Shown here: positions 1-64,000 of the stretch, piece after piece
Layout: each line of letters opens with the position of its first letter
Numbering within the stretch: the first letter of the stretch is position 1
Assembly: GCA_029953615.1 (NCBI GenBank)
Contig: CP124529.1
Coordinates: forward strand, 2,136,998-2,200,997
Origin: Pseudomonas putida
GTDB taxonomy: Bacteria; Pseudomonadota; Gammaproteobacteria; Pseudomonadales; Pseudomonadaceae
DNA length: 64,000 nt
Reading direction: 5' to 3'
Made by a program: the position numbers and the translations under genes
The notes under the pieces: generated by a model
What the model saw: the letters and a program-made list of their open reading frames with translations, nothing else
The model's database searches: none
What the model was told of the DNA's origin: nothing

Positions 1-844
1 GGGCTGCGGCAGCGGTGGCGATCTGGGTCACCAGCATAGCCATGCCGGCAGTGCCGTTGGCGGCCGCGGCAGAGCCAGCATTGAAGCCGAACCAGCCGAT
101 CCACAGCATGGCCGCGCCCATCAAGGTGTAGCCCAGGTTGTGCGGGGCCATCGGGGTGGTCGGGTAGCCCTTGCGCTTGCCCAGCACCAGGCAGCAGACC
201 AGGCCAGCGATACCGGCATTGATGTGCACCACGGTGCCACCGGCGAAGTCCAGCACGCCCCAGTCCCACATCAGCGCACCGTCACCGCTCCAGACCATGT
301 GCGCGATAGGCGCATAGACCAGGGTGAACCAGATGCCCATGAACACCAGCATCGCGGAGAACTTCATGCGCTCGGCGAAGGCACCGACGATCAGCGCCGG
401 GGTGATGATGGCGAAGGTCATCTGGAAGGTGATGAATACCGCTTCAGGGAACAGCGCGGCAGCCGAGGTCAGGTTCGAGGGCGTGACGCCGCTGAGGAAC
501 GCCTTGGAGAAGCCGCCGACGAAGGAATTGAAGTTGAGCACGCCCTTTTCCATACCGGTGGTATCGAAGGCCATGCTGTAGCCGTAGACGACCCAGAGAA
601 TGCTCATCAGGCCAGTGATTGCAAAGCACTGCATCATCACCGACAGCACGTTCTTCGAACGCACCATGCCGCCATAGAACAGGGCCAGGCCCGGAATGGT
701 CATGAACAGCACCAGCGCCGTTGCGGTCAGCATCCAGGCGGTGTCGCCGGAGTTCAGCGCTGGGGCAGCTTCCTCGGCCAGGGCAAGCCCGGGCATTACG
801 AGGGACAATAGGGCTCCTAGCCCTGCGATCTTACGCAGAGTCAT
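1..844 (-). CDS. amtB: Ammonium transporter AmtB (3' end outside window)
   Basis: Inner-membrane ammonia/ammonium channel. The visible 281 residues start with a cleavable-looking signal (MTLRKIAGLG... ending ALAEEAAP), then hydrophobic helices with Amt signatures such as FYGGMVRSKN, FAGGTVVHINAG and GWFGFNAGS. The ATG at 842-844 has a CAGGAGA-like ribosome site just upstream. It lies 46 bases downstream of glnK on the same strand, the classic glnK-amtB operon in which GlnK plugs AmtB when nitrogen is plentiful. The C-terminal third runs off the left edge. Identification is by family motifs and operon context. Confidence 0.96.
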   Translation of the reverse strand, partial: MTLRKIAGLGALLSLVMPGLALAEEAAPALNSGDTAWMLTATALVLFMTIPGLALFYGGMVRSKNVLSVMMQCFAITGLMSILWVVYGYSMAFDTTGMEKGVLNFNSFVGGFSKAFLSGVTPSNLTSAAALFPEAVFITFQMTFAIITPALIVGAFAERMKFSAMLVFMGIWFTLVYAPIAHMVWSGDGALMWDWGVLDFAGGTVVHINAGIAGLVCCLVLGKRKGYPTTPMAPHNLGYTLMGAAMLWIGWFGFNAGSAAAANGTAGMAMLVTQIATAAAA

Positions 845-890
845 GTTGTTTTCTCCTGGGGCGTTGGGTTTGGTGAGGCTTTGTTGCTGT

Positions 891-1433
<543 letters not shown>

Positions 1434-1478
1434 TTATGTGAATCAGTCGGGATTGGCCAGTCGCCAGCATCGAAAACA

Positions 1479-1495
1479 TGCACAATTTCGGTGCG
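1479..1495. promoter_or_regulatory. Candidate NtrC-binding site 1
   Basis: The 17-base palindrome TGCAC-AATTTCG-GTGCG matches the NtrC consensus TGCACC-N5-GGTGCA in half-site sequence and spacing. It lies about 75-90 bases upstream of the sigma-54 element, the usual enhancer distance. Confidence 0.65.
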
Positions 1496-1511
1496 GTCCG
1501 ACCTGGCGCGT

Positions 1512-1528
1512 TGCTCGAAAAATGTGCA
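1512..1528. promoter_or_regulatory. Candidate NtrC-binding site 2
   Basis: TGCTC-GAAAAAT-GTGCA has the same 5-7-5 layout as site 1. Its start is 33 bases from that of site 1, about three helical turns, so two NtrC dimers would sit on the same face of the DNA. Confidence 0.6.
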
Positions 1529-1631
1529 GTTTCAGAGGGGCGCTGCTTTCTGCAGGAGCCAGCGACGAGGCCGAATGCACATGCATGCGTGCTACACTGC
1601 CGGCCATTTCCCAGTATCAGTGGACCGCCCC

Positions 1632-1898
1632 ATGCTCGCGCCCAAAGCCCTTCTCGACGCCCTGAGCGACCAGGCCTCGCGCCTGTTCAGCAGTGATACC
1701 GCCCAGCCCCGCGCCGAACTGGAAAGCCAGTTCAAGCTGCTGATGCAAGGTGCCTTCAGCAAGCTGGACCTGGTCAGCCGCGAAGAATTCGACAGCCAGA
1801 TGGTCGTGCTGGCGCGTACCCGTGCACGCCTCGAGGCCTTGGAAAAACAGGTAGCCGAGCTGGAAGCCCGGCTTGACCCGACCCCACAGGATGAGTGA
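1632..1898 (+). CDS. ubiK: Ubiquinone biosynthesis accessory factor UbiK (YqiC family)
   Basis: An 88-residue small protein starting MLAPKALLDALSDQASRLF and ending in a predicted coiled coil (RARLEALEKQVAELEARL). Both length and layout are typical of UbiK/YqiC, which binds UbiJ and helps aerobic ubiquinone synthesis, with membrane-active properties. The reading frame is open further upstream, but family length and the glnK control region argue for the ATG at 1632. Its TGA stop directly abuts the ATG of the next gene, so the two are probably translated together. Confidence 0.88.
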   Translation: MLAPKALLDALSDQASRLFSSDTAQPRAELESQFKLLMQGAFSKLDLVSREEFDSQMVVLARTRARLEALEKQVAELEARLDPTPQDE

Positions 1899-2252
1899 AT
1901 GCAGCCCTCCAGCGCTTACCCGGTATTGTTGTTTTCCTACGGCACCTTGCAGGACAAGGCCGTGCAACTGGCCAACTTCGGCCGCGAACTGAGCGGGCAG
2001 GCCGACCGCATGCCGGGCTACCGCCAGGACTGGGTCGAGATCACCGACCCGGCCGTGCTCGCGGCCAGCGGCAAGTCCCATCACCCTATCGTCAGCCCCA
2101 GCAGCCAGAGCGACGACAGCGTGGCCGGTATGGTCTTCCAGATCAGCGAAGAGGAGCTGGCGGCAGCGGACCGCTATGAAGTCGCCGACTACAAACGCGT
2201 GGCCGTCACCCTCGCTTCGGGCCTGACTGCCTGGGTCTATGTCCGCGCCTGA
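1899..2252 (+). CDS. Gamma-glutamylcyclotransferase (AIG2-like) family protein
   Basis: A 117-residue protein with the AIG2/GGCT-fold signature LLFSYGTLQD near the N-terminus (the YGTL substrate loop). The conserved acidic position comes later, in EELAAADRYEVADYKR, where the family glutamate/aspartate follows LDxxE-type motifs. This fold releases 5-oxoproline from gamma-glutamyl amines in characterised members, but the substrate here is unknown. It begins immediately after the ubiK stop codon. Confidence 0.85.
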   Translation: MQPSSAYPVLLFSYGTLQDKAVQLANFGRELSGQADRMPGYRQDWVEITDPAVLAASGKSHHPIVSPSSQSDDSVAGMVFQISEEELAAADRYEVADYKRVAVTLASGLTAWVYVRA

Positions 2253-2415
2253 GTCCTTCGGGCGCGCAGCCGGCACCCACCCAACGGGGTGAGCATGCAG
2301 CGGGCAATCGCTGCCTGAAAAACCAGGACGCACACTTCCTGCGCCGGCCCGGGTCGCGCTCGCTATGCTTGCAAAGCCGCAGGAAGCGGCCCTTTTCAGC
2401 GACAACGGAGCGTCC

Positions 2416-3907
2416 ATGTCCCTAGCCCTCGTCCACAGCCGCGCCCAAGTGGGTGTGCAGGCACCGGCAGTCAGCGTCGAAACCCACCTGGCCAACGGCC
2501 TTCCCCACCTCACCCTGGTCGGCCTGCCGGAAACCACGGTCAAGGAAAGCAAGGACCGGGTACGCAGCGCCATCGTCAACTCCGGTTTGAACTACCCGCA
2601 GCGGCGCATCACCCAGAACCTCGCCCCCGCCGACCTGCCCAAGGATGGTGGGCGCTATGACCTGGCCATTGCCCTGGGTATCCTCGCCGCCGATGGCCAG
2701 GTGCCAACGGCCAGCCTTGCCGAGGTCGAATGCCTGGGTGAACTGGCGCTGTCTGGCAAGTTGCGCCCGGTGCAGGGCGTGTTGCCCGCGGCACTGGCGG
2801 CACGCGAAGCAGGCCGGGCGCTGGTGGTGCCACGGGAAAACGCCGAGGAAGCCAGCCTGGCAGGCGGGCTGGTGGTGTATGCGGTGGGGCACCTGCTGGA
2901 GCTGGTCGCCCACCTGAACGGCCAGGTGCCGTTGCCGCCGTATGCCGCCAACGGCCTGATCCTGCAATCAACGCCCGTACCCGGACCTGAGTGAGGTGCA
3001 GGGCCAGCTGGCGGCCAAGCGCGCCCTGCTGCTAGCGGCAGCCGGGGCACATAACCTGCTGTTCACCGGCCCCCCCGGCACCGGCAAAACCTTGCTCGCC
3101 AGCCGCCTGCCGGGGCTGTTGCCACCGCTGGACGAGCACGAGGCACTGGAAGTGGCGGCAATCCAGTCGGTCAGCGGCCATACGCCACTGAACAGCTGGC
3201 CGCAGCGGCCTTTTCGTCATCCGCACCACTCCGCTTCCGGCCCGGCACTGGTCGGCGGCAGCAGCCGGCCACAACCGGGCGAAATTACCCTCGCCCACCA
3301 CGGCGTGCTGTTTCTGGATGAACTGCCGGAATTCGAGCGGCGTGTGCTGGAAGTGTTGCGCGAACCGCTGGAGTCGGGCGAGATCGTGATTGCCCGGGCC
3401 CGCGACAAGGTCCGTTTCCCCGCACGCTTTCAACTGGTGGCGGCAATGAACCCCTGCCCTTGCGGCTATCTGGGCGATCCCACTGGCCGCTGCCGTTGCA
3501 GCACCGAGCAGATCGCGCGGTATCGCAACAAGCTGTCAGGGCCGTTGCTGGACCGTATCGACCTGCACCTGACCGTGGCCCGGGAGAGCACCACGCTGAA
3601 CAATCAGCCCTGCGGCGAGACCAGTGCCGATGTGGCGGCCAAGGTGGCCGAGGCACGTGAACTGCAACAACGTCGGCAAGGGTGTGCGAATGCGTTTCTC
3701 GACCTTGAGGGGTTGCGCCGCCATTGTGGGCTGGCGGCGGCGGACCAAGCCTGGCTGGAGGGGGCCTGTGAACGGCTGACCCTGTCGTTGCGCGCGGCGC
3801 ATCGGTTGCTGAAGGTTGCGCGAACGCTGGCGGATCTGGAAGGTAGCCAGGCAATTGGCCGGGCGCATCTGGCCGAGGCCCTGCAGTACCGGCCGGGGAG
3901 CAGCTAG
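2416..3907 (+). pseudogene. comM: comM (YifB, Mg-chelatase-like AAA ATPase), split by one frameshift
   Basis: ComM is a hexameric branch-migration helicase used in natural transformation, normally about 500 residues. Here the N-terminal Lon-protease-like domain (MSLALVHSRAQVGVQAPAV..., frame from 2416) ends at a TGA at 2992-2994. The AAA+ part continues one frame over through PDLSEVQGQLAAKRALLLAAAG, with Walker A TGPPGTGKT, Walker B VLFLDELPEF and a CxCG-type zinc-like motif NPCPCGYLGD. Both halves are otherwise intact. One extra base near 2972-2984 is the simplest explanation. It is either a true pseudogene or a sequence error. The ATG at 2416 follows an AACGGAG site. Confidence 0.88.
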
Positions 3908-3950
3908 ATTGCCGGGGCTGCTTTGCAGCGCCGGATCGATGTTAAAGCTA

Positions 3951-3988
3951 CCGGCCTCTTCGCGGGCCGAGCCCGCGAAGGGGCCGGG
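3951..3988. repeat. REP element, family A, single hairpin
   Basis: GGCCTCTTCGCGGGC facing GCCCGCGAAGGGGCC with almost no spacer, a collapsed form of the REP pair found throughout the window. It follows comM and precedes the convergent receiver gene. Confidence 0.85.
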
Positions 3989-3999
3989 ACCGCAATACC

Positions 4000-4368
4000 T
4001 CACTGATCGCCAGTCAAAGCCTCTTCAACCACCTTCAGTAGCACCTCGTCAGAAAATGGCTTGCCCAGGCAGGCCAGCGCCCCGAGCGCCATCGCCGCGT
4101 GCACCGCCCCTTCATCCCAATGCGCCGACATGCAGATCACCGGCAAACGCCAGCCCAGCCGGGCCAGTTCGCGCTGCACCGCCAGCCCGCTCATGCTGGG
4201 CATCCTCAGGTCGAGCAGCACACACCCCGCCTGCCGCGCCGACGCCGAGGCCAGAAACACATCGCCCGCAGCGAAAGACAGGCTCTCGAACCCGGCTGAG
4301 CGCAACAGGTTGGCCAGGCTTTTGCGCACCGACGCATCGTCGTCGACGATGCACACCGCTCTGCTCAT
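4000..4368 (-). CDS. Single-domain response regulator (CheY-like receiver)
   Basis: A 122-residue stand-alone receiver. It has the acidic pocket IVDDDAS (D9-D11), phospho-acceptor D53 in LLDLRMP, S81 in the conserved Ser/Thr position and K103 in LGKPF. There is no output domain, so it probably works by protein contact or as a phosphate shuttle. Its start overlaps the stop of the upstream regulator gene by four bases (ATGA), so the two are likely co-translated. With the divergent hybrid kinase at 5596 it forms a signalling locus. Confidence 0.9.
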   Translation of the reverse strand: MSRAVCIVDDDASVRKSLANLLRSAGFESLSFAAGDVFLASASARQAGCVLLDLRMPSMSGLAVQRELARLGWRLPVICMSAHWDEGAVHAAMALGALACLGKPFSDEVLLKVVEEALTGDQ

Positions 4369-5357
4369 GCGCCGCCCAGGCCCTCAGGCCGCGTCCCGAT
4401 GACGTTGTGCATGGCCACCAGCTCCAGCAGCGAGCGGGACTGCATCTTGTTCATGATGTTCTTCTTGTGCACCTTGGTCGTAACCTCGCTGGTGCCGATA
4501 TGCCTGGCGATCTGCTTGTGCGACAGGCCGCCGACCACCAGCGAGAACACCTGGCGCTCACGCTGGGTCAGGCGCTGGTACTTTTCCTCGACCTGCCGCG
4601 CATGGTGCCACTTGCGGCCTTCGACCACTGCGCGCGTGCGCACCGCCGGCAACAGTGTCAGCAGCTGGTCTTCGTCGAACGGCTTGGTCAGGAACTCCAC
4701 GGCCCCGGCACGCATGGCCTGGACAGTCATCGGGATGGTGCCGAAGCCGGTCATGAACACGATCGGCCAGGGTAGCGCCAGCCGGCGCAGCGCGTCTTGT
4801 ACCTCCAGGCCGCTGGTATCGGGCAGGTGCATGTCCAGCAACAGGCAGGCACAGGGCGTTTCCAGGCGGGCCTCGAACAACGCCTCGGCACTGGCGAACA
4901 ACTGATGGGGAATGTCCTGAGAACGCAACAGACGGCCCAACGCCGTACGCACCGACGGGTCGTCATCCACCACCAGCACCGGCACGTTGAAGTGCTCATC
5001 GAACAGCTCGACAGTGTCGGCCCCGGCGCACAGTGGCGACTGGACCGACAGGGTGCCAGGCACCTCGAAGCTGATCTCGGCAGCCAGGCGGTAGCCCCGC
5101 CGCGGCACGGTCTGGATCAGGCCACGGTCGCCAAAGGCCTTGCGCAGCAAGGACACCTGCACCTGCAGGTTGTTGTCCTCGACCACCGTTCCGGCCCACA
5201 CCTGGCTGAACAGCTCGTCCTTGCCGACCACCCGGCCCTTGGCCTTGATCAGCGTCGCCAGCACCTCGAAGGCTCGCCCGCCCAACAGGATCGGCCGGCC
5301 GTCAATATAGACTTCGCGCCGCTCCAGCGACACCTGGGCATTACCTATTCGGATCAT
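4365..5357 (-). CDS. Response regulator with winged-helix, receiver and LuxR domains
   Basis: A 330-residue protein with an unusual order. Residues 1-95 are an OmpR/CadC-type winged helix (RAFEVLATLIKAKGRVVGKDELF, ending PRRGYRL). Residues 126-240 are a receiver with D131-D133, phospho-acceptor D175 and K225. Residues 262-320 are a LuxR/FixJ helix-turn-helix (LTQRERQVFSLVVGGLSHKQ). It therefore has two DNA-binding modules around one receiver. I chose the ATG at 5355-5357, where the winged helix begins, over an upstream in-frame ATG. It is divergent from the large kinase gene at 5596, its likely partner, and overlaps the receiver gene downstream. Confidence 0.88.
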   Translation of the reverse strand: MIRIGNAQVSLERREVYIDGRPILLGGRAFEVLATLIKAKGRVVGKDELFSQVWAGTVVEDNNLQVQVSLLRKAFGDRGLIQTVPRRGYRLAAEISFEVPGTLSVQSPLCAGADTVELFDEHFNVPVLVVDDDPSVRTALGRLLRSQDIPHQLFASAEALFEARLETPCACLLLDMHLPDTSGLEVQDALRRLALPWPIVFMTGFGTIPMTVQAMRAGAVEFLTKPFDEDQLLTLLPAVRTRAVVEGRKWHHARQVEEKYQRLTQRERQVFSLVVGGLSHKQIARHIGTSEVTTKVHKKNIMNKMQSRSLLELVAMHNVIGTRPEGLGGA

Positions 5358-5427
5358 GGCTTCCTCGCGCGGGCACGGGCGTTTTCCAACCCCGGGCAGC
5401 CTAGGCCAGCGTACGCCTTCAGACAAT

Positions 5428-5441
5428 TATCCCGAGGGATA
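5428..5441. promoter_or_regulatory. Inverted repeat between the divergent signalling genes
   Basis: TATCCC-GA-GGGATA is a perfect 6-base inverted repeat in the 238-base gap between the hybrid regulator and the pseudokinase gene. It is a plausible operator for the adjacent regulator. A -10-like TATACA lies 15-20 bases to its right. Confidence 0.4.
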
Positions 5442-5595
5442 GGTTGGCCTGAGGACTATACAAAAGCCCGTCACCCAGCAGGGGACGATAACGGACAACA
5501 GCGTGCCCGTTTCTGCCAAGCAGGCTGCAGCCCGCATCCGTACTGGGCCCGCTGCGTATACTCGCACGTCAGGATGTCGCTAGCAGGGGTGCCTT

Positions 5596-8500
5596 ATGCT
5601 CGATGAACGCCTTGCCCACAGGCCCATCGATTACGACCAGTCCATCGACGAGGGCTGGCTGAATCGGTGTGACATCAGCGCGCTGGGCCAGGAAGGTGAG
5701 CTCAGCTACTTCCGGCTTCAAGACCCTGACACCCAACAGGCCTGGATCGCCGTACGCGCCCCGCGCGAGGCCCCCGCCGCCTGCCAGCGCCTGGAGCGTG
5801 ACTACCGCCTGCAACTGGACCCGCAGTGGGCGGTGATCCCCTCGGCGTTCGTGCGTTCGGCCGAAGGCCCGCTGCTGGTGTACCCGGCCGGCCGCTCCAT
5901 CGCTGACCTGATCGCTGAAGGCCCGATGGCCCTGGCGCCGTTTCTCGAAGTCGCGGTAAACGCGGCCACTGCCCTGGCCCTGGCCCACGAACGCAATGTG
6001 CTGCACGGCGCGCTGCAACCCGAGCATGTGTGCCTGCACACCAACCAGCGCGTGCGGCTGGGCTGCTTTCGCGCCGACCCGGCGCAGCTGATCAGCGAAC
6101 AAGGCACCCCGCTCGGCAACTGGGCGTACCTGGCGCCGGAACAGGTCTGCCCGCACGGCAGCAGCAGCGACCGACGCACCGACATCTATGCCCTGGGCGC
6201 GATCCTCTACCAGCTACTGCTGGGCGAACTGCCGCTGGCCGGGCGCGACACCCAGCACTGGCGACAGCTGCATGCCGGTGTGCAGCCGCGGGCGGCCTGC
6301 GAAGTGAACCGCAATGTCCCGCAGCCCCTCAGCCGGATCCTGGCCAAGGCCTTGGCCAAAGAGCCGGACGCCCGCTACCAGAGTGCCCGCGCCTTGGCGG
6401 TGGACCTGGCCCACTGCCAGCGGCAGTCGGCTGCCGGCAAGACGATGGAGGCTTTCGAACCAGGTTGTGCCGACCCGGTCACGCCAAGCCGCGCACGCCT
6501 GTATGGCCGCTGCGCCGAACAGAAAGCCATCGCCCTGCTGCTCAAGGCCCTGCGCCGCGACAGCCAACCCCATGCCCTGTTGATCAACGGTGCCGCCGGC
6601 ATGGGCAAGTCGAGCCTGGTCGAGGCAGCTCTCAAGGCCAACGCCAAGGGCTACTGGGCCATCGGCAGGTGCAACAGCGTTGCCCAGGCCATTCCCTACG
6701 CGCCCTGGGTCGAAATTCTCGGCGCGCTGACCACCCAGTTGCTGGCCAAGAACAGCCAGGACCTCGACACCCTGCGCCGCGAGATCCTGCGCCGCATTAA
6801 AGGCCACGGCCGGCTGCTCGCCAAGCTGGCGCCAGACCTGCAACTGGTCCTCGGCCCCCTGCCCGAACTGCCAGCCAAGCCCACGCGTCTGACGCTGCAG
6901 AAGGAGCTGCGGGCGGTCGTCGAATTCCTGCAAGTGTTCAGCCGCCCCGGCCAGCCGCTGGTGCTGTTCTTCGATGACCTGCAGTGGGCCGACGACGCCA
7001 GCCAGCAACTACTGGCGCTACTGCTGGCTCACGCGCCAGGCAACCTGCTGCTGATCTTCGCACGGCGTAATGATGCACCAGCCGGTAGTACACCCCTTGC
7101 CCTACCTGCAACAGTGCGCAGCACCACGCTGAACCTGCGGCCCCTGGACGTGGGTGCGGTGACCGAGCTGATCGGCGAGCGCTACCACGTCGGCCCCGAG
7201 GATGCATTTCAGGTGGCCGAACTGGTGCACGGCAAAACGGCGGGCAACCCGTTTTTCATCAATCAGATCCTCCGGGCCATGGTGGAGGATCAGCTGTTCA
7301 CCTTCGACGCCCAGGCCATGCGCTGGTCATGGTGCCTGCAGGCCGTGGCCCGCCATCGCTACTCCGACAATGTCGCCGACCTGCTGATCGACCGCTTGGC
7401 GCGCCTGCCAGCAGCGCAGCGCGACCTGCTGCGGGTGGCTGGCGCCGCGGGCAGCCGTTGCGATGAACGCCTGCTTCACCATGTCCTCGCCAAAGTGCCC
7501 GGCGAACCGTTGAAAGCCCTGATTGACGCGGGTTTCCTGCAACCGGGCCAGAACGGCCTGGGCTTTGCCCATGAACGGGTGATGGAGGCCGCATACGCTC
7601 TCACGCCCGTGCGCGAGCGTGCCCCGCTGCATGCACATATTGCCCTGGCCATGCGCCGCGCCTGGCAAGATGACTTGCACGAGGTGCTGTTCGAACTCGC
7701 CAACCAGCTGCAACGCGCCAGCCCATACGGGTTTGCAGCGGACGACTGCGAAACGTTCCTGCTGCATTTACGCGAAGCAGCATCACGCGCACGCGACGAC
7801 GGCGCCTTAGAGCAGGCCGCTGGCTACCTGCATACGGCCGAGCAGTTGCTGCACCACGGCGCCACGTTGGAAAGCCGCGCCACGCATGGCTTTGCCATCG
7901 CCTGCATGGCCACCGAGTGCGACATGCAACTGTCGCGAATGACCGCGGCCGAGGCGCGCATCAGCGAATGCCGCCAGCGCGCACGCTCGTCGCTGGACCA
8001 GGCGCGGGTGTGCCGGCTGCAGGCTCTGCTGTACACCTTGCGCGGCGACTATCAGGCGGCCATCGACAGCGCCATATCCGGCCTGGACTTGCTGGGTACA
8101 AGCCCGGTGCGGGGTGCCGACTGGCAACAGGTCGAGGCCAGTCATGCCCGGGTACAGGCTCTGGTCGAACAGAAAGGCCGGCACTGCCTGGAGTCGCTAC
8201 CGTGCACCGATTCGGAGGAAGTGACGGTTGCCATCAGCCTGCTGGCCACCCTTTCGTCATCGTTTTTCGTAAAGGATGACATCTGCTTCCTGCACCTGGC
8301 CAAGCTCATGGAGCTGTCGCTGCTGCACGGCGTTGCCCCGGGGAGCACCTACGGCATGGCCTGGTACGGGGTGATGATCGCCGAGCATTTCGGCGCCTAC
8401 CATGACGGCCATGCCTGTTGCCTGGCCGCGCTCAAGCTGATCGAGCGGCACGGTTTCGACGCTGACCTGACCAGTGCGCTACTGGCCCTGGACCAGGTCA

Positions 8501-10644
8501 GCGCCTGGACCTCGCCCATGGAGTTCGCCCGCCGTACCGCGCTGGATGCGGTCGACTCGGGGCGCCTGAGCGGTGACCTGGCGATGAGCTGCTATGCCTG
8601 CAACCACCTGGTTTCCGATTCGCTGTTCATGGGCCGCTACCTGCCGGATGTGTTGGAGGAACTGGCGCAAGGCCTGGCCACCGTGCGTCGCTACGGTTAC
8701 CGCGACATCGAGCAGATCCTGCAGGCCCAGCAAGCGTTCGTCGCCAAATTGAGCAGCATGCCCTGCCCGGGCTTGCCCGCAGCCTCGAAATCGCCCACCA
8801 CGCGGTTCTTCCAGTACCTGATGGCCGGTATGTGCGACTTCTACCTGGGCAACATCCCGCAGGCCATGCGCAACCTGGCACTGGCCGGCGACAACACCTG
8901 GGCGGGACCGGCGCACATCAACCTGGCCGACTATCACCTGTTCCGCGGCCTGGCCCTGGGCAGCCCCGAGGCCGCTGGCAGCCCTGCCGACAAGCTGCGC
9001 GAGCTTCAGGCTCTGCGCGAACGCTTCGGCCGCTGGGCCGGCTTCAACCCGGCCACCTTCCGCAACAAGCTGTTGCTGATCGAAGGCGTGATCGCCAAGC
9101 TCGAAGGCGACGGCCTGGCCGCCATCCGCTGCTTCGACCAAGCACAGATCGCCGCCAGCGCTGCCGGTTTCATCCACGAGCAGGCGCTGGCCCACGAACA
9201 GCTGGCCGAGGTATGTATCCCCAGCGGCCTGATCTCCGGCGCCAACCTGCACCTACGCATCGCCCGCGACTGTTTCCATATCTGGGGCGCGACCGGCAAG
9301 GTGCACCAGCTGGAGGCTTTGCACCCGTTCCTGCGCACCCAGCCGATCCAGGAAAGCCATCGCGCCACCCACCAGGCCAGGCTCGATCTGGAAGCCGGTA
9401 TAAAGGCAGCCCGGGCGCTGTCCGAGGAAGTGCTGCTCGAGGGCCTGATCGAAATCCTGATGGGCCAGCTGACCCAGCATTCCGGCGCCGACCACGGTGC
9501 ACTGCTGATCGTCAGCGGTGCCGAATTCCAGATGGCTGCCCTCTCCTACATCGACGACGCCGGGCTGCACGTGAGCATGGACGATTGCCAGAAGTTCATG
9601 ACCCAGGCGCCGCTATCAATCATCAACGCCACCATGCGCACCAAGAAACCGCTGGTGCTCAACGATGCCCAGAGCGATTGCCCCGAGGCCTTCCGCCAGC
9701 AGCTGCAGGCGCGCAATGCCCGTTCGGTGCTGTGCCTGCCGCTGGTGATCCAGGGCGTGCTGATCGGCCTGGTGTACCTGGAAAACCGCCTGGTGCCGAA
9801 CCTGTTCGGTAGCCAGCGCCTGGCCATGCTGGAAATCCTCGCCTCGCAGGCGGCGGTGTCGCTGCAGACCGCCAAGTTGTACACACGCCTGGCCGAAGAC
9901 AACCAGACCCGCGCCCAGATGGAAGCCGAGCTACGCCGCTCACGCGCGGAATTGGCGCGCACTGCGCACCTGCAGGTGATGAACGAGCTGTCGGCATCCA
10001 TCGCCCACGAGATCAGCCAGCCGCTGCTGGGCATCGCTTCCAACGCCGCTGCCAGCCTGCGCTGGCTGAAGCGCGCCAAGCCCGACCTGGCAGAGGCGAT
10101 TGCCGGCCTGGAAGACATCCGCAACGACAGCGAACGGGCCGCCAACATAGTGCGTGCGCTGCGCTCGCTGGCCAAGCAGTCGCCAATGCAACTCAAGGTG
10201 GTGAAGCTGGACGAACTGATCCGCGAAGTGGTGCGCCTGACCTCGGCCGATGCCGCCAAGGGCACGGTGGACGTGCAGACGCAGTTGCAGGCGGGGGTGA
10301 GCGTGATGGCCGACCCGGTGCAGTTGCAGCAGTTGGTGTTCAACCTGATTACCAATGGCCTGGAGGCGCTCGCGGGGTATCGCAGCGACGGGGTGCTGCG
10401 CATTGCGTTGGCGGTGGTCGGGGACGGGGTGGAGGTCTGCGTGGACGACAACGGGCCGGGGATAGCCGTGGATGAGCGAGAGCGGGTGTTCAATGCGTTT
10501 CATACCACCAAGATGGGCGGCATGGGGATGGGCTTGGCGATTTGCAGCTCGGTGGTGCAGGCCCATGGTGGGGAGTTGCAGGCGCTGGTGTCGGAGCTGG
10601 GCGGGTGCCGGATTCGTTTCACGTTGCCTGTGAATGCTTCTTAA
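5596..10644 (+). CDS. Pseudokinase / AAA ATPase / GAF / sensor histidine kinase hybrid
   Basis: A 1682-residue protein of the trifunctional Ser/Thr-kinase/ATPase/histidine-kinase type. Residues 1-270 have a protein-kinase fold. Residues 300-500 are an AAA_16-type ATPase with Walker A GAAGMGKS (332-339) and Walker B FFDDLQW (D460-D461). Residues 700-1250 are a helical TPR-like linker. A GAF domain spans about 1272-1430, followed by a short coiled coil. HisKA has His1471 in IAHEISQPL, and the HATPase has an N box (NLITNGLEAL), VDDNGPGI and a glycine-rich lid. In the kinase lobe the catalytic HRD Asp is Ala139 (HGALQP) and the DFG Asp is Cys157 (GCFR). The lobe is therefore probably a sensor or scaffold, while the C-terminal histidine kinase looks active. 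It has no transmembrane segment and is likely cytoplasmic. Divergent from its probable response regulators. Confidence 0.88.
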   Translation: MLDERLAHRPIDYDQSIDEGWLNRCDISALGQEGELSYFRLQDPDTQQAWIAVRAPREAPAACQRLERDYRLQLDPQWAVIPSAFVRSAEGPLLVYPAGRSIADLIAEGPMALAPFLEVAVNAATALALAHERNVLHGALQPEHVCLHTNQRVRLGCFRADPAQLISEQGTPLGNWAYLAPEQVCPHGSSSDRRTDIYALGAILYQLLLGELPLAGRDTQHWRQLHAGVQPRAACEVNRNVPQPLSRILAKALAKEPDARYQSARALAVDLAHCQRQSAAGKTMEAFEPGCADPVTPSRARLYGRCAEQKAIALLLKALRRDSQPHALLINGAAGMGKSSLVEAALKANAKGYWAIGRCNSVAQAIPYAPWVEILGALTTQLLAKNSQDLDTLRREILRRIKGHGRLLAKLAPDLQLVLGPLPELPAKPTRLTLQKELRAVVEFLQVFSRPGQPLVLFFDDLQWADDASQQLLALLLAHAPGNLLLIFARRNDAPAGSTPLALPATVRSTTLNLRPLDVGAVTELIGERYHVGPEDAFQVAELVHGKTAGNPFFINQILRAMVEDQLFTFDAQAMRWSWCLQAVARHRYSDNVADLLIDRLARLPAAQRDLLRVAGAAGSRCDERLLHHVLAKVPGEPLKALIDAGFLQPGQNGLGFAHERVMEAAYALTPVRERAPLHAHIALAMRRAWQDDLHEVLFELANQLQRASPYGFAADDCETFLLHLREAASRARDDGALEQAAGYLHTAEQLLHHGATLESRATHGFAIACMATECDMQLSRMTAAEARISECRQRARSSLDQARVCRLQALLYTLRGDYQAAIDSAISGLDLLGTSPVRGADWQQVEASHARVQALVEQKGRHCLESLPCTDSEEVTVAISLLATLSSSFFVKDDICFLHLAKLMELSLLHGVAPGSTYGMAWYGVMIAEHFGAYHDGHACCLAALKLIERHGFDADLTSALLALDQVSAWTSPMEFARRTALDAVDSGRLSGDLAMSCYACNHLVSDSLFMGRYLPDVLEELAQGLATVRRYGYRDIEQILQAQQAFVAKLSSMPCPGLPAASKSPTTRFFQYLMAGMCDFYLGNIPQAMRNLALAGDNTWAGPAHINLADYHLFRGLALGSPEAAGSPADKLRELQALRERFGRWAGFNPATFRNKLLLIEGVIAKLEGDGLAAIRCFDQAQIAASAAGFIHEQALAHEQLAEVCIPSGLISGANLHLRIARDCFHIWGATGKVHQLEALHPFLRTQPIQESHRATHQARLDLEAGIKAARALSEEVLLEGLIEILMGQLTQHSGADHGALLIVSGAEFQMAALSYIDDAGLHVSMDDCQKFMTQAPLSIINATMRTKKPLVLNDAQSDCPEAFRQQLQARNARSVLCLPLVIQGVLIGLVYLENRLVPNLFGSQRLAMLEILASQAAVSLQTAKLYTRLAEDNQTRAQMEAELRRSRAELARTAHLQVMNELSASIAHEISQPLLGIASNAAASLRWLKRAKPDLAEAIAGLEDIRNDSERAANIVRALRSLAKQSPMQLKVVKLDELIREVVRLTSADAAKGTVDVQTQLQAGVSVMADPVQLQQLVFNLITNGLEALAGYRSDGVLRIALAVVGDGVEVCVDDNGPGIAVDERERVFNAFHTTKMGGMGMGLAICSSVVQAHGGELQALVSELGGCRIRFTLPVNAS

Positions 10645-10645
10645 G

Positions 10646-10753
10646 CCTGTACCGCCTCTTCGCGGGCACGCCCGCTCCCACAGAACCGTGCAGCTCTCAA
10701 GCTGTGCGCTATCCCTGTGGGAGCGGGCGTGCCCGCGAAGGGGCCGGTACAGG
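10646..10753. repeat. REPIN, family A (inverted REP pair)
   Basis: Two family-A REPs (TTCGCGGGCACGCCCGCTCC and its complement) face each other around a 35-40 base loop. They lie between the kinase gene and the convergent YcaC-like gene. Confidence 0.92.
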
Positions 10754-10759
10754 TTTACA

Positions 10760-11386
10760 TCAACGGGCGCTCAAGGCCGCATAGCTGTTCATCAGGTTGC
10801 GGTAGTTGGGAATGCGCTGCGACAGCAGGTTACCCAGCCCTTCGATGTCGTTGCGCCAGTCCCGGTGCAGCTCACAGGCCACCGAGAACCAGTTCATCAT
10901 CTGTGCACCCGCCTGGGTCATGCGCACCCAGGCCGCCTGCTGCACGGTTTCGTTGAAGGTGCCAGAAGCATCGGTCACCACGAACACTTCAAAACCTTCT
11001 GCCAGCGCCGACAGCGTCGGGAACGCCACGCACACATCGGTCACCACGCCGGCGATGATCAGCTGCTTGCGGCCAGTGGCCTTGATCGCCTTGACGAAGT
11101 CTTCGTTGTCCCAGGCGTTGATCTGGCCTGGGCGGGCAATGTACGGCGCATCCGGGAACATCTCCTTCAGCTCGGGTACCAGCGGGCCGTTCGGGCCTTG
11201 CTCGAAGCTGGTGGTGAGGATGGTCGGCAAGCCGAAGAACCTGGCCAGGTCGCCCAGGGCCAGCACGTTGTTCTTGAACTCGTTGGGCGAGAAGTCCTGC
11301 ACCAGCGAAATCAGGCCGGTCTGGTGATCGACCAACAGCACCACGGCGTCGTCTTTGTTCAGGCGCTTGTAATCGGGTTGGCTCAT
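10760..11386 (-). CDS. YcaC-like isochorismatase-family cysteine hydrolase (paralogue 1)
   Basis: A 208-residue member of the isochorismatase-like superfamily with the Asp motif VVLLVDHQTG near residue 20 and the nucleophile motif GVVTDVCVAFP (Cys near 119). It lacks a signal peptide and is probably a cytoplasmic oligomer. The natural substrate of YcaC-type hydrolases is not established. The start at 11384-11386 is preceded by AAGGAGT. It is clearly related to, but more diverged than, the two near-identical copies at 16634 and 25193. An AraC-type gene lies 72 bases upstream on the same strand. Confidence 0.88.
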   Translation of the reverse strand: MSQPDYKRLNKDDAVVLLVDHQTGLISLVQDFSPNEFKNNVLALGDLARFFGLPTILTTSFEQGPNGPLVPELKEMFPDAPYIARPGQINAWDNEDFVKAIKATGRKQLIIAGVVTDVCVAFPTLSALAEGFEVFVVTDASGTFNETVQQAAWVRMTQAGAQMMNWFSVACELHRDWRNDIEGLGNLLSQRIPNYRNLMNSYAALSAR

Positions 11387-11458
11387 CGGGGTGACTCCTT
11401 GGGTTGGGAAACGGGCCGGCACTGTCCACAAGGGGCTATACCGGCGGATAGGTTCGGC

Positions 11459-11821
11459 TTAAGAATGGGCGTGCGCCTGGCGCCAGGCCTTGGGCGGCTG
11501 GCCGACCAGGCGGCTGAAGGCACGGGTGAAATGGGCCTGGTCGCAGAAGCCGCATTCCAGGCTCACATGGGTGATCGGCGCCTCGGTGGCGAGCAGGCGC
11601 TTGGCCTTTTCCATGCGTGCCAGCAGGCGCCAGGCTTGTGGCGAGAGGCCGGTGTTGACCTTGAATGCGCGGGAGAAGTGGCTGCGTGTGAGGTTGCACA
11701 CGCCGGCGATCTCGATGATCGACAACGGGCTGTGCAACATCAGTTCCTTGGCCCGGCGCAACCGCGCAGGCGTAAGCGCGCCGGGGGTTTGCAGCGGCGC
11801 TTGGGGCGTCCCGAGGTGCAT
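11459..11821 (-). CDS. AraC-family transcriptional regulator (DNA-binding domain only)
   Basis: A 120-residue protein that is essentially just the double helix-turn-helix of AraC regulators (IIEIAGVCNLTRSHFSRAF and VSLECGFCDQAHFTRAFSRL). No ligand-binding domain is visible. It is encoded upstream of the YcaC-like hydrolase on the same strand and divergent from the GlxA-type gene. The ATG at 11819-11821 is chosen; an in-frame ATG 42 bases further upstream is possible. The target is unknown, with the adjacent hydrolase the obvious candidate. Confidence 0.82.
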   Translation of the reverse strand: MHLGTPQAPLQTPGALTPARLRRAKELMLHSPLSIIEIAGVCNLTRSHFSRAFKVNTGLSPQAWRLLARMEKAKRLLATEAPITHVSLECGFCDQAHFTRAFSRLVGQPPKAWRQAHAHS

Positions 11822-11958
11822 GGCGACTCTCCTGTTCAATGCAGAAAGTCTCGCCCTCGGCACATGACAAAGTCCTGAGGCAAACCTGAATTGTTATTAA
11901 TTGTGTGCGGCTGGATACCTTAAGATGCATGACATATTCAGCTACAGAGCCAAGAGGT

Positions 11959-12934
11959 ATGCAGCAAAACGCCCACCGCACCGTGGCCATGGTGCTGTTC
12001 AACGATGTGTTGTTGCTGGATGTCACGGGGCCCATGGATGCGTTCGCCATCGCCAACCGGTTCCTGCCTGCCGAGCAGCAATACCGCTTGCTGACCCTGG
12101 CCGAGGGGCAAACGGCGGTGCGCGGCTCATGCGGGCTGAAGGTGATCGCCGACCTGCGCCTGGAGGACTTGCCGGAAGCCGTCGACCTGTTGCTGGTGCC
12201 AGGCGGCCCAGGGGCCTATGACATCGCCCTGCCAGGCATCGAACGCTGGCTGCCCCAGGCCGTGCGCCGGGCCAAACGCTTCGGCGCCATCTGCACCGGG
12301 GTCTTCCTGCTGGGCCGGGCCGGGCTGCTGAATGGCTATCGCTGCACCACCCACTGGAACTACGTGGAGCGCCTGGCAAAGGCGTTCCCCGAGGCCAAGG
12401 TCGAGACCGAGCAGATCTACGTGATTGATCGCTGCCTGATTACCTCGGGCGGCATCACCGCTGGCATGCGACCTGGCGTTGGCGGTGGTGGCCGAGGACC
12501 ATGGCAAGGCGCTGGCCCTGGAAGTGGCCAAGGTGCTGCTGGTCGCCCGCCATCGCCAGGGCGGGCAGACACCCTACGGGCCACTGCTGGCGGCAGTACC
12601 GCGAGACGATTCGCCGATTGCCCGGGTGCAGGCGTACATCGTCGACCATATCGAGCAAGCCTTCACCGTGCAGAAAATGGCAAACCTGGTGGCCATGAGC
12701 GGGCGCAACTTTGCCCGGACCTTTCTGCGCGAGGTTGGGATCACGCCGCTGCAGTACCTGCAGAATGCGCGCATCGACCGGGCGCGCAAACTGCTGGAAG
12801 GCACCGACCTGCCCTTGAAGGTAGTGGCTGCGCAGTGCGGGTTTGGCAGTGACCGGCATTTGCGCAAAGTGTTTTGCGAGCGGATTGGCATGACGCCAGC
12901 GCAGTATCGGGCGCAGTTTGGTGGCGGTGAATAG
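11959..12934 (+). pseudogene. GlxA-family regulator (DJ-1/PfpI + AraC), split by one frameshift
   Basis: The first frame encodes a DJ-1/PfpI-like amidase-fold sensor (TVAMVLFNDVLLLDVTGPMD, LVPGGPGAYD, FGAICTGVFLLGRAGLL) up to GGITAGM. The second frame continues with LALAVVAEDHGKALALEVAK and a full AraC helix-turn-helix pair (MANLVAMSGRNFARTF, VVAAQCGFGSDRHLRKVF). A single extra C at about 12469 (ATG-C-GAC) breaks the frame, and removing it gives a normal protein of about 324 residues. The ATG at 11959 follows CAAGAGG. It is a true pseudogene or a sequence error. It is divergent from the small AraC gene. Confidence 0.87.
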
Positions 12935-12951
12935 TCGGATCTGCGCTGCCT

Positions 12952-13037
12952 TCTTCGCGGGCACGCCCGCTCCCACAGAGATTACACCGGCCTCAGGGGC
13001 AGTGTTGTACCTGTGGGAGCGGGCGTGCCCGCGAAGA
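12952..13037. repeat. REPIN, family A
   Basis: Inverted pair of TTCGCGGGCACGCCCGCTCC-type REPs around a loop of roughly 40 bases. It lies between the GlxA-type gene and the antiporter gene, both on the plus strand, so it is within 140 bases of the antiporter start. Confidence 0.9.
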
Positions 13038-13171
13038 GATCACCACAGGTTGTCACCCGTATCGGGACAATGTTTCTCCCCGAGAGCAGATTGTTCGACG
13101 CCATCTCAACCCCCAAAATCGTCCGCCAAACTGATCTAACGCTGCCCCGGCAGCTCATGGAGTACGAGCCA

Positions 13172-14959
13172 ATGCCACACGAAGGCAGCCTTCTGCAAAC
13201 CGCGGTGATCTTCCTGCTCGCCGCTGTCCTCGCCGTCCCGCTGGCCAAGCGCCTGCAACTGGGGGCCGTGCTCGGTTACCTGCTCGCCGGTGTGATCATC
13301 GGCCCGCAGGCGCTGGGCCTGATCCGCGACACCGAAAGCGTGGCGCACATTTCCGAGCTGGGCGTGGTCCTGCTGCTGTTCATCATTGGCCTGGAACTGT
13401 CGCCCAAGCGCCTGTGGCTGATGCGCAAGGCCGTGTTCGGCGTCGGTACCGCCCAGGTGCTGCTGACCGGTGCGCTGATCGGCGCCATTGCCCTGTTCGG
13501 CTTCAGCCAGACGCTACCGGCGGCCATCGTGCTCGGCCTGGGCCTGGCGCTGTCGTCCACCGCCCTTGGCCTGCAGAGCCTGGCCGAGAGCAAGCAGCTC
13601 AACGCCCCGCACGGCCGTTTGGCGTTCGCCATTCTGCTGTTCCAGGACATCGCCGCCATCCCGCTGATTGCCTTAGTGCCGCTGCTGGCAGCCAGCGGCC
13701 CGGACACCAGCCATGGCGACAGCTTGCAACACGGCCTGAAAGTGTTCGCCAGCATCGCCGTGGTGATCATCGGCGGCCGCTACCTGCTACGCCCAGTGTT
13801 CCGCACCGTCGCCCGTACCGGTCTGCCAGAGGTATCCACCGCCACCGCGCTGCTGGTGGTGATCGGTACTGCCTGGCTGATGGAAGAAGCCGGCATTTCC
13901 ATGGCCCTGGGCGCCTTCCTTGCAGGCCTGCTGCTGGCCGACTCGGAGTACCGCCACGAGCTGGAATCGCAGATCGAGCCGTTCAAGGGCCTGTTGCTGG
14001 GGCTGTTCTTCATCAGTGTCGGCATGGGTGCCAACCTGCACCTGCTGCTGGAAATGCCGTTGGTTGTGCTGGGCCTGACCCTGCTGCTGGTGACCGTGAA
14101 GCTGGTGCTGCTGGTCGGCGTCGGCCGCCTGGTCGGTGGCCTGAACAGCGCCAGCGCCCTGCGCCTGGGCATGGTGCTGGCTGCTGGTGGCGAATTTGCC
14201 TTCGTGGTGTTCAAGCTGGGCAAGGACCAGGGCCTGTTCGATACCCAGACCTACGACTTGCTGCTGATGACCATCACGTTGTCGATGGCTATTACGCCGC
14301 TGCTGATGATTGGCTGCGCCCACGCCCTCAAGCGCCCGCAACCGGCGCGTGAGGTGCCGGAGCATTACAAGCAGATCCAGGCTGACACGCCACGGGTGGT
14401 GATCGTCGGCATGGGCCGCATGGGCCAGATTGTCGCGCGTATCCTGCGGGCACAGAAGATTCCGTTCATTGCCCTGGAAACCTCGGTAGACACCATCGAG
14501 ATGACCCGTATGTTCGAACAGGTGCCGGTGTTCTACGGCGACCCGCTGCGCCCCGAGGTGCTGCATGCGGCCAAGGTGGGCGAGGCGGAATACTTCATCA
14601 TCACCATCGACGACCCGGAAGCTGCCATTCACACCGCGGAAAGGGTGAAACGCCTGTACCCGCACCTGAAGGTACTGGCCCGCGCGCGCAACCGCCAGCA
14701 TGTGCACAAGTTGGCGGATGCCGGCGCCGAGCCGATTCGCGAGACGTTCTACTCCAGCCTGGAGATGACCCGCCGTGCATTGGTGGGGTTGGGGTTGAGC
14801 GACGCGCAGGCGGCGGACCGGATTGCGCGGTTTACCCAGCATGACGAAGAGGTGCTGGAGGCACAGGGGCAGGTGCGTGATGACCGGGCCAAGGTGATGC
14901 AGACGGCCAAGGAGGCCCGGGCGGAGTTGGAGCGGTTGTTTGATTCGGATGCGGATTGA
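13172..14959 (+). CDS. CPA2-family monovalent cation:proton antiporter (KefB/KefC-like)
   Basis: A 595-residue protein. Residues 1-385 hold about 12 membrane helices (LLQTAVIFLLAAVLAVPLAK, GYLLAGVIIGPQALGL, LLFQDIAAIPL, FFISVGMGANL). Residues 400-520 form a TrkA-N Rossmann domain with the dinucleotide motif VVIVGMGRMGQIVARIL. The C-terminus is charged and probably coiled. Kef systems exchange K+ for H+ and are gated by glutathione adducts. No separate KefF/KefG subunit is encoded beside it. The reading frame is open further upstream, but the ATG at 13172 has GGAG nine bases before it and matches the family start. Confidence 0.92.
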   Translation: MPHEGSLLQTAVIFLLAAVLAVPLAKRLQLGAVLGYLLAGVIIGPQALGLIRDTESVAHISELGVVLLLFIIGLELSPKRLWLMRKAVFGVGTAQVLLTGALIGAIALFGFSQTLPAAIVLGLGLALSSTALGLQSLAESKQLNAPHGRLAFAILLFQDIAAIPLIALVPLLAASGPDTSHGDSLQHGLKVFASIAVVIIGGRYLLRPVFRTVARTGLPEVSTATALLVVIGTAWLMEEAGISMALGAFLAGLLLADSEYRHELESQIEPFKGLLLGLFFISVGMGANLHLLLEMPLVVLGLTLLLVTVKLVLLVGVGRLVGGLNSASALRLGMVLAAGGEFAFVVFKLGKDQGLFDTQTYDLLLMTITLSMAITPLLMIGCAHALKRPQPAREVPEHYKQIQADTPRVVIVGMGRMGQIVARILRAQKIPFIALETSVDTIEMTRMFEQVPVFYGDPLRPEVLHAAKVGEAEYFIITIDDPEAAIHTAERVKRLYPHLKVLARARNRQHVHKLADAGAEPIRETFYSSLEMTRRALVGLGLSDAQAADRIARFTQHDEEVLEAQGQVRDDRAKVMQTAKEARAELERLFDSDAD

Positions 14960-14973
14960 GCTATCGCCATGTG

Positions 14974-15068
14974 CCGGCCTCTTCGCGGGCTTGCCCGCTC
15001 CCACAGGAATATGCGCAAACCTGCCAGGCAGCGCAGTCCCTGTGGGAGCGGGCGAGCCCGCGAAGGGC
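14974..15068. repeat. REPIN, family A
   Basis: Facing copies of CCGGCCTCTTCGCGGGCTTG and GCGAGCCCGCGAAGGGCCG around about 30 bases, directly after the antiporter stop codon. Confidence 0.9.
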
Positions 15069-15180
15069 CGCGTAGCGGACCCAATGCACAAAAATATCAG
15101 CAGCATCCTACTTCGTTGCGAGCCATTTCCTACTCAGCCATACCATCTGACGAATTATCCTACGCACCGTGTCGAAGCCC

Positions 15181-15215
15181 GTCTGATTGTCCGGGGAAAG
15201 CCTGCTCTCTAGGCT
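15181..15215 (+). promoter_or_regulatory. Repeated promoter block, copy 1
   Basis: This 35-base block matches the block at 15790-15824 at 30 of 35 positions. It contains TTGTCC, a 17-base spacer and TAGGCT, a plausible -35/-10 pair. Transcription would begin near 15222, at the start of the structured leader of the DUF6124 gene. Confidence 0.6.
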
Positions 15216-15216
15216 T

Positions 15217-15412
15217 GCCGGGTCGCTGTCGGTTCAGCGATCGGGTGTGGAAACCCGGCAGGTAAATCGGAATAGCTGTTGTCATGGCAGCTGCGCGCGG
15301 GAGGCCGAATGGCCTGCCGGGGTTCCGATAGCCTGGCTTTCCACCCCGCGTGCAGCCGCCACCCTTCGCGTGGAAACGGATGGTGCCGGCCAACCTCTAT
15401 CGGAGTTTGGCT
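15217..15412 (+). ncRNA. Structured leader or small RNA upstream of the DUF6124 gene
   Basis: A 196-base region without a convincing gene but rich in stems. GCCGGGT (15217) pairs with ACCCGGC (15253), enclosing CGCTG/CAGCG. AGGCC/GGCCT forms a hairpin at 15302-15315. GGAAACCCGGCAGG (15249-15262) can pair with CCTGCCGGGGTTCC (15313-15326) at 13 of 14 positions. The 15253-15259 segment cannot be in both long stems at once, which is the layout expected of a switch or attenuator. It shares GGTGTrGGAAmCCC-like sequence with the minus-strand RNA candidate at 16393. The class is unknown; a phage C4-type antisense RNA is one possibility. Confidence 0.5.
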
Positions 15413-15706
15413 ATGAAAAAAATTGTTCCCAATCCACCTCTCCCCAACACCAAAGAACGCGCCTTCAGCCGCTGCGATGCCGGCCATCCACCTTTGTTCA
15501 CAGTAAACCCAGACGTCTCTGCCCACGACGCCCTGGTGCATGTCGCCCAGTACCTGCGCGGCGCCTACGACTGTGGCTACAAAGCCCTGGAACACCTGGA
15601 TGAAACCGGCAAGAGCCTGTTCTGGAGCAACCTGAATGCGCTCGAAATGGCAGAAGGATTGGTTGAGGCATTGCTGGATGGGATTGAGTCGCAGCCTGTA
15701 AGTTGA
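15413..15706 (+). CDS. DUF6124 (formerly DUF3077) family protein
   Basis: A 97-residue soluble protein starting MKKIVPNPPLPNT, with the family-like core VNPDVSAHDALVHVAQYLRG and a helical C-terminus. The family is common in Pseudomonas and has no known function. The ATG at 15413 follows CGGAG. It has a long structured leader behind a promoter block also used by the next gene. Base composition is more AT-rich than its neighbours, which suggests an accessory origin. Confidence 0.82.
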   Translation: MKKIVPNPPLPNTKERAFSRCDAGHPPLFTVNPDVSAHDALVHVAQYLRGAYDCGYKALEHLDETGKSLFWSNLNALEMAEGLVEALLDGIESQPVS

Positions 15707-15789
15707 AGCGCTTTTGCACAGAGCAGGCTGCGGTAACCGGCCTGCTCCGCCTCAATATAGGAAACGCCCTACAAAAAGAGTCAATCACC

Positions 15790-15824
15790 GTCTGATTGTT
15801 CGAGGAAACCCTTCTCCCTAGGCT
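15790..15824 (+). promoter_or_regulatory. Repeated promoter block, copy 2
   Basis: Same 35-base block as at 15181 (30 of 35 identical), with TTGTTC, a 17-base spacer and TAGGCT. Here the following hairpin is short (GGCCGC...GCAGCC) and the PBECR2-type gene starts within 35 bases. Confidence 0.6.
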
Positions 15825-15858
15825 CACTTGGCCGCACTGATCGCAGCCAGGTATCTCA

Positions 15859-16437
15859 TTGAGCCCCAACAGCCCCACCGCGAAAGTCGCCGAGAAGAAA
15901 GGCCAGAACACTTGGCTGGACGAGCAGCTACCCGACCTCAGAACGCTCGCGCGTGAATTGCGTACACGGGCTATCGAAGAATTGGCTGCTGCCGATTCGC
16001 ATGAAGCAGCAATCGAACTTGCTGCGCAGCATCTGGGTTTGAACAGTGAAGAAGCCAGCGTAGTAACCGTCAGAACGCCAATGGGCAACATCCGGATTCA
16101 ACGCAGCTGTATCCATCACATCGTCGAGAAGCGACAAGATGCCCGGGAACGCTATGTAAAAGTAGCGCTGGATACGCTGATCGGACCATTTGAGGTATGG
16201 CAGGTTGCCTACACCAATGACACCTACAGGCTGGCGTTCATTGGCGTGTACGAGACCAAGCGGCAGATGCTGGTGGTCGTGACACTCGATAACGGCAAAA
16301 TGCTGTGGAATTTCATGCAGTGCGATGCAAAGGCACTGAATAAGCATCGCCACGGCAAACTGCTCTACAAGCGGTACGCTTATGTGCCGAGCAAAGAAAA
16401 GGGCCACTGTAACCAGTGGCCCTGTGCTCGTGCTTGA
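15859..16437 (+). CDS. Stand-alone PBECR2-type nuclease-fold protein
   Basis: A 192-residue protein with a helical N-terminal region (1-65). The domain at about 66-172 resembles the phage Barnase-EndoU-ColicinE5/D-RelE-like (PBECR2) domain: VRTPMGNIRIQ, HHIVEKRQDARERY, GPFEVWQVAY, and LWNFMQCDAKALNK. This domain is usually the tail of phage head-morphogenesis or polymorphic-toxin proteins. His86/His87, Arg92, Arg96, Trp150 and Asn151 are candidate active-site positions. The start codon (TTG at 15859) is uncertain because no strong ribosome site is seen. The last codons overlap a terminator for the opposite strand. No obvious immunity gene is adjacent except the DUF6124 gene. The domain call is from remembered family sequence, not a search. 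Confidence 0.72.
   Translation: MSPNSPTAKVAEKKGQNTWLDEQLPDLRTLARELRTRAIEELAAADSHEAAIELAAQHLGLNSEEASVVTVRTPMGNIRIQRSCIHHIVEKRQDARERYVKVALDTLIGPFEVWQVAYTNDTYRLAFIGVYETKRQMLVVVTLDNGKMLWNFMQCDAKALNKHRHGKLLYKRYAYVPSKEKGHCNQWPCARA
16393..16422 (-). terminator. Rho-independent terminator for the minus-strand RNA
   Basis: The perfect 9-base stem GGGCCACTG/CAGTGGCCC has a four-base loop (16401-16422). On the minus strand it is followed by TTTTCTTT. It overlaps the last codons of the plus-strand PBECR2 gene and fits an RNA arriving from 16556. Confidence 0.75.
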
Positions 16438-16556
16438 TATTCGTATACACACCCTCAAGCCGGGGTGTGGAGGTCTCACCCGACGCTGATGATTCAGCCA
16501 TCGACGGGGTTCCTACACCAGCTATTGCCGCTGAATGGCAGCTGGTTTCGCGCTCA
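16393..16556 (-). ncRNA. Candidate structured small RNA
   Basis: About 164 bases on the minus strand with a promoter-like element upstream and a terminator at the end, and no convincing coding frame. It holds two strong stem-loops. ACCAGCT/AGCTGGT (16517-16546) encloses GCC/GGC. A long nested hairpin at 16464-16519 has outer arms GGTGTGGAGG/CCTACACC, then ACCCG/CGGGGT, then GCTG/CAGC (as read on the plus strand). It converges on the PBECR2 gene and resembles part of the DUF6124 leader. No Rfam family is assigned; the fold is reminiscent of phage C4-type antisense RNAs. Confidence 0.58.
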
Positions 16557-16562
16557 GGTGAA

Positions 16563-16591
16563 ACGCTAACAACACTCCTGGACTAAGTCAA
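16563..16591 (-). promoter_or_regulatory. Candidate promoter of the minus-strand RNA
   Basis: Read on the minus strand: TTGACT, a 17-base spacer, then TAGCGT. The -35 is good and the -10 weak, but of the same TAGxxT form as the two plus-strand promoter blocks nearby. Confidence 0.45.
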
Positions 16592-16633
16592 CGATGGCCC
16601 CATTGCGGAGGCCATGCATCAGATTACTTGGTG

Positions 16634-17263
16634 TTACTTACCCGCAGTCAACGCGCTGTAGCTGGTAATCAGGTTGCGATAATCCGGAATGTGATTGGAG
16701 CACAGCGCCGCCAGGCCTTCGATGTCGTTGCGCCAGTCGCGGTGCAGCTCGCAGGCCACGCCGAACCAAGTCATCAGTTGTGCGCCGGCCTGGCTCATGC
16801 GGTCATGGGCGGCGTCACGGGTCATGGCGTTGAAGGTGCCGGAGGCATCGGTGACCACGAACACTTCGAACTCTTCTTCCAGGGCCGACAGCGCCGGGAA
16901 GGCTACGCACACTTCGGTCACCACGCCGGCGATGATCAGCTGCTTCTTGCCAGTGGCCTTCACCGCCTTGACGAAGTCTTCGTTGTCCCAGGCGTTGATC
17001 TGGCCTGGGCGGGCGATGTACGGGGCGTCCGGGAACAGGGCTTTCAGCTCTGGCACCAGCGGGCCGTTCGGGCCTTGTTCGAAGCTGGTGGTGAGAATGG
17101 TCGGCAAGTTGAAGAACTTGGCCAGGTCGGCCAGGGCCAATACGTTGTTCTTGAACGCGTCCGGCTCGATGTCGCGGACCAGCGACAGCAGGCCAGCCTG
17201 GTGGTCGACCAGCAGGACAGCGGCGTCGTCTTTGTTCAGGCGGTTGTAGGTGAATTTGCTCAT
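16634..17263 (-). CDS. ycaC: YcaC isochorismatase-family hydrolase (paralogue 2)
   Basis: A 209-residue protein closely resembling E. coli YcaC as I recall it. Asp20 lies in LLVDHQAGLL and the nucleophile Cys119 in GVVTEVCVAFP. Octameric family; the physiological substrate is not known. It differs from the copy at 25193 only in a few residues at each end. The start at 17261-17263 is preceded by AGGAGC. The promoter region contains GTTC-N8-GAAC, also found before the other copy, and a LysR gene lies divergently upstream, probably its regulator. Confidence 0.93.
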   Translation of the reverse strand: MSKFTYNRLNKDDAAVLLVDHQAGLLSLVRDIEPDAFKNNVLALADLAKFFNLPTILTTSFEQGPNGPLVPELKALFPDAPYIARPGQINAWDNEDFVKAVKATGKKQLIIAGVVTEVCVAFPALSALEEEFEVFVVTDASGTFNAMTRDAAHDRMSQAGAQLMTWFGVACELHRDWRNDIEGLAALCSNHIPDYRNLITSYSALTAGK

Positions 17264-17377
17264 GGTCTGTGCTCCTGAAGGTTATGAATTTTTCAGCAAT
17301 CTGGGGTGTTTCGCGTTGATGGGCACAGATTAAAATCATCACCTTTGTGGCGGTAGATAGCAGAATTTGGCTTTAGC

Positions 17378-17393
17378 GTTCTGTTTCGTGAAC
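17378..17393. promoter_or_regulatory. Operator-like inverted repeat upstream of ycaC (paralogue 2)
   Basis: GTTC-TGTTTCGT-GAAC, followed by GATA. The same GTTC-N8-GAAC, with GCG before and GATA after, recurs at 25933 before the second ycaC copy. Divergent placement beside a LysR gene suggests that regulator as the binder. Confidence 0.55.
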
Positions 17394-17412
17394 GATAGAT
17401 TGGCGCTGGATT

Positions 17413-17514
17413 TACTGGCCTCTTCGCGGGCACGCCCGCTCCCACAGGGATCGCACAAGATTCAAGGCCAGTGCGGTACCTGTGGGAGCGGGCGTGCCCG
17501 CGAAGAGGCCAGTA
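17413..17514. repeat. REPIN, family A
   Basis: Inverted pair (TACTGGCCTCTTCGCGGGCA facing its complement) in the gap between divergent ycaC and LysR genes. This is unusual, because most copies here follow gene ends. It ends 28 bases before the LysR start codon. Confidence 0.92.
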
Positions 17515-17542
17515 CAGGCAACCAACAACCGGAGACCGATCA

Positions 17543-18454
17543 TTGGAAGACCTGAACTCCCTCTACTACTTCACCCAGGTAGTCGAGCACGGCGGCTTCG
17601 CCCCGGCTGGCCGGGCGCTGAACATGCCCAAGTCGAAGCTCAGCCGGCGCATCGCCGATCTCGAAGACCGCCTGGGCGTGCGTCTGCTGCACCGCACCAG
17701 CCGCCATTGTTCGCTCACCGAGATCGGACAGGCCTACTACAACCGCTGCCTGGCCATGCGCGTGGAGGCCGAGGGCGCGGCGGAGATCATCGAGCGCAAC
17801 CGCAGCGAACCGCGCGGTCTGGTGCGTATCAGTTGCCCGACCACCCTGCTCAATTCCTGGGTCGGGCCGATGCTGACCCGCTACATGCTCAAGTACCCGC
17901 AGGTGGAGCTGTTCATCGAGAGCACCAACCGCCGTGTCGACCTGCTGCACGAGGGTTTCGACGTCGCTCTGCGGGTGCGCTTTCCGCCGCTGGAGAACAC
18001 CGACATGGTGATGAAGGTACTCAGCAACAGTACCCAGTGCCTGGTCGGCCAGCCGCAGTACCTGGAGCAGTTGCCCAAGGGTTTCGACCCGCAACTGCTT
18101 GGCACACTGCCGAGCGTGCATTGGGGCAGCGCCCAGCGCGAATACCAGTGGGAGCTGTTCCAGGGCGAGGACAGCAGCCGCAGCATCGTCATCCCGCATA
18201 CACCGCGCATGGTGACGGATGACCTGTTTGCCCTGCGCCATTTCGTGGTGGCGGGGGTGGGTATTGCGCACCTGCCTCGGGTGGCGGTGCGTGAAGACCT
18301 GGCGGCGGGGCGGCTGGTGGAGTTGCTGCCGGACTGGCACCCGCGTTGCGGCATCGTGCATGCGATCTTCCCGTCGCGGCGGGGGCTGCTGCCGTCGGTG
18401 CGGGCGTTGATCGATCATCTGGCCGAGGAGTTTGCGATCAGCGACATGGCTTGA
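17543..18454 (+). CDS. LysR-family transcriptional regulator (divergent from ycaC)
   Basis: A 303-residue LysR-type regulator. The N-terminal winged helix-turn-helix is GGFAPAGRALNMPKSKLSRR, and the effector domain runs from about residue 92 (RGLVRISCPTTLLNSW) to the end. I chose the TTG at 17543 because it has GGAG eight bases upstream and gives the standard LEDLNSLYYF start. The open frame upstream of it is REP sequence. Divergent from ycaC paralogue 2, which it likely controls through the nearby palindrome. Confidence 0.9.
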   Translation: MEDLNSLYYFTQVVEHGGFAPAGRALNMPKSKLSRRIADLEDRLGVRLLHRTSRHCSLTEIGQAYYNRCLAMRVEAEGAAEIIERNRSEPRGLVRISCPTTLLNSWVGPMLTRYMLKYPQVELFIESTNRRVDLLHEGFDVALRVRFPPLENTDMVMKVLSNSTQCLVGQPQYLEQLPKGFDPQLLGTLPSVHWGSAQREYQWELFQGEDSSRSIVIPHTPRMVTDDLFALRHFVVAGVGIAHLPRVAVREDLAAGRLVELLPDWHPRCGIVHAIFPSRRGLLPSVRALIDHLAEEFAISDMA

Positions 18455-18471
18455 GTTCTGGGTTGGCTGTT

Positions 18472-18572
18472 ACCGGCCTCTTCGCGGGCTCGCCCGCTCC
18501 CACAGGTATTGCACAGGGTTCAGAGCCTGTGGTGAACCTGTGGGAGCGGGCAAGCCCGCGAAGAGGCCGGCA
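18472..18572. repeat. REPIN, family A
   Basis: Facing CCGGCCTCTTCGCGGGCTCG and CAAGCCCGCGAAGAGGCCGG between the LysR gene and the porin gene. Confidence 0.92.
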
Positions 18573-18658
18573 CAGGCAAGACCAGCCAGAGCACACACAT
18601 ACAAGCCCCCTTGCCTATCCTTCATCCACAATCCCGGATCATCCCCCCTGGAGCCCCC

Positions 18659-19921
18659 ATGATCCGCGCCACTCACGGACCAGGCCGCGCCCTGCTCGCC
18701 ACCCTCGCCCTGTACCCGGCGCTCAGCCAGGCCGAAGAGCCCGGCTGGTCGCTGCTCAGCCGCAACTACTTCCTGCACAGCGACTTCCGCTCGCCCTCCG
18801 GCAGTGGCCAGAACTACCGCCAGGAATGGGCCCAGGGCTTCATCGGCGAAATCCGCTCCGGTTTCACCGAGGGCACACTCGGCGTCGGCATCGATGCCCA
18901 TGGTTTTCTCGGCTTCAAACTGGACGGCGGCCGCGGCCATGCCGGCACTGGCCTGCTGCCGCGCGACAGTGATGGCCGTGCCGAGTCCGACTACTCCAGC
19001 GCCGGTGCAGCACTCAAGCTGAGGATGGGCAATACCCAGCTGCGCTACGGCGAAATGACCGTGGAAACCCCGGTGTTCGACACCAGCGACAAACGCCTGC
19101 ACCCGGAGTACGCCACCGGCTGGTTCCTGGATAACACCGATCTGCCCGACTGGCGCCTGCAGGCCGGGCGCTTCACCGCCTTCAACAATCAGGACAACAG
19201 CTCCAGCCATGATGACTTCAGCGGCTACGGCGCTACCACCGACAACCGCGCCATCAGCCTGGCCGGTGCCGCGTTCGCTCCCGATGGGCCATTCGGTGGT
19301 GCACTGTACGCTGGCCAGCTGGAGGACACCTGGCGCCAGGCCTACCTCAACCTGAACCTGGCCGAAGGCAACTGGCGCCTGGACGGCAATCTGTACAAGA
19401 CCCGCGACACCGGCAATGCCAGTGCCGGGGCAATCGACACCCTCGCCTACAGCCTGCTGGCCAGGTACAGCTTCGGCGCCCAGGCGCTGAGCCTGGCCTA
19501 CCAGAAGGTCGAGAGCGACACGCCGTTCGACTTCGTTGGCGGCGACTCCATCTACCTGGCCAACTCGATCAAGTACGCCGACTTCAATGGCCCCGGCGAG
19601 CGCTCGTGGCAACTGCGCTACGACCTCGACTTCGCCAATTTCGGCGCCCCCGGCCTGAGCCTGATGGGGCGCTATGTCAGCGGCCGTGGCATCGACGGCA
19701 GCCATGCCCCGGCGGGCGGCGCCTACGTGGGCCAGTACGGCGAAGGCGGCAAGCACTGGGAGCGCGACATCGACCTGAAGTACGTGGTGCAGTCGGGCGC
19801 CGCCAAGGACCTGAGCCTGTCGTTTTCCCACGTCAGCCACCGCGCCAACCAGGCCCAGGCCGGCGATGACATCGACCGGATCTACCTGATCATCGAATAC
19901 CCACTCAAAGGCAGCTTCTGA
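18659..19921 (+). CDS. OprD-family outer-membrane porin
   Basis: A 420-residue protein with a signal peptide ending ALSQAEEP and the OprD-family opening (SLLSRNYFLHSDFR, EWAQGFIGEIRSGFTEGTLG, VGIDAHGFLGFKLD). It ends in an aromatic beta-strand (PLKGSF) typical of outer-membrane barrels. Members carry small acids, amino acids or aromatic compounds inward; the substrate here is unknown. The MFS gene starts one base after its stop, so the two probably serve the same substrate or operon. ATG at 18659 with GGAG upstream. Confidence 0.92.
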   Translation: MIRATHGPGRALLATLALYPALSQAEEPGWSLLSRNYFLHSDFRSPSGSGQNYRQEWAQGFIGEIRSGFTEGTLGVGIDAHGFLGFKLDGGRGHAGTGLLPRDSDGRAESDYSSAGAALKLRMGNTQLRYGEMTVETPVFDTSDKRLHPEYATGWFLDNTDLPDWRLQAGRFTAFNNQDNSSSHDDFSGYGATTDNRAISLAGAAFAPDGPFGGALYAGQLEDTWRQAYLNLNLAEGNWRLDGNLYKTRDTGNASAGAIDTLAYSLLARYSFGAQALSLAYQKVESDTPFDFVGGDSIYLANSIKYADFNGPGERSWQLRYDLDFANFGAPGLSLMGRYVSGRGIDGSHAPAGGAYVGQYGEGGKHWERDIDLKYVVQSGAAKDLSLSFSHVSHRANQAQAGDDIDRIYLIIEYPLKGSF

Positions 19922-19922
19922 C

Positions 19923-21521
19923 ATGAGCACATCCCCTTCAGGCGCCTGGAGCCCATTGCGCAACACCACCTTCCGCATGCTGTGGATTGCCACCATCGCT
20001 TCCAACATCGGCACCTGGATGCATGAGGTAGGCGCCGGCTGGCTGATGACCACACTGTCGGCCAGCCCGTTGCATGTGGCGCTGATCCAGGTAGCCGGCT
20101 CGCTACCGATGTTCTTCCTCGCCCTGCCGGCCGGCGCGGCGGCGGATATCGTCGACAAGCGCCGTTACCTGTTGCTGGTGCAACTGTGGATGTCCGCGGT
20201 TGCCGTGGTGCTGGCGGCCCTGACCCTGCTCGGGCTGATGAGCGTCACCCTGCTGTTGGTGCTTACCCTGGCGCTGGGCATCGGCACGGCACTGATGATG
20301 CCGGCCTGGAGTGCGCTGACACCGGAGCTGGTAGGCAAGGACGACCTGGCCAACGCGGTGGCGCTGTCCAGTGTCGGTATCAATGTGTCGCGCGCCATCG
20401 GCCCGGCTTTGGCGGGCGTGGTGGTGAGCATGGTCGGCCCCTGGCTGACCTTCGCCCTGAATGCCATCTCGTTCGCCGGGGTGATTCTGGTGTTGTTCCT
20501 GTGGAAACGCGAGGTCAAGGAACCGCTGCTGCCGGCCGAGCGCTTCGTCGGCGCCATGCGCACCGGGCTGCGTTTCGCGCGCAGCGCCAAGCCCTTGCAA
20601 GCCGTGATACTACGCGCCTTGGCGTTCTTTTTCTGCGCCAGCGCCGGCACCTCGCTGCTGCCGCTGATCGTGCGTGGCGAGATGCATGGCACTGCCGCCG
20701 ATTTCGGCTTGCTGCTGGCGGCCATCGGCATCGGTGCGGTGGCCGGCGCCACCTTGCTGCCACGCCTGCGCGAACGCATCAGCCGCGACCGCCTGGTACT
20801 GCTCGCCAGCCTGCTGTATGCCCTGTTCCTGCTGGCCCTGGCGCTGGTGCGCAATTTCTATGTGCTGCTGCCGGCGATGCTGCTCAGCGGCGCTGCCTGG
20901 ATAGCTGTGTTGTCCAACCTGCAGGTGGCGGCGCAGACCTCGGTGCCGGCCTGGGTACGGGCGCGGGCGTTGTCGGTGTACATCCTGATCTTCTTTGGTG
21001 CCATGGCCAGTGGCGGGTTGCTGTGGGGCACGCTGGCCAGCCATGCAACGATCACCTTGAGCCTGCTGCTGGCCGCAGGTGGTTTGGCGCTGGGCACGCT
21101 GCTGACCTGCAAGGTGACGCTGCCGGAAACCGCAGCCGAGGAGCTGACTCCCTCACTGCATTGGCCAGTGCCGCTGCTGAGCGACGACATGGACAAGGAA
21201 AGCGGGCCGGTGATGGTCACCGTGGAGTACCACGTTGACCCGGCCAAGGCCGAGGCATTCCAGCAGGCAGCTCGGGAGCTGGAGGCGATGCGCAAGCGCA
21301 ATGGCGCGTTGTCGTGGGGGTTGATGCGCGACAGTGCGGACCCGGCGTTGTGGCTGGAATTCTTCTTCGAGGAGTCGTGGCTGGAGCATTTGCGGCACCA
21401 CCACCGGGTAACCCGGGGTGAGCTGAAGATCGAGGCCCGGGTGCGGGTGCTGCAGACCGATGGGATTGAGGTGAAGATCCGGCATCTGTTGGCTGGAGGT
21501 GTGCACAAGGCTCACCATTGA
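19923..21521 (+). CDS. MFS transporter with C-terminal monooxygenase-like (ABM) domain
   Basis: A 532-residue inner-membrane protein. Residues 1-400 form an MFS_3/enterobactin-exporter-like transporter with about 12 helices and the motif GAAADIVDKRRYLLL after helix 2. Residues 425-525 are a soluble extension (VMVTVEYHVDPAKAEAFQQA, GALSWGLMRDSADPALWLEF, HHHRVTRGELKIEARVRVL) resembling the antibiotic-biosynthesis-monooxygenase/dabb ferredoxin-like fold. The function of this tail is unknown. Directly downstream of the OprD-type porin. Confidence 0.9.
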   Translation: MSTSPSGAWSPLRNTTFRMLWIATIASNIGTWMHEVGAGWLMTTLSASPLHVALIQVAGSLPMFFLALPAGAAADIVDKRRYLLLVQLWMSAVAVVLAALTLLGLMSVTLLLVLTLALGIGTALMMPAWSALTPELVGKDDLANAVALSSVGINVSRAIGPALAGVVVSMVGPWLTFALNAISFAGVILVLFLWKREVKEPLLPAERFVGAMRTGLRFARSAKPLQAVILRALAFFFCASAGTSLLPLIVRGEMHGTAADFGLLLAAIGIGAVAGATLLPRLRERISRDRLVLLASLLYALFLLALALVRNFYVLLPAMLLSGAAWIAVLSNLQVAAQTSVPAWVRARALSVYILIFFGAMASGGLLWGTLASHATITLSLLLAAGGLALGTLLTCKVTLPETAAEELTPSLHWPVPLLSDDMDKESGPVMVTVEYHVDPAKAEAFQQAARELEAMRKRNGALSWGLMRDSADPALWLEFFFEESWLEHLRHHHRVTRGELKIEARVRVLQTDGIEVKIRHLLAGGVHKAHH

Positions 21522-21532
21522 TGTTGGCTTTC

Positions 21533-21630
21533 CCGGCCTCTTCGCGGGCTCGCCCGCTCCCACAGGGATCGCACAGAGCCTGAGGACTGGGGTGAACCTG
21601 TGGGAGCGGGCGAGCCCGCGAAGAGGCCAG
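21533..21630. repeat. REPIN, family A
   Basis: Inverted family-A pair just after the MFS stop and before the convergent amidohydrolase gene. Confidence 0.92.
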
Positions 21631-21642
21631 CACTGAAGGAAC

Positions 21643-21676
21643 AAAAAAGGGGGGCCAATAACTGGCCCCCCCTTTT
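21643..21676. terminator. Bidirectional rho-independent terminator
   Basis: A stem of AAAAGGGGGGCCA with TGGCCCCCCCTTTT around a five-base loop. The A and T runs on either side allow it to end transcripts from both the MFS gene and the convergent amidohydrolase gene. Confidence 0.88.
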
Positions 21677-21690
21677 CACACCAGCTCAGC

Positions 21691-23673
21691 TTAGAAAGCA
21701 AAGCACGAACAACCCAACGCCCCCCAGAAGCCCTGGTAGTCATTCACCGGCACGCTCGAATGCCGCGCCTTTTCATGGCTATGCGCATGCACCCCGCATG
21801 GCCCGCTGCACTGGTGCACGGCGGCTGCCAGCGATGGCGTGCCCACCCGCCAGTGGCCTGGCACCTTGGTCACCGGCGACCACTCCGGCAAGACTGGCAC
21901 CTGAGGCGGGCCGAGCTTGTCGAATTCCGCCGCGCCATACACCACCTTGCCATCGACCACGGTCAACACCGACTCGATGCCCTTGATCGCCTCTTCATCA
22001 ACACTGAAGAAGTCCAGCGACAGCGCCGCCAGGTCGGCCAGCTGGCCCACCTTGATCTGGCCTTTCTTGCCCTGCTCGCTGGAGAACCAGGCGCTGCCCT
22101 GGGTAAACAGCTGCAGCGCGGTGTCACGGCTGAGGCCTTCCGGGTACAGCTCCATACCACCGACGGTCTTGCCGCTGACCAGCCAGTACAGCGAGGTCCA
22201 CGGGTTGTAGCTGGATACGCGGGTGGCGTCGGTACCGGCGCCCACCGGCACGCCCATGTCGAGCATGCGCTTGATCGGCGGGGTCTGTTCGGCGGCTTTG
22301 GCGCCGTAGCGGTCGACGAAGTACTCACCCTGGAAGGCCATGCGGTCCTGGATGGCGATGCCGCCGCCCAGCGCACGCACGCGCTCGATGTTCTGCGGGG
22401 TGATGGTTTCGGCGTGGTCGAAGAACCACGGCAGGCCATTGAACGGGATGTCGCGGTTGACCTTTTCGAACACGTCGAGCATGCGCGTGATCGATTCGTT
22501 GTAGGTGGCGTGCAGGCGGAACGGCCAGCGCTGCTCGACCAGATGACGCACCACCGGCTCAAGCTCTTGTTCCATGGTCTGCGGCAGGTCCGGGCGCGGT
22601 TCGAGGAAGTCTTCGAAGTCGGCGGCGGAGAACACCAGCATTTCGCCGGCACCATTGTGGCGCAGGAAGTCGGTGCCGCTGTGCAGCTTGACGCTGGAGG
22701 TCCACTTGCGGAAGTCGTCCAGCTCTTCCTTGGGTTTCTGGGTGAACAGGTTGTAGGCAATGCGCACGGTCAGCTGGTTGTTGTCGGCCAGCTCCTGGAT
22801 CACCTGATAGTCGTCCGGGAAGTTCTGGTAGCCACCACCGGCATCGATGGCGCTGGTCAGGCCCAGGCGGTTGAGCTCGCGCATGAACTGGCGGGTGGAG
22901 TTGACCTGGTATTCCAGCGGCAGCTTCGGCCCCTTGGCCAAGGTGGCGTAGAGGATCATCGCGTTGGGGCGGGCGATAAGCATGCCGGTCGGGTTGCCGA
23001 ACTTGTCGCGCTGGATCTCGCCACCCGGTGGGTTGGGCGTGTCCTTGGTGTAACCGACGGCCTTGAGTGCGGCGCGGTTGAGCAGCGCGCGGTCATACAG
23101 GTGCAGCAGAAACACCGGGGTATCCGGCGCGGCCTGGTTGATTTCTTCCAGGGTGGGCATGCGCTTTTCGGCGAACTGGAACTCGTTCCAGCCACCGACC
23201 ACGCGTACCCACTGCGGGGTGGGCGTACGTGCAGCCTGGTCCTTGAGCATGCGCAGGGCATCGGCCACCGACGGCACGCCTTCCCAGCGCAATTCCAGGT
23301 TGTAGTTCAGGCCACCACGGATCAGGTGCAGGTGCGAGTCGTTCAGGCCCGGGATGACCGTGCGCTGCTTGAGGTCGATGATCTGCGTGGTGGCGCCCTT
23401 GTGGGCCATGGCCTCGGCGTCGTTGCCCACGGCGATGAAGCGGCCATCCTTGATGGCAACGGCGGTCGCGGTGGGCTTTTCACGATCAACGGTGTGCAGT
23501 TTGCCGTTGAACAGAATGAGATCGGCGGTCATGGAACCTCCTTGGGTGGATGCGTGAGCGGAACCGGCGGAACCGGTAAAGGGCAATGCGGACCAGAGCG
23601 CGCCGGCGGCACCGAGCACGGTACTGGTGGCGAGGAACTGGCGACGGGTCTTGTCGTTGCGGTCCTGGGACAT
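21691..23673 (-). CDS. Tat-exported amidohydrolase, YtcJ-like (amidohydrolase_3 family)
   Basis: A 660-residue protein. The N-terminus has a twin-arginine signal (KTRRQFLATSTVLGAAGALW), so it is probably exported folded to the periplasm. The metal-dependent hydrolase body contains VIPGLNDSHLHLIRGG, FRLHATYNES, WFFDHAETITPQN and VGAGTDATRVSSYNPW, matching YtcJ-type enzymes of unknown natural substrate. The last ~40 residues are an odd His/Cys-rich tail (HQCSGPCGVHAHSHEK, ALGCSCFAF). The start at 23671-23673 is preceded by GGAGAACCCC. It ends just after the shared terminator. Confidence 0.88.
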   Translation of the reverse strand: MSQDRNDKTRRQFLATSTVLGAAGALWSALPFTGSAGSAHASTQGGSMTADLILFNGKLHTVDREKPTATAVAIKDGRFIAVGNDAEAMAHKGATTQIIDLKQRTVIPGLNDSHLHLIRGGLNYNLELRWEGVPSVADALRMLKDQAARTPTPQWVRVVGGWNEFQFAEKRMPTLEEINQAAPDTPVFLLHLYDRALLNRAALKAVGYTKDTPNPPGGEIQRDKFGNPTGMLIARPNAMILYATLAKGPKLPLEYQVNSTRQFMRELNRLGLTSAIDAGGGYQNFPDDYQVIQELADNNQLTVRIAYNLFTQKPKEELDDFRKWTSSVKLHSGTDFLRHNGAGEMLVFSAADFEDFLEPRPDLPQTMEQELEPVVRHLVEQRWPFRLHATYNESITRMLDVFEKVNRDIPFNGLPWFFDHAETITPQNIERVRALGGGIAIQDRMAFQGEYFVDRYGAKAAEQTPPIKRMLDMGVPVGAGTDATRVSSYNPWTSLYWLVSGKTVGGMELYPEGLSRDTALQLFTQGSAWFSSEQGKKGQIKVGQLADLAALSLDFFSVDEEAIKGIESVLTVVDGKVVYGAAEFDKLGPPQVPVLPEWSPVTKVPGHWRVGTPSLAAAVHQCSGPCGVHAHSHEKARHSSVPVNDYQGFWGALGCSCFAF

Positions 23674-23806
23674 GGGGTTCTCCGTCTCTGGGTGCGGCGG
23701 CGGCAGGCGCAACTGCAGAGCATGCCGGTTGGTGGCGGGTCAGGGCTTGGATGAATGTGCGGTGGGTCGTAGAAGGTTAGCCCTGATCAGGTTTTGTGCT
23801 GCCTGG

Positions 23807-23905
23807 GCTGGCCTCTTCGCGGGCTCGCCCGCTCCCACAGTGAAATCACAGCGTTCGAATGCTGTGCACTACCTGTGGGAGCGGGCGAGCCCGCGAATGC
23901 CCCAG
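23807..23905. repeat. REPIN, family A
   Basis: Inverted family-A pair filling most of the 237-base gap between the hydrolase gene at 23911 and the amidohydrolase start. Nothing else is seen in that gap. Confidence 0.92.
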
Positions 23906-23910
23906 CACCG

Positions 23911-24729
23911 TTACTTCTGGAGGAACGCCAGCAAGTCCTCATTCAGCTGCTGTGCATGAGTCACCGCAAACCCGTGCGGCGCCCCTGCATACACCTTCAG
24001 CTCAGCTCCGCGAATCAGTTCCGCCGCCTGCTTACCGGTGGTCTCGAACGGCACGATCTGGTCATCGTCGCCGTGGATCACCAGGGTCGGCACATCGACC
24101 TTGGCCATATCCGGACGGAAGTCGGTTTCGGAGAACGCAGTCACGCAATCCAGGGTGCCCTTGATCGATGCCATCAGCGCAATGTTCAGGGTCTGGGTCT
24201 GCACGCCCTGGGACACCTGCTGCCCATGGTTGATGCCATAGAACGGCGCAGCAAAATCGGCGATGAACTGCGCCCGGTCGGCACGCAGGCCGGCGCGGAT
24301 GCCCTCGAATACCGACAGGTCGACGCCTTCAGGGTTGTCGTCACGCTTGCCGAACACCGGCGTTACCGCGCCCAGCAGTACCAGCCCGGCCACCCGCTCG
24401 CTGCCGTGGCGGGCGATGTAGCGGCTGACGTCACCGCCCCCCATCGAGAAGCCCACCAAGGTCACGTCGCGCAGGTCGAGGTGCTCGATCAGCTGGGCGA
24501 TGTCGTCGGCAAAGGTGTCGTAGTCGTAGCCGCTCCACGGCTGGCTCGAACGGCCGAAACCACGGCGGTCGAAGGCGATGGCGCGGTAGCCGCGGCTGGC
24601 CAGGAATTCCATCTGCGAATCCCACATGTCGGCATCCAGTGGCCAGCCGTGGCTGAACAGCACCGGCTTGCCGCTGCCCCAGTCCTTGAAGTAGATCGAA
24701 GTGCCATCGCGGGTAACGAAGGTGCTCAT
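23911..24729 (-). CDS. Alpha/beta hydrolase, cofactor-free haloperoxidase/arylesterase type
   Basis: A 272-residue alpha/beta hydrolase without signal peptide. The triad is visible: Ser95 in GFSMGG, Asp223 in IHGDDDQIVPFE and His252 in GAPHGF, matching the spacing of bacterial non-heme chloroperoxidases and aryl esterases (family triad near 94/222/251). These enzymes hydrolyse esters and make peracids; halogenation is a side reaction. The ATG at 24727-24729 follows AAGGAGATACC. It is 39 bases downstream of the small membrane protein gene, probably one unit. Confidence 0.9.
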   Translation of the reverse strand: MSTFVTRDGTSIYFKDWGSGKPVLFSHGWPLDADMWDSQMEFLASRGYRAIAFDRRGFGRSSQPWSGYDYDTFADDIAQLIEHLDLRDVTLVGFSMGGGDVSRYIARHGSERVAGLVLLGAVTPVFGKRDDNPEGVDLSVFEGIRAGLRADRAQFIADFAAPFYGINHGQQVSQGVQTQTLNIALMASIKGTLDCVTAFSETDFRPDMAKVDVPTLVIHGDDDQIVPFETTGKQAAELIRGAELKVYAGAPHGFAVTHAQQLNEDLLAFLQK

Positions 24730-24768
24730 GTCGGTATCTCCTTGAAAATGTCGAGGTAAAGGCCTGGC

Positions 24769-25077
24769 TCAGCCACGCAGCCAGTTGGCGCAGCGGCGGG
24801 TTACCCAAGGCATGATGTAGAACACCACGGGCAGGATGACGAACACATTGACGATCAGGTTGCCGGCAATCACACCGCCCAGCTGCGGAAAGCGTGCGAA
24901 CAGCGGCGCCAGCAGTTGCGGAATGACCATGGTCATCGGGCAGATCACCAGGTAGGTCAGCAGCGCCTGCTTCCAGCGCGGCGGTTGCGCTGCCGTGGTG
25001 CCCGGGGTGCTATCAAGAACCTGGTGTTGCAGGCATACGGTTACTACTTCGCGGTTGTCTTGGAGTGCGGTGTTCAT
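24769..25077 (-). CDS. Small membrane protein resembling the tail of ABM-type proteins
   Basis: A 102-residue protein with a polar N-terminus and two hydrophobic helices (ALLTYLVICPMTMVIPQLLA and IAGNLIVNVFVILPVVFYIM), ending MPWVTRRCANWLRG. The sequence from PPRWKQALLTYL onward looks like the membrane tail of longer antibiotic-biosynthesis-monooxygenase proteins. The catalytic domain is absent, so it may be a shortened version. The ATG at 25075-25077 follows an AAGGAACG site. Likely co-transcribed with the downstream hydrolase, and possibly with the ycaC copy 115 bases upstream. Confidence 0.72.
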   Translation of the reverse strand: MNTALQDNREVVTVCLQHQVLDSTPGTTAAQPPRWKQALLTYLVICPMTMVIPQLLAPLFARFPQLGGVIAGNLIVNVFVILPVVFYIMPWVTRRCANWLRG

Positions 25078-25192
25078 CAGCGTTCCTTGGGATGAGCTTG
25101 CCCGCATCCACTGTGCAACGGCGGACGGGCGCTGGATTGGACAGGTGTGCTGCCTTGCCGGGCACCGACTGGCGGTGCCCGGGGCGATCGGT

Positions 25193-25822
25193 TTACTTGC
25201 TGGCGTTGAAGGCGTTGTAGCTGGTGATCAGGTTGCGGTAGTCCGGGATGTGGTTGGAGCACAGCGCAGCCAGGCCTTCGATGTCGTTGCGCCAGTCGCG
25301 GTGCAGCTCGCAGGCCACGCCGAACCAGGTCATCAGTTGTGCGCCGGCCTGGCTCATGCGGTCATGGGCGGCGTCGCGGGTCATGGCGTTGAAGGTGCCG
25401 GAGGCATCGGTGACCACGAACACTTCGAACTCTTCTTCCAGGGCCGACAGCGCCGGGAAGGCTACGCACACTTCGGTCACCACGCCGGCAATGATCAGTT
25501 GCTTCTTGCCAGTGGCCTTCACCGCCTTGACGAAGTCCTCGTTGTCCCAGGCGTTGATCTGGCCTGGACGGGCGATGTACGGGGCGTCCGGGAACAGGGC
25601 TTTCAGCTCTGGCACCAGCGGGCCGTTCGGGCCTTGTTCGAAGCTGGTGGTGAGGATGGTCGGCAAGTTGAAGAACTTGGCCAGGTCGGCCAAGGCCAAT
25701 ACGTTGTTCTTGAAAGCGTCCGGCTCGATGTCACGGACCAGCGACAGCAGGCCAGCCTGGTGGTCGACCAGCAGTACGGCGGCGTCGTCTTTGTTCAGGC
25801 GGTTGTATTTGAAGTTGGTCAT
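25193..25822 (-). CDS. ycaC: YcaC isochorismatase-family hydrolase (paralogue 3)
   Basis: A 209-residue near-duplicate of the gene at 16634. The proteins differ only at MTNFKYNRL versus MSKFTYNRL and in the last ten residues; Asp20 and Cys119 are kept. DNA similarity extends into the upstream region, including an AGATTAAAA block and GTTC-N8-GAAC. This suggests recent duplication or ongoing gene conversion. It leads a minus-strand group with the small membrane protein and the haloperoxidase-like hydrolase. Confidence 0.93.
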   Translation of the reverse strand: MTNFKYNRLNKDDAAVLLVDHQAGLLSLVRDIEPDAFKNNVLALADLAKFFNLPTILTTSFEQGPNGPLVPELKALFPDAPYIARPGQINAWDNEDFVKAVKATGKKQLIIAGVVTEVCVAFPALSALEEEFEVFVVTDASGTFNAMTRDAAHDRMSQAGAQLMTWFGVACELHRDWRNDIEGLAALCSNHIPDYRNLITSYNAFNASK

Positions 25823-25932
25823 GGGGTAGCTCCTAAGGGTTTTGATTTTCAGTAAGTTGGGTGTTTCGCGTTGATGGGAGAAGATTAAAACCAACACCTT
25901 TTCAGCGGTAGATAGCGGTTTTTGGCCCTAGC

Positions 25933-25948
25933 GTTCTGTTTAAGGAAC
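25933..25948. promoter_or_regulatory. Operator-like inverted repeat upstream of ycaC (paralogue 3)
   Basis: GTTC-TGTTTAAG-GAAC, followed by GATA, is the counterpart of the site at 17378. No LysR gene is adjacent here, so control by the LysR protein encoded at 17543 is inferred. Confidence 0.55.
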
Positions 25949-25968
25949 GATAAATTGATGTTGGTCTC

Positions 25969-26068
25969 GCCGGCCTATTCGCGGGCTTGCCCGCTCCCAC
26001 AGTAGTTGTGCATAACTTGATGGATGTGCGATCCCTGTGGGAGCGGGCAAGCCCGCGAAGAGGCCGGC
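25969..26068. repeat. REPIN, family A
   Basis: Inverted family-A pair. The 317-base gap between divergent ycaC (paralogue 3) and mscS-like genes holds this REPIN, the operator-like palindrome and no gene. Confidence 0.92.
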
Positions 26069-26139
26069 GCAGGCTGTCATTGCCTGCCCGGCCAACCTGC
26101 TCTATTACTACCCACAACCCTCCCTCACCCGAGACCACC

Positions 26140-27567
26140 ATGCTGGCGTTCATCCAGTCATACCCGCTGTTGCTCGGCATCGCCCTGATCCTGCTCGACC
26201 TCGTGCTCTGGCAGCTCATTCCTCTGCAGCACCGGGCCTGGCGCATCGCCGCGCGGCTGGTGCTGTTCCTGCTGTTCAGCGCGGTGCTGATGGCAGCTGG
26301 CATGAGCCCGCTGCAACCGCCACCCTGGCCCGATGACGTCTCGCGCAACCTGCTCGCCACGGTACTGGCGATCGGCTGGTGGCTGTTCGGCGCACGCACG
26401 GTGACGGTGGTGTTCGGCCTGTTGCTGGTGGCCCGCGGCAGCCATGGCGGGCGTTTGCTGCAGGATGTGCTGGGGGCGCTGATCTTTCTGGCTGCCGTGG
26501 TCGCTGCCGCAGGCTATGTATTGCAGCTGCCGGTGAAGGGCCTGTTGGCCACATCGGGGGTGATGGCCATCGTCATCGGCCTGGCGCTGCAAAGCACACT
26601 GGCCGACGTGTTCAGTGGCATCATCCTCAACACCACGCGGCCGTATCAGATTGGCGACTCGATCTCCATCGACAGCACCGAAGGCAAAGTGCTGGAAATC
26701 GACTGGCGTGCCACCCGCCTGCTCACCAGCAACGGCAGCCTGGCAGTGATCCCCAACTCGGTGGCGGCCAAGGCGCGGCTGCTCAACCACAGCCGCCCGG
26801 CCGATGTGCACGGGGTATCGATTACCGTGGTGGTGCCGGCCAAGGTGCGGCCCAAGCGGGTGTTCGATGCGCTGGAAAAGGCCTTGCAAGGCGTCAGTGC
26901 CATTCTTGCAACCCCAAAACCAAAGGTGACGGTGAAAGCCTCGACGCTGGAATCAGTGGAGTACGAAGCCAGTGGCTTCGTGGCCGACGCAGGCGCCAAG
27001 GGCGACGCGCGCAACCAGCTGTTCGACCTGGCCCACCGGCACCTGGAGGCCAGCGGGGTAATGTGGAACGCCGACCTGGCCATGCCACCCCGCAGCCGCC
27101 AGCGCGAGGTGCTGGACGAGGTGCGGGTGTTCCGCTCGCTAAGCAGTGAAGAGCGCGATGCGCTGAGCCAGCGCATGACGGCGGTGGAATACCTGGCGGA
27201 CCAGGTAATCCTGGGCGTGGGCGAGCATTCCGATCATTTGCTGGTGATTGGCAGCGGGGTGGTGTCGGCGTCGATTCGCGATGGCGACAGGCTGGTCGAG
27301 GCCGGGCGCATGGGGCCGGGTGAGGTGCTGGGTATCGAGGGGATCATCGACGAAGAGGAATCGCTGGCCGAGTTCCGCACGCTGACCGGTTGCGTGTTGT
27401 ATCGGATCGACAAGGAACAGGTGAAGAGCTGCCTGGTGCAACGCGGCGATGTGCAGACGGCGTTGAGCAAGTTGCAGCGGTTTCGGCGGCAGAGCCGGGA
27501 GTCGTTGTTGCTGCAGAAGCCGGTTTCGATCAAGAAAGGCGGCTTCCTCAGCTGGCTGCACAAGTAA
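26140..27567 (+). CDS. MscS-like channel with C-terminal cyclic-nucleotide-binding domain
   Basis: A 475-residue inner-membrane protein. Four or five helices lead to the MscS pore helix (GLLATSGVMAIVIGLALQS) and the beta domain (PYQIGDSISIDSTEGKVLEI, SNGSLAVIPNSV). Residues 345-455 form a cNMP/CRP-like sensor domain (VFRSLSSEERDALSQRM, DHLLVIGSGVVSASIRDG, GEVLGIEGIIDEEE). This matches the bacterial cyclic-nucleotide-gated MscS group. The classic phosphate-binding cassette RxA is not obvious, so nucleotide binding is uncertain. ATG at 26140; the open frame upstream is REP sequence. Confidence 0.9.
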   Translation: MLAFIQSYPLLLGIALILLDLVLWQLIPLQHRAWRIAARLVLFLLFSAVLMAAGMSPLQPPPWPDDVSRNLLATVLAIGWWLFGARTVTVVFGLLLVARGSHGGRLLQDVLGALIFLAAVVAAAGYVLQLPVKGLLATSGVMAIVIGLALQSTLADVFSGIILNTTRPYQIGDSISIDSTEGKVLEIDWRATRLLTSNGSLAVIPNSVAAKARLLNHSRPADVHGVSITVVVPAKVRPKRVFDALEKALQGVSAILATPKPKVTVKASTLESVEYEASGFVADAGAKGDARNQLFDLAHRHLEASGVMWNADLAMPPRSRQREVLDEVRVFRSLSSEERDALSQRMTAVEYLADQVILGVGEHSDHLLVIGSGVVSASIRDGDRLVEAGRMGPGEVLGIEGIIDEEESLAEFRTLTGCVLYRIDKEQVKSCLVQRGDVQTALSKLQRFRRQSRESLLLQKPVSIKKGGFLSWLHK

Positions 27568-27572
27568 GCCTG

Positions 27573-27659
27573 TGCTGGCCTCTTCGCGGGCGCGCCCGCT
27601 CCCACATGTCCACCACAGCACTCACTGTGGGAGCGGGCATGCCCGCGAAGGGGCCAGTG
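27573..27659. repeat. REPIN, family A
   Basis: Inverted family-A pair filling the gap between the convergent mscS-like and amaA genes. Confidence 0.92.
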
Positions 27660-27660
27660 C

Positions 27661-28947
27661 TTACAACACAACTCTCAGGCATTGCCCCGCGTGGTACAGC
27701 GAGAACCCGGACTCGTAGAACGCCGTCCGCAGCGAGGGCGCACTCACGCCCTTCATCGGCGAGAACGGGATCGGCAGGCTGCCCTCCTCCCCCTTCAGCA
27801 AGAACTCGGCGAACGCCCGGCCAATCACGGTCCCGGTGGTATTGCCCCGCCCGTTGTAGCCAGTCACTGCCACCAGCCCCGGCGCCGGTTCGAACAGGCG
27901 CATCAGGTGGTCTGGGGTGAAGTCGATGCAGCCGGTCCAGTGCATTTCCCACTCGACCTTTCCCAGCTCCGGGTAATAGTGGCTCTGGATCCGGTCGGCC
28001 CAGCTGCGCACGAACCATGTCGGCTTGTTGTCGACCCGGCCCAGGCTGCCGAGCAGCAGGCGGCCCTGGTCGTCGCGACGGATGCTGCTGAGCACGGTGC
28101 GGGTGTCCCAGGAGCCTTGGCCATGTGGCAGCACCTTGTCGGCTGCGGCGCCCTGCAAAGGCTTGGACGCTACCTGGTAGTAGTAGCCACGGAAAAACTG
28201 CTTCTGCAGGTTGCTCCAGTCGCCCTCGGTGTAGGCGCCGGTGGAAATCACCACCTTGTCGGCACGCACCGAACCACGTGCGGTCTTCACCCGCCAGGCA
28301 TCGCCGTCACGCTCCAGGCCTTCGACCGATGACTGCTGGTACAGCTTGCCACCCAAGCGCGCCACCGCTGCGGCCAGGCCCTGGGTGTAGCCCATGGGGT
28401 TGATGGTTCCGGCGCGGCGGTCGAGCAACGCGGCGGAGATCTTGTCGGTGCCGCAGTATTCCTGGCACTGGGCACCGGTCAGCAGCTCCACATCGGCACC
28501 ACGGCGGCGCCATTGTTCGTGGCGGGCTTCGAGGTCGGCGATACCGGTGGCGTTATGCGCCATGTGCAGCGTGCCTTTGTGCTGGGCCTGGCAGTCGATG
28601 CCAAGGCGTTCGATCATGGCGAACACTTCGGCCGGGGCTTCGCCAAGCACCTTGTTCAGGCGGCTGCCCTGCTGCAGGCCGAGGGTGGCCTCGACATCGT
28701 CGGGGCGGATCCAGGTGCCGGCGTTGACCAGGCCGACGTTGCGCCCGGAGCCACCGTGACCGATCTTCCAGGCCTCCAGCAGGATCACCGACTTGCCCTG
28801 TTCGAGCAGGTGGATGGCCGCCGACAGGCCGGTAATGCCGCCTCCGATCACGCAGACATCGGCCTTGTGCTCACCGGCCAGGGCCTGGGCGGCGACGCTC
28901 GGTTTGCTGACGAATTCCCACAAGCATTCTTGACGCAGTTCGGACAT
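27661..28947 (-). CDS. amaA: L-pipecolate oxidase AmaA (FAD-dependent)
   Basis: A 428-residue DAO-family flavoprotein with the FAD motif VCVIGGGITGLSAAIHLLEQ (residues about 31-50) and the C-terminal VTGYNGRGNTTGTVIGRAFA. Identification as AmaA rests on its place beside amaB, a divergent LysR gene and hglS, as in P. putida. The enzyme oxidises L-pipecolate to piperideine-6-carboxylate in lysine catabolism. It lies about 150 bases downstream of amaB on the same strand, with a REPIN between them. Confidence 0.88.
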   Translation of the reverse strand: MSELRQECLWEFVSKPSVAAQALAGEHKADVCVIGGGITGLSAAIHLLEQGKSVILLEAWKIGHGGSGRNVGLVNAGTWIRPDDVEATLGLQQGSRLNKVLGEAPAEVFAMIERLGIDCQAQHKGTLHMAHNATGIADLEARHEQWRRRGADVELLTGAQCQEYCGTDKISAALLDRRAGTINPMGYTQGLAAAVARLGGKLYQQSSVEGLERDGDAWRVKTARGSVRADKVVISTGAYTEGDWSNLQKQFFRGYYYQVASKPLQGAAADKVLPHGQGSWDTRTVLSSIRRDDQGRLLLGSLGRVDNKPTWFVRSWADRIQSHYYPELGKVEWEMHWTGCIDFTPDHLMRLFEPAPGLVAVTGYNGRGNTTGTVIGRAFAEFLLKGEEGSLPIPFSPMKGVSAPSLRTAFYESGFSLYHAGQCLRVVL

Positions 28948-28976
28948 GGCCCGGCTCCAGCAATTTGTTCTCTTGT

Positions 28977-29091
28977 TGGGGCTGCTTTGCAGCCCATCGC
29001 CGGCAAGCCAGCTCCCACAATGATCGTGGCCACCTGCACGATCCCTGTGGGAGCTGGCTTGCCGGCGAAACGGGGGCGAAGCCCCCGCCTG
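28977..29091. repeat. REPIN, family B
   Basis: A second REP family: GGGGCTGCTTTGCAGCCCAT, then CGCCGGCAAGCCAGCTCCCA, facing its complement. It sits between amaB and amaA, within a likely operon, and ends with a CGGGGGCGAAGCCCCCG hairpin. Confidence 0.9.
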
Positions 29092-29097
29092 CGGCTA

Positions 29098-30588
29098 TCA
29101 GTCGAACACGATACCCTGCGCCAGCGGCAGCTCGCGCGAGTAGTTCACGGTGTTGGTCTGGCGACGCATGTAGCCTTTCCAGGCATCCGAACCAGACTCA
29201 CGACCACCGCCAGTTTCCTTCTCGCCGCCGAACGCACCGCCGATCTCGGCGCCGCTGGTACCGATGTTGACGTTGGCGATGCCGCAGTCGCTGCCCGAGG
29301 CGCTCTGGAAGCGCTCGGCTTCACGGATGTCGGTAGTGAAAATGCACGACGACAGGCCTTGTGGCACTTCGTTGTTCAGGCGCAGGGCCTCTTCGAAGTC
29401 GTCGTAAGCCAGCACGTACAGAATCGGAGCGAAGGTTTCGTGGCGCACCACGTCGCTCTGGGCCGGCATTTCGGCAATGGCAGGCGACACGTAGTAGGCA
29501 TTCGGATACTGGTCGGCCAGCTGACGCTCGCCACCAAACACTTGGCCACCTTCGTCGCGGGCCTTGGCCAGCGCGCCCTGCATGGCGTCGAACGACTGCT
29601 TGTCGATCAGCGGGCCCACCAGGTTGTCCTTGCGTGGGTCGCCGATGCGCACCTTGCCGTAGGCAGCTTTGACGCGGGCCACCACTTCGTCCTTGATCGA
29701 ACGGTGCACGATCAGGCGGCGCAGGGTGGTGCAACGCTGGCCGGCGGTGCCGACGGCGGAGAACAGGATGCCACGCACGGCCAGGTCGAGATCGGCGCTC
29801 GGGGCCAGGATCATGGCGTTGTTGCCGCCCAGCTCGAGGATGCTGCGGCCGAAGCGGGCAGCCACACGCGGGCCGACTTCGCGCCCCATGCGGGTGCTGC
29901 CGGTGGCGCTGACCAGCGGTACGCGCGGGTCGTCGACCATGGCTTCGCCGGCTTCACGGCCGCCGATCACCAGTTGTGCCAGGCCAGCCGGGGCATCGCC
30001 GAAGGCTTTCAGGGCTTTTTCGAACAGCGCCTGGCAGGCCAGGGCAGTCAGCGGGGTCTTCTCGGACGGTTTCCACACTACCGAGTTACCGGCGACCAGG
30101 GCCAGGGCGGTGTTCCAGGCCCAGACGGCAACCGGGAAGTTGAAGGCGCTGATCACACCGACCACGCCAAGCGGGTGCCAGGTTTCACGCATGTGGTGGC
30201 CAGGGCGTTCGGAAGCGATGGTCAGGCCGTACAGCTGGCGCGACAGACCAACGGCGAAGTCACAGATGTCGATCATTTCCTGCACTTCGCCCAGGCCTTC
30301 CTGGGTAATCTTGCCGGCTTCGATCGATACCAGCTCGCCGAGGTCGGCCTTGTGCTCACGCAGCACTTCACCGAACAGACGCACCAGCTCGCCACGACGT
30401 GGGGCCGGTACGCTGCGCCAGGCTTCGAAGGCGCTTTGGGCCTGATCGATGCGGGCGATGGTCTCGGCCTTGCCGAGCAGTTTCACCGAGGCGATCTGGC
30501 TGCCGTCGATCGGCGTGTGAACAGGGTAGTCGCCCTGGGTGTAAGCCTCGGCGGCAACGCCAAGGCGCTCGAGCAATCCAGCAACCAT
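29098..30588 (-). CDS. amaB: Piperideine-6-carboxylate / 2-aminoadipate-semialdehyde dehydrogenase AmaB
   Basis: A 496-residue ALDH7-type aldehyde dehydrogenase. The catalytic Glu lies in LELGGNNAM and the Cys in TAGQRCTTLRR; the cofactor region is SAFNFPVAVWAWN and the family tail GGGRESGSDAWK. It converts the product of AmaA to 2-aminoadipate. Start at 30586-30588, preceded by AGGAGAAGC; the open frame upstream crosses the promoter region. A LysR gene is divergent and 136 bases away, the likely regulator. Confidence 0.92.
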   Translation of the reverse strand: MVAGLLERLGVAAEAYTQGDYPVHTPIDGSQIASVKLLGKAETIARIDQAQSAFEAWRSVPAPRRGELVRLFGEVLREHKADLGELVSIEAGKITQEGLGEVQEMIDICDFAVGLSRQLYGLTIASERPGHHMRETWHPLGVVGVISAFNFPVAVWAWNTALALVAGNSVVWKPSEKTPLTALACQALFEKALKAFGDAPAGLAQLVIGGREAGEAMVDDPRVPLVSATGSTRMGREVGPRVAARFGRSILELGGNNAMILAPSADLDLAVRGILFSAVGTAGQRCTTLRRLIVHRSIKDEVVARVKAAYGKVRIGDPRKDNLVGPLIDKQSFDAMQGALAKARDEGGQVFGGERQLADQYPNAYYVSPAIAEMPAQSDVVRHETFAPILYVLAYDDFEEALRLNNEVPQGLSSCIFTTDIREAERFQSASGSDCGIANVNIGTSGAEIGGAFGGEKETGGGRESGSDAWKGYMRRQTNTVNYSRELPLAQGIVFD

Positions 30589-30724
30589 TTGTGCTTCTCC
30601 TACATCGGGTGATGGGGTGGAAAAATGATGTGGATCAGTATTAATCCGATCACATAGGTACAACAAACGACCTTTATTCCGCATATCATTCCGTCAGGTA
30701 ATGATTTGAGCCGCAGAGACCGCT

Positions 30725-31615
30725 ATGTCCAAACGCCTGGTGCCCTCCATGACCGCCCTGCAGTGCTTTGAAGCTGCAGCCCGCCATTTGAGCTTTACCC
30801 GTGCCGCCGAAGAGCTGCACCTGACCCAGAGTGCCGTCAGCAAGCAGGTGGCGCAGCTTGAAGACATGTTGCGCCACCACCTGTTCCTGCGTATCCGCCG
30901 CCGCCTGCAGCTGACACCGGCGGGCAGCCTGTACCTGGCCGAGGTCAACAAGATCCTCACGCAGGTGGATATGTCCAGCCGCTACGTGCTTACCTACGGC
31001 GAGCAGACCGAGATACTTAAGGTAGCCACTCAACCGAGTTTTGGCGTGCGCTGGTTGATCCCGCACCTCAAGGGCTTTGGCAAGCGCTACAGCAATATCC
31101 ACCTGGACATCCGCAACGAGATGGAGCCGTTCGCCCTGCTGCAGGGCTCGGCAGACGTGGTGTTCTTCTATGGCCAGGGCACGTGGCCGGGGGCCACCTG
31201 CGTGGAACTGTTCGGTGAAGAGGTGGTGCCGGTGTGTGCGCCGGAATTGCTGGCCGGGCGGGAGCTGGAGGGTGCCGAGGCGTTGGCCGGGCTGGTGCTG
31301 TTACAGAGCACCTCGCGCCCGGAGGCCTGGCACGAGTGGTTCCTGGAATTGGGTTTGCAGAGCGTCAGCGCCTACCACGGGCCGCGCTTCGATACGTTCT
31401 ATATGGCCTTGAGCGCGGCACAGGCCGGGTGCGGGGTGGCGCTGGTGCCGCGTTACCTGGCGGCGAAGGAATTGGCGGAGGGGAGTTTGGTGGTGCCGTG
31501 GAACCATGCGATGCGCAGTGCCGGGGCGCATTACCTGGCGTATGCCGAGCATGCGGCGGAGGTGCCCAAGGTAAGGGCGTTGGTGGAATGGATTCGGGAG
31601 CAGCTTCAGGCTTGA
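30725..31615 (+). CDS. LysR-family regulator, GcvA-like (divergent from amaB)
   Basis: A 296-residue LysR-type regulator. The DNA-binding helix is LSFTRAAEELHLTQSAVSKQ, and the effector domain begins about residue 95 (LKVATQPSFGVRWLIPHL), of the GcvA/AmpR-like subgroup. Its divergent position to amaB-amaA suggests control of pipecolate/aminoadipate catabolism; the inducer is unknown. Confidence 0.9.
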   Translation: MSKRLVPSMTALQCFEAAARHLSFTRAAEELHLTQSAVSKQVAQLEDMLRHHLFLRIRRRLQLTPAGSLYLAEVNKILTQVDMSSRYVLTYGEQTEILKVATQPSFGVRWLIPHLKGFGKRYSNIHLDIRNEMEPFALLQGSADVVFFYGQGTWPGATCVELFGEEVVPVCAPELLAGRELEGAEALAGLVLLQSTSRPEAWHEWFLELGLQSVSAYHGPRFDTFYMALSAAQAGCGVALVPRYLAAKELAEGSLVVPWNHAMRSAGAHYLAYAEHAAEVPKVRALVEWIREQLQA

Positions 31616-31618
31616 GAT

Positions 31619-31730
31619 TGCCGGGGCCGCTTTGCGGCCCATCGCCGGCAAGCCAGCTCCCACAGGGAGCTCCACAATTGCTGAATCCTGTGTCCAACCT
31701 GTGGGAGCTGGCTTGCCGGCGATAGGGCCC
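31619..31730. repeat. REPIN, family B
   Basis: GGGGCCGCTTTGCGGCCCAT, then CGCCGGCAAGCCAGCTCCCA, facing its complement, between the LysR gene and hglS. Confidence 0.9.
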
Positions 31731-31836
31731 TTGAGGTCGATCAAAAAAGGAATGACACACTCACTTTTTTTCGCTTGTGAGGCGAGTGCATTCCCAGCTT
31801 TCATGTAAGCGTCCGAACCCAACCAGGAAGCTAGCG

Positions 31837-33231
31837 ATGCCCGCCCAAGATTTCGTCAGCCCCGACAGCATCCGCGCGCAGTTCTCTGCCGCCATGTCGC
31901 TCATGTACAAACAGGAAGTGCCCCTGTACGGCACGTTGCTGGAGCTGGTGAGCGAAATCAACCAGCAAGTCATGGACCAGCAACCCGAGGTTGCCGAGGC
32001 CCTGCGCTGGACCGGCGAGATCGAGCGCCTGGACCAGGAACGCCATGGTGCCATCCGCGTCGGCACCGCGGCAGAGCTGGCCACCATCGCCCGGCTGTTC
32101 GCGGTCATGGGCATGCAGCCGGTCGGCTACTACGACCTCAGCTCCGCCGGCGTGCCGGTGCATTCCACCGCCTTCCGTGCGGTGCATGAGCAGTCGCTGC
32201 ACGTTAGCCCGTTCCGCGTATTCACTTCGCTGCTGCGCCTGGAGCTGATCGACAACCCGCAACTGCGCGAGCTGGCAGAGAGCATTCTGGCCAAGCGCCA
32301 GATTTTCACCGCCCGCGCCCTTGAACTGATCGACCAATGCGAGCGCGATGGTGGCCTGAATGCCACCGATGCCGAGGCGTTCGTGCAGGAAGCGCTGCAC
32401 ACCTTCCGCTGGCACCACGACGCCACCGTCACTGCCGAGCAGTACCAACAGTTGCACGACCAGCACCGCCTGATCGCCGATGTGGTGGCCTTCAAGGGCC
32501 CACACATCAACCACCTGACCCCACGCACCTTGGACATCGATGCGATCCAGCTCGGCATGCCGGCCAAGGGCATCCCGCCGAAGGCTGTGGTCGAAGGCCC
32601 GCCCACCCGCCGTCACCCGATCCTGCTGCGCCAGACCAGCTTCAAGGCCCTGCAGGAAAAGGTCGCGTTCAGCGGCCAGCAGGGCAGCGAAGGCAGCCAC
32701 ACCGCGCGCTTCGGCGAAATCGAGCAACGCGGCGCGGCGCTGACGCCGAAAGGTCGCCAGCTGTACGACAAGCTGCTCGACGCCACCCGCGCCGCCCTGG
32801 GTGGCGCCCCGGCCGAGGCCAATGCCGAACGCTACATGGCGTTGTTGCAAGACACCTTTGCCGAGTTCCCGGATGACCTGGCGCAGATGCGTGAGCAAGG
32901 GCTGGCCTACTTCCGCTACTTCGCCACCGAAAAAGGCCTGGCCGCGCGCGACCAGGATGACCGCCCGACCACACTGGAAGGGCTGATCGAGGCTGGCCAT
33001 GTGCACTTCGAGGCGCTGGTGTACGAGGACTTCCTGCCAGTGAGCGCAGCGGGGATCTTCCAGTCCAACCTGGGTGACGATGCGCAGGCCGAGTATGGCA
33101 TCAACGCCAACCGCGACGCGTTCGAAGCGGCGCTGGGGCTGCAGGTGCAGGATGAGCTGGCGCTGTATGCGCAGAGCGAGCGCCGGTCGCTGCAAGCCTG
33201 TGCACAGGCGTTGAACCTGGGCTCGATGTAA
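31837..33231 (+). CDS. hglS: 2-oxoadipate dioxygenase/decarboxylase HglS (DUF1338, YdcJ)
   Basis: A 464-residue DUF1338 protein. The known iron ligands of the P. putida enzyme fall exactly in place here: His70 (QERHGAIRV), His226 (GPHINHLTPR) and Glu294 (ARFGEIEQ), together with substrate-binding Arg74. The enzyme turns 2-oxoadipate into D-2-hydroxyglutarate, linking lysine (via 2-aminoadipate) to the TCA cycle. The ATG at 31837 is chosen over an upstream in-frame start because it sets this numbering. Next to amaAB, completing the pathway locally. Confidence 0.95.
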   Translation: MPAQDFVSPDSIRAQFSAAMSLMYKQEVPLYGTLLELVSEINQQVMDQQPEVAEALRWTGEIERLDQERHGAIRVGTAAELATIARLFAVMGMQPVGYYDLSSAGVPVHSTAFRAVHEQSLHVSPFRVFTSLLRLELIDNPQLRELAESILAKRQIFTARALELIDQCERDGGLNATDAEAFVQEALHTFRWHHDATVTAEQYQQLHDQHRLIADVVAFKGPHINHLTPRTLDIDAIQLGMPAKGIPPKAVVEGPPTRRHPILLRQTSFKALQEKVAFSGQQGSEGSHTARFGEIEQRGAALTPKGRQLYDKLLDATRAALGGAPAEANAERYMALLQDTFAEFPDDLAQMREQGLAYFRYFATEKGLAARDQDDRPTTLEGLIEAGHVHFEALVYEDFLPVSAAGIFQSNLGDDAQAEYGINANRDAFEAALGLQVQDELALYAQSERRSLQACAQALNLGSM

Positions 33232-33242
33232 GGCACAGGCGA

Positions 33243-34169
33243 TCAGAGGGGCGGCAGGATTTCCACATCCGGCAAATCCATCGCCGCCACCTCTTCTTCC
33301 AGAAAATCGCTCAGCCGCCGTAACCGCTCGCCCCCCGGACGAGTGCGCGGCCACACCAGGTAATAATCCATCCCGCTAGGCACCGCCGTCGGCCAAGGCA
33401 AGCTCAAGCGCCCCTGCGCCACATCCTCGGCCACCATCAGCAAATCGCCCATGGAAATGCCATAGCCACGCGCCGCGGCAATCATGCCCAGCTCCAGGGT
33501 GTCGAACACCTGCCCGCCCTTGAGCGAAACCTTGTCACTCAGGCCCATGCGCTCCAGCCATTCCCGCCAGTCGCGCTTGTCCACCGTGGGGTGCAGCAAT
33601 TCGATGCAGGCCAGCCGGCGCTCGTCCCAGGGTTGCTCGTCGAGCAGGTCAGGCGCACCCACTGGGATCAGCAACTCCGGGAACAACTTGCGCACTTCCC
33701 AGTCTGGCGGAAACACCCCGTCGCTGAGCAACACCGCGCAATCGAAAGGTTCCTGGTTGAAGTCCACATGGTCAACATCCATCCAGGCACTGGTCAGCTG
33801 CACTTCATTGCCAGGCTGCAAATGGCGAAAGCGGCTCAGGCGCGCCAGCAACCAGCGCATGGTCAGGGTCGAGGGGGCCTTCATCCGCAGGATGTCATCC
33901 TCACCGCGCAAGGTATCGCACGCCCGCTCCAGCGCAGCAAAGCCTTCGCGTACACCAGGCAGCAGCACCCGCGCCGCTTCGGTCAGTTGCAGGCTGCGGC
34001 CACTGCGCACGAACAGGCGGCAGGCAAAGTGCTCCTCCAGTGTGCGGATATGCCGGCTGACCGCGCTCTGGGTAATCGACAGCTCTTCACCGGCACGGGT
34101 GAAGGAGCTTAGCCGTGCGGCGGCTTCGAATGCGCGCAAGGCATACAGCGGGGGGAGCTGACGGGACAT
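33243..34169 (-). CDS. LysR-family regulator, GcvA-like
   Basis: A 308-residue LysR-type regulator starting MSRQLPPLYALRAFEAAARL. The helix-turn-helix is SSFTRAGEELSITQSAVSRH; the effector domain includes APSTLTMRWLLARLSRF and LGMIAAARGYGISMGDLL. Its stop lies 11 bases from the hglS stop (convergent), and it is divergent from the MATE gene. Either the MATE gene or hglS could be its target. The start at 34167-34169 is preceded by CAGGTGCCCC, a weak ribosome site. Confidence 0.9.
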   Translation of the reverse strand: MSRQLPPLYALRAFEAAARLSSFTRAGEELSITQSAVSRHIRTLEEHFACRLFVRSGRSLQLTEAARVLLPGVREGFAALERACDTLRGEDDILRMKAPSTLTMRWLLARLSRFRHLQPGNEVQLTSAWMDVDHVDFNQEPFDCAVLLSDGVFPPDWEVRKLFPELLIPVGAPDLLDEQPWDERRLACIELLHPTVDKRDWREWLERMGLSDKVSLKGGQVFDTLELGMIAAARGYGISMGDLLMVAEDVAQGRLSLPWPTAVPSGMDYYLVWPRTRPGGERLRRLSDFLEEEVAAMDLPDVEILPPL

Positions 34170-34324
34170 GGGGCACCTGCCATAAGGGGCTGTGGAGCGA
34201 ATCACCGAGAAGCATATATGCATGAGTCAGACTCATGCCAATGATCGCTTTTATCCTTTTGTGCAAAGTTGACCAAAGCCTCAGAATCGCCCTTCGTCGA
34301 TCACCCCAGGAAAAGGACTGCCCC

Positions 34325-35713
34325 ATGCATGTCGCGCCCACCACAGAACTCAAGGCTTTGCTGCGCCTGGCCGGGCCGCTGATCGCCTCGCAGCTGGCGC
34401 ACATGCTGATGGTGCTGACCGATACCCTGATGATGGCCCGCATCAGCCCGCAAGCCCTGGCCGGTGGCGGGCTGGGCGCGGCGAGCTACTCGTTCGTGTC
34501 GATCTTCTGCCTGGGCGTGATCGCGGCGGTCGGCACCTTGGTGGCGATCCGCAAGGGCGCCAACGACATCGAGGGCGCCACCCGCCTGGCGCAGGGCGGC
34601 TTGTGGCTGGCCTGGGGCCTGGCCCTGTTCGCTGCGCTGGTGCTGTGGAACCTGGAGCCGGTGCTGCTGCTGTTCGGGCAAAAGCCCGAGAACGTTGCCT
34701 CGGCCGCCGAATTCCTCACCCTGCTGCCACTGGCCCTGCCCGGCTACCTGACCTTCATGGCCTTGCGCGGCTTCACCAGCGCGCTGGGCCGCTCGACCCC
34801 GGTGATGGTCATCAGCCTGGTCGGCACGGTGCTCAACTACCTGTTCAACGTGGCGTTGATCGAAGGCATGTTCGGCCTGCCCAAGCTGGGCCTGATGGGC
34901 ATCGGCCTGGTCACTGCAGTGGTGTCGATGGGCATGGCCATCGCCTTGGCGCTGTATATCCGCTGGCACCCGGCGTATGCCGCCTACCCGCTGCGCAAGG
35001 GCCTGTCACGCCCGTCGCTGCCGGCACTGCGCGAGCTGTGGCGGCTGGGCCTGCCGATTGGCGGTACCTATATGGTGGAAGTCGGCCTGTTCGCCTTCGC
35101 CGCGCTGTGCATGGGCGTACTGGGCAGTACCGAACTGGCGGCGCACCAGATCGCCCTGCAGATCGTCTCTACGGCGTTCATGGTGCCGACCGGGTTGTCG
35201 TATGCGGTGACCATGCGCGTGGGGTTGTACTACGGCGCCGGCAACCTGCTGGCGGCGCGCAGCGCCGGGCGGGTGGGCATCGGCTTCGGGGCGATGATCA
35301 TGTTTGCCTTCGCCGCGCTGTTCTGGCTGCTGCCCGATGCGCTGGTGGGGTTGTTCATCGACCGTGACGACCCGGCGTTTGCGGCGATCTTCCAGCTGGC
35401 GGTGCAGTTGCTGATGGTGGCGGCGTGGTTCGAGCTGTTCGATGGCATGCAGACGATTGCCATGGGCTCGATCCGCGGGCTGAAGGATGCCAAGACCACC
35501 TTCCTGATCGGGCTGGTGTGCTACTGGCTGGTGGGGGCGCCGAGTGCCTGGCTGTTCACCTTTACCTTGGGCGGTGGTGCGGTTGGGGTATGGTGGGGGC
35601 TGGCGTTGGGGCTGGCGTGTGCGGCGGTGGCGCTGACCTTTGGCTTCGAGTGGCGGATGAAGCGGTTGTTGGGCAAGGCCGGTCTGGCAGACGGTTCACC
35701 AGTGTCTGTGTGA
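34325..35713 (+). CDS. MATE-family multidrug efflux transporter (NorM-like)
   Basis: A 462-residue inner-membrane protein with 12 predicted helices. The MATE signature is LLRLAGPLIASQLAHMLMVL followed by DTLMMARISPQALA; the second half includes LGLPIGGTYMVEVGLFAFAA and TELAAHQIALQIVSTAFMVP. Members export cationic drugs and dyes using Na+ or H+. The ATG at 34325 follows AGGAAAAGGA. Divergent LysR gene upstream, a possible regulator. Confidence 0.93.
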   Translation: MHVAPTTELKALLRLAGPLIASQLAHMLMVLTDTLMMARISPQALAGGGLGAASYSFVSIFCLGVIAAVGTLVAIRKGANDIEGATRLAQGGLWLAWGLALFAALVLWNLEPVLLLFGQKPENVASAAEFLTLLPLALPGYLTFMALRGFTSALGRSTPVMVISLVGTVLNYLFNVALIEGMFGLPKLGLMGIGLVTAVVSMGMAIALALYIRWHPAYAAYPLRKGLSRPSLPALRELWRLGLPIGGTYMVEVGLFAFAALCMGVLGSTELAAHQIALQIVSTAFMVPTGLSYAVTMRVGLYYGAGNLLAARSAGRVGIGFGAMIMFAFAALFWLLPDALVGLFIDRDDPAFAAIFQLAVQLLMVAAWFELFDGMQTIAMGSIRGLKDAKTTFLIGLVCYWLVGAPSAWLFTFTLGGGAVGVWWGLALGLACAAVALTFGFEWRMKRLLGKAGLADGSPVSV

Positions 35714-35717
35714 TTGT

Positions 35718-35838
35718 TGGGGCTGCTTTGCAGCCCGTTCGCGACACAAGGCCGCTCCTACAGGGACCGCGACAGGCTCAGGTCATGCGGTCCCCTGTAG
35801 GAGCGGCCTTGTGTCGCGATGGAGGGCAAAGCCCTCCC
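35718..35838. repeat. REPIN, family C
   Basis: A third REP family: GGGGCTGCTTTGCAGCCCGT, then CGCGACACAAGGCCGCTCCT, facing its complement and ending with GGAGGGCAAAGCCCTCCC. It lies between the convergent MATE and GGDEF/EAL genes. Confidence 0.9.
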
Positions 35839-35846
35839 CTGCAATG

Positions 35847-37511
35847 TCACAGGCTAACCAGCTTCGGCCTGCTGTAATCCAGCAAGAACTCCATCAACTC
35901 CCCCACCGGCAGCGGCTTGCTGACCAGGAACCCCTGCACCTGGTCACAACCAAACCCGCGCAACAACGCCATCTGCTCCTCACTCTCCACTCCCTCGGCC
36001 ACCACTTCGAGGTTGAGGTTGTGCGCCAGATTGATCATGGCGTGCACCAGCTTGCGGTTCTCCTCGCGCATTTCCATCTCCGCGACAAAGCTGCGGTCCA
36101 CCTTGAGCAAGGTGATCGGCAGGCTGTTGAGATGAACGAAGGAAGAGAAGCCGGTACCGAAATCATCGAGCGAAAAGCGCACCCCCAGGCGCCCCAGGGC
36201 GTCCATGGTCTGGCGTACCAGCTCGTTACGGCGCATCACCGCCGTTTCGGTCAGTTCGAACTCCAGCCAGCGGGCATCCACGCCATGCTCGAGAATCAGG
36301 CGGCTCAGGGTTGCCAGCAGCTGGCTGTCCTGAAACTGGCGGAAGCTCAGGTTGACCGCCATGTGCAGCGGCTCCAGCCCGCGCTCGCACAGCGCCTGCA
36401 TGTCACGCAGGGCACGGGAAATCACCCAGTAGCCCAGCGGCACGATCAGGCCGCTCTGCTCGGCCAGCGGCACAAACTCGCTGGGCGGCAACAGGCCGCG
36501 CTCTGCATGCCGCCAGCGCACCAGCGCTTCGAGGCCAACGATACGCCCGTCCGCCAGGTTCAACCGCGGTTGGTAGTGCAGCTCCAGCTCGTCACGACGC
36601 AGGGCGCGGCGCAGTTCGCTTTCCAGGTCGGCCAGGCTGCGGGCGTTGCGGTTGATGCGTTCGTTGAACACATGGAAGGTGCAACCCTGGCTGCCCTTGG
36701 CCTGGCGCATGGCGATGTGCGCGTGCCACATCAGTGGGTCGGCGCCACCCTGGGCACGGGCATGGGCCAGCCCCAGGCTGCAACCCAGCAGCAGGCTTTC
36801 GCCGTCGATCCAGTAGGGTTCGGCCAACGCCTCGACAATCCGCTCGGCAATCCATTCGGCACGGTTGGCGTCGCGACGGGTGTCGATCAGCAGGGCGAAC
36901 TCGTCGCTACCCAGGCGCGCCAGCTGGTCGCCCGCCTCCAGTTGCTGTTTCAGGCGTGCCACCACCTGCAGGATCAGCCGATCGCCGCTCTGGTGACCGA
37001 GGGCATCGTTGACGTGGCGGAAGTTGTCCAGGTCCAGATGGCCGAGGGCAACGCCGCGGCCTTCGTTCTCGGCCAGACGCGCGGTCAGCAGAGCCTGGAA
37101 GCCCTGGCGGTTGGCGATACCGGTCAACGGGTCCTGCTCGGCCAGGCGCTGCAGGGTGGCCACCAGCACGCCGCGCTCGCGCACGTGACGCAGCGAACGG
37201 CGCAAAGTATCGGTATCAAGGCGGTCACGCACCAACCAGTCGCTAACGGCACTGGGCGCTACCTGGGGCTCGTGGTCAAGCAGCAGGATAGTCGGCAGCT
37301 CGCAGCGTCCGGGCGCCGGTTGCAGCGCTGGCGTCGCCAGCACGACGGCCTGGCGATCCTGGCTGAACAGGCTGTCGACCGACTCCCAGTTCGGTGCAGT
37401 CAGCAGCACCGCAGTGCCACCCAGGTCAGGCATGCAGGCGTGCAACAGGGCGGCCCATTCCGGCTCATCGGCCAACAGCAGCAAACGCAACGGTTCGACA
37501 GGCGTGGACAA
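35847..37511 (-). CDS. GGDEF/EAL cyclic-di-GMP protein
   Basis: A 554-residue protein. Residues 1-110 are receiver-like but lack a clear acidic pocket. The GGDEF domain (about 120-285) has GSDEF at 201-205 and no upstream RxxD inhibitory site. The EAL domain (about 300-545) has GLEALVRW, NLSFRQFQ, ELTET, DDFGTGFSS, KVDRSF and EGVES all intact. The likely dominant activity is c-di-GMP phosphodiesterase, with the GGDEF half regulatory or weakly active. No transmembrane segment. The start is TTG at 37509-37511, with AAGGAG five bases upstream. Confidence 0.92.
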   Translation of the reverse strand: MSTPVEPLRLLLLADEPEWAALLHACMPDLGGTAVLLTAPNWESVDSLFSQDRQAVVLATPALQPAPGRCELPTILLLDHEPQVAPSAVSDWLVRDRLDTDTLRRSLRHVRERGVLVATLQRLAEQDPLTGIANRQGFQALLTARLAENEGRGVALGHLDLDNFRHVNDALGHQSGDRLILQVVARLKQQLEAGDQLARLGSDEFALLIDTRRDANRAEWIAERIVEALAEPYWIDGESLLLGCSLGLAHARAQGGADPLMWHAHIAMRQAKGSQGCTFHVFNERINRNARSLADLESELRRALRRDELELHYQPRLNLADGRIVGLEALVRWRHAERGLLPPSEFVPLAEQSGLIVPLGYWVISRALRDMQALCERGLEPLHMAVNLSFRQFQDSQLLATLSRLILEHGVDARWLEFELTETAVMRRNELVRQTMDALGRLGVRFSLDDFGTGFSSFVHLNSLPITLLKVDRSFVAEMEMREENRKLVHAMINLAHNLNLEVVAEGVESEEQMALLRGFGCDQVQGFLVSKPLPVGELMEFLLDYSRPKLVSL

Positions 37512-37569
37512 GCGGGCTCCTTAGGGCTTTACGGTGCAACGGGACTGCCAGGTATGCTACTGCATTAAA

Positions 37570-37584
37570 TGAAAATGCTTTTCA
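37570..37584. promoter_or_regulatory. AT-rich palindrome upstream of the GGDEF/EAL gene
   Basis: TGAAAA-TGC-TTTTCA is a perfect inverted repeat in an AT-rich stretch in the 254-base divergent gap between the GGDEF/EAL and rep genes. A possible operator; the protein is unknown. Confidence 0.35.
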
Positions 37585-37765
37585 CTTTAATACATGTATT
37601 TGCGCGCGTAGCATCCCGACGTATTTTGTCGTGCATCCTGCGCGAAACTGCGCTTGCCGGCAAATCCCGTTTACATATTTGACTCAGACGTCAGACGGTC
37701 GCGCCACAACTGCCCCATGCCTGTTAGAATGCGCGGCTATTTTCTGGCGACCCCCGGTTTCTAGC

Positions 37766-40413
<2,648 letters not shown>

Positions 40414-40420
40414 TCGCGGC

Positions 40421-40514
40421 GCCTGCTTCGCGGGCACGCCCGCTCCCACCGGTACACCACAGATTTCCAGGACCTGTGTTGGCCTTGTGGGAGCGGGCAT
40501 GCCCGCGAATGGCC
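40421..40514. repeat. REPIN, family A
   Basis: Inverted family-A pair between the convergent xpt and acetyl-CoA hydrolase genes. Confidence 0.92.
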
Positions 40515-40524
40515 TCAACCCTCT

Positions 40525-42384
40525 CTATCTGGCAGCCGCCAACCCCGCCAGCAACAACCGCTGGTACAGCTCTTCCTTCAGCCCCTGCGGCTGATCCAGC
40601 TGCATCCGCGCCAGATGCCGCTCATACCCCTCCGGCCCCGGCGCATCCAGCGCTGCCTTGCCAAGCTCCAGCACCTCGCTCAGCTTGAACTTGCTCTTCA
40701 GCCAGTTCAGCGCCCGCAACAAATCCTGCTCTTCAGCCGTAAAGTCAGTACCCAGCGGATACTCCGGGAACAATCGCGCATACCGCGCCCTGATCGCTTC
40801 CAGGCGCTGCGGCGTGTTGTCGGTAAAGCGCGCCTCCAGTTGGAAATCCCTGGCCAGCTTGCCAGCATCCTTTGCCTGTTCGATCAGCCCCTGCTGGAAC
40901 CGCGAGTCGCACACCGCCAGCAACCGCGCAATCACCTCGCTGTCGGTCTGCCCACGCAGGTCGGCAATGCCATACTCGGTCACCACGATATCGCGCAGGT
41001 GCCGGGGGATGGTGCAGTGGCCATAGTTCCAGAACAGGTTCGAGGTCACCTCCCCGCCCGCCTCACGCCAGCTGCGCAGCAGCAGGACCGAACGCCCGCC
41101 CTCCAGCGCATGGCCCTGGACGACGAAGTTGAACTGCCCACCCACGCCGCTGAGCACGCGACCGTCTTCCAGCTGGTCGGCCACCCCGGCGCCGAGCAGG
41201 GTCATGCCGAACACCGTGTTGATGAAGCGCGCATCGCGGCGCTGTCGGCGTTTGAGTTCCTCCTGCCCGTACAGCTCGTTGATGAAGCTGATACGCGTCA
41301 TGGCAAACCTTGCGCGCTGTTCCAGCGGCATGTCGCGCAGGCGCTGGTAGAACGCCTGCGGGCCGAGGAAGAAGCCGCCATGCAGTAACGCGCCCTGCTC
41401 ATCCGCCGGGCGTCGCAACAGGCCTGCCTCGGCCAGCACCAGCAAGCCGTTGACGAACATCTCGCTGCAGCCATACAGGCCTTGAGCGAAGGTATCCAGG
41501 CCCCCTTCCCGCTCGATCAGCGCCCGCCAGGGGCCGACATCCAGCGCATTGAGCACCGCACGGTAGCCCGCGTTATCGCCCTGGCGCGCCAGCAATGCCG
41601 CGGCGATCGCATCGCCCATGGCACCAATGCCGATCTGCAGCGTACCGCCGTCACGCACCAGGCTGCTGGCGTGCAGGCCTATGCAATGGTCCTGAGTGTT
41701 GACCGGCATGTTTGGCGTGGAGAACAGGCGGCGCTGCTCGGCTGAGTCGATCAGCAGGTCGAACGTATCGATGGGTAGCTCGGCGTCGCCCGGCATGTAA
41801 GGCAGCTCTGCATGCACCTGGCCGAGCATGAGGATGGTCTCGCCGGCGGCGCGGCGCTTGGCGATCATCGGCAGCAGGTCGAGGGTGATGTCGGGGTTGC
41901 AGGCCAGGCTCAGGTGCACAGGTTTCTCGGGGGTGGCAGCCACCAGCTGGGCGACCAGGTTCAGGCCCTTGGCGTTGATGTCGCGCGCGGCATGGCTGTA
42001 GTTGCTGCTGACGTAGTCCTGCTGGGCCGATTCGCTGTGCAGCAGGCTGCCCGGCTGCATGAAGAACTGTTCGACACGGATGTTCGGCGGCAGGCTGTCG
42101 TTACGCAGGTCGGCGAGGTAGGCGAGTTCTTCGTAATCGGCGAACACGCGCTCGACGAAGGGTTCGAGAAAGCGCCGTTGCAGGCCATCGCCCAGTGGCG
42201 GGCGGCCGAGGGACAAGGCCGTGTAGATGGTCAGCTGCCGCTCCGGTAGCTCGCGCACGCGGGCATAGAGCGCATTGACGAAGGCGTTGGGCTTGCCCAG
42301 GCCCAGCGGCAGGCCCATGTGAATGTGAGCTGGCAGGCGCGCCAGGACTTGCTCGACAGCCTGGTCGATGGAGCAGAGGTGCAT
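40525..42384 (-). CDS. Acetyl-CoA hydrolase/transferase-family protein
   Basis: A 619-residue CoA-transferase-fold protein, longer than the ~500-residue typical Ach1/SucC type. The N-terminal half has HIHMGLPLGLGKPNAFVNAL; the C-terminal AcetylCoA_hyd_C part has RISFINELYG, GVGGQFNFVVQGHAL and VVTEYGIADLRGQTDSEV, with a probable catalytic Glu in VVTEYG. The substrate is not certain. The ATG at 42382-42384 has AGGAGG six bases upstream, which decides the start over a long upstream frame through REP sequence. Confidence 0.88.
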   Translation of the reverse strand: MHLCSIDQAVEQVLARLPAHIHMGLPLGLGKPNAFVNALYARVRELPERQLTIYTALSLGRPPLGDGLQRRFLEPFVERVFADYEELAYLADLRNDSLPPNIRVEQFFMQPGSLLHSESAQQDYVSSNYSHAARDINAKGLNLVAQLVAATPEKPVHLSLACNPDITLDLLPMIAKRRAAGETILMLGQVHAELPYMPGDAELPIDTFDLLIDSAEQRRLFSTPNMPVNTQDHCIGLHASSLVRDGGTLQIGIGAMGDAIAAALLARQGDNAGYRAVLNALDVGPWRALIEREGGLDTFAQGLYGCSEMFVNGLLVLAEAGLLRRPADEQGALLHGGFFLGPQAFYQRLRDMPLEQRARFAMTRISFINELYGQEELKRRQRRDARFINTVFGMTLLGAGVADQLEDGRVLSGVGGQFNFVVQGHALEGGRSVLLLRSWREAGGEVTSNLFWNYGHCTIPRHLRDIVVTEYGIADLRGQTDSEVIARLLAVCDSRFQQGLIEQAKDAGKLARDFQLEARFTDNTPQRLEAIRARYARLFPEYPLGTDFTAEEQDLLRALNWLKSKFKLSEVLELGKAALDAPGPEGYERHLARMQLDQPQGLKEELYQRLLLAGLAAAR

Positions 42385-42449
42385 CGGGGCCTCCTGAGAC
42401 ATCCATGGGTTCAGGGGTTGGACATGGGCCTTAAGTATTTGGTTGCCTG

Positions 42450-42540
42450 TGCCGGCCTCTTCGCGGGCTTGCCCGCTCCCACAGGAACAGGCCTGTGACA
42501 CACCTGTGGGAGCGGGCAAGCCCGCGAAAGGGCCGGCACA
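42450..42540. repeat. REPIN, family A
   Basis: Inverted family-A pair between the cytochrome terminator and the acetyl-CoA hydrolase start, so it lies in the promoter side of that gene. Confidence 0.92.
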
Positions 42541-42544
42541 TGCC

Positions 42545-42577
42545 CCACAAAAACAAAGCCCGCCAATAATGGCGGGC
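42545..42577 (-). terminator. Rho-independent terminator of the cytochrome c5 gene
   Basis: GCCCGCCA/TGGCGGGC stem with a four-base loop, followed on the minus strand by TTTGTTTTT. It lies 22 bases after the cytochrome gene stop. Confidence 0.85.
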
Positions 42578-42598
42578 CTCATGCAATTCAGCTGTTTC

Positions 42599-43021
42599 TC
42601 ACAGCCCGGACATTTTCTTGATTGCCCCTTTCAGGTCGTCATCCGAGCAGTCGGCGCAGGTGCCTTTCGGTGGCATGGCGTTGATGCCGGTAATGGCCTT
42701 GGCCAGGATGCCATCGAGGCCGCCCTGGTGGTCGGCGCGTTCCTTCCACGCTGCGGTATCGCCAATCTTCGGCGCGCCGAGCAGGCCGGAACCATGGCAG
42801 GCATTGCAGTGCTTGGCAATGATCTCGTCCGGTGTCTTGGCGCCCCCGCCACCTGCGGCGGCGGCCACTTCCATGCCTTTGCACTCCTGGCCCTGGACGC
42901 ACACCTGGCCAACCGGCTCCAGGCGCTTGGCGATGTCATCATTGGTCGCAGCGGTTGCGCTCATTGCCCAGAGGGCGAATACGGCTGCTGGTACGGCCAG
43001 CATCTTCTTGATTTGGTTCAC
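42599..43021 (-). CDS. Cytochrome c5-type periplasmic monohaem protein
   Basis: A 140-residue protein with a signal peptide (MNQIKKMLAVPAAVFALW, cleaved about SATAA) and one haem site CNACH. A downstream Met ligand lies in INAMPPKG, and a conserved Cys pair in GTCADCS. This matches the cytochrome c5/CycB family of soluble electron carriers. The start is GTG at 43019-43021, with GAGG eight bases upstream; a longer frame upstream has no matching ribosome site. Located beside pauR as in P. aeruginosa. Confidence 0.9.
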   Translation of the reverse strand: MNQIKKMLAVPAAVFALWAMSATAATNDDIAKRLEPVGQVCVQGQECKGMEVAAAAGGGGAKTPDEIIAKHCNACHGSGLLGAPKIGDTAAWKERADHQGGLDGILAKAITGINAMPPKGTCADCSDDDLKGAIKKMSGL

Positions 43022-43157
43022 GCGAACACCCTCATGGTGGCTAATCACGCTCGCGGCCACGGATCGGCGAGCGTTGAAAAGTATAGCGGGAACCCAGAGG
43101 CCGTGAAACGACCCCACACAGGAAAGGGGTATTGCCGAATCAATGCACTGCGCTGGA

Positions 43158-43706
43158 TCAAAAGTTTGATGGCGTCGCCGCACTGATCAGCCGCGCCGGC
43201 CGGTCGAACGGGTTGCGAAAGCGGTGCGGGCGGGTGCTTTCGAAGTAGTAGCTATCGCCCTCTTCAAGGATGAAGATCTCGTTGCCGACCACCAGCTCCA
43301 GGCGGCCTTCGAGCAGGATGCCGGTTTCTTCGCCGTCGTGGGTAAGCATTTCGGCCCCCGTGTCGGCACCCGGCGGGTACACCTCGGTGAGAAAGGCGAT
43401 GGCACGGTTGGGGTGCGACTTGCCGACCAGCTTCATGGTCACGGCACCGTCGGAGATATCGATCAGTTCATGAGCCTTGTAGACGATCTGCGTGGGGCTT
43501 TCAGGTTCCAGTTCGACCGAGAAGAACTCGACCATGGACATGGGAATGCCGCTCAGCACCTTGCGCAGCGAGCTGATCGACGGGCTCACGCTGTTCTTCT
43601 CGATCATCGAGATGGTGCTGTTGGTCACGCCGGCACGCTTGGCGAGTTCACGCTGGGACAGGCCCTTGAGCTTGCGGATGGCTTGCAGTCGTTCGCCGAC
43701 GTCCAA
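43158..43706 (-). CDS. pauR: XRE-cupin transcriptional regulator, PauR-like
   Basis: A 182-residue regulator with an N-terminal XRE helix-turn-helix (LSQRELAKRAGVTNSTISMI) and a C-terminal cupin (EMLTHDGEETGILLEGRLEL, FILEEGDSYYFESTRPHRFR). In P. aeruginosa the gene in this exact context, between cytochrome c5 and dadX, is pauR, a repressor of polyamine-use genes; the name is by synteny and family. The start is TTG at 43704-43706, with AGGAGG eight bases upstream. Likely targets include the PuuB-like oxidase and kauB genes downstream. Confidence 0.85.
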   Translation of the reverse strand: MDVGERLQAIRKLKGLSQRELAKRAGVTNSTISMIEKNSVSPSISSLRKVLSGIPMSMVEFFSVELEPESPTQIVYKAHELIDISDGAVTMKLVGKSHPNRAIAFLTEVYPPGADTGAEMLTHDGEETGILLEGRLELVVGNEIFILEEGDSYYFESTRPHRFRNPFDRPARLISAATPSNF

Positions 43707-43815
43707 AGCTGGAGCCTCCTGAAACGGTGGAAAGGGGGGTGGATGTGAACGATATCATGGCAATGCCGTTCAGTATTTACAACACACCACCCTTCAACCT
43801 GTCCGCTTCAGCGTG

Positions 43816-44889
43816 TCATTCGCCGATGTAGTCCCGCGGTACCCGCTTAAGGTTGCAGAAAATCTGGTAGGGAATGGTACCCGCGTGCGCAGCCACGTCA
43901 CTGGCCAGCACATGCTTGCCCCAGAGTTCGACCGGGCTGCCGACAGTGGCTTCCGGTACATCGGTCAGGTCGATGCTGAGCATGTCCATCGACACCCGGC
44001 CGATCAGTTGGGTGCGCTTGCCGGCGACAAGCACCGGGGTACCGTTGGGCGCCTGGCGCGGGTAGCCATCGGCATAGCCCATGGCAACGACGCCAACGCG
44101 GGTTGGCCGTGGGCTGACGAACTTGGCGCCATAGCCCACCGGCTCGCCGGCAGGCAGCTCGCGCACGCTGATCACCCGCGATTGCAGGGTCATCACCGGC
44201 TGCAGGCGCTCGGCCTCGGCCTGGGCCACTTCGAACGGTGTGGCGCCATACAGCATCAGGCCCGGGCGCACCCAGTCGCTGGGGGCCTGCGGCCAGCCGA
44301 GCACACCGGGGGAGTTGCGCAGGCTGCACTCGGCGGCCAGGCCTTGGCGGGCGGCCTCGAACACGGCGATCTGCTGGGCGGTGGCGTCGGCCTCCAGTTC
44401 GTCGGCGCGAGCGAAGTGGCTCATCAGCACAATGCGCGCGACCTTGCCGCTGGCCAGCAGGCGCTGGTAGGCCTCGTGGTAGTCCTTGGGGTGCAGGCCG
44501 ACACGGTGCATGCCGCTGTCAAGCTTGAGCCAGACGGTGAGCGGCTTGTGCAGCTGAGTCTTTTCGATCGCTTCCAGTTGCCACAGCGAGTGAACCACGC
44601 ACCACAGCTCGTGCTCGGCGATCAGGGCCAGCTCGCTGGCTTCGAAGAAGCCTTCGAGCAGCAGTACCGGGGCCTTGATACCGGCAGCGCGCAGCTCCAG
44701 CGCTTCTTCGATGCAGGCCACGGCAAAGCCGTCAGCTTCGGCCTCCAGGGCCAGGGCACAGCGCACGGCGCCGTGGCCGTAAGCATCGGCCTTGATCACG
44801 GCCAGGGCTTTGGCACCGGTCAGTTCACGGGCCAGACGGTAGTTGTGGCGCAGGGCCTGGAGGTCGATCAGAGCGCGGGCGGGACGCAT
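43816..44889 (-). CDS. dadX: Alanine racemase, catabolic (DadX)
   Basis: A 357-residue PLP-dependent alanine racemase. Lys33 in [11 protein letters not shown] is the cofactor lysine, and the second catalytic Tyr lies in [10 protein letters not shown]. Other motifs are [11 protein letters not shown] and MGYADGYPR. It interconverts L- and D-alanine, feeding the D-amino-acid dehydrogenase gene just upstream on the same strand. The RidA-type gene found between dadX and dadA in P. aeruginosa is absent here; a REPIN fills the gap. Confidence 0.94.
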
Positions 44890-44931
44890 GGCGGCTGCCT
44901 TATGGTGGTTCGGGTTGAAATCGGTGTTGGG

Positions 44932-45025
44932 TTCTTCGCGGGCTCGCCCGCTCCCACAGGTACTGCAACAGTTTTCAACATCTGTGGTGTTCCTGTGGGA
45001 GCGGGCGAGCCCGCGAAGAGGCCGG
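44932..45025. repeat. REPIN, family A
   Basis: Inverted family-A pair between dadA and dadX, inside the expected operon. Confidence 0.92.
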
Positions 45026-45036
45026 TACAGGCGAAC

Positions 45037-46343
45037 TTACTGCTGGTGAGCCGGCGCGGTCTGCCCGTGCTTGGCCACTTCCTGGCTGTTGCCATAACGG
45101 GAAATGTCCAGGCCTTCGGCACTGATCTGCGGCTTCTTGCGCGCAATCAGGTCGGCCAGCAGGCGACCGGAGCCGCACGCCATGGTCCAGCCCAAGGTAC
45201 CGTGACCGGTGTTCAGGAACAGGTTGCGGAACGCCGTGGCACCGACGATCGGGGTACCATCCGGGGTCGCCGGGCGCAGGCCGGTCCAGAAACTGGCCTG
45301 GCTCAGGTCACCGCCGCGAGGATAAAGGTCGTTGACGATCATCTCCAGCGTTTCGCGCCGACGCGGGTTCAGCGACAGGTCAAAACCGGCGATTTCAGCC
45401 ATGCCGCCGACGCGGATGCGGTTGTCGAAACGGGTGATGGCGACCTTGTAGGTCTCATCGAGAATGGTTCGAGGTCGGGGCCATGTCACCGTTGGTGATC
45501 GGCACGGTCAGCGAGTAGCCCTTCAGTGGGTAAACCGGGGCCTTGATGCCCAACGGCTTGAGCATCTGCGGCGAGTAGCTGCCCAGCGCCAGCACGTAAC
45601 GGTCGGCAGTTTCCAGCTTGCCGTCGATCCACACGCCATTGATGCGGTCACCCGCGAAGTCCAGGCGCTGGATGTCCTGGCCGAAGCGGAACTCCACGCC
45701 CAGCTTCACGGCCATTTCGGCAAGCTTGGTAGTGAACAGCTGGCAGTCGCCAGTCTGGTCATTGGGCAGGCGCAGGGCGCCGGCCAGGATGTCCTTGACG
45801 CCAGCCAGAGCCGGTTCGACGCGGGCAATGCCGTCGCGGTCGAGCAGCTCGTAAGGCACGCCGGACTGTTCCAGCACGGCAATGTCCTTGGCCGCAGCAT
45901 CTACCTGAGCCTGGGTACGGAACAGCTGGGTAGTACCCAGGCTGCGGTTCTCGTAGGCGATACCGGTTATCGGCGCGCAGCTCGTCGAGGCAGTCACGGC
46001 TGTACTCGGACAGGCGCACCATGCGCTCCTTGTTCACCGCGTAACGGCTGGCGGTGCAGTTGCGCAGCATCTGGGCCATCCACAGGTACTGGTCGACGTC
46101 GCCGGTGAGTTTGATGGCCAGGGGCGCGTGGCGCTCCAGCAGCCACTTGATGGCCTTCAGCGGCACGCCCGGGGCGGCCCAGGGCGAGGCATAGCCAGGC
46201 GAGATCTGGCCGGCGTTGGCAAAGCTGGTTTCCATGGCCACCGCCGGCTGGCGATCGACCACCGTTACTTCGAAACCTTGCCGGGCCAGATAGTAGGCAC
46301 TGGCGGTTCCGATTACTCCGCTACCTAGTACCAGAACTCGCAT
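45037..46343 (-). pseudogene. dadA: D-amino acid dehydrogenase DadA, broken by two frameshifts
   Basis: The intact enzyme (about 432 residues) is an FAD-linked membrane-associated dehydrogenase of D-alanine. Three reading frames join to give it. The N-terminus is [20 protein letters not shown] to CLDELRA. The middle runs from [20 protein letters not shown] to NGDMAPTS. The C-terminus runs from [20 protein letters not shown] to [20 protein letters not shown]. One extra base near 45968-45970 (GCCGATAACC) and another near 45468 (TCGAACC) explain both breaks. Every domain is otherwise intact. Real inactivation would stop D-alanine use; sequence error is equally likely. Divergent from dadR. Confidence 0.9.
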
Positions 46344-46499
46344 CGTTTTATCCCTCGCACGCGGCGCGCCGCAGACTTTTATTGAAATGGCATGAATGCG
46401 CGCAGTATAGGAATTTGAAGGCAGTGCAATTCACTATATAAAAGCCTATTATTGGCGAGAATTCTCGGCAAAATCGCCTTTCACGGAGGGGCATCCCCT

Positions 46500-46988
46500 A
46501 TGAGAACCCAGCACCAGAGCAAGCGTGAACTGGACAAGATCGACCGTAACATTCTGCGTATCCTGCAGAATGACGGGCGCATTTCCTTCACCGAACTGGG
46601 CGAGAAAGTCGGGCTTTCCACCACCCCTTGCACCGAGCGGGTCCGCCGCCTGGAGCGCGAGGGCATCATCATGGGCTACAACGCCCGCCTGAACCCGCAG
46701 CACCTCAAGGGCAGCCTGCTGGTATTCGTGGAAATCAGCCTGGACTACAAATCGGGCGACACTTTCGAGGAGTTCCGCCGCGCGGTGCTGAAACTGCCCC
46801 ACGTACTGGAATGCCACCTGGTTTCAGGTGACTTCGACTACCTGGTGAAGGCTCGGATTTCCGAGATGGCCTCTTACCGCAAGCTGCTCGGCGACATCCT
46901 TCTGAAACTGCCGCACGTGCGCGAATCCAAAAGCTATATCGTGATGGAAGAGGTGAAGGAGAGCCTTTGCCTGCCGATCCCGGACTGA
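46500..46988 (+). CDS. dadR: Lrp/AsnC-family regulator DadR
   Basis: A 162-residue Lrp-type regulator with an N-terminal winged helix (LDKIDRNILRILQNDGRISF, VGLSTTPCTERVRRLEREGI) and a C-terminal RAM ligand domain (VFVEISLDYKSGDTFEEF, HVLECHLVSGDFDYLV). In this position it is the activator of dadA-dadX responding to alanine; the name is by synteny and family. The ATG at 46500 follows GGAGGGGCATCCCCT. Divergent from dadA with about 155 bases between. Confidence 0.93.
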   Translation: MRTQHQSKRELDKIDRNILRILQNDGRISFTELGEKVGLSTTPCTERVRRLEREGIIMGYNARLNPQHLKGSLLVFVEISLDYKSGDTFEEFRRAVLKLPHVLECHLVSGDFDYLVKARISEMASYRKLLGDILLKLPHVRESKSYIVMEEVKESLCLPIPD

Positions 46989-46990
46989 AG

Positions 46991-47344
46991 TCAGACCAGC
47001 ACCTGGCGGGTGGTGGCAATGAACTGGTGGACCAGCTGCTCCGCAGCAGGCTCGATCATCTGTTCAGGGCCACGACCACGCGGGCAGGCCAGGCGCGGCG
47101 TGGTGCCGAACAGGCGGCAGATCATCGGGCGCTCTTCATACACCGTGCAGCCGTTGGGGCCCAGGTGCACGCAGTCCAGGCGCTCCAGGGCGGCGTCCTG
47201 CTCGGCCTGGGACTTGCGCGGCAGGCGCGCCATTTCTTCCGCCGAAGTGGTGACCGGGCCGCAGCAGTCGTGGCAGCCGGGCTCGCACTCGAAGGAAGGG
47301 ATGAGTTCGCGCAGGAAGTGGATCTTGTGGCGGTTGCAGGACAT
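46991..47344 (-). CDS. YkgJ-family cysteine cluster protein
   Basis: A 117-residue protein with the UPF0153/YkgJ cysteine pattern: C3, then FECEPGCHDCCGPV, then LDCVHLGPNGCTVYEERPMI and CRLFGTTPRLACPRG. The family probably binds a zinc or iron-sulfur centre; the function is unknown. The ATG at 47342-47344 is chosen because it begins the conserved MSCNRHK; the open frame upstream is REP sequence. Convergent with dadR, stops two bases apart. Confidence 0.87.
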   Translation of the reverse strand: MSCNRHKIHFLRELIPSFECEPGCHDCCGPVTTSAEEMARLPRKSQAEQDAALERLDCVHLGPNGCTVYEERPMICRLFGTTPRLACPRGRGPEQMIEPAAEQLVHQFIATTRQVLV

Positions 47345-47381
47345 GGCTAAGTACAAAGTTGGCAACTGAGGTTGGATTATA

Positions 47382-47476
47382 GGGCCATTCGCCGGCAAGC
47401 CAGCTCCCACAGGTACACCACTGGTCTCAGCCATTGCGCAACTCCTGTGGGAGCTGGCTTGCCGGCGAATGAGGCC
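47382..47476. repeat. REPIN, family B
   Basis: GGGCCATTCGCCGGCAAGCC facing its complement around about 35 bases, between divergent ykgJ-like and oxidase genes. Confidence 0.9.
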
Positions 47477-47541
47477 GGTTGCCCCCCCCAAAGCCCCGGC
47501 TTATCCTCCTCCCCTAGCCCATCAGCCCAGGACCAGCCCCA

Positions 47542-48834
47542 ATGATCCACAGCGCGCAGCACGCCGCCTCCTATTACGCCGCCAGCAGCGCGCCACACCC
47601 CGACCACTCCTTCCTGCAAGGCGAGCACAGCGCCGATGTGTGCATTGTCGGCGGCGGCTACTCGGGCCTTAACACCGCCATCGAACTGGCCGAACGCGGC
47701 TTTACGGTCATCCTGCTGGAAGCGCGCAAGCTCGGTTGGGGCGCCAGCGGGCGCAATGGCGGGCAGCTGATCCGTGGCGTCGGCCACGGCCTGGAACAGT
47801 TCCTTCCGGTGATCGGCGAGGAAGGTGTGCGCAGCATGAAGCTGATGGGCCTGGAAGCCGTGCAGATTGTCCGCGAGCGGGTCGAAAAGCACGCCATCGC
47901 CTGCGACCTGACCTGGGGTTACTGTGACCTGGCCAACAAACCCGCCGAACTGCTGGGCTTTGCGCAGGATGCCGAGGAACTGCGCAGCCTCGGCTACGCA
48001 CATGAACTGCGCCTGGTCGGCAAGGACGATATCCACAGCGTGGTCGGTGCCGACTGCTATGTCGGCGGGCTAATCGACATGGGCTCCGGCCACCTGCACC
48101 CGCTCAACCTGGCCCTGGGTGAAGCTGCCGTGGCCAGCAGCCTGGGCGTGAAGCTGTTCGAGCAGTCCGAGGTCACCCAGATCGACTACGGCCCTGAAGT
48201 GCAGGTGCATACCGCCCAGGGCCGGGTGCGCGCCAAGACCCTGGTGCTGTGCTGCAACGCCTACCACAACAACCTGAACCGCGAACTGGGCGGCAAGGTG
48301 CTGCCAGCCGGCAGCTACATCATCGCCACCGAGCCTCTGGGCGAGGAACGCGCCCGCGCGCTGCTACCGCAGAACATGGCAGTGTGTGACCAGCGTGTCG
48401 CGCTGGATTACTACCGCCTGTCTGCCGACAACCGCCTGCTGTTCGGCGGCGCCTGCCATTATTCGGGCCGCGATCCGAAGGATATTGCCGCCTACATGCG
48501 GCCGAAGATGCTAAAGGTGTTCCCGCAGCTGGCCGACGTACGTATCGACTACCAGTGGGGCGGCATGATCGGCATCGGCGCCAACCGCCTGCCGCAGGTC
48601 GGCCGCCTGGCCAGCCAGCCGAACGTGTATTACGCGCAGGCCTATTCGGGCCATGGGCTCAACGCGACCCACCTGGCGGCGCGCTTGCTGGGCGAGGCCA
48701 TCAGCGGCCAGGAGAGCGGGCGTTTCGACCTGTTTGCCAAAGTGCCGCACATCACCTTCCCCGGCGGCCAGCATTTGCGCTCGCCGCTGCTGGCGCTGGG
48801 CATGCTCTGGCATCGCCTGAAAGAGCTGATCTGA
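47542..48834 (+). CDS. FAD-dependent oxidase, PuuB/PauB type (gamma-glutamylpolyamine oxidase)
   Basis: A 430-residue DAO-family flavoprotein. The FAD motif is VCIVGGGYSGLNTAIELAER, followed by KLGWGASGRNGGQLIRG and the C-terminal YYAQAYSGHGLNATHLAARL. PuuB/PauB enzymes oxidise gamma-glutamylated polyamines such as gamma-glutamylputrescine. In P. aeruginosa the orthologous position holds pauB4. Substrate choice cannot be read from the sequence. Its likely partner dehydrogenase is kauB, 5 kb downstream on the other strand. Confidence 0.87.
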   Translation: MIHSAQHAASYYAASSAPHPDHSFLQGEHSADVCIVGGGYSGLNTAIELAERGFTVILLEARKLGWGASGRNGGQLIRGVGHGLEQFLPVIGEEGVRSMKLMGLEAVQIVRERVEKHAIACDLTWGYCDLANKPAELLGFAQDAEELRSLGYAHELRLVGKDDIHSVVGADCYVGGLIDMGSGHLHPLNLALGEAAVASSLGVKLFEQSEVTQIDYGPEVQVHTAQGRVRAKTLVLCCNAYHNNLNRELGGKVLPAGSYIIATEPLGEERARALLPQNMAVCDQRVALDYYRLSADNRLLFGGACHYSGRDPKDIAAYMRPKMLKVFPQLADVRIDYQWGGMIGIGANRLPQVGRLASQPNVYYAQAYSGHGLNATHLAARLLGEAISGQESGRFDLFAKVPHITFPGGQHLRSPLLALGMLWHRLKELI

Positions 48835-48840
48835 AAGCTG

Positions 48841-48975
48841 CGCGGTCCCTGTAGAAGCGGCCTTGTGTCGCGAAAGGGGTGCGTAGCACCCCCAGGTTTC
48901 AGCTTCGCCGCAAATACCGCTGGGGCCGCTCTGCGGCCCTATCGCGACACAAGGCCGCTCCTACATCGACCGCGC
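48841..48975. repeat. REP pair, family C, swapped order
   Basis: Contains GAAGCGGCCTTGTGTCGCGA followed, after a short loop, by CGCGACACAAGGCCGCTCCT. The two halves point away from each other, opposite to every other pair here. It lies between the convergent oxidase and DUF1127 genes. Confidence 0.85.
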
Positions 48976-48988
48976 AATATCTGTATGG

Positions 48989-49219
48989 TCAGTCCTTCCA
49001 GAAAGGCTTTTGCCCTTCCGTACGCGCCTGCTCCCAGCTCAGTCCGACATCGCGCAACTCGTCATCGGTCAACTGCAGCAGCGCCCTGCGAGTGTGCCAG
49101 CGATGCAGCATCAGCCCCCAACGCCCCAGCCCCGCTGGCGCGTTGAACACCTTGGCCTGCTGCCCGGCTTCCAGTTCCCTGGCCAACAGTTGCAAGCGCA
49201 CATCGCTCATGCCACCCAT
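48989..49219 (-). CDS. DUF1127 (YjiS-like) small protein
   Basis: A 76-residue protein with the DUF1127 core RWHTRRALLQLTDDELRDVG, followed by LSWEQARTEGQKPFWKD. Members are small, Arg-rich and linked to phosphate, carbon or RNA metabolism, without a settled role. The ATG at 49217-49219 has GGGAGG eight bases upstream; a second ATG three codons later is possible. Divergent from the MocR-type gene. Confidence 0.8.
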   Translation of the reverse strand: MGGMSDVRLQLLARELEAGQQAKVFNAPAGLGRWGLMLHRWHTRRALLQLTDDELRDVGLSWEQARTEGQKPFWKD

Positions 49220-49397
49220 CACCGCATCCTCCCGTTCAGTTGATACCGTAGGGAAAGCATGCGCGTCGGCAGTATCTGCAATACAGATCCAATACCGCCT
49301 TATTATTCCCATACAGAATTGGCCGCTGGCCGACTGAATGCTGTATTTTCACCCCAACTGTACCGGTCGCTATGCCAATGCAGCGCAGGAGTATGCC

Positions 49398-50828
49398 GTG
49401 ACCCTCTACCTGAACCTCGCCGAACTGCTCGGTGCCCGCATCGAGCAGGGCCTCTACCGCCCCGGCCAGCGCCTGCCGTCAGTGCGCGCCCTGAGTGTGG
49501 AGCACGGGGTCAGCCTGAGCACCGTGCAGCAGGCCTACCGCATACTGGAAGACAGCGGCATGGTCTCGCCCCGGCCGAAGTCCGGTTACTTCGTCAGCGA
49601 CCACCGCCACCTGCCGGCCCTGCCCGCCGTCAGCCGCCCGGCCCAGCGCCCGGTGGACATCTCGCAATGGGAGCAGGTGCTGGACCTGGTGCGCAGCACC
49701 CCACGCCAGGGCGTGATCCAGCTCGGTCGCGGCATGCCCGACATCGACAGCCCCACCCTCAAGCCACTGCTGCGCAGCCTCGCCCAGCTGAGCCGGCGGC
49801 AGGACATGCCTGGCCTGTACTACGACAACATCCACGGCAACCTGGCACTGCGCGAACAGGTGGCCCGGCTGATGCTCGACTCCGGCTGCCGCCTGGGCCC
49901 GGCCGACCTGGTGATTACCACCGGCTGCCATGAGGCGCTGTCATGCAGCATCCGCGCGGTGTGCGAGCCGGGCGATATCGTCGCGGTCGACTCCCCGAGC
50001 TTCCACGGCGCCATGCAAACCCTCAAGGGCCTGGGCATGAAAGCCCTGGAGATCCCCACCGACCCGGTCACCGGCATCAGCCTGGAGGCGCTGGAACTGG
50101 CCTTGGAGCAATGGCCGATCAAGCTCATACAGATCACCCCAAGCTGCAACAACCCGCTCGGCTACATCATGCCCGAGGCCCGCAAGAAGGCCCTGCTTAA
50201 CCTGGCCCAGCGCTACGACGTAGCCATCCTGGAAGATGATGTGTATGGCGACCTTGCCTATACCTATCCGCGCCCGCGCACCCTCAAGTCGTTCGACGAC
50301 GATGGTCGTGTGCTGCTCTGCAGTTCGTTCTCCAAGACTCTCGCTCCCGGCTTGCGGATAGGCTGGGTAGCACCCGGGCGCTACCTGGAGCGGGTACTGC
50401 ACATGAAATACATCAGCACCGGCAGCACGGCCAGTCAGCCCCAGCTTGCCATCGCCGACTTTATCGCTGGCGGGCACTACCAGCCCCACGTACGGCGCAT
50501 GCGCAGCCAGTACCAGCGTAGCCGCGACCTGATGAGCGACTGGGTGACCCGCTACTTTCCGGCGGGCACCCGTGTCAGCCGGCCCCAGGGCGGCTTCATG
50601 CTGTGGGTGGAATTGCCTGAACATTTCGATACGCTGCGGCTGAACCGCGCTTTACTGGAAGAAGGTGTGCAGGTGGCCGTTGGCAGCATCTTCTCGGCCT
50701 CGGGTAAATTCCGCCACTGCCTGCGCATGAACTTTGCCGCACGGCCAACGCCACAGATCGAGGCTGCCGTGCGCAAGGTAGGTGAAACCGCCCTTCGTCT
50801 ACTGGATGAAGAAAGCGCCGACGCGTAA
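49398..50828 (+). CDS. MocR-type regulator (GntR helix-turn-helix + aminotransferase fold)
   Basis: A 476-residue protein with a GntR winged helix at the N-terminus (GLYRPGQRLPSVRALSVEHG, VSLSTVQQAYRILEDSG) and a fold-type-I aminotransferase domain (ITTGCHEALSCSIRA, TPSCNNPLGYIMP, ILEDDVYGDLAY). The PLP lysine lies in SSFSKTLAPGLRIGW. MocR proteins sense amino-compound metabolites via PLP. The start is GTG at 49398, with GGAG six bases upstream. Possible targets are the polyamine genes around it. Confidence 0.92.
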   Translation: MTLYLNLAELLGARIEQGLYRPGQRLPSVRALSVEHGVSLSTVQQAYRILEDSGMVSPRPKSGYFVSDHRHLPALPAVSRPAQRPVDISQWEQVLDLVRSTPRQGVIQLGRGMPDIDSPTLKPLLRSLAQLSRRQDMPGLYYDNIHGNLALREQVARLMLDSGCRLGPADLVITTGCHEALSCSIRAVCEPGDIVAVDSPSFHGAMQTLKGLGMKALEIPTDPVTGISLEALELALEQWPIKLIQITPSCNNPLGYIMPEARKKALLNLAQRYDVAILEDDVYGDLAYTYPRPRTLKSFDDDGRVLLCSSFSKTLAPGLRIGWVAPGRYLERVLHMKYISTGSTASQPQLAIADFIAGGHYQPHVRRMRSQYQRSRDLMSDWVTRYFPAGTRVSRPQGGFMLWVELPEHFDTLRLNRALLEEGVQVAVGSIFSASGKFRHCLRMNFAARPTPQIEAAVRKVGETALRLLDEESADA

Positions 50829-50888
50829 CTTTGCGCCGCCCGCCACGGTCCAATCCTTAAAGCCTTCGTTGCACAGGACGATCTACCC

Positions 50889-52442
50889 TTGAGACTCCAG
50901 CGAGCCCTGCCTCTGCTGCTGGCGCTGCTGCTCGGCCTTGCCGGCTGTGCCAGCGTTGGCACGCCCCGCGAAACCAGCCAGGCGCTGCCCGCCAACGACT
51001 CGGCCTTCGGCCGCTCGGTGCTGCGCCAGGCCACGCCCTACGGCGGCCGCTCGGGCTTTCGCCTGCTGCCCAACAGCAACGAGGCGTTCCGCGCCCGCGC
51101 CGAACTGATCCGCAACGCCCAGGCGAGCATCGACCTGCAGTACTACATTGTCCACGATGGCCTCAGCACCCGTGCCCTGGTGCATGAACTGCTGCGCGCC
51201 GCCGACCGTGGCGTGCGCGTGCGCATCCTGCTCGACGACACTACCAGCGACGGCCTGGATGTCATCATGGGCACCCTCGATGCCCATCCGAACATCCACA
51301 TCCGCGTATTCAACCCATTGCACCTGGGCCGCAGTACCGGCGTAACGCGCGCCGTGGGCCGCCTGTTCAACCTGTCGCGCCAGCATCGGCGCATGCACAA
51401 CAAGTTGTTCCTGGTGGACAACAGCATGGCCATCGTCGGCGGGCGCAACCTGGGTGACGAGTATTTCGATGCCGAACCCAACCTCAACTTCACCGACATC
51501 GACTTGCTGGGGGTAGGCCCGATAGCCGAGCAGTTGGGGCACAGCTTCGACCAGTACTGGAATAGCGCCCTCAGCCGACCGATCACCGATTTCCTCTGGA
51601 GTGACCCGGATGCCAGCGACCTGCGCGCCAGCCGCCACCGCCTGGAAATTTCCCTGGCTGAAGCCAGGACCCAGCGCAAAGCACTGTATGACCGCCTGAT
51701 GGCCTACCAGTCGCAGCCGCGCCTGGATGTGTGGCGCAACGAGCTGATCTGGGCCCATGCCCAGGCGCTGTGGGATGCACCGAGCAAGGTGCTGGCCAAC
51801 GACGAACCAGACCCGCAACTGCTGCTGAGCCAGCAACTGGCACCTGACTTGGCCAGCGTCCAGCGCGAGCTGATCCTGATGTCGGCCTATTTCGTGCCGC
51901 GCGAGCCGGGCTTGCTGTACCTGACCGGGCGTGCCGATGCCGGCACTTCGGTGAAGCTGCTGACCAACTCGCTCGAGGCCACCGATGTGCCGGCCGTGCA
52001 TGGCGGCTATGCGCCCTATCGCCGGGCCTTGCTCGAACATGGCGTGCAGCTGTACGAGCTTCGCCGACAGCCAGGCGACCCCAGCGCCGGGCGTTTGAGC
52101 TATCACGGCAGCTCGGATTCGAGCCTGCATACCAAGGCGATCGTATTCGACCGGCGCAAGACCTTCATCGGCTCGTTCAACTTTGACCCTAGGTCGGTGC
52201 TGTGGAATACCGAGGTCGGGGTGCTGGTAGACAGCCCGGAGTTGGCCGAATACACCCGCGAACTGGCCGAGCAGGGTATGGCCCCGGCGTTGAGCTACCA
52301 GGTGAAGCTGGTGGGGAACAAGTTGGTGTGGGCGACCGAGGACAATGGCCAACGGCATATGCTGACTTCCGAGCCGGGCGGGATATGGCGACGGTTCAAT
52401 GCCTGGGTCAGCAAGGCGGTGGGCTTGGAGAAGATGTTGTAG
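50889..52442 (+). CDS. Phospholipase D-family lipoprotein, cardiolipin synthase C-like
   Basis: A 517-residue protein with a lipoprotein signal (LLALLLGLAGC, lipid-modified Cys at about 20) and two HKD motifs: HNKLFLVDNSMAIVGGRN near residue 175 and HTKAIVFDRRKTFIGSFN near residue 415. It resembles YmdC/ClsC, which makes cardiolipin from phosphatidylglycerol and phosphatidylethanolamine. The usual partner YmdB is not adjacent. The start is TTG at 50889, with AGGA nine bases upstream. Confidence 0.9.
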   Translation: MRLQRALPLLLALLLGLAGCASVGTPRETSQALPANDSAFGRSVLRQATPYGGRSGFRLLPNSNEAFRARAELIRNAQASIDLQYYIVHDGLSTRALVHELLRAADRGVRVRILLDDTTSDGLDVIMGTLDAHPNIHIRVFNPLHLGRSTGVTRAVGRLFNLSRQHRRMHNKLFLVDNSMAIVGGRNLGDEYFDAEPNLNFTDIDLLGVGPIAEQLGHSFDQYWNSALSRPITDFLWSDPDASDLRASRHRLEISLAEARTQRKALYDRLMAYQSQPRLDVWRNELIWAHAQALWDAPSKVLANDEPDPQLLLSQQLAPDLASVQRELILMSAYFVPREPGLLYLTGRADAGTSVKLLTNSLEATDVPAVHGGYAPYRRALLEHGVQLYELRRQPGDPSAGRLSYHGSSDSSLHTKAIVFDRRKTFIGSFNFDPRSVLWNTEVGVLVDSPELAEYTRELAEQGMAPALSYQVKLVGNKLVWATEDNGQRHMLTSEPGGIWRRFNAWVSKAVGLEKML

Positions 52443-52452
52443 CAGAGATTTT

Positions 52453-52557
52453 TGGGGCTGCTTTGCAGCCCATCGCGACACAAGGCCGCTCCTACAGGAG
52501 GTACGCGATCCCTTGTAGGAGCGGCCTTGTGTCGCGATGGGCCGCAAAGCGGCCCCA
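52453..52557. repeat. REPIN, family C
   Basis: GGGGCTGCTTTGCAGCCCAT, then CGCGACACAAGGCCGCTCCT, facing its complement, between the convergent phospholipase-type and MFS genes. Confidence 0.92.
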
Positions 52558-52564
52558 ATATCCA

Positions 52565-53704
52565 TCAGGCAGACACAGGCTCAAAAGCCCCACGCCGCCG
52601 GGTCAACACCACCAACCCCGCAGCCCCCGCCGCCATCAGCAACGGCAACGCATGCCCACTGATCCACTGGCTCCCCGCCCCCGCCAGCAATGGCCCGAGC
52701 AAGCAACCAATACCCCACAGCTGCGCCACATGGGCATTGGCCCGCACCAGCTCATCATCGCGGTAGCGCTCGCCGATCAGCACCAACGAAAGGGTGAACA
52801 AGCCCCCTGCACTGGCCCCGAACAGTACCCACAACGGCCAGATCGCCGGCGTGTGCAACAACAGCGGAATCGCCAGGCTGGATACCAGCAGGGTCACCGC
52901 ACAGCCGGTGAACAGGGTGCGCCGCGACATGTGGTCGGCCAGCGCACCGATGGGCAGCTGCAGCACCGCATCGCCCACCACCACGGTACTGACCATGAAC
53001 AGGGCGATTTCGGTGCTGAAGCCTTGCTGCAGGCAGTACACCGGCAGCAAGGTCAGGATCATCGCCTCGAACGAGGCAAACAGGGCAATGGCCCAGGCGA
53101 TCACCGGCAAGCGTCGGCAAAATGCGAACAGATCACCGAAGGTGACGCTACAGGCCTCTGTGCTCGGCGCACCGCCACGCCCAAGGAGGATCAGCGGAGC
53201 CACCAGCAGCAGGCCGGTCGCGGCCCAGAAGCCGAAGTCGTCATCCGAGCCGAGAAAGCCCAGTACCAGCGGCCCGGCCAGCTGGCTGAGGGCATAGCTG
53301 CTGCCGTACAGCGCCACCAGGCGACCACGCCATTGCTCGACCACCAGCTGGTTGATCCAGCTTTCGCCGAGGATGAACACCACCGTCAGCGACATGCCGA
53401 TCAGCAGGCGCAACAACAGCCACAGGGGGTAGCTGGGCAACAGTGCGACCAGGCCGATCGACAGCGCTCCGCCCCACAGGCACAGGCGCATGGCCGAGGG
53501 CACGCCGACCCAGCCGGCCAGGCGGCTGGCCAGGCTGGCACCTACCAGTACGCCCAGCGCCGGCATCGCGGCCATCACGCCAATGGCGAAGCTGCCGTAG
53601 CCCCAGGCCTCCAGGCGCAGGGATACCAGCGGCATGCTTACGCCCAGCGCCAGGCCGACACTAAGCACCGATGCCAGTACGGCGAAGTAGGTACCCCAAC
53701 GCAT
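52565..53704 (-). CDS. MFS transporter (YcaD/UMF1-like sugar-type permease)
   Basis: A 379-residue protein with about 12 hydrophobic helices, starting MRWGTYFAVLASVLSVGLAL. It includes GVMAAMPALGVLVGASLASR, FILGESWINQL and GDAVLQLPIGALADHMSRR, motifs of the YcaD-like MFS group. Substrate unknown. The ATG at 53702-53704 follows GGGAGGCTGCA; the upstream frame crosses a REPIN. Confidence 0.9.
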   Translation of the reverse strand: MRWGTYFAVLASVLSVGLALGVSMPLVSLRLEAWGYGSFAIGVMAAMPALGVLVGASLASRLAGWVGVPSAMRLCLWGGALSIGLVALLPSYPLWLLLRLLIGMSLTVVFILGESWINQLVVEQWRGRLVALYGSSYALSQLAGPLVLGFLGSDDDFGFWAATGLLLVAPLILLGRGGAPSTEACSVTFGDLFAFCRRLPVIAWAIALFASFEAMILTLLPVYCLQQGFSTEIALFMVSTVVVGDAVLQLPIGALADHMSRRTLFTGCAVTLLVSSLAIPLLLHTPAIWPLWVLFGASAGGLFTLSLVLIGERYRDDELVRANAHVAQLWGIGCLLGPLLAGAGSQWISGHALPLLMAAGAAGLVVLTRRRGAFEPVSA

Positions 53705-53732
53705 TGCAGCCTCCCAGGCCAAGAATTTTCCA

Positions 53733-53841
53733 TGGCCCATTCGCGGGTAAACCCGCTCCCACAGGTACTGCACCGCTCTCAAGGGCAGTGGTGTACCTGT
53801 GGGAGCGGGTTTACCCGCGAATGGGCCGCAAAAGCGGCCCC
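53733..53841. repeat. REPIN, family A variant
   Basis: CCATTCGCGGGTAAACCCGC facing GCGGGTTTACCCGCGAATGG, a family-A variant with a different hairpin arm, plus a GGGCCGCAAAAGCGGCCCC hairpin at the end. It lies between kauB and the MFS gene. Confidence 0.9.
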
Positions 53842-53847
53842 CTGGGA

Positions 53848-55341
53848 TTACAGCTTGATCCAGGTCGCCTTCAGCTCGGTGTACTTCTCCAGCGCATGCA
53901 GCGACTTGTCACGGCCGTTGCCCGACTGTTTGAAGCCACCGAACGGCGCGGTCATATCGCCGCCGTCGTACTGGTTGACCCAGACACTGCCAGCACGCAC
54001 GGCACGGGCGGTCTTGTGGGCCTTGGAGATGTCCGAGGTCCAGATACCAGCGGCCAGGCCATACGGCGTGTCGTTGGCAATGGCGATAGCTTCTTCAGCG
54101 GTGTCGAAGGCGATCACCGACAGCACTGGGCCGAAGATTTCTTCCTGGGCGATCTTCATGGCATTGGTCACGCCGTCGAAGATGGTCGGCTCGACATAAG
54201 TGCCACCGGTTTCTTCCAGGGTGCGCTTGCCGCCGGCCAGCAGCTTGGCGCCGTCCTTGTGGCCAGCCTCGATGTACGACAGCACAGTGTTCATCTGCTG
54301 GGTGTCGACCAGGGCACCGACAGTGGTCTGTGGGTCCAGCGGGTTACCTGGCTTCCAGCCTTTCAGGGCCTCGACCACCATTGGCAGGAACTTGTCCTTG
54401 ATCGAACGCTCGACCAGCAGGCGCGAGCCTGCGGTGCACACTTCACCCTGGTTGAAGGCGATGGCGCTGGCGGCAGCTTCTGCGGCGGCTTGCAGGTCCG
54501 GAGCGTCGGCGAAGACGATGTTCGGGCTCTTGCCGCCAGCTTCCAGCCAGATGCGCTTCATGTTCGATTCGCCGGCATAAACCATCAGCTGCTTGGCGAT
54601 CTTGGTCGAACCGGTGAACACCAGGGTGTCGACGTCCATGTGCAGGGCCAGGGCCTTGCCCACGGTGTGGCCGTAGCCTGGCAGCACGTTCAGCACGCCA
54701 GCCGGAATACCGGCTTCGATGGCCAGCTGAGCGATGCGAATGGCTGTCAGCGGCGATTTTTCGGACGGCTTGAGCACTACCGAGTTACCGGTGGCCAGGG
54801 CCGGGCCGAGCTTCCAGCAGGCCATCAGCAGCGGGAAGTTCCACGGTACGATGGCTCCGACCACACCCACCGCTTCGCGGGTGACCAGGCCGAGCTGGTC
54901 ATGCGGGGTCGGGGCGACTTCGTCGTAGACCTTGTCGATGGCTTCGGCAGTCCAGTGAATGGCATTGGCAGCGCCAGGTACATCGATGCTGGAGGAGTCG
55001 CCGATCGGCTTGCCCATGTCCAGGGTTTCCAGCAGTGCCAGCTCTTCGACGTTCTTGCGCAGCAGGTCGGCGAAGCGGATCAGCTTGGCTTTGCGCTTGG
55101 CCGGGGCCAGCTGCGACCACACGCCGGAGTTGAAGGTGGCACGGGCGTTTTCCACAGCGCGGTTGGCATCGGCCAGGTCGCAGCTGGCAACCTTGGCCAG
55201 GAAGCGTCCGTCGACCGGGCTCAGGCACTCGAAGGTTTCACCGGAGACGGCATCGGTGTATTCGCCGTTGATGAAGGCACGGCCTTCGATCTTCAGTTGC
55301 TGGGCGCGTTGTTCCCAGTCCGCACGAGTCAGGGTGGTCAT
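53848..55341 (-). CDS. kauB: Aldehyde dehydrogenase KauB/PuuC type
   Basis: A 497-residue NAD(P)+-dependent aldehyde dehydrogenase. The catalytic Glu is in WLEAGGKSPN and the Cys in FNQGEVCTAGSR, with AIVPWNFPLLMACWKLGPAL and the typical C-terminal FGGFKQSGNGRDKSLHALEK. The orthologue here in Pseudomonas is KauB, which oxidises 4-guanidinobutyraldehyde, 4-aminobutyraldehyde and related aldehydes from polyamine and arginine breakdown. Start at 55339-55341, preceded by GAGGAGTTTCGT. Divergent from the cupin gene, 196 bases away. Confidence 0.9.
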   Translation of the reverse strand: MTTLTRADWEQRAQQLKIEGRAFINGEYTDAVSGETFECLSPVDGRFLAKVASCDLADANRAVENARATFNSGVWSQLAPAKRKAKLIRFADLLRKNVEELALLETLDMGKPIGDSSSIDVPGAANAIHWTAEAIDKVYDEVAPTPHDQLGLVTREAVGVVGAIVPWNFPLLMACWKLGPALATGNSVVLKPSEKSPLTAIRIAQLAIEAGIPAGVLNVLPGYGHTVGKALALHMDVDTLVFTGSTKIAKQLMVYAGESNMKRIWLEAGGKSPNIVFADAPDLQAAAEAAASAIAFNQGEVCTAGSRLLVERSIKDKFLPMVVEALKGWKPGNPLDPQTTVGALVDTQQMNTVLSYIEAGHKDGAKLLAGGKRTLEETGGTYVEPTIFDGVTNAMKIAQEEIFGPVLSVIAFDTAEEAIAIANDTPYGLAAGIWTSDISKAHKTARAVRAGSVWVNQYDGGDMTAPFGGFKQSGNGRDKSLHALEKYTELKATWIKL

Positions 55342-55537
55342 ACGAAACTCCTCCTCTTGTTTAGGTGCAACGCCGCACTGAGGACTCACAGGCGTTGTCA
55401 GAATTCTGGCCGGGCGACGAGCGCACACTGGCAAGCGATACCCTAAACCAGCCCGGGTAAACTATCAATATATTTGACACAGATGGCTCAAAAGCCTACT
55501 GATGTGCATTTTATTAAACAACAACAGGAGCCGTACC

Positions 55538-55897
55538 ATGAGCATCGACAGCATCATCGACTTCGCGCAGGTCATCACCGAGGCCGAACGCTACCGCCCG
55601 GCGGCGGAAAAAATCCTCAAGGGCGAGCCCGACCAGGCGGTCTACAACCATTATTCCAGCCCCTGCGGGCAGTTTGCTGCGGGCGTGTGGGAAGGCGAGG
55701 TGGGACAGTGGACGGTGAACTACACCGAGCATGAATACTGCGAGATCGTCCAGGGTGTTTCGGTGCTGCGTGACCAGGATGGCGGGGCCAAGACCCTGCG
55801 TGCCGGTGATCGGTTTGTCATCCCGGCCGGCTTCAAGGGCACTTGGGAGGTGCTGGAGCCTTGCCGCAAGATTTATGTGATGTTCGAGCAGAAATGA
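55538..55897 (+). CDS. Cupin-domain protein (DUF861/Cupin_3)
   Basis: A 119-residue single-domain cupin (AAGVWEGEVGQWTVNYTEHE, YCEIVQGVSVLRDQDGG, LRAGDRFVIPAGFKGTWEVL). The EHEYCEI and GDRFVIPAGF segments are the two cupin motifs. Small Cupin_3 proteins often accompany amine or ureide catabolism; the function is unknown. The ATG at 55538 follows CAGGAGCCGTACC. It is divergent from kauB, so it is probably part of the same response. Confidence 0.86.
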   Translation: MSIDSIIDFAQVITEAERYRPAAEKILKGEPDQAVYNHYSSPCGQFAAGVWEGEVGQWTVNYTEHEYCEIVQGVSVLRDQDGGAKTLRAGDRFVIPAGFKGTWEVLEPCRKIYVMFEQK

Positions 55898-55905
55898 TCT
55901 GAGGC

Positions 55906-56011
55906 TGTTCCGGCCTCTTCGCGGGCTCGCCCGCTCCCACAGGGATCTCACTGCTCTCGGGCTTGTGATGTACCTGTGGGAGCGGGCAAGCCGGCGAAGA
56001 GGCCCGAACAG
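55906..56011. repeat. REPIN, family A
   Basis: Inverted family-A pair after the cupin gene. One arm reads AGCCGGCGAAGAGGCC, with a G in place of the usual C. Confidence 0.9.
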
Positions 56012-56016
56012 GCATA

Positions 56017-56050
56017 AAAAAACCCGCAGCCTTTCGGATACGGGTTTTTT
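56017..56050. terminator. Bidirectional terminator between the cupin gene and rpmG
   Basis: AAAAAACCCG and CGGGTTTTTT flank a 14-base loop. It lies 15 bases after the rpmG stop on the minus strand, and can also end cupin transcripts. Confidence 0.87.
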
Positions 56051-56065
56051 CAGGTTGCCGATCAA

Positions 56066-56221
56066 TTACTTGATCTTGGCTTCCTTGTACACCACGTGCT
56101 TGCGAACAACCGGATCGTATTTCTTGATCTCGATTTTGTCCGGAGTGGTGCGCTTGTTCTTGTCGGTGGTGTAGAAGTGGCCAGTGCCAGCACTCGAAAC
56201 CAGACGGATCAATTCACGCAT
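56066..56221 (-). CDS. rpmG: 50S ribosomal protein L33
   Basis: A 51-residue basic protein starting [20 protein letters not shown] and ending VYKEAKIK, the standard L33 sequence and length. It lacks the zinc-binding CxxC pairs, so it is the zinc-independent form. ATG at 56219-56221 with AAGGAGAACGTC upstream. It follows rpmB by ten bases on the same strand, forming the conserved rpmBG operon. Confidence 0.96.
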
Positions 56222-56231
56222 GACGTTCTCC

Positions 56232-56468
56232 TTAGAACTTTTCGCCGCGAGCGCGCAGCTCGGCCAGCACTACGTCGATACCACGCTTGTCAATGACGCG
56301 CATGCCTTTGGCGGATACGCGCAGACGCACGAAACGCTTCTCGGATTCAACCCAGAAACGGTGGTGCTGCAGGTTCGGCAGGAAACGACGACGGGTTTTG
56401 TTGTTTGCGTGGGAAATGTTGTTCCCGGTTACTGGACCCTTACCAGTAACTTGACAGACTCTCGACAT
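56232..56468 (-). CDS. rpmB: 50S ribosomal protein L28
   Basis: A 78-residue protein, [20 protein letters not shown], then [20 protein letters not shown], the standard L28 sequence and length. First gene of rpmB-rpmG. A strong promoter-like element lies 150-180 bases upstream, leaving a leader of about 143 bases that could carry control signals. Confidence 0.97.
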
Positions 56469-56617
56469 GGACTCAGCCCTCTAAAACCACATGCCCAACC
56501 CGGCATGGGTTGGCCGCTTAATCTCTCAGTCTTTGGCGCCTGGGCGCCGTGATTCTGGAGGTCTTACCGACCGGATACGCTGACGCGACAGGCCGAGCCC
56601 CTAGAAAAGAGCGCTGC

Positions 56618-56646
56618 TTTATACCAGAAAGACTTGGCCACAACAA
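56618..56646 (-). promoter_or_regulatory. Candidate sigma-70 promoter of rpmBG
   Basis: On the minus strand: TTGTTG, a 17-base spacer, TATAAA. The 362-base gap between rpmB and the transporter gene holds this promoter, the rpmB leader (with GGCGCC and GCCCAACCCGGCATGGGTTGG-like inverted repeats) and no gene. Confidence 0.65.
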
Positions 56647-56830
56647 CAGAAGATACGTTTCCGGTACCGGCCAAGCGCGCCGGGCCAGCATAGCGGCAGG
56701 CCCCGCCAGCAGTCGACCGCTCGTCGCCAGTTTTGTAAAAAAGGGTGTGGTCATTTCCCGACGGGCACACTAGGGTAGGCCTTTTCCAGACTGCACTGGC
56801 AGATGGGCCACTGACAGCCAAGGAGCCACC

Positions 56831-58438
56831 ATGCGTGCCGCCGCCCTTTCCTTATTGTTCAACTCCCTGTTCGCCGCAGGCGCCCTGTTTGCCGCAGGCG
56901 CTGCCCAGGCAGCCCCGCTGAGCGTCTGCAGCGAGGCCAGCCCCGAAGGCTTCGATGTGGTGCAGTACAACTCGCTGAGCACCACCAACGCCACGGCCGA
57001 TGTGCTGATGAACCGCCTGGTGGAATTCGACGCGGCGCAAGGCAAGGTGGTACCGAGCCTGGCAACCAGCTGGACGATATCGGCCGATGGCCTGATCTAC
57101 GACTTCACCCTGCGTGACGAGGTGAAATTCCACAGCACCGCCTATTTCAAGCCAAGCCGCGCCCTGAACGCCGACGATGTGCTGTTCAGCTTCCAGCGCA
57201 TGCTCTACCCCGCCCATGCCTGGCACAAGACCGCACCGGGCGGTTACCCGCATGCCCAGTCGCTGCAGCTGGGCAGCCTGATCAAGGCGATCGAGGCGCC
57301 GACGCCAAACACCGTGCGCTTCACCCTCAACCATCCGGACGCCACGTTCCTGGCCACCTTGAGCATGGGCTTCGCCTCGATCTACTCCGCCGAATACGCC
57401 GACAAGCTGCTCAAGGCCGGCACGCCGGAGAAGCTCAACAGCCAGCCGGTCGGCACCGGGCCGTTCGTGTTCCAGCGTTTCCAGAAGGACGCCGTGGTGC
57501 GCTACCGCGCCAACCCCGACTACTTCGCCGGCAAGCCGGCGGTCGACCCGCTGATCTTCGCCATCACCACCGACGCCAACGTGCGTCTGCAGAAGCTCAA
57601 GCGCGGCGAGTGCCAGGTCGCATTGTCACCCAAACCACTGGATATTGCCGAAGCTGCAAAGGACGGCAACCTCAAGGTGGCCACCACCCCGGCGTTCATG
57701 ACCGCCTTTGTCGCCATCAACAGCCAGCACCCGCCGCTGGACAAGCCGGAGGTGCGCCAGGCCATCAACCTGGCCTTCGACAAGCAGGCCTACCTCAAGG
57801 CGGTATTCGAAGACTCCGCGGTGGCCGCCAACGGCCCCTACCCGCCCAATACCTGGAGCTACGCCAAGGACCTGGCCGGCTACCCGCTGGACCTTAAAAA
57901 AGCCAAGGCCCTGCTGACCAAGGCCGGCCTGGCCGAGGGCTTCAGCACCACGATCTGGACCCGTCCGTCGGGCAGCCTGCTCAACCCCAACCCCAGCCTT
58001 GGTGCACAGATGCTGCAGGCGGACCTGGCCAAGGCCGGGATCAAGGCCGAGATTCGCGTGATCGAGTGGGGCGAGCTGATCCGCCGCGCCAAGGCGGGCG
58101 AGCATGACCTGCTGTTCATGGGCTGGGCGGGGGACAACGGGGACCCGGACAACTTCCTCAGCCCGCAGTTTTCCTGCGCGGCGGTGCAGTCGGGGACCAA
58201 CTTCGCACGCTTCTGCGACAGCCGCCTGGACCAGTTGATCAGCGCCGGGCGTACCACCAACGACCAGAGCGTGCGCAGCCGGCTGTACCAGCAGGCGCAA
58301 ACCTTGATTCAGCAGCAGGCGCTGTGGGTGCCATTGGCGCATCCTACGGCGGCGACGCTGCTGCGTCAGGGTGTAGAGGGGTATCAGGTGAGCCCGTTCG
58401 GGCGGCTGGATTTCAGCAAGGTCTCAGTGACCAAGTAA
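56831..58438 (+). CDS. Periplasmic peptide-binding protein of an ABC transporter (DppA/SBP_bac_5 family)
   Basis: A 535-residue family-5 solute-binding protein with a signal peptide (LLFNSLFAAGALFAAGAAQA, then APLSVCSEASPEGFD). The family signature is VVPSLATSWTISADGLIYDF, then TLRDEVKFH, with LNADDVLFSFQRML; it ends VSPFGRLDFSKVSVTK. It probably binds di- or oligopeptides. No permease or ATPase gene is adjacent, so it is an orphan binding protein that must use a transporter encoded elsewhere. ATG at 56831 with AAGGAGCCACC. Confidence 0.93.
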   Translation: MRAAALSLLFNSLFAAGALFAAGAAQAAPLSVCSEASPEGFDVVQYNSLSTTNATADVLMNRLVEFDAAQGKVVPSLATSWTISADGLIYDFTLRDEVKFHSTAYFKPSRALNADDVLFSFQRMLYPAHAWHKTAPGGYPHAQSLQLGSLIKAIEAPTPNTVRFTLNHPDATFLATLSMGFASIYSAEYADKLLKAGTPEKLNSQPVGTGPFVFQRFQKDAVVRYRANPDYFAGKPAVDPLIFAITTDANVRLQKLKRGECQVALSPKPLDIAEAAKDGNLKVATTPAFMTAFVAINSQHPPLDKPEVRQAINLAFDKQAYLKAVFEDSAVAANGPYPPNTWSYAKDLAGYPLDLKKAKALLTKAGLAEGFSTTIWTRPSGSLLNPNPSLGAQMLQADLAKAGIKAEIRVIEWGELIRRAKAGEHDLLFMGWAGDNGDPDNFLSPQFSCAAVQSGTNFARFCDSRLDQLISAGRTTNDQSVRSRLYQQAQTLIQQQALWVPLAHPTAATLLRQGVEGYQVSPFGRLDFSKVSVTK

Positions 58439-58443
58439 ACCTG

Positions 58444-58547
58444 CACCGGCCTCTTCGCGGGCTTGCCCGGCTCCCACAGGGACAGCACAACACTCAAGGT
58501 TGGTGCGATACCTGTGGGAGCGGGCGAGCCCGCGAAGAGGCCGGGAC
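58444..58547. repeat. REPIN, family A
   Basis: Inverted family-A pair between the convergent binding-protein and radC genes; the left arm has an extra G (GCCCGGCTCCC). Confidence 0.92.
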
Positions 58548-58562
58548 AGGCAGCACAAGGGC

Positions 58563-59243
58563 CTAAGCCACGATCCACCCATGCTCGACCATCGACAGCG
58601 GCTCCCCGTCGCCAATGATGATGTGGTCCAGCACCCGCACATCGATCAACGCCAGCCCCCGCTTCAACGATAGGGTCAAATGCACATCGTCCTGGCTCGG
58701 TTCACTGATACCCGAGGGGTGGTTATGGCACAGGATCAAAGCCGCCGCGTTATGCAGCAATGCCCGCCGCACCACCTCCCGCGGGTAGACACTCGCCCGG
58801 TCTATCGTGCCCCTGAACAGGATTTCAAAAGCCAACGGCCTGTGCTTGGTATCGAGAAACAGGCAACCGAATACCTCACTGGCCTCATGACGCAGCATGG
58901 CCTTGAGATAACGCCGTACCGCCGCCGGGCCTTCGAGAGCCGCTGCGCGCTCGATGTTCTCATCCAGATAACGTCGGCCGATCTCCAAAAGCGCCTGTAA
59001 CTGTGCATATTTCACGGCCCCTATGCCCAGCTCGCGCAGTACAGCCTCGCGATCAGCCTCAAGAAACTGCCTCAGCCCGCCAAAACGAACCAGCAGCCCC
59101 CGCGCAAGGTCCAGCACATTACGCCCGGCAACCCCGGAACCTAGCAGCACGGCAAGCAACTCTGCATCCGACAGCGCCGCTGCCCCACGCTGCAGCAACT
59201 TCTCCCTCGGCCGTTCTTCAGCCGGCCACTCCCTGATATTCAT
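58563..59243 (-). CDS. radC: RadC/YicR-family JAMM-domain protein
   Basis: A 226-residue protein with an N-terminal helix-hairpin-helix region ([34 protein letters not shown]) and a JAMM metalloprotease-like domain with the motif [15 protein letters not shown]. The family is widespread; its proposed role in DNA repair is disputed. The ATG at 59241-59243 is divergent from coaBC, with about 130 bases between. Confidence 0.93.
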
Positions 59244-59371
59244 CCCGTCCCTTTGCCTTTGCTGCGGCCCATTTCGGCCCTGTGTTAATCTATTTCGCCT
59301 CGTACATGCGACGTTCTGCCGCAGGCATCTTCAAACGTCGCCGCCCGCTCTCACTGGAAAAAGGCAAGCCT

Positions 59372-60583
59372 ATGCAGCGGCTGTATCGCAAGCGCATCGT
59401 TCTCGGCGTGGGTGGCGGCATTGCCGCCTACAAAAGCGCCGAACTGATTCGCCGTCTCCTGGAGCACGGCGCGCAGGTGCGCGTCGTCATGACCCGTGGG
59501 GGTGCGGAGTTCATCACCCCGCTGACCCTGCAGGCGTTGTCGGGCCACCCGGTGCACATGGACCTGCTCGACCCTGCCGCCGAAGCGGCCATGGGCCATA
59601 TCGAACTGGCCAAGTGGGCCGACCTGGTGCTGATCGCCCCCGCCACCGCCGACCTCATGGCGCGTATGGCCCAAGGCATGGCCGATGACTTGCTGACCAC
59701 CCTGGTGCTGGCCACCGACGCCACCGTCGCCGTAGCCCCGGCGATGAACCAGGCCATGTGGCGCGACCCGGCCACCCAGGCCAACCTCGAGCTGCTCAAG
59801 AGCCGTGGCATCCAGGTGTTCGGCCCGGCGTCCGGCAGCCAGGCCTGTGGCGACGTGGGCCTGGGCCGCATGCTCGAAGCCACCGACCTGGCCTGGTGTG
59901 CCGCGGAAAGCTTCAAGCGCCAGGCACTGACCGGCAAGCACGTACTGATTACCGCCGGCCCGACCCAGGAAAACATCGACCCGGTGCGTTACATCACCAA
60001 TCATAGCTCCGGCAAGATGGGCTTCGCTCTGGCCGAAGCGGCCGCCGAAGCCGGGGCTCGGGTCACCCTCGTCACCGGCCCGGTACACCTGCCGACGCCC
60101 GACCGGGTCAGCCGAATCGACGTGGTCAGCGCGCGGGACATGCTCGCCGCCTGTGAAGCGGCCATGCCGTGCGACCTGTTCATCGCCTCGGCGGCGGTCG
60201 CGGACTACCGCCCGGAAGTCGTTGCCACGCAAAAACTGAAGAAAGATCCTACGACCGGCGACGGCATGCTGCTGCAGATGGTGCGCAATCCCGATATCCT
60301 TGCCACCCTCGCTGGCCGCGCCGACCGCCCGTTCAGCGTCGGTTTCGCCGCCGAGACCGAACACTTGCTCGATTACGCCACGCGCAAGCTCAAGGACAAG
60401 AACCTCGACCTGATCGTCGCCAATGATGTGGCCAACCCCAGCATCGGCTTCAACAGCGAGGAAAACGCCTTGACCGTGATCGACCGCCAGCAGCACCAGA
60501 CCCTCTTCGCGCAGACCAGCAAAGGCAAGATTGCCCGGCAACTGGTCGCCTTCATCGCCGAACGGCTCAACCAGGTTCAATAA
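59372..60583 (+). CDS. coaBC: Phosphopantothenoylcysteine decarboxylase/synthetase
   Basis: A 403-residue bifunctional enzyme. The N-terminal CoaC flavoprotein part ([20 protein letters not shown], catalytic His in [19 protein letters not shown]) decarboxylates. The C-terminal CoaB part ([60 protein letters not shown]) joins cysteine to 4'-phosphopantothenate. Essential for coenzyme A. The ATG at 59372 has AAGG eight bases upstream and matches the family start; earlier in-frame ATGs exist. Five bases upstream of dut. Confidence 0.96.
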
Positions 60584-60588
60584 GTTAC

Positions 60589-61044
60589 ATGCACGCTCTT
60601 CAAGCCAAGATCCTCGACCCACGCCTGGGCAGCGAATTTCCGCTGCCGACCTACGCCACCCCTGGCTCCGCCGGCCTCGACCTGCGCGCCCTGCTAAAGG
60701 AAGACACCGTCCTCGAGCCAGGCCAGACCCTGCTCATCCCTACCGGCCTGTCGATCTACATCGGCGACCCGGGCCTGGCGGCGGTGATCCTGCCACGCTC
60801 GGGCCTGGGCCATAAACACGGCATCGTGCTGGGCAACCTGGTCGGGCTGATCGACTCGGACTACCAGGGCGAGTTGATGGTGTCGTGCTGGAACCGTGGC
60901 AACACCCCGTTCACCATCGCCGTTGGCGAGCGCATTGCCCAGCTGGTGCTGGTACCCGTAGTCCAGGCCCATTTCGACATCGTCGAAGCGTTCGATGAAA
61001 GCCAGCGCGGCGCTGGCGGCTTTGGTCATTCCGGCAGCCACTGA
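60589..61044 (+). CDS. dut: dUTP diphosphatase
   Basis: A 151-residue trimeric dUTPase with the five family motifs, including [47 protein letters not shown] and [12 protein letters not shown]. It hydrolyses dUTP to dUMP, keeping uracil out of DNA and supplying thymidylate synthesis. It starts five bases after coaBC, as in other pseudomonads. Confidence 0.97.
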
Positions 61045-61155
61045 GCCGAGAAACGACCGTTCAGGCCAAGGATGGCGAACTCTCTGGCGAAACCACCGTC
61101 CAAGCGTTCAGTTTGCGCCTGCCCAGAAAGCCTTTGACTAATGGAGCTTCCAGAG

Positions 61156-62556
61156 ATGAACGACATGGCCCACCTGGTACCCGCCGCACTGCCAGACAGC
61201 ATTTTCCGCGCGTATGACATTCGCGGCGTGGTCGGCAAAACCCTTCACGCCGAAACCGCCTACTGGATCGGCCGTGCCATCGGCGCGCAGAGCCTGGCCC
61301 AGGGCGAACCGCAGGTTTCGGTCGGCCGCGATGGCCGCCTGTCCGGCCCGATGCTGGTCGAAGAGCTGATCAAGGGCCTGGTCGACGCCGGGTGCCACGT
61401 CAGCGACGTCGGCCTGGTGCCTACCCCGGCCCTGTACTATGCAGCCAATGTGCTGGCCGGCAAGTCCGGAGTGATGCTGACCGGCAGCCACAACCCGTCG
61501 GACTACAACGGCTTCAAGATCGTGATTGCCGGTGACACCCTGGCCAACGAACAGATCCAGGCCCTGCTGACCCGCCTGAAAACCAACAACCTGAGCCGCG
61601 CCGATGGCCGCGTGGAAAAGGTCGAGATCCTTGACCGCTACTTCCAGCAGATTGTCGAGGACGTGAAGCTGGCCAGGAAGCTCAAGGTGGTCGTGGACTG
61701 TGGCAACGGTGCCGCGGGCGTAATCGCGCCGCAATTGATCGAAGCCCTGGGCTGCGAAGTGATCCCGCTGTTCTGCGAGGTCGACGGCAACTTCCCCAAC
61801 CACCACCCGGACCCAGGCAAGCCGGAAAACCTCGAAGACCTGATCGCCAAGGTCAAGGAAACCGGCGCCGATATCGGCCTGGCCTTCGACGGTGACGGCG
61901 ACCGCGTCGGCGTGGTGACCAATACCGGCAGCATCGTCTACCCCGACCGCCTGCTGATGCTGTTTGCCCAGGACGTGCTGTCGCGCAACCCGGGCGCCGA
62001 AATCATCTTCGACGTCAAATGCACCCGTCGCCTGACCCCGCTGATCGAGCAGCACGGCGGCCGCGCACTGATGTGGAAGACTGGTCACTCGCTGATCAAG
62101 AAGAAGATGAAGCAGACCGGCTCGCTGCTGGCCGGCGAGATGAGCGGTCACATCTTCATCAAGGAACGCTGGTACGGTTTCGACGACGGCATCTACAGTG
62201 CCGCGCGCCTGCTAGAGATCCTCAGCAAGGCCGGGCAGAGCGCCGAAAACCTGTTTGCCGCCTTCCCGAACGATATTTCCACGCCGGAAATCAATATTGA
62301 TGTGACCGACGAGGGTAAATTCAGCATCATTGATGCACTGCAACGCGACGCCGAATGGGGCGAAGCCAACCTGACCACCATCGACGGTGTGCGGGTGGAT
62401 TACGCCCACGGCTGGGGCCTGGTTCGCGCCTCCAACACCACCCCGGTGCTGGTGCTGCGCTTCGAGGCCGACAGCGACGCCGAATTGCAACGTATCAAGG
62501 ATGTATTCCGTACCCAGTTGCTGCGGGTAGAGCCTGAGTTGCAACTGCCGTTCTGA
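61156..62556 (+). CDS. algC: Phosphomannomutase/phosphoglucomutase AlgC
   Basis: A 466-residue alpha-D-phosphohexomutase. Phosphoserine Ser111 lies in TGSHNPSDYNG, the metal loop is DGDGDR, the sugar-binding loop GEMSGH, and the phosphate-binding loop RASNTTPVLVLRF. It interconverts 6- and 1-phosphates of mannose and glucose for LPS, alginate and rhamnolipid precursors. The start at 61156 has GGAG nine bases upstream; 61165 would give a protein closer to the 463 residues of P. aeruginosa AlgC. Confidence 0.96.
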   Translation: MNDMAHLVPAALPDSIFRAYDIRGVVGKTLHAETAYWIGRAIGAQSLAQGEPQVSVGRDGRLSGPMLVEELIKGLVDAGCHVSDVGLVPTPALYYAANVLAGKSGVMLTGSHNPSDYNGFKIVIAGDTLANEQIQALLTRLKTNNLSRADGRVEKVEILDRYFQQIVEDVKLARKLKVVVDCGNGAAGVIAPQLIEALGCEVIPLFCEVDGNFPNHHPDPGKPENLEDLIAKVKETGADIGLAFDGDGDRVGVVTNTGSIVYPDRLLMLFAQDVLSRNPGAEIIFDVKCTRRLTPLIEQHGGRALMWKTGHSLIKKKMKQTGSLLAGEMSGHIFIKERWYGFDDGIYSAARLLEILSKAGQSAENLFAAFPNDISTPEINIDVTDEGKFSIIDALQRDAEWGEANLTTIDGVRVDYAHGWGLVRASNTTPVLVLRFEADSDAELQRIKDVFRTQLLRVEPELQLPF

Positions 62557-63492
<936 letters not shown>

Positions 63493-63510
63493 GTGATCGG
63501 TTAGCCTGCA

Positions 63511-63593
63511 CTGCCCCTTCGCGGGCACGCCCGCTCCCACAGGGATGGCGCAAAACCTGTGGGAGCGGGCATGCCCGCGAAGAGGCCGGTACA
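63511..63593. repeat. REPIN, family A
   Basis: Inverted family-A pair with a short loop between convergent argB and pyrE, just before their shared terminator. Confidence 0.92.
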
Positions 63594-63601
63594 GGCGACA
63601 C

Positions 63602-63636
63602 AAAAAAGGCGACCTTCACAAGAAGGTCGCCTTTTT
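63602..63636. terminator. Bidirectional terminator between argB and pyrE
   Basis: AAAAAGGCGACCTTC pairs with GAAGGTCGCCTTTTT around ACAA, a textbook stem with A and T runs usable on both strands. Confidence 0.93.
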
Positions 63637-63652
63637 CATTGCCAGGCCAGGA

Positions 63653-64000
63653 TCAGATCCCGTACTGCGCCCGGTAAGCCTCGACAGCCGGCAGGTGCTG
63701 CTTCAGCTGAGGGTCATCGGCCAGGAACTCCAGCACCTGGGTCAGCGACACGATGCTGACCACCGGGATACCGAAGTCGCGCTCCACTTCCTGGATCGCC
63801 GACAGCTCGCCATTGCCACGCTCTTCGCGGTTCAGTGCGATCAGCACACCAGCAGCCTTGGCCTGCTGGGCGTTGATGATCTGCATGACCTCACGAATGG
63901 CGGTACCGGCAGTGATCACGTCGTCGATGATCAGCACATCACCGGCCAGCGGTGCGCCGACCAGGCTGCCGCCTTCACCGTGGTCCTTGGCTTCCTTGCG
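63653..64000 (-). CDS. pyrE: Orotate phosphoribosyltransferase (5' end outside window)
   Basis: The C-terminal 115 residues are visible. They start [20 protein letters not shown] and contain the PRPP loop [17 protein letters not shown], then the PyrE-type tail [15 protein letters not shown] and AYRAQYGI. It makes OMP from orotate and PRPP in pyrimidine synthesis. The start lies beyond the right edge. Confidence 0.95.

Follow-up and report, generated by a model that had tools for sequence, protein, structure and literature searches.

The question raised by this locus of Pseudomonas putida is whether its closely packed genes and RNAs make up a single self-contained module, as the first-pass annotation proposed, or more than one unit. 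Within the window, that is, the entire stretch of 64,000 nucleotides from contig CP124529.1 analysed here, the patch stands out by its composition: the G+C content is 56.3% against 63.8% in the whole window, and 0.6% of equal-size windows are lower, in agreement with the earlier description of its genes as AT-richer. The patch comprises two neighbouring things, namely, a gene for a PBECR2 nuclease together with a convergent structured RNA and, separately, a C4 antisense RNA with the DUF6124-like gene that it is predicted to control. The proposed toxin or control function with phage roots is retained, whereas the single four-part unit is not; likewise, when the locus is compared across genomes, the nuclease and the RNA are found to be inherited together, whereas the DUF6124-like gene is distributed separately.

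The nuclease gene and its convergent RNA

The second gene of the patch (15859..16437, plus strand, TTG start) encodes a protein of 192 amino acids that matches the PBECR2 domain (Pfam PF18810) at 60 bits, with a cut-off of 27.1, so that the initial domain assignment holds in an HMM search. PBECR domains are described as predicted RNases in PMC5512222, and the P. putida protein, a predicted metal-independent RNase, is probably an RNA-cutting enzyme. Among 50 PBECR2 sequences compared, His87 is invariant and sits in a predicted helix; the C-terminal Ser/Thr included in the description of PBECR active sites (PMC5512222) is absent from the invariant residues. Comparison with solved structures (PDB) gave no BECR nuclease and no nuclease family at useful scores, and the predicted structure of the protein matches a phage polyvalent protein (E 1.3e-4), a match that points to phage ancestry. 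With dN/dS of 0.10–0.20, the nuclease gene is, by this measure, under purifying selection, and the copy in the window is therefore not simply the decayed prophage relic that had been considered as an option.

The structured RNA (16393..16555, minus strand) has its 5' end at about 16555 and its 3' end at about 16393 and is convergent with the nuclease gene. It is made up of P1, P2, a kissing loop, P3, P4, a pseudoknot and an intrinsic terminator, with the core at 16555-16432 and the terminator (16400..16423, minus strand) within the 3'-terminal part of the nuclease gene. Terminator-like sites as such are no more frequent than in shuffled sequence (2 found, 2.5 expected), and the terminator of the RNA is kept in place in relatives. 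The RNA in the window matches the covariance model at 136.6 bits. The kissing helix shows double (compensatory) changes at 7 of 7 pairs, is paired in 96.6% of cells over 88 distinct sequences, and has a covariation of 0.473, compared to 0.199 in shuffled and at most 0.111 in slid controls. The 3' part is looser: in the first alignment, its two helices reach no more than 83.0% and 85.8% paired cells, P4 takes the form of one of three stems in 64 of 83 loci, and PK2 that of one of two matching pairings in 66 of 83. Sequence conservation is very strong at GAGCGCGAAA and GGTGAGACCTC.

The promoter of the RNA (16563..16591, minus strand) consists of TTGACT (16591-16586), a 17-nt spacer and TAGCGT (16568-16563); a TTGAC or TTGAT box 35 to 39 nt upstream of the RNA start accounts for 73 matches across the 83 loci. 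A generic sigma-70 scan listed none of the three promoters of the patch (this one and the two plus-strand blocks discussed below), so that the promoter calls rest on conservation. In these alignments, both the structure of the RNA, which covaries, and its promoter box are conserved, and a terminator is present. The comparison thus supports the original observation of an opposite-strand structured RNA that has its own promoter and ends inside the second gene. A known RNA family was rejected because nothing exceeded the Rfam gathering threshold in the window, in 20 relatives or in 11 plasmid loci; under permissive settings, the highest score on its strand in this piece of the window was 18.8 bits, against a cut-off of 43.

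When 84,980 genomes were scanned for the RNA alone, with a consensus learned from PBECR2-linked copies, 78 loci emerged, which, together with 5 viral contigs, make up the 83 loci considered here, each source having a single RNA match. In 68 of these loci, the PBECR2 gene and the RNA converge, and in none are they on the same strand; the other 15 comprise 12 without a PBECR2 match and 3 that are cut by a contig end. Among 199 Pseudomonas genomes, the RNA is present in 20 of the 21 that carry PBECR2 as opposed to 13 of the 178 others, and the one PBECR2 genome without the RNA has only a nuclease remnant of about 50 residues (L030). The nuclease is also found on 75 plasmid records, mostly from Enterobacterales and Pseudomonas, 39 of which are called conjugative; a further sign of mobility is locus L146, which sits between mutS and a phage integrase (Pfam). 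Thirteen of these records with a protein match were examined (one, L153, is also among the loci listed for the RNA): the RNA lies at the 3' end of the gene in 12, and the remaining one has a weak RNA match (E 0.049) at the expected position. Two further plasmid loci taken by RNA match also fit. Orientation and spacing of the pair are kept, at strong scores, on plasmids of Enterobacterales, Vibrionales and Pseudomonadales and, at a weak score, on those of Moraxellales. In the single E. coli RefSeq record with the pair, the RNA is unannotated. By this distribution, the nuclease and the RNA are a unit that is inherited together across orders and replicons.

A putative RNA antitoxin and the alternatives

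That the enzyme gene and the RNA travel together on chromosomes and plasmids suggests that the RNA restrains the enzyme. On balance, we favour a toxin-antitoxin-like pair, with moderate confidence: the plus-strand gene would give rise to a small RNase of the predicted PBECR2 fold, and the convergent minus-strand gene to an RNA of about 160 nt, in which two kissing hairpins would precede an H-type pseudoknot. The RNA would hold the RNase inactive by binding to it, as the ToxI RNA does with ToxN, and loss of the RNA supply would release the enzyme. RNase activity, toxicity and inhibition through direct RNA binding are features that we infer.

The closest analogs are the type III systems (ToxIN, CptIN, TenpIN), which also combine a small predicted endoribonuclease with a pseudoknotted RNA and are likewise found on plasmids and chromosomes; the pseudoknot of type III RNAs has its counterpart in the structured RNA described here. 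In type III systems, as described in PMC5086642, the antitoxin RNA lies upstream of the toxin within one operon, with a terminator in between, whereas here the RNA is convergent and on the opposite strand in all 68 PBECR2 loci. Instead of tandem repeats, there is a single-copy RNA, with no repeat array at the RNA gene within the window, and the pair has separate promoters and a kissing-loop core. Unlike the ToxN-type toxin, the protein has a PBECR2 domain by Pfam, and no nuclease family emerged at useful scores from the structural comparison. The matches listed from searches of the open-licence PMC literature for type III and other RNA antitoxins, convergent layouts, and MuF with small RNAs include no such pair. 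If the antitoxin reading is correct, the locus would represent a new toxin-antitoxin layout, in which a BECR-fold RNase is combined with a kissing-loop RNA encoded in convergent orientation; it would add an RNA family without a match in Rfam 15 and would explain the role of a widespread PBECR2 nuclease and the survival of its hosts.

The alternative that retains most weight, unlikely as we consider it, is that the RNA activates or guides the RNase or serves as its dedicated substrate, so that the two components form an RNP, or PBECR2 processes a small RNA, in phage defence or gene control. The very strong conservation of the two RNA segments, the constant pairing with the nuclease and the prediction that PBECR domains are RNases would all be compatible with such a role. 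However, the RNA scores equally well beside intact and broken nucleases (median 123.4 in 47 loci and 123.2 in 17 loci, respectively, the broken class being the one flagged by a script), which is why an antitoxin fits better than a cofactor. A search with PADLOC gave no match for the nuclease, which also counts against this alternative.

Next comes a type I-like arrangement, to which we also assign a low probability, whereby the RNA would be a 3'-overlapping antisense transcript that blocks or destabilises the nuclease mRNA, like yonT/SR6 of B. subtilis, a pair described as 3'-overlapping in PMC5848175. The resemblance lies in the RNA gene being tail-to-tail with the toxin gene, the layout of the 68 loci, and in the overlap at the 3' end: in 31 of the 46 loci scored, the RNA reaches into the end of the coding sequence, a count that speaks against the type III-like reading because an antisense role would also produce it. 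Nevertheless, the length of the overlap differs among loci (0 to 46 nt), and what is conserved in the RNA is its own fold, with covariation internal to it. Moreover, over 44 loci (with an approximate start in 11), predicted pairing with the start region of the own nuclease mRNA is no stronger than with others (mean -48.9 vs -51.1 kcal/mol). The locus also differs from yonT/SR6 in encoding a 192-aa predicted nuclease, in its variable or missing coding overlap and in the conserved self-folded RNA.

Distinctly improbable, in our assessment, is an independent regulatory RNA, or else an insertion hot spot where toxin genes, mostly PBECR2, come to reside. In the Pseudomonas set, 13 of the 33 RNA-bearing genomes have no PBECR2 match, and in a few loci the place of the nuclease is held by other toxin genes, namely, YafQ-RelB in L094 and Fic in L078 (both by Pfam) as well as a YafQ-like gene recognized by eye in L047. 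These observations are weighed against the orientation and spacing that are kept on plasmids of several orders and against the lower RNA scores where PBECR2 is absent (median 99.95 in 12 loci; p = 0.0008 for intact vs absent). Some solitary RNAs score high, with 129 bits in L101, 126.5 in L081 and 125.1 in L119, a point against the toxin-antitoxin-like reading favoured above, and such well-kept RNAs may therefore have a use of their own or be orphan antitoxins.

Phage-type PBECR2 genes

The same PBECR2 domain occurs in MuF polymorphic toxins of temperate phages and among the PBECR domains of polyvalent proteins, whereas in Pseudomonas and on plasmids it is a stand-alone gene. The passages of PMC5512222 and PMC5576092 that concern the MuF and polyvalent domains mention no RNA partner. 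At 9 of 15 phage-type PBECR2 genes, mostly MuF fusions, a look-alike RNA of similar plan, fitted by hand, lies at the same place. We tentatively raise the possibility, which we hold to be somewhat doubtful, that stand-alone and MuF-fused PBECR2 have one ancient partner in common, a convergent kissing-loop RNA acting as RNA immunity. Under this scenario, phage virions would carry the RNase, and the lysogen would be protected by an RNA that the phage itself encodes; the pair would then have been domesticated by bacteria and plasmids, in the role of a toxin-antitoxin or anti-phage module. If so, this would be a polymorphic phage toxin with an RNA immunity factor and a new class of RNA-inhibited RNase, suggesting that RNA immunity accompanies some of the phage RNases carried in virions.

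The neighbouring C4 RNA and the DUF6124-like gene

The first gene of the patch (15413..15706, plus strand) encodes a DUF6124/DUF3077-like small protein of 97 amino acids. The DUF6124 assignment of the first-pass annotation survives only as a weak likeness, the Pfam matches being below the curated cut-offs (21.7 bits with a cut-off of 27 for DUF6124, PF19619; 18.7 with a cut-off of 21 for DUF3077); a search of the open-licence PMC literature found no paper on DUF6124, one each on DUF3077 and PBECR2, and, for C4 antisense RNA, six in connection with Pseudomonas and one with putida. Upstream on the same strand are a c4-a1b1 target element (15209..15261; Rfam RF03163, 49.6 bits, gathering 46.7) and a C4 antisense RNA (15280..15366; RF01695, 66.9 bits, gathering 45), neither of which appears in that annotation. 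The C4 loop, TCCGATAG at 15324-15331, is an 8-nt perfect complement of the predicted target CTATCGGA (15397..15404, plus strand), which overlaps the Shine-Dalgarno sequence of the DUF6124-like gene. As with C4 of phages P1 and P7, C4 goes together with a1b1 and, through its loop, pairs with the ribosome site of the gene that follows; in those phages, C4 precedes the antirepressor gene ant, whereas here it precedes small chromosomal genes in nine places.

Two promoter blocks, TTGTCC-17 nt-TAGGCT (15187..15215, plus strand), which is 5' of the C4 element and the DUF6124-like gene, and TTGTTC-17 nt-TAGGCT (15796..15824, plus strand), which is 5' of the nuclease gene, had been reported as paired. 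This is confirmed: the blocks, starting at 15181 and 15790, agree at 30 of 35 bases, with at most 22 in 60 shuffles. In eight related loci, a sequence similar to the second block (up to 5 mismatches) occurs 767-782 nt before the RNA start. The common block suggests co-regulation of the nuclease module and the DUF6124-like gene in this genome.

That the four parts form one operon-like module with the DUF6124-like protein as the antitoxin is highly improbable, despite the matching blocks and the 10 of 83 loci where a C4 or DUF homologue lies upstream of the nuclease on its strand (both in 5), and we reject it because C4 genes and PBECR2-RNA pairs are distributed independently: C4 or DUF matches of any kind occur in only 33 of 83 loci, mostly on the other side or strand, upstream of PBECR2, the examined enterobacterial loci have a CopG-like gene, a gene for a protein of 170 aa or no neighbouring gene on the same strand, and this genome has nine C4 RNAs and one PBECR2 gene, so that 8 of the 9 C4 loci are without it. 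By distribution, the DUF6124-like gene is part of a set that goes with C4 antisense RNAs and is distinct from the nuclease module.

Over the nine C4 loci, complementarity of the loop with its own leader averages 7.4 nt as against 4.9 nt with other leaders, and none of 20,000 permutations was as high; two of the nine (L001 and L003) show only a 4-nt complement. In the sister locus L011, the loop and the leader have both changed and are still complementary.

The PBECR2 gene and the RNA convergent with it

The second of two forward-strand genes in the patch (15859-16437) encodes a protein that matches the Pfam PBECR2 profile at 60 bits (cut-off 27.1), which upholds the first-pass annotation, and faces a structured RNA that runs on the reverse strand from 16555 to about 16393. 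Among relatives fetched by protein, the antisense strand 3' of PBECR2 has a similar plan, and an RNA starting GAGCGCGAAA is convergent with PBECR2 in 20 of the 21 best-match loci (L010-L030). In the alignment of these 20 sequences, the loops of hairpins P2 and P3 pair with each other; each of the 7 pairs of this kissing helix has double changes, and 99.2% of cells are paired. All 7 pairs likewise show double changes among 76 distinct sequences (96.5% of cells paired) and among 88 that include enterobacterial and Vibrio plasmids (96.6%); for the latter set, the covariation score of 0.473 falls to 0.199 on shuffling and to 0.111 or less on sliding. The later alignments were fitted to R1, the RNA model used for scoring, so that their counts lean to stems P1-P3; the kissing pairs are absent from R1. 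The 3' part of the RNA is a second pseudoknot, whose two helices had only 83.0% and 85.8% of cells paired in the first alignment, partly because one group is offset there by two bases. When a permissive script was applied locus by locus, the stem CACACCC/GGGTGTG, CTCCC/GGGAG or CATCC/GGATG was present in 64 of 83 loci, and the pairing GCTTGA/TCAAGC or TCCTGA/TCAGGA in 66. Across 83 loci, a TTGAC/TTGAT box 35-39 nt 5' of the RNA start was matched 73 times, and the RNA ends in a terminator. The structured opposite-strand RNA proposed on first reading is supported by the covarying kissing helix, the conserved promoter box and the terminator. No Rfam family matched it at the gathering threshold, and a permissive scan yielded low scores only.

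Of 199 Pseudomonas genomes, 21 carry PBECR2, 33 the RNA and 20 both; the PBECR2 genome outside the overlap (G037) holds just a remnant, some 50 residues long (L030). A pattern scan for the RNA alone across 84,980 genomes recovered 78 loci, with Pseudomonas in all source titles save one ("gamma proteobacterium L18"), as well as 5 viral contigs. PBECR2 is convergent with the RNA in 68 of these 83 loci, has no match despite available sequence in 12, and 3 are at a contig end, with the scan pattern, trained on PBECR2-linked copies, possibly favouring linked copies. A class-wide search of 369 genomes detected the RNA in the window's own genome alone, along with one weak partial match. Of the 75 plasmid records that matched in the PBECR2 protein search, 39 were classed as conjugative. 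Our plasmid sample comprised 13 of the 75, picked across genera by protein match, and 2 loci picked by RNA match (L153, one of the 13, is also in the RNA listing); R1 matched at the PBECR2 3' end with E <=1.8e-11 in 14 of the 15 loci, and with E 0.049 in the remaining one, an Acinetobacter plasmid with 34% protein identity across the aligned part.

The suggestion that the patch is inherited as a unit holds for the nuclease and the RNA but not for the upstream part: just 10 of 83 loci carry a C4 or DUF homologue 5' of the nuclease and in its orientation. In the fetched plasmids, PBECR2 is preceded by a CopG-like gene, a 170-aa protein or no adjoining same-strand gene. The CopG-like gene overlaps PBECR2, or the 170-aa protein stops a few bases before it, in plasmid loci L150, L156, L158 and L163; either is possibly a second control layer. 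In L146, the pair has mutS on one side and a phage integrase gene on the other (Pfam), as at a prophage end; a tRNA gene is nearby in L017, L019, L020 and L029. In L160 (Acinetobacter pittii plasmid), a reverse transcriptase family gene is annotated immediately 5' of PBECR2 and tet(39) further along.

The RNA as a putative inhibitor of the nuclease

Two observations lead us to favour the possibility that the RNA directly inhibits the predicted PBECR2 RNase in a type III manner: the RNA folds as a self-contained unit, with conservation of that structure and not of the overlap with the gene, and it stays with the nuclease while other neighbours vary. The likeness to type III systems would consist in an RNA directly inhibiting an RNase; neither the operon order nor the RNA repeats that are part of the type III definition were found at the PBECR2-RNA loci, which rules out membership by definition. 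A type I mechanism, with the RNA acting on the nuclease mRNA, is less likely, although in 31 of 46 loci the RNA reaches into the end of the nuclease coding sequence; no locus-specific pairing with the start region of the mRNA was found. In the open-licence literature searched, PBECR2 is mentioned in one paper, DUF6124 was not found, and for RNA antitoxins and MuF toxins nothing of this kind was among the matches listed.

With 7 contig-end loci left out, median RNA scores are 123.4 where the nuclease is intact (47 loci), 123.2 where it is flagged as broken (17) and 99.95 where it is absent (12; p = 0.0008 for intact vs absent). Among RNAs without PBECR2, those of L073, L075, L094 and L095 have lost the pseudoknot half; that of L058 (G163) is altered at otherwise invariant bases, next to the same DUF6124-like and isochorismatase-like genes (by eye); against this trend, those of L101, L081 and L119 still score high. 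The nuclease itself is under constraint, with a dN/dS of 0.10-0.20 among the close pairs listed. Taken together, the RNA scores and the constraint on the nuclease fit what an antitoxin-toxin pair should show, although they are not proof. The PBECR2 frame alignment begins at a leucine codon (TTG at 15859), as it does in L011, L012, L072, L084, L089, L091, L123 and L141, suggesting a TTG start and low translation.

In several loci, the usual place of PBECR2 is taken by something else: a YafQ-RelB toxin-antitoxin pair in L094 (Pfam) and L047 (by eye), a Fic-family fragment in L078, and, in L121, a 259-aa protein (RNA-relative 259-1038, minus strand) without a Pfam match, converging on a diverged copy of the RNA. 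A HigBA-like pair is close to the RNA in L061 (by eye).

Phage-type relatives

According to PMC5512222, PBECR domains occur fused to MuF and portal proteins and are predicted to be RNases. The predicted structure of PBECR2 (mean pLDDT 85) has a sole viral match at E < 0.001, a polyvalent phage protein (1.3e-4); a MuF C-terminal domain and a minor capsid protein matched less strongly. Phage-type PBECR2 genes were collected from 15 distinct loci in viral contigs and genomes, all above the PBECR2 cut-off; Phage_Mu_F is above its cut-off in 12, below it in L177 and L181, and unmatched in L189.

An RNA of like plan, made up of a closing stem and hairpins P2 and P3 with 4-7 pairs between kissing loops, could be fitted by hand at the PBECR2 3' end in 9 of the 15 (L149, L172, L173, L174, L176, L177, L179, L180, L186), a script verifying the presence and pairing of the pieces and their order being judged by eye. 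No such RNA was seen in one locus (L170/L171), and L169, L175, L181, L185 and L189 are ambiguous. Across L172, L176, L179 and L180, the kissing pairs are invariant, but double changes occur in 8 of the 27 nested pairs. R1 matched weakly at the exact place and strand in L149 (E 4.5e-4), L174 (0.008), L172 (0.02) and L176 (0.36), and away from the expected place in L173 (E 0.02) and L177 (E 0.07). Shuffle tests were modest: 1/60 for L173 and L174, 2/60 for L177, 3/60 for L149, 5/60 for L176, 10/60 for L172 and L169, and 25/60 for L175. Shared descent of the phage and Pseudomonas RNAs is likely on these comparisons but not established.

Upstream genes, promoters and the C4 set

The patch has a G+C content of 56.3% vs 63.8% for the window, and inverted repeats of the CGGGC...GCCCGCTCCCACAGG type border it on both sides (14981-15065 and 17427-17500). 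Two forward-strand promoter blocks, at 15181 and 15790 (each TTGTCC or TTGTTC, 17 nt, TAGGCT), are identical at 30 of 35 bases, with at most 22 in 60 shuffles, confirming their reported pairing; a generic promoter scan called none of the three patch promoters. The gene at 15413-15706 (forward strand) matches DUF6124, its earlier assignment, and DUF3077 only below the Pfam cut-offs.

Overlooked in the first-pass annotation were two Rfam elements, c4-a1b1 (15209-15261) and a C4 antisense RNA (15280-15366). The own genome (one contig, 5.76 Mb) contains nine C4 matches above cut-off, including the window copy, vs a single PBECR2 match. Inspection by eye shows a small gene after C4 in six of the loci (L001, L002, L004-L007) and apparent truncation of L003, L008 and L009. 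In the subset checked against Pfam, the L007 gene and the L005 second gene exceed the DUF3077 cut-off; no match at E 0.001 was obtained for the first gene of L002, L004 or L005.

The variable C4 loop is complementary to its own gene's ribosome site. The longest loop-leader complement averages 7.4 nt for own pairs and 4.9 nt for other pairs, and none of 20,000 permutations was as high as the own-pair mean; the own-leader complement is 7-10 nt in 7 of the nine loops and just 4 nt in the other two (L001, L003). PMC12197685 and PMC8546580 describe C4 as acting this way on ant in P1 and P7; here, an already-known type of control would act on chromosomal genes, and the nine C4 RNAs of this one chromosome are apparently a set of separate RNA switches. 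In the window, the loop TCCGATAG (15324-15331) is complementary to CTATCGGA (15397-15404); in sister locus L011, loop and leader are both altered (CCTTCTC / GAGAAGG) and still complementary over 7 nt, and cross pairs between the two loci have complements of 5 and 6 nt.
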